From assembly GCA_021158105.1 (NCBI GenBank), contig JAGGVH010000046.1, positions 1 through 35,436 of the forward strand: a DNA stretch of 35,436 nucleotides, given 5' to 3'. The notes below the pieces were generated by a model. It made no database searches, was not told the DNA's origin, and saw only the letters and a program-made list of their open reading frames with translations. Each line of letters starts with the position of its first letter. Positions within the stretch are counted from its first letter, which is position 1. The position numbers and the translations under genes were made by a program. The stretch is from Microcaldota archaeon. Its GTDB lineage: Archaea > Micrarchaeota > Micrarchaeia > Anstonellales > JAGGVH01. Positions 1-35,436 of the stretch are shown here, piece by piece.

Positions 1-203
1 GTTCTCAATGCTCTAACGTATGCCTCAGTAAGTTTAGTCTTCATTTCGTTTTCTGTCATGTGTGGAAAAAGTTTAGTGTGCATATCATCTTTAACCAGAA
101 AATTGTATAACTTTTCGATTTTTTGTTTGTTTGCTTCATACATTTCAGGGTTTACGTGTTTGAGTTGCATGTCCCAGTATTCATATACATTTAAAATTTT
201 CAT
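1..203 (-). CDS. hypothetical protein, N-terminal part (runs off window start)
   Basis: Minus-strand reading from ATG at 203: MKILNVYEYWDMQLKHVNPEMYEANKQKIEKLYNFLVKDDMHTKLFPHMTENEMKTKLTEAYVRALRT; preceded by a ggagatgat Shine-Dalgarno-like stretch. Confidence 0.6.
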   Translation of the reverse strand, partial: MKILNVYEYWDMQLKHVNPEMYEANKQKIEKLYNFLVKDDMHTKLFPHMTENEMKTKLTEAYVRALR

Positions 204-286
204 AATTATCATCTCCTTTTATTTGTTGTATATTTTTAGTATTTTAAGCGAAAGTTTATAAGTTTTTTTAATCTTGAGTTATACTC

Positions 287-857
287 ATGAGAAAGAAGGA
301 CATTTTTGTAAGGTTAAACCCTATGCTAAAGAAGATGAAGAGGGGACCGTTCGGAGGACCGCAGGTTGTACTGCCCAAGGATTTTGGTGTGATAATTGCA
401 TACACAGGGATTGGAAAGAAAAGTGTTGTCGTTGAAGCCGGCGGCGGTGCAGGGTTCTTGACAATTTCACTTGCAAACGTGTGCAAACGTGTGCACGCAT
501 ATGAAAAAAGAAAGGATTATTATGATAACATTAAGAAGAACATTGAAAAGTCTGGGCTGAAAAACATACGATTGAAGAATAAGGATATATCAAAGGGTAT
601 TAAAGAAAAAGATGTTGATGCAGTCATACTTGACATGCCAGAATCTGATAAAATCATTCCTTTAGCATATGACTCGTTAAAAGAAGGCGGGTGGGTTATC
701 GGTTACCTTCCGAACGTTGAGCAGATGAAGGACTTTTATCTTGAGTGCGAGAGGTGCGGGTTTGATGGATTGTTTGCTATTGAAACGATAACGCGCGAGT
801 GGGTTGTTAGGGAGAAGGGTGTCAGGCCGCAACATAAAGGATTAATCCACACCGCAT

Positions 858-883
<26 letters not shown>
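287..883 (+). CDS. trmI: tRNA (adenine-N1)-methyltransferase-like SAM methyltransferase (TrmI/GCD14 family)
   Basis: VVEAGGGAGFLTISLA SAM motif and C-terminal RPQHKGLIHTAFIVFARK typical of TrmI. Confidence 0.75.
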
Positions 884-2540
<1,657 letters not shown>

Positions 2541-2602
2541 GTGGATACAAAAATGAAAAGATTTAAATTGTTACATGTTGTCATCTCATGACAGGTGATT
2601 AT

Positions 2603-2752
2603 ATGTCACTCATGAAATTCAATTCAATGACACACAATGGGATAACACACTTATTAGAAATGCTTGATGCTGATGGCTTTTGGGATATGACAAGGTTTGG
2701 TACATTGAAGAGGTTGCAAACAAGAGGATGGGTGATTGAATGGAATTTATAA
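2603..2752 (+). CDS. small protein of unknown function (49 aa)
   Basis: ATG at 2603 after aggtgatt: MSLMKFNSMTHNGITHLLEMLDADGFWDMTRFGTLKRLQTRGWVIEWNL; stop overlaps start of YjbQ; below the ORF-track length cutoff. Confidence 0.4.
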   Translation: MSLMKFNSMTHNGITHLLEMLDADGFWDMTRFGTLKRLQTRGWVIEWNL

Positions 2753-3120
2753 TAATGACAAAGGATAAGTATGATGTGATTGATATAACTGATAAGGTTG
2801 AAAAGGAAATCAATATTGATGACGGGTTGTGTATTGTTTATGTTCCGCATGCCACTGCAGGATTAATCGTTAATGAGTTTGAACCCAACATCGCACAGGA
2901 TTATGTTACATTGTTTAAAACATTATTGCCTAAGAATGATTGGAGGCATGATAAGATTGATGACAATGCTGAGGCGCATTTGTTGTCCTCATTGTTTGGA
3001 ACATCAAAAACATTTATTGTAAAAGATGGTAAACTTGTTTTGGGAACATGGCAGAGAATAATCTTGTGTGAGTTTGACGGTCCAAGGAATCGGAGGGTGG
3101 TTGTCAAGGTTTTAGGTTAA
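2740..3120 (+). CDS. YjbQ/UPF0047 family protein
   Basis: VYVPHATAGLIVNEFEPNI, GTWQRIILCEFDGPRNRRVVVKVLG family signatures; start could be the ATG at 2755. Confidence 0.85.
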   Translation: MEFIIMTKDKYDVIDITDKVEKEINIDDGLCIVYVPHATAGLIVNEFEPNIAQDYVTLFKTLLPKNDWRHDKIDDNAEAHLLSSLFGTSKTFIVKDGKLVLGTWQRIILCEFDGPRNRRVVVKVLG

Positions 3121-3175
3121 ATTTATAAATGTTGTTTTTATCGTTAACACAATTAAAATTAATGGAGGTGCTTGT

Positions 3176-3499
3176 ATGGTGAAAAAGAAAGATAAACCTG
3201 AAGTGAAAAGTAGTAAAAAGGAAGATGATAATCCAGTATTATTGTTGATAGGATACATATTTGGACTTATTGCATTGATATTGTACATAATCAAGAAGGA
3301 TACATTAAAAGAGTTTTCAAAGTATCATCTGGTCCAAGCGATTGCATTGTGGTTGATCAGTTTTGTGATGGTATTGACATTTATATTGATTCCAGTGGCG
3401 TTTATAGTTTGGCTGTACTCAATATACTTGGGCTATCAGGTATACACAGGAAAAGACCCCAGACCATTGAAGAACTATATTTCCAATTTTGCAAAGTAA
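3176..3499 (+). CDS. DUF4870/Tic20-like small membrane protein
   Basis: Hydrophobic helices; EFSKYHLVQAIALWL ... YLGYQVYTGKDPRPL pattern. Confidence 0.6.
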   Translation: MVKKKDKPEVKSSKKEDDNPVLLLIGYIFGLIALILYIIKKDTLKEFSKYHLVQAIALWLISFVMVLTFILIPVAFIVWLYSIYLGYQVYTGKDPRPLKNYISNFAK

Positions 3500-3596
3500 A
3501 TCTTCTATCTCTTTTTTCTTTTTAATACAAAAAATAAGTACGGTCCAAGGAATCGGAGGATAATTATTGAAACTTACAAAAGATATTATTTATAAA

Positions 3597-3614
3597 TATA
3601 TGTGTACACATATA
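3597..3614. promoter_or_regulatory. 18-bp perfect palindrome TATATGTGTACACATATA upstream of the VapB-like gene
   Basis: Read directly from sequence; lies next to a tttataaata TATA-like element. Confidence 0.5.
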
Positions 3615-3629
3615 CATATGGATGGTATT

Positions 3630-3851
3630 ATGGGAAGTGTCAATATATCAATAAAAAAAGACATATATGAAAAATTAAGAATGTTGAAACAGAAGGATGA
3701 AAGTTTTTCAGATATATTGTTAAGATTAATTGAAGGAGGGAAAGATATAACAAGGTTTGCAGGTGTCTGGAAAGAAATGAACAAAAAAGAATTTGAAAAT
3801 ATTGCATCAGAATTAAAAAAAGCAAGAAAAACCAGATGGAGGAAGATTTAG
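3630..3851 (+). CDS. VapB-like antitoxin (COG1753/DUF217 type)
   Basis: MGSVNISIKKDIYEKLRMLKQKDESFSDILLRLIEG; adjacent PIN-domain gene; track ORF starts earlier at 3567 but the motif start is 3630. Confidence 0.8.
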   Translation: MGSVNISIKKDIYEKLRMLKQKDESFSDILLRLIEGGKDITRFAGVWKEMNKKEFENIASELKKARKTRWRKI

Positions 3852-4235
3852 GTGGATAAAATACTGTTGGACTCAACTGTACTGATAGATTACATGAGAG
3901 GAAACAAAAAGGCAGTAAATCTCATAAATAAATTGTACAGAAGTAGTTGGTTTTTCACAACAGTGATAAACGAGTATGAATTAAAACGTGGCGCTCCAAA
4001 ACATACTAAAATAATCAATGAGTTATTATACAATTTAAACGTGTTACCTATGAATAGAGCAGCGGCAGATACTGCTGCAGAAATATACAATAACCTGAAA
4101 AAAATGGGAAAGCCTATTGATGAACCTGATTATCTCATTGCAGGGATATGTTTATCAAATGGTATTAAAACTATTGTAACACAAAACAAAAAACATTTTG
4201 AAAAAATAAAAGGATTAAAAGTTATATACTACTGA
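3852..4235 (+). CDS. vapC: PIN-domain ribonuclease toxin (VapC family), GTG start
   Basis: LLDSTVLIDYMRGNKKAV ... INEYEL ... DEPDYLIAGICLSNGIKTIVTQNKKHFEKIKGLKVI PIN residues. Confidence 0.9.
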   Translation: MDKILLDSTVLIDYMRGNKKAVNLINKLYRSSWFFTTVINEYELKRGAPKHTKIINELLYNLNVLPMNRAAADTAAEIYNNLKKMGKPIDEPDYLIAGICLSNGIKTIVTQNKKHFEKIKGLKVIYY

Positions 4236-4240
4236 ACAAA

Positions 4241-4684
4241 TCAAAATTGGCTATAAAATTTTTTATTTATATAATTTTCAATTATTCTTTTACTTGGAAA
4301 AAACATTGGACTTGGCAAGTTGTTAATGTTAAACCATCTCCATTCAGTTATCTCCTCAGGTTCCATAACTTTAACTTCACCTTCAAATTCTGTAACTATG
4401 AAACCTATAGTAACAAAATGCGCATTCTTAGTTTTATCGTTTGATATACATAAGACTTTTGGGTTTTTAATTTTTAAACCGGTCTCTTCCAATGTTTCTC
4501 TGTATGCACATTCCTCAAAAGATTCACCAAAATTTAGTTTGCCGCCCGGCATTGTCCACGAACCTGCACCGCTTAACAAGGATGATGCTTTCAAAGGATC
4601 AGTGTGCCTTTTTCCGAGAAGAATTTTGCCATCCTTGAGAATCATTACGCCTATTCCTACACCGACCTTTTTCCAATTTTCCAT
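4241..4684 (-). CDS. NUDIX hydrolase
   Basis: Nudix box GGKLNFGESFEECAYRETLEETGLKI; likely start MENWKKVGVGIG at 4684, since the track N-terminus (4750) is tRNA-encoding DNA. Confidence 0.88.
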   Translation of the reverse strand: MENWKKVGVGIGVMILKDGKILLGKRHTDPLKASSLLSGAGSWTMPGGKLNFGESFEECAYRETLEETGLKIKNPKVLCISNDKTKNAHFVTIGFIVTEFEGEVKVMEPEEITEWRWFNINNLPSPMFFPSKRIIENYINKKFYSQF

Positions 4685-4707
4685 AAAATTCCTACCTCTA
4701 CAGAAAA

Positions 4708-4944
4708 CGGGCCCGTAGGGATTTTTAGGCGTCCTTTTTTCTCTTTTCAATTTTCAGTACGTTTCTTTTTTGATAACGTACCTTTTTTCTTTTTGAAAGA
4801 AAAAAGGTCGGAACCCTAGACCTACTGGTTTCTTTTTTCTTGATGAAACTTCTTTTCTAAAGAAGTTTCTTAAAAGCCAGCCGCTCTACCATTTCAGGTC
4901 TTGGCCCTTTATCAAGGAAACAAGACAAGCTGAGCTACGGGCCC
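4708..4944 (-). tRNA. tRNA-Lys (anticodon UUU) containing three introns
   Basis: Exons 4944-4928, 4892-4872, 4829-4811, 4724-4708 join to GGGCCCGTAGCTCAGCTTGGTAGAGCGGCTGGCTTTTAACCAGTAGGTCTAGGGTTCAAATCCCTACGGGCCCG, a full cloverleaf with 7-bp acceptor, GCTC/GAGC, GCTGG/CCAGT, TAGGG/CCCTA; no encoded CCA. Confidence 0.88.
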
Positions 4945-5045
4945 ATAACAATCAAACTTTGATTAACCTATCAAAATTGTTAAAACATATAAAAGAATAT
5001 ATTTAAAAAGCTCACCTTTGAAATTACCATGGATTAATAAGAGGG

Positions 5046-5864
5046 ATGAATATGTGGATGCCGAGACCAAAGTATGCGTATTATATTTCAGTTGGTATAG
5101 GGATATTAGGTTTTTTGTTTGCTGTCATACAAGGCGGAGTAATTGCAGGAATAGGTGGCATGATGGCAGGGTTGGGTGCAGTGCTATCTTTTCTTCTTTA
5201 TCATTATGGTTACATAATAATACCTTTTCTTACAAAGTTTTCTCGAATAGTAGTCGTAACTCCTGAGAGGGATTATGAAATTCCACCGTCACAGGATGTC
5301 ATAATAAAGAAGTCTGGTGATGTATACTATGCAACAAAATTCTTAGGTGTTGAGATATATGAATCGCCATCTGAGAAGTCACCTGAAGAAAATATAACTT
5401 ATATGTTATCTTTTGAACGTGCAATATCATCTGTTAAATATGTTACAAAGTTTTCCATGATGGTATATGTTCTTGATGTGTCAAAGAAAAAGAGAGATAT
5501 TGAAACAAAGAAGTATGAAGCACAGCTTAAACTTGCTAAGGAAAGGGAAAAGAGCGAGCCTGATGTTTTAAAGATTGACAAATTAGAGCATGAAATAGTG
5601 ATGTGGGAAAAGGAGCTTGATAAGATTGCCAAGGGTGAAAAGCCGATGAATGTTATAGCATACGTTATGACAACAGCAGTTGGCATTTCTAAGGAGTCGG
5701 CAATGGCGGCTGCCAATGCACAGGCTAATGAAATCAGGGCAACTGTTTCAAATGCGTTGAATGCCAAGGTTGATGTATTGAAAGCTGAAGACATGTTGAG
5801 ATGTTCTGAATGGGAATATGTTCTCCCAGCATCGTATGCTGAATGGCAGGAACAGGTTGATTAA
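5046..5864 (+). CDS. membrane protein, PrgI/TraC-N-terminal-like partner of VirB4-like ATPase
   Basis: Two hydrophobic segments near the N-terminus, then a soluble charged domain; 2 nt upstream of the HerA/VirB4-like ATPase gene. Confidence 0.55.
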   Translation: MNMWMPRPKYAYYISVGIGILGFLFAVIQGGVIAGIGGMMAGLGAVLSFLLYHYGYIIIPFLTKFSRIVVVTPERDYEIPPSQDVIIKKSGDVYYATKFLGVEIYESPSEKSPEENITYMLSFERAISSVKYVTKFSMMVYVLDVSKKKRDIETKKYEAQLKLAKEREKSEPDVLKIDKLEHEIVMWEKELDKIAKGEKPMNVIAYVMTTAVGISKESAMAAANAQANEIRATVSNALNAKVDVLKAEDMLRCSEWEYVLPASYAEWQEQVD

Positions 5865-5866
5865 TC

Positions 5867-7441
5867 ATGAGCATGTTAAGATTAAGAGATATATCAAACA
5901 TTTCACTTGCAAGCAGGACTATTTTTGTTAGACCGCCAGAGCCTCCTCCAGAAGTGTTATGGAAAGATCCTTCAAATTCAATATTCATCGGGAAAACAAA
6001 GATTTTTCATATCCCTTTTTATTGGAATTATGAGGAGCTTACAAATCCTCATCTGGCGATTGTTGGGATAACCGGTTCTGGCAAGTCATATTTTATAAAG
6101 ACATTCCTGACCCGTGCAGCATTGGTATGGAACAGCAATGCTTTCATAATTGACTGGGCAGGGGAATATAGGGAATGGGTTAAGTCAGCTGGTGGCCAAG
6201 TCATATCACTTGGCAAGGGGTCTTATATCAACCTTTTAGACATTGGCGGGATGACGCCCAACAACAGGATAAAACAGGTTATGCGGACATTGGCAATACT
6301 GACAAACATTGAACAGTATCCTGAGCAAAAAAGGTTGACTGAGATGGCCATTGAAAAGGCATACAAAAAGGCTAATTTTAAGATGGATTCAATTGTCCAG
6401 AAGGACAGTGCAGGAAACGTTTTGATCGCGCCGACGTTGAAAGATGTTGTTGAGATACTTGAGAAAGAATATAAGAGCGGAAGTTATGAATACCCTGCTG
6501 AACTGCAGAATGCAATATATCGACTTAAACAGTTCACTCGTCCTGGGCAGGACTTTTTTGCACAGCAAAGCACGCTTGACTTGGCCAAACTGACAACGTC
6601 CGGGCTTGTGTGCTTAGATCTGTCAGGTCTTCCTGATGAGACGTTCCGTGCGCTTGCCGCATTGTCAATGCTTCAGTTTATAAAGGAAAGAATGAGGGCT
6701 GTTGGTTGGAGAAAGAAAAAAGGTATCAGGTTGTTTGTTGTGTTGGATGAGGCATGGAAGATTGCAGGAGAGGAAAACAGTGATGCAGTCATGATTGTCA
6801 GGGAAGGTAGAAAATATAATTTTAGTTTGATTGTCGCCAGTCAAAACCCCACTGATATCAATGAAGCGATATTTTCAAACGTGGGAACGACATTCATATT
6901 TAAGGTTAAGTTTGAAAAATATCTGAATTATCTACAAGGCAGTTTAAATTTCAGTGATTACATCCGTGGTGAGATTACCCAGCTGGGTGTTGGACAGTGC
7001 GCAGTCAACATGGCGTTTACGACAACAGCAAACTTCTCATCAACATTCATGATTAAGAAAGTTATAGGTGAAGAGCCGTTGGTAGAATATTTCTTAGATT
7101 TAAAACATGTTTTAACTGAAGAAGAAAGGAGGGATGTTAAAGTGGCGCAGACTGTATCTGTTGAGAGGGAGGAATTAAGGAGACGGTTGAGGATGTACGG
7201 GTTGAACGAGTCCCAGATTGAAGAAGTGTCATCACTGTTTGATAAGAAGAACAAGCACATGGACATTGTATCTTTTGCAATACTGATGCAGAGGTATGGC
7301 CTTGCTAGGAACAAGATAACATCTCTGCTTAAAGATTTGGGTGTGTCTGACCCGACAATCATTAACATATTTATAAAGGCGGACTTTAAAGTCCATTCAA
7401 TGACAAACAAGGACATAATTGATATTATTTTAGAGGAATAA
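5867..7441 (+). CDS. HerA/VirB4-type ATPase
   Basis: Walker A AIVGITGSGKSYFIKTF; Walker B LFVVLDEAWKIAG; FIIDWAGEYREW. Confidence 0.88.
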   Translation: MSMLRLRDISNISLASRTIFVRPPEPPPEVLWKDPSNSIFIGKTKIFHIPFYWNYEELTNPHLAIVGITGSGKSYFIKTFLTRAALVWNSNAFIIDWAGEYREWVKSAGGQVISLGKGSYINLLDIGGMTPNNRIKQVMRTLAILTNIEQYPEQKRLTEMAIEKAYKKANFKMDSIVQKDSAGNVLIAPTLKDVVEILEKEYKSGSYEYPAELQNAIYRLKQFTRPGQDFFAQQSTLDLAKLTTSGLVCLDLSGLPDETFRALAALSMLQFIKERMRAVGWRKKKGIRLFVVLDEAWKIAGEENSDAVMIVREGRKYNFSLIVASQNPTDINEAIFSNVGTTFIFKVKFEKYLNYLQGSLNFSDYIRGEITQLGVGQCAVNMAFTTTANFSSTFMIKKVIGEEPLVEYFLDLKHVLTEEERRDVKVAQTVSVEREELRRRLRMYGLNESQIEEVSSLFDKKNKHMDIVSFAILMQRYGLARNKITSLLKDLGVSDPTIINIFIKADFKVHSMTNKDIIDIILEE

Positions 7442-8017
7442 ATGTGGAATAATTGTGGGGTGGATAAGATGGTTGACATATTAAAATGGTTTGGTGTGGG
7501 AGGTAATAAGCCAGAGAGTAAAAAGGTGCCAGAAGATTTTGATCTGAAACATAGTAATGTTTGCATAATATGTGGCAAGGAAGTTGACGCGCACAATGCA
7601 GTTCCCATCAAAGAGGATTTTATAATAAAAGGAATAAGATTTATAAAACAAAAAACAGGGACGATAAGAAACAACAAGTTGTATGTGTGCGAGGATTGTT
7701 TTGAAGAATACAAAAAGGAGCGCAAGAGTTTTATAAACGGTGTGTTCTTGTGGACCATATTGATAGGTGTATTATTTTTTATTTTGTTAATAATGCCATT
7801 GGTTGCCAATAAACCGTTTAATATTTCATCAATCATCGGGATAACATTTGGTGCATTATTGTTTTGGTTGATGGCAATGGTTATGCAGTTGTACAAGTAT
7901 CGCCCTGCCACAGAGTATCCTGTTGATGAATTTAAGAAGCATATTAGTTCTGATGTGAAAACCAAGGCTGGAAAAGCTAAGAAATCAACTAAAAAAATTA
8001 AAAAAAGAAAAAGGTGA
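7442..8017 (+). CDS. zinc-finger-like membrane protein of unknown function
   Basis: CIICGKEV ... LYVCEDCFEEYKKE paired CxxC, then two TM segments and basic tail; real start may be the ATG at 7469. Confidence 0.6.
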   Translation: MWNNCGVDKMVDILKWFGVGGNKPESKKVPEDFDLKHSNVCIICGKEVDAHNAVPIKEDFIIKGIRFIKQKTGTIRNNKLYVCEDCFEEYKKERKSFINGVFLWTILIGVLFFILLIMPLVANKPFNISSIIGITFGALLFWLMAMVMQLYKYRPATEYPVDEFKKHISSDVKTKAGKAKKSTKKIKKRKR

Positions 8018-8023
8018 TATTAT

Positions 8024-8806
8024 ATGCCAAAGTTTCCATTTCATAAGAATGTAAAAAACAATAAATCCATTAAACGTTCTAAACCTGTTAAAGATGAATT
8101 AAAAGAGCCTGCAGTTGAAGGGTTTGAAATACCTGCAGTGCGCAGCGGAAGTTTAGAGGAGATCGTTTCAGTTCTGTCACAGGTTTCATACATCCAGACA
8201 GTGATAGACGGCAAAGATATAGTTTTGTTGAACATAGAAAGCCGCGACTTGGACAAACGGCCATACCTGTTTTCAATGATTTATTTACAACCTGACAAGA
8301 TAAAAGTGTTGTATACTGTTACTGTTGGCATGAGTCCTAAAAAGAGAAGGATTGACGTGTTAAGATATTTTTTCACAATACTTTCAATGATTAGCGAGTA
8401 TTATGAAATTAAGATGGCTGACATATATCAGCTTTTTGAAGATTCGATCGATAAAATTAGTGAGTATGTGACGTTGGACTATGAAGAGATGTATGCAAAG
8501 TATGATTCAATGAAGAGTGAGAATGAGAGATTAAAGAGGGATATTGCACGGTTGAAAGAGACCAACAGGGAACTGTCAAAAGAGAATTATGAAATCAAGA
8601 CAAAAGTTGACAACCTTAAAATAAAACTGCAGAGGTTGAGTAAGTATAGCGACGATTCTCTTAATGTTAGGATTATGGAATGGATCAAAGAGCATGACGG
8701 CGAGATTAACATACCTGAGTTTTCAAGGATGTATGGTATACCTGACAAGAAAACTGAGGAATTGCTTAATAAGCTGATAAAGCAGGGTTATATTGAGTCA
8801 GTATGA
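8024..8806 (+). CDS. coiled-coil protein with C-terminal winged-helix-like region
   Basis: Long heptad-like region YDSMKSENERLKRDIARLKETNRELSKENYEIKTKVDNLKIKLQRL; C-term IPEFSRMYGIPDKKTEELLNKLIKQGYIESV. Confidence 0.6.
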   Translation: MPKFPFHKNVKNNKSIKRSKPVKDELKEPAVEGFEIPAVRSGSLEEIVSVLSQVSYIQTVIDGKDIVLLNIESRDLDKRPYLFSMIYLQPDKIKVLYTVTVGMSPKKRRIDVLRYFFTILSMISEYYEIKMADIYQLFEDSIDKISEYVTLDYEEMYAKYDSMKSENERLKRDIARLKETNRELSKENYEIKTKVDNLKIKLQRLSKYSDDSLNVRIMEWIKEHDGEINIPEFSRMYGIPDKKTEELLNKLIKQGYIESV

Positions 8807-8811
8807 TTTAG

Positions 8812-11190
8812 GTGAGCAGTTTGAAGATACGAATCAAGAAACAAACATACCGGTTTTTTATCAGGAATGCATACATATACAAAAAAAGGTTTAGAAAGAT
8901 TAAGGATTATGTAAAGTCTCCTTTTGAAAAGATAAAAGAGAGTTTAGGTGAGGTAACACTTTCAACGATTATATCGTCAGGTTACTTTCAAGGAATATTA
9001 GCACTGATCGGGTTGTTCTTAATCATAACAGGGATTGCAATAATGTTTACATCACATCCCAATCCTGTTATGCCAGGACCCGAATATACGTTGTCTCAAT
9101 GGTTATCTCCTGAGATAAAGAGTAGTAATATTACTTTTATGAGTATGGTGTCGTATGGGGAAGGAAAGAATGCCATTGCCATAATTCCAAATAAGGATTA
9201 TACAATCCATGTCTACAACTCCTTGGCCCCATCAGTGGTATATTATTTGGATTATAAGGCCTATCCGCCAAAGTATATGAACGGTGTTGACGTTTATAAG
9301 AGTATCCTTGAACGAAAACTTAAAGATGAGGGGATTGAGCTCAAGGTTGTGGGGATTGATGACTTAAAACGTCTTGATAAAGATTCTGTTGTGATTGTTC
9401 CCACGGGTATGGTGCCCATTGAATTTTCAAGCGGTATAAATCATACCATCATATTCATTGGTCAGGATGTTACTAAATACTACAACCAAAAGACCGGCAC
9501 TGTTAATACCAATCTAAAACCATTAGTCAGCAAAGTTTCTGAGAGGGCACCATCAGTGGGGTTAAAACTTAAGATGAGTGAGTTCTTGGTTGGCGAAGGT
9601 AAGCAGGTTCATGGTATAGTAAGTGTTGCACAATTAAAAGGCGGAACGCTGGTGACCATACCAGCTTCTCTCCAGTCATGGGACAGTGTTGAAGATGCTG
9701 TTGATGACACAATAAAGATAATAGATGAGCATCCATGGACTGAGGAGATTGGCAGTGCAGATGTTCCTTCTAATACATTGTCTTTCAGTCCGTCTTTTAA
9801 GCAGTCATCGGTTTATGTTGTTGTAAAGGATAATGATACTATCGTTTACAGTGGCAAGGTTGTATCACAGAACTATGATAGTGTAAACCTTGACATGAAT
9901 GAGATAATACCTTTGGGCATATCAAAAGATGAGAGCGAGATTTACTTTTCAATACATATCAATAAACCTTACAATTACCTTTATGATTCTTATAAGTATT
10001 ATGTTTATGATTCATCAAACAGGAAGATTAATACACAGAGTGACGAGATAAGTTTGGCAGGCGAGGATACACAGTTCACAATTCCTAATGATTTACACCC
10101 TGGCAATTATCTGTTGAAATTGGTTAGGTTTACCAACGGTAAACAGATTGTTACTGCAGTCCACGGGTTCCATGTGGTTGCGCCGGTTATGAATGTTGAA
10201 GCTATCCCTGAGACAAATACGTATAACATCAGAGTGTTGTGCGACAGAGATTGTGATAATTTTAAGTATAGCACTGCAACGTTGTATGTTGACGGTGAGC
10301 AGGAAAAGGTGTTTGATTATGCAAATTATTTAACTACCACGCTCTACCTTTCTGGCGGTGAGCATACATTAACCTTGGATTTTGGCAAGGGGTTGAAAAC
10401 GTCGTATACAGTAAACATTAAAAAGAAAACTTTTTTGGATTATCTGTTTAATCCGTTGTATTTTGGGATAATAATTCTGTCAATATTTATAGTAGCACTG
10501 GCTATACAGTTTAGAAGGAAGGAGAAGGATGTTTATTATCTTGACATTCCCGATTTTCCGCCAGTTTCAAGGATAACTGTTCCTATGAAGCGGAGTGTAA
10601 TACTTTCATTGTTTGACCAGATCGAGAAGGATTATGGCTGGCATTATCTTCCAATAAAGATAAGCGAATTGCAGAGTGCACTGTTGAGGTTGTCGTATAA
10701 GGGCAGACCGTTGAATGTCAGTGAACATAACATTGAAAAGGTTTTAGATTTGTTAAGTTCAGAAGGGTATGTTAAGTCGTATGATGGATACTATGCTTTG
10801 ACAAAATGGTGTGATGAAACTGGTAAAGATATTAAGACTTTTGCACTACTTCGAAAACTTCGTGACATGTTCATAAACAACGTTGTCAGGTTTGAGCCTT
10901 TTGGCAAGGTTAAGAATGCAGACACTAAAATATATTTGAGCGGTGATGAGTATTATATCCTGTTGTTTAATGACCCGACAGATGTCATACTTAAGATTAT
11001 TGGTCCGCTTAAAGATAAGAATGTTATCATTTTGTTTGAAGATGAACTGGCAAAGGAGAATTTTGTTAACATGCTGTATTCACATGATAAAGAAGTTTTA
11101 ATGTTTAAGCTTGAACTTAATTCAGACAACATTACTCTGATGACTCTTGACGAGTTTGAGAAATTCTTAAAAAAGTTTAAGAAGATTTAG
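8812..11190 (+). CDS. large membrane protein (two TM segments flanking a large, probably external domain; C-terminal wHTH-like cytosolic part), GTG start
   Basis: TM at about aa 56-78 (FQGILALIGLFLIITGIAIMF) and PLYFGIIILSIFIVALAIQF; in tight operon with preceding genes. Confidence 0.6.
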   Translation: MSSLKIRIKKQTYRFFIRNAYIYKKRFRKIKDYVKSPFEKIKESLGEVTLSTIISSGYFQGILALIGLFLIITGIAIMFTSHPNPVMPGPEYTLSQWLSPEIKSSNITFMSMVSYGEGKNAIAIIPNKDYTIHVYNSLAPSVVYYLDYKAYPPKYMNGVDVYKSILERKLKDEGIELKVVGIDDLKRLDKDSVVIVPTGMVPIEFSSGINHTIIFIGQDVTKYYNQKTGTVNTNLKPLVSKVSERAPSVGLKLKMSEFLVGEGKQVHGIVSVAQLKGGTLVTIPASLQSWDSVEDAVDDTIKIIDEHPWTEEIGSADVPSNTLSFSPSFKQSSVYVVVKDNDTIVYSGKVVSQNYDSVNLDMNEIIPLGISKDESEIYFSIHINKPYNYLYDSYKYYVYDSSNRKINTQSDEISLAGEDTQFTIPNDLHPGNYLLKLVRFTNGKQIVTAVHGFHVVAPVMNVEAIPETNTYNIRVLCDRDCDNFKYSTATLYVDGEQEKVFDYANYLTTTLYLSGGEHTLTLDFGKGLKTSYTVNIKKKTFLDYLFNPLYFGIIILSIFIVALAIQFRRKEKDVYYLDIPDFPPVSRITVPMKRSVILSLFDQIEKDYGWHYLPIKISELQSALLRLSYKGRPLNVSEHNIEKVLDLLSSEGYVKSYDGYYALTKWCDETGKDIKTFALLRKLRDMFINNVVRFEPFGKVKNADTKIYLSGDEYYILLFNDPTDVILKIIGPLKDKNVIILFEDELAKENFVNMLYSHDKEVLMFKLELNSDNITLMTLDEFEKFLKKFKKI

Positions 11191-11201
11191 TGATTGGCGT
11201 A

Positions 11202-11792
11202 TTATATATCTGTTAATATTTTGGAATTATCTGTCAACAATTTTAATCTATCATAAATTCTGTTTAATAATCGGTTTGCAGTGGTTGTTATGTACATCAT
11301 ATATTTCTCAGTCACTAGGTTTTCTTTATCGTAGACAGGAAAGTATATGCCTTCAGTTCCGAAGAGTTCTATGAATGGGAATTCTTTAAAATAATATATT
11401 CCTCCCCTTTTTACTCCTGACTGTCGTGCAACTGCCAGATATTTCTGAGCATGTAGAACGTTTTTAGCATACAAGTGGAGTATGAATGATTCAACCTTGA
11501 ACCATAATTTGTCATTGCCGTCATACTCTTGTATTGCATCCCATACTTCTTTGTATGTCACTTGTCTGTGCCATTTTCTATAGAATGATGAGTCTTTTTT
11601 GCCGGAATTCATTCTTAATATTATTATCCTCCCAGAACATGATGATGTTGTGACATAGTTGTCGTTGGAATTTATGATATTCAACAAAGGAATGACTTTT
11701 TCATCGACTAACCCTTTTTCCAGTGCATCATAGTATTTTGTTAATTTGTTCTTTTTAAGAATCTCCCAACGTGTATGTGCCTCCGTCTGCAT
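11202..11792 (-). CDS. taw3: tRNA wybutosine-synthesis protein 3 (TYW3/Taw3) family
   Basis: VDEKVIPLLNIINSNDNYVTTSSCSGRIIIL signature. Confidence 0.85.
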   Translation of the reverse strand: MQTEAHTRWEILKKNKLTKYYDALEKGLVDEKVIPLLNIINSNDNYVTTSSCSGRIIILRMNSGKKDSSFYRKWHRQVTYKEVWDAIQEYDGNDKLWFKVESFILHLYAKNVLHAQKYLAVARQSGVKRGGIYYFKEFPFIELFGTEGIYFPVYDKENLVTEKYMMYITTTANRLLNRIYDRLKLLTDNSKILTDI

Positions 11793-11805
11793 AGTACCAT
11801 CTGGT

Positions 11806-13020
11806 TTATATTTGAATGTATTTCAATAGTTGGGTTAATAAGATTATGGCAAGCAGTCCCATTAATATTCCCGCAATCAAATGCATATGTTTAATGTATT
11901 TATCTCTTGTATCTTTAACCTTTTCAGGTGTTGATATTCCTGTGCCTACAATTAGTGTGATTATAATAAGCGGGAGAACAAAAACGAAGTTGTAAATCAA
12001 AAGATATGTTATGTGCCCTACAGTTTTTGATTTTGCAAGGAGGCTTAGTATTGCAAGGTACGGGCCTGACGAGCATGGCAACAGGAAGAGTGAACAGAAT
12101 ACTGCTGCAAGTGCGATTGATGGATAAGATGTGGCGGCTGACAATACCTTTTTAGCATATGGCCTTAAAAACATCGGCATTTCAATGGACAACATTCCGG
12201 GTTTATAATTTATGTATGCATTGAACTCTAGTATCGTCATTATGCATGTTAATATCAACATGACAACATAGAATATCATCTGAAGTCCTGTGCTTTCGAT
12301 TGCTTTTAATATCCCTAAACCCATTAACAAATACATTATATATATAACACTAATAAATATCATGCCTGCTATCAACACCTTCCTTTTGTTTTCTTGGATA
12401 AAGATTGTCATTAGCAACATTGCAAACACTACTATTGTGCACGGGTTGATCGAATCTGCCATTGCACCGAGTATGACCGCACCCAATGTTATTTCTTCAT
12501 CAGCATTAGTTTGTGTAGGATTGTTTGTTTCATTAAGCGAAGCTGGTGACATTGAGATGTTTGCATGATCTGTGATGTTAACATGATCTTTGAACAATTC
12601 GTCAGTTATCACGCCTGCCCAGTAGTATCCCTTAGGGCATATTTTGTTAACCCTGCAGTTTTCCAAGACTATGTCCCATTTATCCTTTGGCATCTCGCCT
12701 ATGATCATCATATCATCAATCATTGTTGTTGGGACGCCGCGCATGTTCTTTGGGACGTTGTACATATTCCACAGTGTTGTGGCTTCTTCCCTTTCAAAGG
12801 CATTAGAGTATATATCCTTTTTTATTATGTTGAATTCATATTTTGATCTTACCGAATCAAGCAGTGAGATTGTCCTTGCACAGTGGGGGCATCCGCTGCC
12901 GTAATAAACAGTAATATTATAGTCATAAGCCTTATTATCCATATCGTTTGATGTGCACCCAAAACTGAACATGAATATCATCATTATTGCGAAAATGATT
13001 ATTGTTTTATGGTTTTTCAT
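11806..13020 (-). CDS. thioredoxin/glutaredoxin-like domain fused to DsbD/CcdA-like transmembrane domain; lipoprotein-like signal
   Basis: YYGSGCPHCARTISLLDSV redox motif; ADSINPCTIVVFAMLL and LLPCSSGPYLAIL typical of CcdA; N-term FMFSFGC. Confidence 0.8.
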   Translation of the reverse strand: MKNHKTIIIFAIMMIFMFSFGCTSNDMDNKAYDYNITVYYGSGCPHCARTISLLDSVRSKYEFNIIKKDIYSNAFEREEATTLWNMYNVPKNMRGVPTTMIDDMMIIGEMPKDKWDIVLENCRVNKICPKGYYWAGVITDELFKDHVNITDHANISMSPASLNETNNPTQTNADEEITLGAVILGAMADSINPCTIVVFAMLLMTIFIQENKRKVLIAGMIFISVIYIMYLLMGLGILKAIESTGLQMIFYVVMLILTCIMTILEFNAYINYKPGMLSIEMPMFLRPYAKKVLSAATSYPSIALAAVFCSLFLLPCSSGPYLAILSLLAKSKTVGHITYLLIYNFVFVLPLIIITLIVGTGISTPEKVKDTRDKYIKHMHLIAGILMGLLAIILLTQLLKYIQI

Positions 13021-13039
13021 TCAATCACCTTTTTATGGT

Positions 13040-13357
13040 TTAACACCGTGCAGTGTTTGACATTATACACTTCTCAATGGTTTTCATTAGTTTTTGAATC
13101 TCAGGTTGTAAAGCATAATATACTTTATTGTTCTTAACTTCTTTTTTGATAAGTTTATTTTTGATTAAAGTGTTGAGGTGAGTTGCAACAGTCGGTTGTG
13201 CCCGGTCCACCATATTAACGATTTCACAGTGCATACGTTTTCTGTCTTTTAGTGATGATAATATCTTATACCGTGTAGGACTGCTCATCATCTTTAGTAT
13301 TAAGATAATCTTTGGCGGGACTGATATCTTGCTAACATTCTTAACTTTGCACACCAT
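13040..13357 (-). CDS. ArsR-type wHTH transcriptional regulator
   Basis: MMSSPTRYKILSSLKDRKRMHCEIVNMVDRAQPTVATHLNTLIKNKLIKKE. Confidence 0.8.
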   Translation of the reverse strand: MVCKVKNVSKISVPPKIILILKMMSSPTRYKILSSLKDRKRMHCEIVNMVDRAQPTVATHLNTLIKNKLIKKEVKNNKVYYALQPEIQKLMKTIEKCIMSNTARC

Positions 13358-13439
13358 CTAAACACCACGTTTAAATTACGTATTTATAATCTTAAATACC
13401 TTCTAAAAATTATAGAACAAAATCTTTATAAATATTCTT

Positions 13440-14279
13440 TTGATATTTACAATCATGATTGCCCGAACTAATACCTTTATCATTTTCATTTTCCTTAGTG
13501 TGTTGGCTGGTTCTTTTTATTCAGAAACAACGGGCACCACTATTGATGTTACTGCTCCTGTCACTGCAACGTTGTCAAACAATAGTATTATTGACCTGGG
13601 CACGATAGGGCCAGGGCAGACAATGTATATAGATTTTAATCCAAGGGTGAAAGGTGTTGGGTTTTGGGCGATTGCAAAGGTTGAAGATGTTCCTGACAGG
13701 TGGTATGCAAAAGATAGTAAGAAGTATGAAGTTCCGTTGCACGTTAGAGTAACGTCAGCAGAGGATGCACCGGAGGGCGAGTATTATTTTAAGATCAGAG
13801 TAATTGATGAAGGTAACGTTCATGGCTGGGGCAACATTACTGTAAGATGCAAAATAAGGATCAAGCATGATATCATGGACTTGAAAGTTACACCTCAAAA
13901 GAGAATCGTTGGCGCGGGCCAGCCTGCAAGGTTTAACCTTAAGATTGTTAACAAGGGCAACACTGAAGATGAATTTGTAGTTCGTTCTGAGGGTGTTAAG
14001 GAATGGTCATTCCAAAAACATGTTTACATTCCTGCAAAGAGTGATAAGGATATCATATATGATATCATAATACCTGAGGAAGAGGTGTATCACATTAATA
14101 TTATTGCAGAATCGTACAATTCGCCTTATATTATTCATAAGGAGAGTAATGTAACTGTTGATGTTCATCCTAATCTTATATCTGACATGAAGGCGACAAA
14201 CAATGGTCTTCTTCTTTTTCCTATAATGGACGCTCCTGCTCATTCTATTTTAGGTTTATTCTCTAACATGTTTAATTAA
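13440..14279 (+). CDS. secreted/anchored protein with NEW3/CARDB-like Ig-fold
   Basis: N-terminal signal peptide; VTPQKRIVGAGQPARFNLKIVNKGNTEDEF beta-sandwich pattern. Confidence 0.55.
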   Translation: MIFTIMIARTNTFIIFIFLSVLAGSFYSETTGTTIDVTAPVTATLSNNSIIDLGTIGPGQTMYIDFNPRVKGVGFWAIAKVEDVPDRWYAKDSKKYEVPLHVRVTSAEDAPEGEYYFKIRVIDEGNVHGWGNITVRCKIRIKHDIMDLKVTPQKRIVGAGQPARFNLKIVNKGNTEDEFVVRSEGVKEWSFQKHVYIPAKSDKDIIYDIIIPEEEVYHINIIAESYNSPYIIHKESNVTVDVHPNLISDMKATNNGLLLFPIMDAPAHSILGLFSNMFN

Positions 14280-14297
14280 AGTAGTGAACGTGATTAT

Positions 14298-15878
14298 GTG
14301 CGTAGCAATATAGGTAAAGAAATAGCTGATGAATTGACAATGATATTTAACAATAAGAGTGGTATGGATAGAGGTGAATTTATTAAGGTTGTTGAAGACA
14401 CTAAGATGAAGATTGCAAAAAAGTATAAGGTTGAAGTGCCTCGTAATTCTGAGATACTTAAGCATGTCAAGAATCCTGAATTGAGAAAGTATCTTGTTAA
14501 AGTGCCTTCACGGACAATATCGGGCGTAACACCTGTTGCGCTGATGACGACCAGTGGTTGCCCCCATGGCAGGTGCATTTATTGTCCAAGGGGCAAGTAT
14601 GCTGCACAGAGTTATACTGGTGAAGAGCCGGCAAGTTTAAGGGCAAGGCAGAACATGTTTGATCCTTTTATGCAGATAAAAGCTAGGCTTAGACAGTACA
14701 GGCAACTCGGCCATCCGACTGATAAGATTGAAGTGATAATAATGGGCGGTACATTTCTTGCGATGAGTACAAAGTATAAAGAGAATTTTATTATGAAGAT
14801 TTATGAAGCATTGAACGGGCGGGTTGCAGACAGTATTGAGCATGCTAAGATGATTAATGAAACTGCTAAGCATAGGGTTGTAGGATTAACAATTGAAACA
14901 CGGCCCGACTGGGCAATGGAAAAACATATTAATGAAATGTTGACGTATGGCGCAACACGTGTTGAAGTGGGCGTGCAGACGTTGAGTGATGAGGTGTATG
15001 AGAAGGTTGAACGTGGCCATAAGATTGTTGATGTTATAAAGTCTACCCAGTTGTTAAAAGATTCTGCGTTCAAGATTGTTTACCATATGATGCCCGGCTT
15101 GTTTGCAACACCAGAACAGGATGTCCAGTACTTTAAAACATTGTTTTCAGATGAGAGGTTCCAGCCTGACATGCTAAAGATTTATCCTACGTTGGTGTTA
15201 AAAGGAACTAAGCTTTATGACATGTGGAAAAAGGGCGAGTATAAACCGTATGATAGTGAGCAGGCGGCAGAAGTCATAGCAGAATCAATGAGGTATATAC
15301 CTGAGTATGTCAGAGTTATGAGGATACAGAGGGATATCCCATCACCTATCATTGCCGCGGGCGTTAAGCATTCTAACCTGAGACAACTGGTTGAGCAGCG
15401 CATGAAAGTCAAAGGCATCAAGCCGCGCGAGATTAGGTCAAGAGAGGTGGGCGTTACACTTAATAGGTATGGGAAAAAACTTAAGCTTGGCAATGTCCAG
15501 CCGGTCATAAGAAAGTATAACGCGAGCAACGGCAAAGAATATTTTATATCATATGAAGACATAGATGATGACGTAATATTAGGATTTATAAGGTTGCGTA
15601 TACCATTTAAGCCGTTCAGGCCTGAGATTGACAATACTACAGGACTTATTAGGGAGTTGCATGTTTACGGGTCAGAAGTGGGGATAGGCGACATTCCTAA
15701 CTATGAGCAGGCCCAACATAAAGGTTTGGGGCAGAAGCTTTTATCCCGTGCTGAAGACATTGCAAAGGATGAAGGAATGAAACATGTTGTAGTCATTTCT
15801 GGGCCGGGCGTTAGACAGTATTATTATAAACATGGTTATAAATTAGAAGGTGTATATGTCAAAAAGAGATTGGTGTAG
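14298..15878 (+). CDS. elp3: Elp3 family tRNA U34 carboxymethyltransferase (radical SAM + GNAT), GTG start
   Basis: CPHGRCIYCPRG radical-SAM cysteines; VEVGVQTLSDEVYEKVERGH; C-term QHKGLGQKLLSRAEDIAKDEG GNAT motif. Confidence 0.95.
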   Translation: MRSNIGKEIADELTMIFNNKSGMDRGEFIKVVEDTKMKIAKKYKVEVPRNSEILKHVKNPELRKYLVKVPSRTISGVTPVALMTTSGCPHGRCIYCPRGKYAAQSYTGEEPASLRARQNMFDPFMQIKARLRQYRQLGHPTDKIEVIIMGGTFLAMSTKYKENFIMKIYEALNGRVADSIEHAKMINETAKHRVVGLTIETRPDWAMEKHINEMLTYGATRVEVGVQTLSDEVYEKVERGHKIVDVIKSTQLLKDSAFKIVYHMMPGLFATPEQDVQYFKTLFSDERFQPDMLKIYPTLVLKGTKLYDMWKKGEYKPYDSEQAAEVIAESMRYIPEYVRVMRIQRDIPSPIIAAGVKHSNLRQLVEQRMKVKGIKPREIRSREVGVTLNRYGKKLKLGNVQPVIRKYNASNGKEYFISYEDIDDDVILGFIRLRIPFKPFRPEIDNTTGLIRELHVYGSEVGIGDIPNYEQAQHKGLGQKLLSRAEDIAKDEGMKHVVVISGPGVRQYYYKHGYKLEGVYVKKRLV

Positions 15879-15913
15879 TGTGATGCGGACTGAGCAGGTG
15901 AAGGTGACGTGTG

Positions 15914-16246
15914 ATGCATGAGATTGCCATTGCCAAGAAGGTTGTGGATGATGTTGAAAAAAAGGTGAAAGGTGCAACAGTCAAAAGTGTATATCTCATT
16001 CTGGGCGAACTCGCACCTGTTACACCTGAAGAATTAAGACAAGGAATTGCAAAGTTTAGGGGTTGGACTGTTAATATAAAAACAGAGGATGCAGTTGTGT
16101 CATGCACGTGTGATTATAAAGGACGGCCGAACATTGTTGAGAGGGCGCATGACATTGTTGTGTGGGAATGTCCTGTTTGTAAACAGTATTATCCAGAAGT
16201 TATAAGTGGCGACAGTATTAAGATTGAAAAGGTTGTTACAGAATAA
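15914..16246 (+). CDS. hypA: HypA/HybF-family nickel metallochaperone-like protein
   Basis: N-terminal MHEIAIAKKVVDDV; CTCDYKG ... WECPVC zinc site; ISGDSIKIEKVV. Confidence 0.8.
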   Translation: MHEIAIAKKVVDDVEKKVKGATVKSVYLILGELAPVTPEELRQGIAKFRGWTVNIKTEDAVVSCTCDYKGRPNIVERAHDIVVWECPVCKQYYPEVISGDSIKIEKVVTE

Positions 16247-16286
16247 TTGCTGTCTTTCCGTAACATTTATATTTATTACATAATCA

Positions 16287-16643
16287 ATGAATGTTATGGG
16301 CATGTTTTTTGGGTTTGAAAGTGTTAAGCATAAAGATTGGATGTATGACATAATCTCAGTCATACTGGGTTTAACCTTATCGTTGATGGTGTTTGCACAA
16401 TTGATATATGCGCCTATTATAACATCTGCAGGGTTGGCAGTTGCCGTGTTTTTAATAACTATGTTGTTATATTTTTATAATAAGATGTTCTTAAAATGGT
16501 TGGCGTTTTTTTGGTTAGTATTAATAGAATACTTAATAGCAAACAATACTGAACTGTATTACATGATCTTTTTTATATTAGCAGATTTAATCCTTGGATA
16601 TTATCTTGTGGTGAAGAAAAAGGTATTAAGACTGCCTTTTTAG
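16287..16643 (+). CDS. small multi-TM membrane protein
   Basis: Several hydrophobic segments; no family recognised. Confidence 0.5.
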   Translation: MNVMGMFFGFESVKHKDWMYDIISVILGLTLSLMVFAQLIYAPIITSAGLAVAVFLITMLLYFYNKMFLKWLAFFWLVLIEYLIANNTELYYMIFFILADLILGYYLVVKKKVLRLPF

Positions 16644-17420
16644 TTTTTTTGGACGTTTAATCTCTTTTTTAGTGTGGATGCCTAACACATTAATCTTTAT
16701 GTTTTCATCATGTACTGGCTGGACAGGTTTAAGTGTAATCTTCTTTTTCTTGTATTCAAAAGATGCACTCGCAGGATACATCTTGTCCAGCATTGCCTGG
16801 TATGTAATCTTTTTCTCCTCATATGGCAATACCTTTCTCAGCCTCCATACGATTGTGTCTTTACTTTCTTTCTCGGGTGATATTGAAATGTTGGAAACGT
16901 TTGCCGGGACTTTGTCTTCAATGATTACGTCGTGTATTGTGTCTCCTGTGTTGTTCTCAAATGTCAGGGTTACTGTTTCATTGTTAAACTCCTTCTTAAA
17001 CCTAAACGGGGGTTTAAGCATATTATGAAGCGTGAACAGGACAGCAATGCCGCCCAGTGTAACGCCTAATATGATGATGATTAGATACACCAGAAAAGGG
17101 TTTGATTTTATGTTTGCAGTTTTGGCTGTATGTTCATCATGCGTCTTTACAGTGACAGTCTTAACAATCCCGTTGTATTCAACAGTCCATTCGCCGCTCT
17201 CGGTTGCATTGAACTCTGCCTGGCCGTATGTTAACCTTAGATTAAACCTTTGTTTGCTTGGGGTGGTTACAGTTATCGTTCCGTTCAGTAGTGAACCGTT
17301 TTCATCAATGTCATTTACAAATATGTAAACCTTGTCACCAGTCATTGTCTGGTTGGTAATGTATAAGTCAGCTGAAGCAACAGTAATAAGAAATAAGATG
17401 AATATGAGTCCTGTTTTCAT
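16626..17420 (-). CDS. secreted/membrane protein, one internal TM, DUF11-like repeat
   Basis: MKTGLIFILFLITVASADLYITNQ signal peptide start at 17420; TM FLVYLIIIILGVTLGGIAVLFTL; VTLTFENNTGDTIHDVIIEDKVPANV. Confidence 0.6.
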   Translation of the reverse strand: MKTGLIFILFLITVASADLYITNQTMTGDKVYIFVNDIDENGSLLNGTITVTTPSKQRFNLRLTYGQAEFNATESGEWTVEYNGIVKTVTVKTHDEHTAKTANIKSNPFLVYLIIIILGVTLGGIAVLFTLHNMLKPPFRFKKEFNNETVTLTFENNTGDTIHDVIIEDKVPANVSNISISPEKESKDTIVWRLRKVLPYEEKKITYQAMLDKMYPASASFEYKKKKITLKPVQPVHDENIKINVLGIHTKKEIKRPKKLKRQS

Positions 17421-17424
17421 AATA

Positions 17425-17976
17425 TCACTCAAAATGATGTTTTGCAGACCTCCAACATCTTCTTTCATATGAGTCGTCGCTGGTGTTTATGTATTCTGGT
17501 GAAAGTTGATTGCAGTATGTCGGCGAAGGCAGTCGTGCGCCGGCCTTCATTATACATTGCTCAATGTATTGTTCTGTTGGAAGGTTTAGACAAATAGTGA
17601 GGTCAAGGTGGTGTGCAGCATAATCCCCAATGCATACGATGTAGTCGTATACTTCTTCAGATTTTGAACAGTTGTCGTGCGCTTCAGACCATACTCCAGG
17701 GGAATATCGCGGTGATACTTTTATCTTTTCGTTCCATTTTGAAACATAAACTGTTTCATTTATGGCTGTTGTATTGGTTGTGTTGATTGATGGTGAGACG
17801 TTTTCAGTTTTGTTGACAGTAAAATTATTGGTGTTTTCAGTATGATTTTGGTTTGCAGGTGGAGCAACCGTGGTTGTGTTTTGTTGCACGGGTTGCTCGT
17901 TTGAGAATAACTGGCAACATCCAAGAAATAAGAAAAATGTCAATGCTGTAATCAAAAACAATATTGTTTTCCTCAT
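17425..17976 (-). CDS. putative lipoprotein with Cys-rich C-terminal domain
   Basis: Signal followed by FFLFLGCCQLF lipobox-like; Thr/Asn-rich linker; regular Cys in C-terminus. Confidence 0.6.
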   Translation of the reverse strand: MRKTILFLITALTFFLFLGCCQLFSNEQPVQQNTTTVAPPANQNHTENTNNFTVNKTENVSPSINTTNTTAINETVYVSKWNEKIKVSPRYSPGVWSEAHDNCSKSEEVYDYIVCIGDYAAHHLDLTICLNLPTEQYIEQCIMKAGARLPSPTYCNQLSPEYINTSDDSYERRCWRSAKHHFE

Positions 17977-17985
17977 AACTTAAAA

Positions 17986-18660
17986 TCAGAGATAAAGTTT
18001 TTTAAGCTTTTCCTTAAACCTTTCATCAGCTTCTGTTAGTATAGAACCGCACCGCGGACATTTGAATTGCATGTCTATTGCCTCATCAAACGTCCAAGCT
18101 TCATCACCGCAGTTTTCACAATAGTATACTGTGTCAGGAATATTCTTTAATTTCTCTGCGATTTCATCATCAATAATCTTTGTTATCCCCATGACGTTGT
18201 TATGCCTGACAATCCATTTGTATGTATACCATCCGGTATCACTATCTTTTGACCTAGAATATTCTGTTAACCTGATAGTGTGGAGTTTGTTTAGTGTTGA
18301 CCGGACTTCGCTGACCCTAACCTTAAGTTTCTTTGCGATCTCTTCATCAGTTGCGGGTTCTATCAGGTTTTGAACAATAAGTATGGCATGTTCGCCGGCA
18401 TGATGGATTAAATATTTTCTTACGTCATCCTTTTTTAGTATTTCTTTTCTCTCTTTTTTAATATGTCTGATATTATGTATCTTTTTCTTTGTTTTAATGG
18501 ATGTTTTTTTCTTAGTTTTCTTAATAGTCTTCTTTTTAACAATTTTTTTCTTAGAACTAGTTTTCTTTTTAGTTGTTTTTTTCTTTGCAGTTTTTGGTTT
18601 GCCTGCCTTTTTCTTAACATTTTTTGATTTTGTTTTAGTCTTTTTATTTTTGCTTGTCAT
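17986..18660 (-). CDS. tfe: transcription factor E alpha (TFE) with Lys-rich N-terminal tail
   Basis: LIEPATDEEIAKKLKVRVSEVRSTLNKLHTIRL wHTH; YYCENCGDEAWTFDEAIDMQFKCPRCGSIL zinc ribbon. Confidence 0.9.
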   Translation of the reverse strand: MTSKNKKTKTKSKNVKKKAGKPKTAKKKTTKKKTSSKKKIVKKKTIKKTKKKTSIKTKKKIHNIRHIKKERKEILKKDDVRKYLIHHAGEHAILIVQNLIEPATDEEIAKKLKVRVSEVRSTLNKLHTIRLTEYSRSKDSDTGWYTYKWIVRHNNVMGITKIIDDEIAEKLKNIPDTVYYCENCGDEAWTFDEAIDMQFKCPRCGSILTEADERFKEKLKKLYL

Positions 18661-18812
18661 GGATTAATCATATGACTGTTTTTATTTTTAAATCCTATTG
18701 ATAAATTTTTTGTTTACGACGTAAAATAAGCATGGTATTTAATGAGTTTATACACACAATCCACCATAGACTAAAACCGTTTATAACGCACAAAACCATT
18801 TTTTACAACTTT

Positions 18813-19175
18813 TTATTTGCTTTCTAATTTTTCAGGCAATGCTTTAAGGTAATCTTCTCTTATTGTCCATACATACTTCTTCTTTTTAGTTTTTTTGTCG
18901 CGTACTGCTGAATATTGTGTTATACGTATGTCATAAAGTTTATTCAGTGCTGCCCTTACAATGCTTGTTCTAACGTTTAACTTTTTTGCGATGTCATCAG
19001 CTGTTGTGGGCTCATACAAGTTCAGTATGATTTTGACTGCATATTCTCCTGCTACTGATTTCAAATAGTTTTTGACAGACCTGTTTAGGATTGCATTCCT
19101 TTGCTTTTTGATCTGATTTTTAAGGGATTTGGTTGCTTTTTTCTTGGTTGCCTTTTTTGGCTTGCTTTTATTCAT
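18813..19175 (-). CDS. TFE-like wHTH paralogue lacking zinc ribbon, Lys-rich N-terminus
   Basis: NLYEPTTADDIAKKLNVRTSIVRAALNKLYDIRITQYSAVRD aligns by eye to the neighbouring TFE; ends before any CxxC. Confidence 0.75.
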   Translation of the reverse strand: MNKSKPKKATKKKATKSLKNQIKKQRNAILNRSVKNYLKSVAGEYAVKIILNLYEPTTADDIAKKLNVRTSIVRAALNKLYDIRITQYSAVRDKKTKKKKYVWTIREDYLKALPEKLESK

Positions 19176-19222
19176 AACTATATCAATTTATTGCATCTTT
19201 AAAAAACTTTGTATTGGTTGGT

Positions 19223-20095
19223 TCATTGCTGGGTTGGTTTCACCTTAGCTGAATAGATATAGTTCATTATTTTATATGCAAGTTTTGCAGCAGTAACGTT
19301 TGGGTGTTCAATGTTTTTTATTGGCGACAGTTCAACAATGTCAAACCCTATTATGTTCTTTTTGTTTGCAACAGTGCGCATGATTTTAAGAATGTCATAC
19401 CATCCCGCTCCTCCTGGCTCGGGGTTACCAACTGACGGCATGATTGACGGGTCTAATACGTCTAAGTCTATGGTTACATAAACATTCCTTGTCAGCCTTC
19501 TTATGATTTCGTCTAATTTATACTTCTTTTCAAAGAATATCGGCAGGTTGTTAACTTTGGCGTATTCATACTCCTCTTCGCATAATGAGCGTATTCCAAC
19601 GTGTACTGTGTTCTCAACCTTTTCTCTGACTCTTCTCATAACACATGCGTGACTGTATTTGTCATTATCAAACAAATTTCTCATGTCTAGGTGGGCATCA
19701 AAATGCAGGACAGAAAGATTATGATATTTGTTTTTTGCTGCAAAGATCGGCCCGATTGATATAGTATGTTCGCCGCCTAGTATGACTGGTATTTTGTTGT
19801 CATACAACACCTTCTCAGTAATTGTTTTTGTGTTCTTTATAATTTGTTCTGGGCTGTCTGCTGTTATACTTTTTTGTGTGGATATCCCGTGTTCGGAAAT
19901 GTTTTGCTTTGTTTCATAATCATACAATTCTATCTCCTGTGATGCTCTCAGGATGGCCTCTGGACCTTTTTTTGTTCCTCTAACAAATGATGTGGTTTTT
20001 TCATACGGGACCGGAATGACTGTAAACAATGACCTTTTATAATCATTAAATGGTTTCTGAAGACCTGCAAAATTAAAGTTAGTCTTGTTCATCAC
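19223..20095 (-). CDS. speB: agmatinase/arginase (ureohydrolase) family
   Basis: VILGGEHTISIGP, LHFDAHLDMRN, VTIDLDVLDPSIMPSVGNPEPGG metal-binding motifs. Confidence 0.93.
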   Translation of the reverse strand: MMNKTNFNFAGLQKPFNDYKRSLFTVIPVPYEKTTSFVRGTKKGPEAILRASQEIELYDYETKQNISEHGISTQKSITADSPEQIIKNTKTITEKVLYDNKIPVILGGEHTISIGPIFAAKNKYHNLSVLHFDAHLDMRNLFDNDKYSHACVMRRVREKVENTVHVGIRSLCEEEYEYAKVNNLPIFFEKKYKLDEIIRRLTRNVYVTIDLDVLDPSIMPSVGNPEPGGAGWYDILKIMRTVANKKNIIGFDIVELSPIKNIEHPNVTAAKLAYKIMNYIYSAKVKPTQQ

Positions 20096-20200
20096 CTTGA
20101 AAAGGGATAAAAAGGTTTAAATATATATTGTAAGATAAAATTGGTATTCCAGCGTTGTAATTCTTGTGCGATTACTTATACGTTAGATGGAGGGATATGT

Positions 20201-20626
20201 ATGGTGACAGTTTATGATGTTGACCCAAACAAGTTGATTGATAAACTTGCAGAAAAACTTGAGAAGGATATCAAGATTGAAAAGCCTGAATGGGTAAGAC
20301 ATGTCAAGAGCGGTGCACATGTTGAACATAGACCTGAGCAGGATAATTTTTGGTATATCAGAATGGCATCAATACTCAGAAAGGCGTATGTCAATGGAAA
20401 GATTGGAGTTAACAGGCTCAGGGAGATGTACGGTGGAAAGAAAAACAGGGGCAGGAAACCGCCGCACCATTATGATGCAAGCGGTGCGATAATCCGCAGG
20501 GCTATGCAGTCGCTTGAAAAGCATGGCTTGTTAAAAAAGGAAAAAGTTGGAAGGATATTAACACCTAAGGCGCGATCCTTATTGGACAATACTGCTTTTG
20601 AGGTTTCAAAAGCTTCAAAGGTATAA
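20201..20626 (+). CDS. rps19e: ribosomal protein S19e (eS19)
   Basis: MVTVYDVDPNKLIDKLAEKL ... WYIRMASILRKAYVNGKIGVNRLREMYGGKKNRG. Confidence 0.95.
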   Translation: MVTVYDVDPNKLIDKLAEKLEKDIKIEKPEWVRHVKSGAHVEHRPEQDNFWYIRMASILRKAYVNGKIGVNRLREMYGGKKNRGRKPPHHYDASGAIIRRAMQSLEKHGLLKKEKVGRILTPKARSLLDNTAFEVSKASKV

Positions 20627-20654
20627 ATTTGATAAGGTATGCGGGTGTTATGGC

Positions 20655-20969
20655 ATGGAGCTTGATGACATCAGGAAAAGGAAAGAAGAAGAGTATAACA
20701 ATCAGATTGAAGCAGTAAGACAGCAGATGAAGATGGAGGAGGAAATTAAAAAGAATGTTCGCATGTACCTTGAAGATAAGGCGTATGAACGATTAATGAA
20801 TGTTAAGATTGTGAACTATAAACTCTTCATTGTGGCGAGCCAGTATATTCTTCAGATTGCACAGAAACTTAACGGCAGATTGATAACTGATGATGAGCTG
20901 GTTCGTATTTTACAGGGTTTAAATGCTAAGCCCGGTGGCAGTGGAGAGATTAAGATAATACGAAAATGA
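20655..20969 (+). CDS. PDCD5/TFAR19-family DNA-binding protein
   Basis: MELDDIRKRKEEEYNNQIEAVRQQMKMEEE; position next to S19e and L39e. Confidence 0.88.
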   Translation: MELDDIRKRKEEEYNNQIEAVRQQMKMEEEIKKNVRMYLEDKAYERLMNVKIVNYKLFIVASQYILQIAQKLNGRLITDDELVRILQGLNAKPGGSGEIKIIRK

Positions 20970-20988
20970 TTGGAAAGGAGGAATGATT

Positions 20989-21189
20989 ATGGGCAGTATA
21001 AAATCTGATATGGAAAAAGAAAAGATTGTTGTGAAATCTAGACAGACCAGAGGATTGCCGGCATTTGTGATTGCACGGACTAAACGTAAAGTTAGAGAGA
21101 ATACTCACAGGAGGCACTGGAGGCGTAAACGGATTAAGATGAGAACTACGTTAGGTATTCATTCAATCAAGTCAAGAAGGAAAAAATAG
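20989..21189 (+). CDS. rpl39e: ribosomal protein L39e (eL39), with C-terminal extension
   Basis: RGLPAFVIARTKRKVRENTHRRHWRRKRIKM. Confidence 0.92.
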   Translation: MGSIKSDMEKEKIVVKSRQTRGLPAFVIARTKRKVRENTHRRHWRRKRIKMRTTLGIHSIKSRRKK

Positions 21190-21212
21190 TTGAAAAAGAT
21201 TAAAAGGTGATT

Positions 21213-21758
21213 ATGATGGAAGAAAGGATTTATACAGTTCCTTTATCTGAAGCATATTCTGCTGTCAGAGGTAAAAGGGCAAGAAAGGCTGTTAAGGTTT
21301 TGAAGATGTTTGCCTCTAGGCATATGAAGGTTGACATAGACAATGTTAAGATTAGTGCAGGGGTGAATTCGCTGATCTGGTCTCATGGGATACAAAAACC
21401 TCCAAGGAAAATCAAGGTTAAGATGGTAAAAGACAAGGAAGATGATGCTGAAGTTGCAAAAGTAATGCTGTTAGATGAAAAATGGAAAGTTGTCAAGATT
21501 AATTATCCTGAAGAAGAAGGAAGTGAGAAGCCTAAGGGAGAGGCAAAAGAAAAAGAAAAAGAAACCGGCAAGCCAGAGAAAAGTGAAAGTGTAAAAGGCG
21601 AGAAAGCCAAAGATGTTCAGTCAAGCCAGTCAAAGCCTGAAACTAAACCCGATACAGAAGACAAAAACAAGAATGAAAAAGCGGTTCAGAAAGAACAAAA
21701 AGCAGCATCACAGCCTAAGGATAAAGGTAATGATAATGATAAAACCACCAAAGGTTGA
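21213..21758 (+). CDS. rpl31e: ribosomal protein L31e (eL31) with long charged C-terminal tail
   Basis: EERIYTVPLSEAYSAVRGKRARKAVKVLKMFASRHMKVDIDNVKISAGVNSLIWSHGIQKPPRKIKVK; about 80 aa K/E/Q/S-rich tail follows. Confidence 0.93.
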   Translation: MMEERIYTVPLSEAYSAVRGKRARKAVKVLKMFASRHMKVDIDNVKISAGVNSLIWSHGIQKPPRKIKVKMVKDKEDDAEVAKVMLLDEKWKVVKINYPEEEGSEKPKGEAKEKEKETGKPEKSESVKGEKAKDVQSSQSKPETKPDTEDKNKNEKAVQKEQKAASQPKDKGNDNDKTTKG

Positions 21759-22419
21759 CTATTTTGGCAATTCATCAATTTCATTATTCTTTAAGGCCAA
21801 TGACCTGTTTGCGTTTTCACCGTTGGCAGTCTCAGATAAACTTAAGTCTGTGATCGAGGAAAGGCTTAATATTAATCTAACTCAGATCGGTGTAGACGGC
21901 AGCGACCTGGTTGGACTGTATACTGCAATGAACAGTCATGGTATCATTGCCAGCAACGTGTTCCAGGAGAAGGAGATCGCAGTGCTTCGCAGTGTTGCCA
22001 AGGATTATGATGTTAATGTTCATGTGTCGCGCGATGTTAACAATGCCAATGGAAATAATATATGCGTGAATGATAACGGCGGCATAATCAATCCTGACAT
22101 ATCACATAGTGAAGCCAGAAAGATGAGTGATGTTCTCGGTGTTGAACTTGTGCCGATGGACATTGCAGGGTATAAGACTGTCGGTTCAATGTGCATAGCG
22201 ACAAACAAAGGGTTTGTGTGCCATAATGATGTTGCACCTGAGAAGATTAAAGAACTGGAAAGGATATTTAAAGTTGGCGGTATAAACAGTACTATAAATT
22301 TTGGTGTGCCGTTTGTGGGCACAGGGATCTTGGCCAATTCATACGGTTATGTTGTCGGTTCAGAATCGACCGGTGTTGAGATACAGAGGGTTGAAGAAGG
22401 GTTGGACCTTGTGAGGTGA
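21730..22419 (+). CDS. eif6: translation initiation factor aIF6
   Basis: LGVELVPMDIAGYKTVGSMCIATNKGFVCHNDV, SYGYVVGSESTGVEIQRVEEGL; true start overlaps the end of L31e. Confidence 0.94.
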   Translation: MIMIKPPKVDYFGNSSISLFFKANDLFAFSPLAVSDKLKSVIEERLNINLTQIGVDGSDLVGLYTAMNSHGIIASNVFQEKEIAVLRSVAKDYDVNVHVSRDVNNANGNNICVNDNGGIINPDISHSEARKMSDVLGVELVPMDIAGYKTVGSMCIATNKGFVCHNDVAPEKIKELERIFKVGGINSTINFGVPFVGTGILANSYGYVVGSESTGVEIQRVEEGLDLVR

Positions 22420-22424
22420 GGCAG

Positions 22425-22604
22425 ATGAAAAAGTATGAAGTTGAAGGAGAAGTTAAGCTTGGTATTGATAAGAGGTCTTTTAAGATTGAAGTTAACGCCA
22501 ATTCTGAAAATCATGCAAAGGAGAAGACATATGCGTGGTTTGGTGCTAAGAATAAAACAAAAAAAGGCAACGTTCATGTGAAAAATATTAAGGTTGTCGA
22601 ATAA
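22425..22604 (+). CDS. rplX: ribosomal protein L18a/LX (eL20)
   Basis: MKKYEVEGEVKLGIDKRSFKIEVNANSENHAKEKTYAWFGAKNK. Confidence 0.88.
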   Translation: MKKYEVEGEVKLGIDKRSFKIEVNANSENHAKEKTYAWFGAKNKTKKGNVHVKNIKVVE

Positions 22605-22615
22605 GGGGTGGGAAT

Positions 22616-23071
22616 ATGGATTTGGAAGAGAGTATTAATAAAGCTCTTAAGAATGCAAAGAATGATAATGAGAAGATTAATGTTATTACATATTACTTAA
22701 ACTATTTAAACCAGAGAAGTAAAGAGTTGCAGGATAAGATTCGTTTGACAGAGTCGCAGATTGATGAATTGACGATCGCAATCGAAGCAGTGAAAGAACT
22801 TAAGAATAAGGATAAGGTTAACTTCAATGTAGGTGCAGGGATATATGCTCCTGGGAAACCTATAAATGATGATTTATACGTTGACATAGGTTCAAAATAT
22901 GTATTAAAAACTGACAGTGATGAGGTTGTTAAGATATCATCTGAAAGGTTAAAAGTTCAGGTTGAAAACCTTAAGTTGTTGACAGAGGAGTTTGATAAGA
23001 GTATTACACAGATTAAAAAACTGAATGTGATGGGCAGGGAGATATTGCAGAGGAATATGGGCAGCCAGTAG
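22616..23071 (+). CDS. pfdA: prefoldin alpha subunit
   Basis: Coiled-coil/beta/coiled-coil; VNFNVGAGIYAPGKPINDDLYVDIGSKYVLKTDSDE. Confidence 0.9.
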   Translation: MDLEESINKALKNAKNDNEKINVITYYLNYLNQRSKELQDKIRLTESQIDELTIAIEAVKELKNKDKVNFNVGAGIYAPGKPINDDLYVDIGSKYVLKTDSDEVVKISSERLKVQVENLKLLTEEFDKSITQIKKLNVMGREILQRNMGSQ

Positions 23072-23084
23072 TTTTGGTGTTAGG

Positions 23085-24341
23085 ATGTTTGACATTCTCA
23101 AGAAAAAGCTTACTAATTTTATAGGCAACATTGTCAAAAAGAAAGAGGTTAAAGAAGAGCATATCAAACCTGAGATTGAAGAGGTCCACGAAAAACCTGA
23201 GAAGATTGAAAAAGTACAGAAGGAAAAGTCAAAACCTGTCATTACAGAGAAGGTTGAGGAGAAGTTTGAGAAAAAAGAAGAAGAACCAGAACCAGCACCT
23301 GAGAAAAAGCCTGTTAAAAAGCCTGTTGTCAAGGAAAAAGAAGCAATACCCAAGGTTGAAGTGAAAAAACCGATAGTTACAGAAGAAGTGAAAACAGAAC
23401 CTGCCCCGCAGAAGGTTGAACAGGTTGCAAAACATAAGGCAGAAAAGGAAAAGAAAAAGATTAAGGTTGGATTTCTAAAACAGGTTACTTCTTTTATCAC
23501 GCGCAAGATTACGATTTCTGAGAGTGATATTAATGATTACCTTGACATGTTAGAGCTTGAGTTGTTAGAGTCTGATGTGGCATATGACGTCAGCCAGGAG
23601 ATTATCAAGAGGATTAAGGAGAACTTGACAGGCATTGAAGTGCCAAAGGATAAGCTTCAGCAGACTATTGAAGAGAAGATTAAGCAGGCGTTGATTGATG
23701 TTATGACGATTGACAGTCCTGACGTGTTTGAAGAGATTGAAACAAAAGACAAGCCTGTTAAGGTTATGTTCATCGGACCAAACGGTGCGGGCAAGACAAC
23801 GACAATCGCAAAGTTTGCATATAAACTGAGAAAGCTTGGGTATTCAGTGTTGTTATGCGCTTCTGATACGTTCAGAGCGGCTGCAATCGAGCAGTTGGAA
23901 ACCCATGCCAACAGGCTTAATGTTCCTATAATCAAATCTAAGTATGGTGCAGACCCTGCATCAGTGGGGTTTGATGCTGTCAACCATGCAAAATCTAAAG
24001 GGATTGACGTGGTATTGATTGACACTGCCGGGAGGCAGGACACTAATTATAATCTTATGGAGGAGCTTAAGAAGATTTACAGGGTTGTCAGTCCTGATTA
24101 TGTGTTGTATGTTGGAGAGTCGTTAGTGGGCAATGCAATCGTTGACCAGATTAATAATTTCAAAGGTGTTGTGCCGATAACCGGAGTAATCCTGACAAAG
24201 ATTGATTGTGATGCAAAAGGCGGTTCAGCATTGTCAGTTGCCCACGGCACAGGGTTGCCTATTCTTTACATTGGCACTGGACAGGAGTATGATGACCTTG
24301 TAAGGTTTGACCCTAAAGAAATAGTTGAAAGGATGATCTAA
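23085..24341 (+). CDS. ftsY: signal recognition particle receptor FtsY with long charged N-terminal domain
   Basis: VMFIGPNGAGKTTTIAKFA, LCASDTFRAAAIEQL, VVLIDTAGRQDTN. Confidence 0.97.
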   Translation: MFDILKKKLTNFIGNIVKKKEVKEEHIKPEIEEVHEKPEKIEKVQKEKSKPVITEKVEEKFEKKEEEPEPAPEKKPVKKPVVKEKEAIPKVEVKKPIVTEEVKTEPAPQKVEQVAKHKAEKEKKKIKVGFLKQVTSFITRKITISESDINDYLDMLELELLESDVAYDVSQEIIKRIKENLTGIEVPKDKLQQTIEEKIKQALIDVMTIDSPDVFEEIETKDKPVKVMFIGPNGAGKTTTIAKFAYKLRKLGYSVLLCASDTFRAAAIEQLETHANRLNVPIIKSKYGADPASVGFDAVNHAKSKGIDVVLIDTAGRQDTNYNLMEELKKIYRVVSPDYVLYVGESLVGNAIVDQINNFKGVVPITGVILTKIDCDAKGGSALSVAHGTGLPILYIGTGQEYDDLVRFDPKEIVERMI

Positions 24342-24532
24342 TCCTTTTCTTCCCATGTTATTGCTTGGACAGGACATGCATCGATTGCCTGTTGAATTTC
24401 ATTCTCCGGTGCACCGTCGCATTTCACAACTTTTGATTTTCCGTCGTCATCCATTGCAAACACTCCCGGGCATAATGCTGCGCATGACCCGCAACCTACA
24501 CATTTTTCACTGTCAACTTTTGGACATTTCAT
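24338..24532 (-). CDS. ferredoxin ([4Fe-4S])
   Basis: KCVGCGSCAALCPGVF ... AIDACPVQAI. Confidence 0.92.
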   Translation of the reverse strand: MKCPKVDSEKCVGCGSCAALCPGVFAMDDDGKSKVVKCDGAPENEIQQAIDACPVQAITWEEKD

Positions 24533-24602
24533 AATATCACCACTTTTAAATTAAAGGATGTGTTTAAAAGCTTTCTGTTGCCCTTTCCCTGACTTAAGTG
24601 AA

Positions 24603-24637
24603 TTACTATCAGGCGATAGTAACTATCGGGCGATAGT
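24603..24637. repeat. 35-bp direct repeat, copy 1 (TTACTATCAGGCGATAGTAACTATCGGGCGATAGT)
   Basis: Identical to 25736-25770; each copy holds two ACTATC[A/G]GGCGATAGT hairpins. Confidence 0.95.
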
Positions 24638-24666
24638 TTTTTAAGGTTTTAGTTAGAAAGATATAT

Positions 24667-25752
24667 ATGCTTTTTGATGTTGCACCAAAGAAGGCAAGGA
24701 AAGATATGTATAATTATTCTGAGGAATATTTAACTCTTATAAAAGCTATTAAAGACGAAAAGATTATTGTTGTAAAGGGGGTAAGAAGAATAGGGAAAAC
24801 ATCACTTATCAAAGTTGCCTATTCTGAATTGAAAATGCCCAAGGCATACATTGACGTGAGAGGAATCTCCCCATCTAAGGTGTCTGAATGGAATACTGTG
24901 ATTTTTAGATGTTTTAAAAAAATGAATGAAACAATAGACGTTACTAAAAAAGTTAAAAAGATGATTAAAGGTGTTGAGATAACAGGGAAATTAGGATTTG
25001 TAGAGATTGGAGCGACATTTTCAATTCCACGTTCTGAGGATATTATTGAAGAAATAGAAGAACTTGACAAAAAATTGGGTAAATTGGGTAAAAAAGCAGT
25101 TCTTTTTTTTGATGAAGTTCAAATAACTAAAAAATTTGGTGCAAGCAATTTATTTGCTTTTATATATGATAATACAAATAACATAACATTGGTTTTAACA
25201 GGGTCAGAGGTTGGGATTTTAGAAGAGTTTGCAGGGTACTCTTCAGATTCTCCATTGTATGGGAGGGCAAGAGAAGAAATCGATATGAGAAGGTTATCCC
25301 CATCTCAATCTTTAGAATTCTTAAAGTTAGGGTTCATTGAGTTGCATATGAATGTGCCAGATGAAGAATTACTTAATACAGTTGAAAGTTTAGATGGTAT
25401 CATCGGTTGGTTAACGTTGTATGGACATTATAGAAGAAAGATTTCACATAAAAAAGCATTAACCCGTGTTTTAAAAGAAGCTGAGAAGATAACGCACAAC
25501 GAAATTGAACGATTTTTGAGAAATAAAGGACCTGCAAAAACAAGATATCTTAAGATTTTGAAAGCCCTTTCAAAAAGGCCTATGTCATGGGGTGATATAA
25601 AAAGAATGTTACCAAAGGTGACTGATGCAAGGATAAATAATTATTTAGAACAATTGATTAAGTATTCTTTTATAGAAAAAGTAAAAAAAGAGTATCGTCT
25701 TGCAGATCCTTTGATATCACAGGGATTTAAACTTTTTACTATCAGGCGATAG
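24667..25752 (+). CDS. archaeal ATPase (COG1672 / PF01637 type)
   Basis: IIVVKGVRRIGKTSLIKVAY Walker A; AVLFFDEVQ Walker B; GREEID-type sensor and C-terminal wHTH. Confidence 0.88.
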   Translation: MLFDVAPKKARKDMYNYSEEYLTLIKAIKDEKIIVVKGVRRIGKTSLIKVAYSELKMPKAYIDVRGISPSKVSEWNTVIFRCFKKMNETIDVTKKVKKMIKGVEITGKLGFVEIGATFSIPRSEDIIEEIEELDKKLGKLGKKAVLFFDEVQITKKFGASNLFAFIYDNTNNITLVLTGSEVGILEEFAGYSSDSPLYGRAREEIDMRRLSPSQSLEFLKLGFIELHMNVPDEELLNTVESLDGIIGWLTLYGHYRRKISHKKALTRVLKEAEKITHNEIERFLRNKGPAKTRYLKILKALSKRPMSWGDIKRMLPKVTDARINNYLEQLIKYSFIEKVKKEYRLADPLISQGFKLFTIRR

Positions 25753-25770
25753 TAACTATCGGGCGATAGT
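25736..25770. repeat. 35-bp direct repeat, copy 2 (overlaps the ATPase stop codon)
   Basis: Identical to 24603-24637; C-terminal TIRR* is encoded by the repeat. Confidence 0.95.
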
Positions 25771-25825
25771 ATTTGCATATATCCTATACAGCAAAGATTT
25801 TAAAATCATGTGTTGAATCTTAATC

Positions 25826-26554
25826 ATGGAAAGAGTAAGGACTCATATTCCCGGGCTTGATGACCTTATACAGGGCGGCATTCCAAAGGGCACGACCATA
25901 TTAGTGTCCGGGTCAGCAGGCGCGGGCAAGACAATATTATCTTTGCAATACATATGTGAAGGCGCTTCCCGTGGAGAAAAGGGAGTGTTTTTATCATTTG
26001 AAATGATGCCCGAGCATTTGATTGAACAGGCTGAGCAGTTTGGGTGGGACCTGAGAAAGTATGTTGACGACGGCACAGTCAAACTCCAGTATTATGACCT
26101 GAACAATATCCATGTTACAACAGTGATCAATGACATACAAAACATATTAAAACAGTTTAACCCTGAGAGGCTGGTCATTGATTCTTTGACCATAATAGGC
26201 GTATATGCAGAGGTTGTAGAAACGTCAGAAATTGCTGAAATGCTAAACCTTTCTGAATCTAACATGATACCTTCTATGGCAATAACCCGAAGAACAATAA
26301 CTAATCTGATAAGGTTGTTGGATATGCATCCTGTCACGTCAATAGTAACATCAGAACTGTCTAAGGATAGCAATTGGCTGTCGCGGGATACCATATCAGA
26401 ATTTATATGCGACGGTGTTATACTGTTGGATACCAGTTCAAGAGGCCGTGCATTAACACGGACGATAGAAGTCAGAAAGATGAGGTTGACCGACATTCGC
26501 GGCGGGCAGTACGGGTTTACGTTCACACGCAACGGTATAGTTGTGAATGTGTGA
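25826..26554 (+). CDS. single-domain KaiC/RadA-like ATPase
   Basis: RTHIPGLDDLIQGGIPKGTTILVSGSAGAGKTILSLQYI; RLVIDSLTII. Confidence 0.9.
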   Translation: MERVRTHIPGLDDLIQGGIPKGTTILVSGSAGAGKTILSLQYICEGASRGEKGVFLSFEMMPEHLIEQAEQFGWDLRKYVDDGTVKLQYYDLNNIHVTTVINDIQNILKQFNPERLVIDSLTIIGVYAEVVETSEIAEMLNLSESNMIPSMAITRRTITNLIRLLDMHPVTSIVTSELSKDSNWLSRDTISEFICDGVILLDTSSRGRALTRTIEVRKMRLTDIRGGQYGFTFTRNGIVVNV

Positions 26555-26562
26555 GTGATGAC

Positions 26563-26970
26563 ATGAAACTCCCAGGTATTAAACGTTTTTTTAAGGTTAA
26601 GAGTGAGGATTATGATGCAATATTAAAGGTTGACAACAGTGCAGAATTGTACAAAGGTAAAGCAAAAAAGTATGGTGCATGGCTCGCAAAAAAGTATAGG
26701 GTGTCGTCGCTTCTCTTTATAACAGAACTGTTTAATGAGCTGGGTGCAAGGATTAAACTGTTGTCAACGTCTCCGATCGTGCTTGAGCTCCCTGTTAAGA
26801 AATCTTATTTTATTATTGCTTTTTTTGAGGGCCTATTTTCTGAAGTTTACGGTGTCAGTTTCAAGTTTAAGGTTAAGAAGAGCAGGCCGTTGGTTTTAGA
26901 GGGCAGGAGCGAAGTGAAAAGGTATAAAAACCAGTTCTTTGAAATAATAAACAATGATAAGAAAAAATAA
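26563..26970 (+). CDS. conserved-looking protein of unknown function downstream of KaiC
   Basis: ORF from ATG 26563 (track start 26374 overlaps kaiC out of frame): MKLPGIKRFFKVKSEDYDAILKVDNSAELY... Confidence 0.6.
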   Translation: MKLPGIKRFFKVKSEDYDAILKVDNSAELYKGKAKKYGAWLAKKYRVSSLLFITELFNELGARIKLLSTSPIVLELPVKKSYFIIAFFEGLFSEVYGVSFKFKVKKSRPLVLEGRSEVKRYKNQFFEIINNDKKK

Positions 26971-27871
26971 ACAGTTTTATTCTAAAGGTAAACTGAACTT
27001 TTTAACGTTTGCTAATGATAAGTATATCTCTCGTGCAAACGCGATAGAGTTTGCAAACCGGTTCAAGCATAATGATGAGATAATCGTGTGGGAGTTCGGT
27101 TGCGGGACAGGACAGTTTGCATTAAACTTTTTAGATGAACTTAAGAACAATAAGGAAGTGTATAAGAAAACTCAGTATCTATTGTTTGACTTTTCTAAGA
27201 AGTTTCTGGCAAGCACAAAAAAGTTATTGTCAGGTCACGGGCATAAGAATATTGAGACTGTGTATTATGAAGCACCGGATGAAATACCAAGGGATAAAGT
27301 CCATTATGTCAGAATGAACGAGTTTTGGGACGACCTTTACGCAGACATCTATACAATGAGGAAAGGTAAAGTGTACAACATTGAAAAGAAAAAGTATGAA
27401 AGTAATCCTGGTGCGCGCGAGTTCCTTAAACTGCTTCCTGATGATAGCAGTGTGGTATTAAACACCAGTGCTGCAAAGCATTTGTTTGAGCTTAACAAGA
27501 AGCTTGTGTATTCGGGAGTGATTGACGTGTTTGATTATGGGTTTAATGAGATTGAACTGCCGTTTGACACCAGCTTGGGGTTTGTCAAAAGGGAGGCTGA
27601 GCATGTGACGTATGACATTAATTTTATTTATATGAAAGCGTTTGCGCGTGCGCTGGGGTTGAATGTGTACGTTGAAATGCAGGACAATTATGTTAATTCG
27701 GTTTTCTCTGGCCTGCGCGCTGTGGAAACCGAGGACGGGTTGTATTATATGAACGATAACGAAATCAAGAAGAATAAAGATAAACTTAAGCTGCGCGGGT
27801 ATTCACAATCCTTCATAACCGGCGCAATAAAAGAGGAAAATGAATATTATCACATGAGAATTTGGAAGTGA
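26954..27871 (+). CDS. SAM-dependent methyltransferase (MidA/NDUFAF7-like)
   Basis: IIVWEFGCGTGQFALNFLDEL; QYLLFDFSKKFLASTKKLL. Confidence 0.65.
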   Translation: MIRKNKQFYSKGKLNFLTFANDKYISRANAIEFANRFKHNDEIIVWEFGCGTGQFALNFLDELKNNKEVYKKTQYLLFDFSKKFLASTKKLLSGHGHKNIETVYYEAPDEIPRDKVHYVRMNEFWDDLYADIYTMRKGKVYNIEKKKYESNPGAREFLKLLPDDSSVVLNTSAAKHLFELNKKLVYSGVIDVFDYGFNEIELPFDTSLGFVKREAEHVTYDINFIYMKAFARALGLNVYVEMQDNYVNSVFSGLRAVETEDGLYYMNDNEIKKNKDKLKLRGYSQSFITGAIKEENEYYHMRIWK

Positions 27872-27883
27872 TGGTGAACAAAT

Positions 27884-28339
27884 TTAATCTTCGTTTCCCA
27901 TCCTTTTAAATTCATCCCATGACAATTTCCTGTTCAAATCCTTTTCGTATTCCTTTTTTATTTCCACACTGCTTTTTATCCCGTGAATTTTCATTGCCGA
28001 CGCCATGCCTATGTTTCCTAATTTTTCCTTAAAACACTTGTCCAAAACTGCATAGGATTTGCTCTTGGAGATGTTAAATTCTTTGTAAATCCCTTTATCA
28101 TATTCCACCAACGCTATAACATACAACCTCTCATCACTTGTCATTGTTTTTGGTGCTATAAAACTCTTACGTATGACGCCACACCGCTTATCCTTTGGGA
28201 TTTCAAACCCTTCATACAATCCGTCATCATTCACAATCAATGTGCACAGGTAGGAAAGCCATTTGCCTTTTAATTCAAAATTACTTTTTTGTTTTTTTCT
28301 TCTTACGATGATACTTTTTATTTTTTTCTTTTTATTCAT
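27884..28339 (-). CDS. hypothetical protein
   Basis: 151-aa ORF, basic N-terminus; no family recognised. Confidence 0.5.
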   Translation of the reverse strand: MNKKKKIKSIIVRRKKQKSNFELKGKWLSYLCTLIVNDDGLYEGFEIPKDKRCGVIRKSFIAPKTMTSDERLYVIALVEYDKGIYKEFNISKSKSYAVLDKCFKEKLGNIGMASAMKIHGIKSSVEIKKEYEKDLNRKLSWDEFKRMGNED

Positions 28340-28353
28340 TTTATCACCTCATG

Positions 28354-28422
28354 CAAACCTTTATAATTCCTTTTATATAAATATTCCTGAATAAAATATT
28401 CTGATTGGAATGGTGATAATAT
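28354..28422. repeat. about 69-bp direct repeat, copy A (orphan)
   Basis: Matches 29799-29867 with 3 mismatches. Confidence 0.92.
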
Positions 28423-28444
28423 AAATTAGATATGACAACAACAT

Positions 28445-29755
28445 TCAAAAAGTGGAATATAAAAGCCATTTTAAGAAAGGGATAAATTTTATGTTTATTC
28501 CTTCAACTGTTTTTTTGCCTTCATAATCATTAGTAATTATTATACCTTTTTTCATCCTAAATTCTTTAGCACAGTTTATTATACTTTTAGTTTCTCTAAG
28601 TAGTGTTTTTTCATCTGAGATATCACAACATACCTGTATTATTGCTTCGATTCCTTTTCCTTTCTGAATTACAAAATCTACTTCGTTGCCCTCTTTATTT
28701 TTCCAATAATAGACCTTTTTCCCATTTCTCATAAGTTCAATAAAAACAGCGTTTTCAAGGAGTCTGCCTTTATCAATTTTTCCTGAAACACATGTTATAA
28801 AGCCGTTATCTATGATGTATATCTTTCTAGGATATTGTGAGAGATCTTTTATGGAGTATGAAAATATCTGATTAAAGAAAAATAAACATCCTTTTTGAGA
28901 GTAATACTCCAGTGATAAGAGTGTTTCTTTACTTATTTTATATCCTAAATTTTTAATGAAGTTATAACATTTTGAAGCGGAAAAGTATGTAGATGCTAAT
29001 ACATATTTGCTGAACAGTTCAACAATTGAGATTTTGACACCTGAACTGTCGGCAATATCCAATCCAATAATATCATTAAAGTATGAGTTTAATATTTTTA
29101 CTTTATCGCTTTTATTTTTTGTTAAGGCGACCTCGGGAAAGCCGCCATATATTAAATATTTATTGATTATCTTTTTTAGTATGCCTCTTCCTGCAGTTGT
29201 TTTGCTTAGAGTTGTAAAATCTTTATCATTAAATCTTAAATATTCTTTAAAGGAAAGAGGATACAGTTCAATGTTTATTGTTCTGCCTCGCAGCATCTTT
29301 TTTGGTGCTATTAAATGACTTCTTGATGATGTTATTATCAACTGTAGGTTTGTCATTTCATGTGTCCTATACAACCAATCCTGCCATTTGGGTATGTTTG
29401 TGATCTCATCCAATAAGAGGTATCCTTTGTCACCAAACCAGCTTAGGATTGTGTCAAGTATGTTTTCTCTTTTTAATCTGTTGTCATCAAAGTTAATGTA
29501 CAATACTTTTTTGTTATTTTTCTTCAATTTTTGATGAATAAGATTAAGCAAGCAGGACTTTCCAGACCTTCTGACGCCAGTTATCATAACTATTTTTGTT
29601 TTAGATAGTTTTATTATTGAATTTATGTCAACTTCTCTGGGTTTTACAACCCTTTGTAGAGAGTATTCATTACACTCAACAAATATTTCTGGTAATTCCA
29701 TAAATTGTTTTTCTAGCGAACAATTTTTAAACATTTCTGTTTTTTTAGCGAACAA
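28445..29755 (-). CDS. AAA ATPase of COG1373 type (AAA_14 + DUF4143)
   Basis: KIVMITGVRRSGKSCLLNLIHQKL, KGYLLLDEITNIPKWQDWLYR, KNKEGNEVDFVIQKGKGIEAIIQV; start may be the internal Met at aa 8. Confidence 0.9.
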   Translation of the reverse strand: MFAKKTEMFKNCSLEKQFMELPEIFVECNEYSLQRVVKPREVDINSIIKLSKTKIVMITGVRRSGKSCLLNLIHQKLKKNNKKVLYINFDDNRLKRENILDTILSWFGDKGYLLLDEITNIPKWQDWLYRTHEMTNLQLIITSSRSHLIAPKKMLRGRTINIELYPLSFKEYLRFNDKDFTTLSKTTAGRGILKKIINKYLIYGGFPEVALTKNKSDKVKILNSYFNDIIGLDIADSSGVKISIVELFSKYVLASTYFSASKCYNFIKNLGYKISKETLLSLEYYSQKGCLFFFNQIFSYSIKDLSQYPRKIYIIDNGFITCVSGKIDKGRLLENAVFIELMRNGKKVYYWKNKEGNEVDFVIQKGKGIEAIIQVCCDISDEKTLLRETKSIINCAKEFRMKKGIIITNDYEGKKTVEGINIKFIPFLKWLLYSTF

Positions 29756-29798
29756 TTTTCTTAAGCTTTTTTAAGATAATGTTATATTCTTTTAATCA

Positions 29799-29867
29799 CA
29801 AGCCTTTATAATTCCTTTTATATAAATATTCCTAAATAGAATATTCTGATTGGAATGGTGATAATAT
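29799..29867. repeat. about 69-bp direct repeat, copy B (promoter and start codon of HTH-CBS gene)
   Basis: Matches 28354-28422 with 3 mismatches; contains ttttatataaa TATA-like box and AGAATATTCT palindrome. Confidence 0.92.
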
Positions 29868-30405
29868 GCTGCCCGAATTAAAACAGTTGGTAAATTCTCT
29901 TAAACAGAAGAGAAAGCGGTTAAACCTTTCTCAGAAGGGGTTGGCAATGAAGTCAGGTGTGTCCCAATCATTAATAGCCAAATTAGAGTCAAACAAGGTT
30001 GTGCCGAGCTATGATGCAGTTCAAAGGATAGAGAATACTCTTGAGATTATGCTATTCAAGAAGGAAAAGAGGGCTGTTGACATAATGCACAGTCCATTAG
30101 TCAGCGTCAGTGTTAATAATGTGGTTAAAAAAGCGGCAAATATAATGAAAAGATATGACTATTCTTCTCTGCCTGTAAAGAATGGAAAAGAATTTGTTGG
30201 GAGCATATCTGAAAGAGAACTGATAGGTGTAAACAGTGATGTTAAAATAAAAGATATAATGGGGCCGTTGTTTGACATAATAAGCTGGGACACGCCGTTG
30301 TCATCTGTAAGGGTGATGTTTAAGGATAAGAACAAGAAAGCCATATTGGTAAGAGGCAAAAACAACAGGATAAAAGGGATTATTACTCCGCAGGATTTGA
30401 TTTAA
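29866..30405 (+). CDS. HTH (XRE) + paired CBS-domain transcriptional regulator
   Basis: LNLSQKGLAMKSGVSQSLIAKLESNKVVPSYDAVQRIE; two CBS repeats. Confidence 0.9.
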   Translation: MLPELKQLVNSLKQKRKRLNLSQKGLAMKSGVSQSLIAKLESNKVVPSYDAVQRIENTLEIMLFKKEKRAVDIMHSPLVSVSVNNVVKKAANIMKRYDYSSLPVKNGKEFVGSISERELIGVNSDVKIKDIMGPLFDIISWDTPLSSVRVMFKDKNKKAILVRGKNNRIKGIITPQDLI

Positions 30406-30439
30406 CTCGTGGGGATACCTTTTTAAATATATTCTTATA

Positions 30440-30462
30440 ATGTATAATTATGAGTTATACAT
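30440..30462. promoter_or_regulatory. inverted repeat ATGTATAA-7-TTATACAT across the AAA+ gene start codon
   Basis: 8-bp perfect arms read directly. Confidence 0.5.
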
Positions 30463-31493
30463 ATAAATTAATAACTGATAAGAAGAATAAAGAGTTTGTT
30501 ACCTTAAAGACTCTTTCTGATTTATTGTCATTGCCAGAAATTTATAGGTTTCATTGGTCATATTATATCTCTAAAGCTAAGCCCGATGCTGAATTTAAAA
30601 AATGGCTTTATTCTAAATTCAATAAAAAATACCATAAGATATTAAATAATATTTATCCGGAGCATCCAAGTTATTTTCTTTTTGGCATTAATACATTGCA
30701 TAAAAACACTAAACCGAAGATAGACTTATCAGCAAAGATAAATAACGAGATTGCCCGCATTTTAGAAGAGAGGTATAAACCCTATTTGAAAAATCATTCA
30801 AAATATCCAGATGACAACGGGTTTGGGTTATTGTTGTACGGACCTCCCGGGACCGGCAAAACCTTTTTAGTTAGATATTTTGCAGAAAAGACAAAGAATA
30901 TACTTATATATGAACCTACTAGGAATCTTGTTATAGATTCTACAAGTGTGCAGGTGATATTTAAAATTGCCAAACTGTTTAATAAAAGTATTTTATTGCT
31001 TGATGAAGTGGATGTTATTACATTTAACAGGGGGGTTAATTACACTGCAAGGGTGCTATCGAGCAATTTAATGTCGCAGCTTGATTCGCCTGAGAGTAAA
31101 GGAGTTTTAACAGTGGGCACAACTAATTCGCCGTGGGAGGTTGATTCTGCATTTTTAAGGACAGGACGGTTTTCGGATGTGTTTTATTTTGGCCCGCCAA
31201 ATTATGAGGAGAGGGTTAGATTGATAGATTATTTTTATAAGAAACTGAAAACAGATATAGATGCAGAATATTGTGCAAAGCTGACTAAAGGGTACAGTAT
31301 TAGCGATATAAAATATATGGCAAAGCTTTCAATTTCATATTCATTGTATAAGCATAAGAAAAAGATTACTATTGATGATTTTAAGTATGGACTTAGAAAT
31401 ACACGTAATTCGTGCGAGGATTGGTTTTATCACTATAAATTTCTGCCGTCAAGGGTTAAAAAGATGTTTAAGATAGAAAAAATTGCTGATTAG
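30450..31493 (+). CDS. AAA+ ATPase
   Basis: LLLYGPPGTGKTFLVRYFAEK; SILLLDEVDVITF; FLRTGRFSDVFYFGPPNYEER. Confidence 0.9.
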   Translation: MSYTYKLITDKKNKEFVTLKTLSDLLSLPEIYRFHWSYYISKAKPDAEFKKWLYSKFNKKYHKILNNIYPEHPSYFLFGINTLHKNTKPKIDLSAKINNEIARILEERYKPYLKNHSKYPDDNGFGLLLYGPPGTGKTFLVRYFAEKTKNILIYEPTRNLVIDSTSVQVIFKIAKLFNKSILLLDEVDVITFNRGVNYTARVLSSNLMSQLDSPESKGVLTVGTTNSPWEVDSAFLRTGRFSDVFYFGPPNYEERVRLIDYFYKKLKTDIDAEYCAKLTKGYSISDIKYMAKLSISYSLYKHKKKITIDDFKYGLRNTRNSCEDWFYHYKFLPSRVKKMFKIEKIAD

Positions 31494-31494
31494 A

Positions 31495-32139
31495 ATGTCC
31501 GATAAATTTTTAAACATTGGAATGCATCATTTTTGCATGTCAGAAGATAAAAAAGTATTGATTGCAACATTTTATTCAATAGAACCTGTGATACCAAGCA
31601 TTCATAGATTTTCGCCCGACAAACTTGTTCTCATAACAAGCGATAAACCTGACGAGACAGTCAAGAAAAATATCCAGTCAATAAAAAGAATGTTTTCAAC
31701 TGTTATGAAGATTGAGGTAGTTTACATAAAACAGTATGATATTTACCGCATTGCCAAAGCTACGGTGGGTTTGATTGAGAAAGAGCATGAAAAAAGCAGT
31801 CAGATTTATGTTAATATTACCGGCGCCCGGAAAACTCTTATGCTTGGAGTAATATATGGTGTGTACGCCCGTGATGATATGGTGACTTCTATTCATTATT
31901 CAACAGAAGAAAACAATGAGTTTATTGAACTGCCGAAGATGTCTTATGACTTGAACGAAATGGAGCGTATGATTCTGGAAATGATAAGTAAGGATGGAAA
32001 GATTAATGTCAACAAGGCTGCTGAAAAGTTCGGCAAAACAAGAGGATTGTTGTACTTATATCTTAAAAAACTAAGAATGAAGGGGTTCCTTGATAACAAT
32101 TTTAATATTACTTCTGCGGGCAGGATTAGTTTGTTATGA
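31495..32139 (+). CDS. CARF-domain + wHTH regulator (Csa3-like)
   Basis: Rossmann-like N-terminus with YVNITGARKTLMLGVIYGVYA ligand-binding-type motif; C-terminal wHTH MERMILEMISKDGKINVNKAAEKFGKTRGLLYLYLKKLRMKGFL; start could be 31537. Confidence 0.78.
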   Translation: MSDKFLNIGMHHFCMSEDKKVLIATFYSIEPVIPSIHRFSPDKLVLITSDKPDETVKKNIQSIKRMFSTVMKIEVVYIKQYDIYRIAKATVGLIEKEHEKSSQIYVNITGARKTLMLGVIYGVYARDDMVTSIHYSTEENNEFIELPKMSYDLNEMERMILEMISKDGKINVNKAAEKFGKTRGLLYLYLKKLRMKGFLDNNFNITSAGRISLL

Positions 32140-32167
32140 CCAATGTTAAAACAATAGTGTATTTTTA

Positions 32168-32199
32168 TGTTATATAATCCTGTGTTATACACTATAACA
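32168..32199. promoter_or_regulatory. operator-like TGTTATA repeat and inverted repeat TGTTATA-CAC-TATAACA upstream of helicase
   Basis: TGTTATA at 32168-32174 and 32183-32189, TATAACA at 32193-32199; adjacent to atatttaaaaa TATA-like element. Confidence 0.5.
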
Positions 32200-32233
32200 T
32201 ATATTTAAAAAATAGACGGTTTATAAGTAGACC

Positions 32234-35074
32234 ATGGAAGACAGGCTTATACGGGCGGGGCCCGGGACCGGCAAAACTGAAAATATAATACAAAATATTA
32301 TCAGATTAGTTGAAGACGAAAAGGTTGACCCTTCAAAGATTTTGTGCATCACATATACTAATTCTGCTGTTAAAGAAATCACAGAACGGCTCAGTGAACG
32401 GTTGAAGAGCAAATCTTATGATATTGAAGTCCACACATTTCATTCGTTTGCACTTAGCAAGCTGGACCAAGACAATTTTAAGATGATAGATGATTCTGTC
32501 AAACGATTCGTCATATACCGTTTGCTGATTGACAGAAAAGTATTCAATTATGGTGAGGATTATATTAAAACTAATTTATTAACTTCTATAATAAGCATGA
32601 TTGACTATATTAAATGTTACGGCATCACGGTTGACAAAATAAAAAAGCACAAAAAACAAATTATAAGCTATCTTAACCAGCTCTCAAAAAAAGAACTCGG
32701 GAGCTATAAGGTTGATGACTATGAAAGGTTCTTAAACCATCTTGTTAATGTTTATCAGGGTTATGAAATTTTTAAACAGGACAAAGGGTATTATGATTAT
32801 ACAGATATGTTGTATTTATTTATTAAGGAGCATGAGCATACAGTGTTTGATTATGATTATGTGTTCGTTGATGAATTGCAGGACGCCAACATCTTAGAAG
32901 CAAAGGTTGCAAGGATTGCCGCCAACAAATTCAACAGGGAGCATCACACCCGGTTTTATTTAGTGGGCGATGCCAAGCAAAGCATATTCGGGTTTCAGGG
33001 GGGAAGTTTAGTAAATTTCAGGGAGTTTAGTGAAGAGTGCAAAGTTGAAGAATTAAAACAGAATTATAGGTCATGCCAGGAAATAATAGATTATTCTGCA
33101 GAGTTCATGGAAACTAATTCCGGCAACCTGCAAATGATTAATGAAGCAAAAAAATTGAAGTCTGATAATGATTGCAGAGGAGAAGTTTATTATAAGTTGA
33201 TAAACAATGATGACAAGAATCTTATAATCAGGCATATCATAACTAAAAACAAGGGCAAGGAGATTGGGATAATAACACGGACAAACAGCCAAGCCGAAGA
33301 GATAAGTCATTATCTGTCTGAGAATGACATTGAACATTACTGTTCCACACCAAAGCTGGGGTCGTTGATAGTCAAGGAAGGCATCATTAATTTATTGGAT
33401 TCATTGTTTCATATTGATGACCCTCAAAAGCTTGTTAACGGTGTATCATCGCCGTTTTCGGGAGTCAACATGGCAGAGCTGATTAAGGTATATACAGTCA
33501 ACAGGAGAAAGAACAGTAAAGGGTATCCGGTTGATGTTAAGTTTGATGATATAAAAGATAATAAAAATTTCAGTAAGTTTGTTGACATGGCTGAGTTGGT
33601 TAACTTTGCACCCGATGATGAACGCGACTTTGCCAAGAATCTTAAGACGCTGTTTGAGAAATATATATTGCCTGTCAGTGTGGCTTTTGGTGAGGAGGGC
33701 ATAATATCAACAGTTAAACTGTATAATGCAGTTCTCAAGTATTATGAACAGATTGACATAATCAAGCCGAATGATATATTGCTTTATCTTCATCTGGTTG
33801 ATGTGTCAGAACAGAGGGAATCTAGTAAGAAAAAGATATCAGTGACAACCGTCCACAAATCAAAAGGTTTAGCTTATGACGTTGTCATCTATCTGCCGTC
33901 GTCAACGCAAAGCGGGTATAAGTTGATAGAGAACACTGAGCATGCAATATTGTCGTCAATCACTCCTGCGTATGACAAGGATGAGATCAATGAAGAATCT
34001 GTCAGGGTTGATTATGTGGCGTTCACCCGCGCCCGGTATAAGTTGTTTGTTCTGCTGTCTGACAACGGCAGGACCAAGAAGTTTAAGGAAAGGTACATAT
34101 TAAGCACTGCCGAGGAGTATGATTATAATCCTGTTGATAAAGAAGAAGCTATTATGACTGATGTTGAACTGTCTTATGCCTCATTGTTTTCTGAAATGAT
34201 TGGTTACCTCAACAATAAGGACATTGAAAGTTTAGTCAGGGCAGTTGAATCGTTCAAGGTTGACAGGAACGAATGGATTAAGCAGTTGATAACTGATAAA
34301 TTAAGAAACGGGTTTAAAACGTTGTCATATTCATCTCTGACATCGCCGCCCATTGACATACTCATTAATAAGGTGCTCGGCATTTCTGGAGAGTCAACTG
34401 AAGCGTTGGATTTGGGGTCAAACGTTCATAAGTTCTATGAACAGATGTACATGAATGATAGGACGGCAGTGAATGATGATGAACGGTTATGGAAGAAGCA
34501 ATGGGACGAGTGTGTTGACACGCTGAAAATGTTGGACCCTAACATTGAACAGATTAGCGCTGAAGAGAAGATTAATCTTGGAAGCGAAGGCATAAGAGAT
34601 ATATTTGGGTTTAGGCCGGACTGGGCAGAGAGGCTGACGGGCAAGATTGATGCGGTATTCAAAGGCGATAGTTTATGGATAATTGATTATAAAACCAGTA
34701 AAACATCAAAGAATTCCAATTATACAATGCAATTGATTTTTTATAAGGAGTTGTATGCACAAAAGTATAACATTTCAATTGACGACCTTAACGCTGCGAT
34801 ATTTTATGTCCTGCTCCGCGATACTGTCAATGATGAAAACGGCAGTCCTGTATATTCAACCGATGTTAAAACTATTAAGAAGCATTCAAAAACCATTGAA
34901 AATAAAAGACAAGCGTTCATTGAAAACCTGAAGCGCATTGACAGTTATATCCAAAATCCCGACATGTTCATTGCTGATTTGGAGGGCGATTTAAATAACC
35001 ATTTTGGCAGGGTTCAGTACAGGGATCTGGTTGCGCGGTTCATTGAAGAATATAAGAGGAGTGTGAGTGAGTGA
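32234..35074 (+). CDS. UvrD/AddA-like SF1 helicase with C-terminal PD-(D/E)XK (RecB-type) nuclease
   Basis: RAGPGTGKTENII; VFVDELQDAN; LVGDAKQSIFGFQGG; TTVHKSKGLAYDVVIYLP; VAFTRARYKLFV; GKIDAVFKGDSLWIIDYKTSK. Confidence 0.92.
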   Translation: MEDRLIRAGPGTGKTENIIQNIIRLVEDEKVDPSKILCITYTNSAVKEITERLSERLKSKSYDIEVHTFHSFALSKLDQDNFKMIDDSVKRFVIYRLLIDRKVFNYGEDYIKTNLLTSIISMIDYIKCYGITVDKIKKHKKQIISYLNQLSKKELGSYKVDDYERFLNHLVNVYQGYEIFKQDKGYYDYTDMLYLFIKEHEHTVFDYDYVFVDELQDANILEAKVARIAANKFNREHHTRFYLVGDAKQSIFGFQGGSLVNFREFSEECKVEELKQNYRSCQEIIDYSAEFMETNSGNLQMINEAKKLKSDNDCRGEVYYKLINNDDKNLIIRHIITKNKGKEIGIITRTNSQAEEISHYLSENDIEHYCSTPKLGSLIVKEGIINLLDSLFHIDDPQKLVNGVSSPFSGVNMAELIKVYTVNRRKNSKGYPVDVKFDDIKDNKNFSKFVDMAELVNFAPDDERDFAKNLKTLFEKYILPVSVAFGEEGIISTVKLYNAVLKYYEQIDIIKPNDILLYLHLVDVSEQRESSKKKISVTTVHKSKGLAYDVVIYLPSSTQSGYKLIENTEHAILSSITPAYDKDEINEESVRVDYVAFTRARYKLFVLLSDNGRTKKFKERYILSTAEEYDYNPVDKEEAIMTDVELSYASLFSEMIGYLNNKDIESLVRAVESFKVDRNEWIKQLITDKLRNGFKTLSYSSLTSPPIDILINKVLGISGESTEALDLGSNVHKFYEQMYMNDRTAVNDDERLWKKQWDECVDTLKMLDPNIEQISAEEKINLGSEGIRDIFGFRPDWAERLTGKIDAVFKGDSLWIIDYKTSKTSKNSNYTMQLIFYKELYAQKYNISIDDLNAAIFYVLLRDTVNDENGSPVYSTDVKTIKKHSKTIENKRQAFIENLKRIDSYIQNPDMFIADLEGDLNNHFGRVQYRDLVARFIEEYKRSVSE

Positions 35075-35186
35075 AGAATGAAAATGAATTGATGAGGAAT
35101 GAGAATGGTGCGATGAGGAATGGGAGTATTTAAAAAGAAGAAGTTGATAAAATCTTTGTAAATAAGGATGTTTTTGAGGTGATTAT

Positions 35187-35436
35187 GTGAGTTTGAGTGA
35201 TGAACAAAAGGAATTGATTAGAGAATGGGGAAAGATTGCGGAAAAATATAAAGAAGATAAATATTTATATAATATAAAAAATGGGAAAAAAGAAGATGGG
35301 CTTTTTGACTTTGGTGATCGATGGAAAAGAGTGCCGAAACTTAGAATATTGGTTAAAGAATATATTAAATCTCCAACTCGGGAAAACCTAAAGAAGTTTT
35401 GGAATAAATCTTCAGAATATATATCCTCTCTACGTA
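35187..35436 (+). CDS. hypothetical protein, N-terminal part (runs off window end)
   Basis: GTG at 35187 after gaggtgatt: MSLSDEQKELIREWGKIAEKYKEDKYLYNIKNGKKEDGLFDFGDRWKRVPKLRILVKEYIKSPTRENLKKFWNKSSEYISSLR. Confidence 0.6.
   Translation, partial: MSLSDEQKELIREWGKIAEKYKEDKYLYNIKNGKKEDGLFDFGDRWKRVPKLRILVKEYIKSPTRENLKKFWNKSSEYISSLR

Follow-up and report, generated by a model that had tools for sequence, protein, structure and literature searches.

A three-intron tRNA-Lys(UUU) gene in a Micrarchaeota archaeon and the apparent spread of its T-loop intron among ten tRNA genes

The minus strand of the window (the whole stretch of 35,436 nucleotides analysed here, from a fragmented Candidatus Micrarchaeota MAG of 50 contigs) reads out between positions 4944 and 4708 as a tRNA-Lys(UUU) gene with four exons and three introns. 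We consider it very probable that this gene is functional and spliced by an EndA endonuclease and an RtcB ligase, and that its T-loop intron belongs to a portable family that has spread among tRNA genes of the same genome. Ten tRNA genes carry members of that family at one and the same position, and the locus would be one that shows tRNA introns spreading recently.

Gene anatomy and an intronless ortholog

The pre-tRNA-Lys(UUU) gene spans 237 nt (4708..4944, minus strand, as are all features listed here) and has the order GGGCCCGTAGCTCAGCT / 36 nt / TGGTAGAGCGGCTGGCTTTTA / 41 nt / ACCAGTAGGTCTAGGGTTC / 86 nt / AAATCCCTACGGGCCCG, with intron borders set by the bulge rule, in which the cut follows the second bulge base. 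Exon 1 (tRNA positions 1-17; 4928..4944) is followed by intron 1 (36 nt, D-loop 17/17a; 4892..4927), exon 2 (17a-37, with the anticodon UUU; 4871..4891), intron 2 (41 nt, canonical 37/38; 4830..4870), exon 3 (38-56; 4811..4829), intron 3 (86 nt, T-loop 56/57; 4725..4810) and exon 4 (57-73; 4708..4724), which carries a discriminator G and no encoded CCA. The initial annotation had the correct strand, gene ends and third intron, and placed the first two introns, at 4927-4893 (35 nt) and 4871-4830 (42 nt), each one base off at one border. Joined at the corrected cuts, the exons give the claimed 74-nt product with a standard cloverleaf and a correct 7-nt anticodon loop, called tRNA-Lys(ttt) by ARAGORN, whereas the junctions as first written were rejected because they leave an anticodon loop of only 6 nt and are returned as tRNA-?(tt). 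The expectation that scanners may miss this gene was borne out, as its unspliced form escapes ARAGORN, whether or not introns are allowed, and the Rfam tRNA model as well; low-threshold Rfam matches over 4600-5060 (microRNA and leader families) were set aside as chance hits from purine-rich palindromes. On the same strand, a NUDIX hydrolase gene (4241-4684, minus) starts about 24 nt downstream of the tRNA, and its frame in the mechanical ORF list is wrongly prolonged into intron 3.

A neighbour search with a HerA-like protein as query returned 23 loci, almost all in Micrarchaeota MAGs, the nearest of which (84% identity) lies on JAHKLX010000007.1 (locus L001) in a genome of the same genus, here G001. 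Between the same neighbours, L001 holds a tRNA-Lys(UUU) without introns, which aligns with the corrected product with no gap, and the gaps in its alignment with the unspliced gene coincide exactly with the three introns. Since this syntenic ortholog lines up exactly, the corrected exon joints are proven, and it agrees with the joined exons on the D-loop, 37/38 and T-loop arrangement that had been proposed for this non-thermoproteal gene. Exon 1 equals L001 except at a compensated position 4, exon 2 is identical (21/21), and exon 3 matches at 17/19 positions, one of the differences being compensated in exon 4.

Bulge-helix-bulge (BHB) motifs were scored against a null of 5000 dinucleotide shuffles. 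All three joints feature a central helix with 4/4 pairs and 3-nt bulges. At intron 1, UCAG (4933-4930) pairs with CUGA (4897-4894), flanked by the bulges CUU (4929-4927) and AAU (4893-4891) and the inner helix GUCUUG/CAAGAC, in the form first described (p=4e-4); at intron 3, GGGU (4816-4813) pairs with GCCU (4730-4727), with bulges UCC and AAA and with the GU pairs and relaxed character already recognised in the earlier reading (p=2e-4). With no more than two outer-helix pairs each, junctions 1 and 3 are relaxed motifs, not full hBHBh'. The motif proposed for intron 2, CUUU (4876-4873)/AAAG (4835-4832) with bulges UAA and AAA, is present but, with an internal loop, is weak and not significant alone (p=0.28), and the assignment of this intron rests on its canonical position and on the intronless ortholog. 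Intron 2 also contains the hairpin GAAACUUCUUU AGAA AAGAAGUUUC. In the minimum-energy fold of the precursor (z=-6.6), the acceptor stem, two long intron helices and an anticodon/intron helix all occur together.

The T-loop intron family: gain or loss

A genome search with intron 3 recovered, besides several partial copies, two more complete ones at 97%, and related introns occupy 56/57 in ten tRNA genes: Lys(UUU), Lys(CUU), three Arg, two Glu, Trp and two Ala (the nine further loci being L158, L159, L160, L161, L162, L166, L188, L189 and L039). The copies are 95-99% identical within size classes, which comprise an 86-nt class in Lys(UUU), Arg(UCU) and Trp (82-83/86 identical, the Arg(UCU) and Trp copies matching intron 3 at 83/86), a 91-nt class in the two Ala tRNAs (90/91), a 60-nt deletion form in Lys(CUU) (60/60) and a 38-39-nt class, reduced to the first hairpin, in Arg(CCU), Arg(UCG), Glu(UUC) and Glu(CUC). 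All ten introns sit in GGGTTC T-arms, and such tRNAs are the expected hosts because the intron GCCU pairs with the T-arm GGGU. Ten of the 17 GGGTTC-arm tRNAs carry the intron as against 0 of 11 others (Fisher p=0.0015, on our own tally of the tRNAs recognised in the genome, which misses some and treats related tRNAs as independent). The 3'-end pattern has ten exact matches in this genome and none in G001; as pairing with GGGU forces the motif, GCCTAA/AAATCCC (split at the cut site) was rejected as sole proof of homology, and the argument rests on the intron bodies. Lys(CUU) (L188; G000:C1:31150-31750) has introns at the same three positions as Lys(UUU), of 42 nt in the D-loop, 173 nt at 37/38 and 60 nt at 56/57. 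In the same genome, tRNA-Tyr(GUA) (L043; G000:C32) has two introns, of 49 nt in the D-arm and 48 nt at 37/38, and a tRNA with a CCG anticodon (L042/L159; G000:C16:4828-4919) apparently has one or two introns in the T-arm, at a joint other than 56/57.

Seven G001 orthologs of the host tRNAs, namely Lys(UUU), Lys(CUU), Arg(UCU), Arg(CCU), Arg(UCG), Glu(UUC) and Glu(CUC), are without a 56/57 intron, and the T-loop intron of G001 Trp differs in its body. These seven empty sister sites, in a comparison of two genomes of the genus, may reflect gain rather than loss, and the occupancy of ten genes most likely arose after the split from the sister species. Across 84 genomes of the order, Lys(UUU) often has introns in the D-arm, at 37/38 and in the T-loop, with all three regions occupied in L124 (G025) and L128 (G030), and in family f5 it is mostly intronless; the D-loop and 37/38 positions may be older. 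T-loop introns of Lys(UUU) in the other sampled genomes lie at 58/59 or 59/60, which speaks for an independent gain at 56/57 in this genome. Compared with Lys introns of other genomes, those of this genome are mostly no more similar than shuffled maxima, and the informative comparison is the one among different tRNAs within this genome.

The strongest competing account, which we regard as appreciably less probable yet worth weighing, holds that the three-intron gene is ancestral, that its three introns were all lost in G001, for instance through recombination with a cDNA, and that the likeness among 56/57 introns reflects gene conversion. Three clean losses together are what cDNA replacement would be expected to leave, and Lys(UUU) genes across the order commonly have introns in the D-loop and at 37/38; against this account, seven separate G001 tRNA genes would each need to lose a 56/57 intron. 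G079, a genome from a more distant family, has 56/57 introns with similar bodies, and for this reason loss in the sister combined with gene conversion here is a reading that retains some weight, set against the near-identity of the copies within each size class and against the T-loop intron of sampled relatives' Lys(UUU), which is never at 56/57.

Evidence for function and the dispersed hairpins

The mature tRNAs encoded by this gene and by L001 show five differences, four of which form two compensatory pair swaps (4:69 from U-A to C-G and 49:65 from A-U to U-A) and the fifth of which falls in the variable loop. The swaps indicate a gene under tRNA selection, and constitute strong comparative evidence favouring a working tRNA and disfavouring a pseudogene. 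A 22-nt block with a TATA-like box, GGTGAGCTTTTTAAATATATTC (4995..5016, minus), is identical upstream of the L001 tRNA and is putatively promoter-like. A second tRNA-Lys(UUU), named in the initial annotation as something to look for, did not appear: in this genome, 88.8% complete, a D/anticodon-arm pattern finds one copy, although the pattern misses genes such as Lys(CUU), whose 37/38 intron alters the bases after the anticodon. A short pattern for further Lys tRNAs, GNTCTTTTAA, was barely better than its reversed control and was discarded. That insertions might have turned the gene into a pseudogene or a tRNA-like remnant, with Lys(UUU) supplied by another tRNA, would sit well with the failure of standard scanners and with the room that an incomplete genome leaves for another copy, but we consider it very improbable given that the exons are intact and compensated, that no other copy is found by the arm pattern, that each insertion coincides exactly with a spliceable, BHB-bearing joint and that many relatives' Lys(UUU) genes have similar anatomy.

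Introns at several different tRNA positions carry copies of two hairpin modules, CCTTTTTTCTTT..AAAGAAAAAAGG and GAAACTT..AAGTTTCATC. The latter, the hairpin of intron 2, has about 55 exact matches in 24 genomes, and its reversed pattern has 0. About half of the matches examined lie in tRNA introns (D-loop, 37/38 or T-loop), three are insertions within the 23S rRNA of relatives (L195, L204 and L214), and others in relatives follow 16S rRNA, tRNA 3' ends or stop codons, with direct placement after stop codons or tRNA 3' ends at L176, L194, L212, L230, L228 and L229; at these last sites it is a candidate terminator, RNA processing signal or mobile element. This distribution suggests a dispersed element able to become an intron, and a shared functional hairpin is equally possible. 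Its occurrence in relatives near 16S rRNA and behind stop codons and tRNA 3' ends could also mean that parts of the insertion in the present gene are an independent small RNA or terminator rather than introns, a reading given very little credence since the exon joints are exact and both exact matches in this genome lie within tRNA 37/38 introns. As a tentative generalisation, which we would not put above a minority chance, Micrarchaeota tRNA introns may be small mobile hairpin copies that insert widely and survive where the flanks allow a relaxed BHB for a broad-specificity endonuclease.

Splicing machinery and relation to known systems

The initial annotation had singled out the type of splicing endonuclease as a point to check. 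The genome has a single such gene, of 379 aa, whose residues 2-379 match residues 5-387 of ARMAN-2 EndA (4FZ2) with E=1.5e-98. Its three-unit single chain (N-domain, catalytic unit and C-terminal beta unit) matches 4FZ2 lengthwise, the ARMAN-specific loop residues Y160/K161 (GTYK) and the catalytic Y236/H251/K282 are kept, and GTYK, FRLYFPG, HSKHVIHVF and VRKTF are conserved (roles of the ARMAN loop, ASL, and of the catalytic residues: PMC12397907). By homology, the enzyme is of the ARMAN-2 (epsilon-2), broad-specificity type. The genome also encodes an RtcB ligase (L231; G000:C30:14051-16735), in one open frame of 940 codons; an insertion of some 450 aa, probably an intein, interrupts the RtcB match.

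We infer from sequence that the tRNA-Lys(UUU) precursor is expressed, cut and ligated. In the model that we favour, its transcript would be cut six times by the ARMAN-2-type (epsilon-2) endonuclease, at the three relaxed BHB motifs in the D-loop, at 37/38 and in the T-loop, and RtcB would join the four exons into the 74-nt tRNA. The T-loop intron would act as a portable cassette whose last bases at the 3' end, GCCUAA, pair with the GGGU conserved in T-arms, making it spliceable from any GGGUUC-arm tRNA, and its relatives would have come to occupy 56/57 of ten tRNA genes, most likely since the sister species split. Elsewhere in the window, 14298-15878 on the plus strand encodes an Elp3-like radical SAM/GNAT protein; enzymes of this type modify U34 of tRNAs such as Lys(UUU).

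The wider question here is the origin and spread of tRNA introns. Transposition of tRNA introns within Thermoproteales is described, with its mechanism in archaea given as unknown, in PMC4090602. In the present case, one genus supplies the same locus both with its introns and without them, the target set of the ten T-loop copies (GGGTTC arms) follows from the splicing motif, and introns at three positions of one tRNA offer a concrete substrate set for the ARMAN-type endonuclease. The gene is also a warning that standard scanners leave genes out of the tRNA inventories of Micrarchaeota.

Up to three introns in a single tRNA have been recorded in archaea, mostly in Thermoproteales (PMC8450103, PMC4390854), examples being tRNA-Pro(UGG) of Pyrobaculum islandicum, with introns at 25/26, 37/38 and 56/57 (PMC4090602), and tRNA-Glu(UUC) of P. 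calidifontis (PMC4090602, PMC4390854). The initial statement that multi-intron tRNAs belong mainly to that group is dated, as ARMAN-1/2 are listed for them (PMC4033280) and three Asgard genomes have multiple introns in more than half of their tRNA genes (PMC11291895). The Thermoproteales cases resemble the present gene in having three BHB introns, including those at 37/38 and 56/57; unlike them, it is a tRNA-Lys from a DPANN archaeon with an epsilon-2 rather than an (alpha-beta)2 endonuclease, its first intron lies in the D-loop at 17/17a, and it has an intronless syntenic ortholog in the same genus. Intron transposition in Thermoproteales, as PMC4090602 summarises it, likewise places near-identical introns across tRNAs for different amino acids in one genome, whereas the family in this Micrarchaeota genome occupies one position (56/57) in ten tRNAs, in classes of 38-39, 60, 86 and 91 nt, with a restriction to GGGTTC arms explained by BHB pairing. 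ARMAN-1 and ARMAN-2 (PMC4033280, PMC12397907, PDB 4FZ2) belong to the same archaeal group and share the orthologous endonuclease with its ARMAN-specific loop as well as non-canonical introns; multi-intron tRNAs are named for them, with no three-intron case or intron family described in PMC4033280 or PMC12397907. Atabeyarchaeia and Freyarchaeia also have intron-rich tRNAs, more than half with multiple and often non-canonical introns, but are Asgard archaea, and the portion of PMC11291895 available describes no intron family. Multi-intron tRNAs and tRNA-intron transposition are thus already known from Thermoproteales, ARMAN and Asgard archaea, and the present case stands out by how well its empty-site ortholog documents it; new, as far as these systems were compared, are the occurrence in one genus of both three-intron and intronless forms of the gene, a family of ten 56/57 introns in a DPANN archaeon and a pairing rule that explains the hosts of that family.
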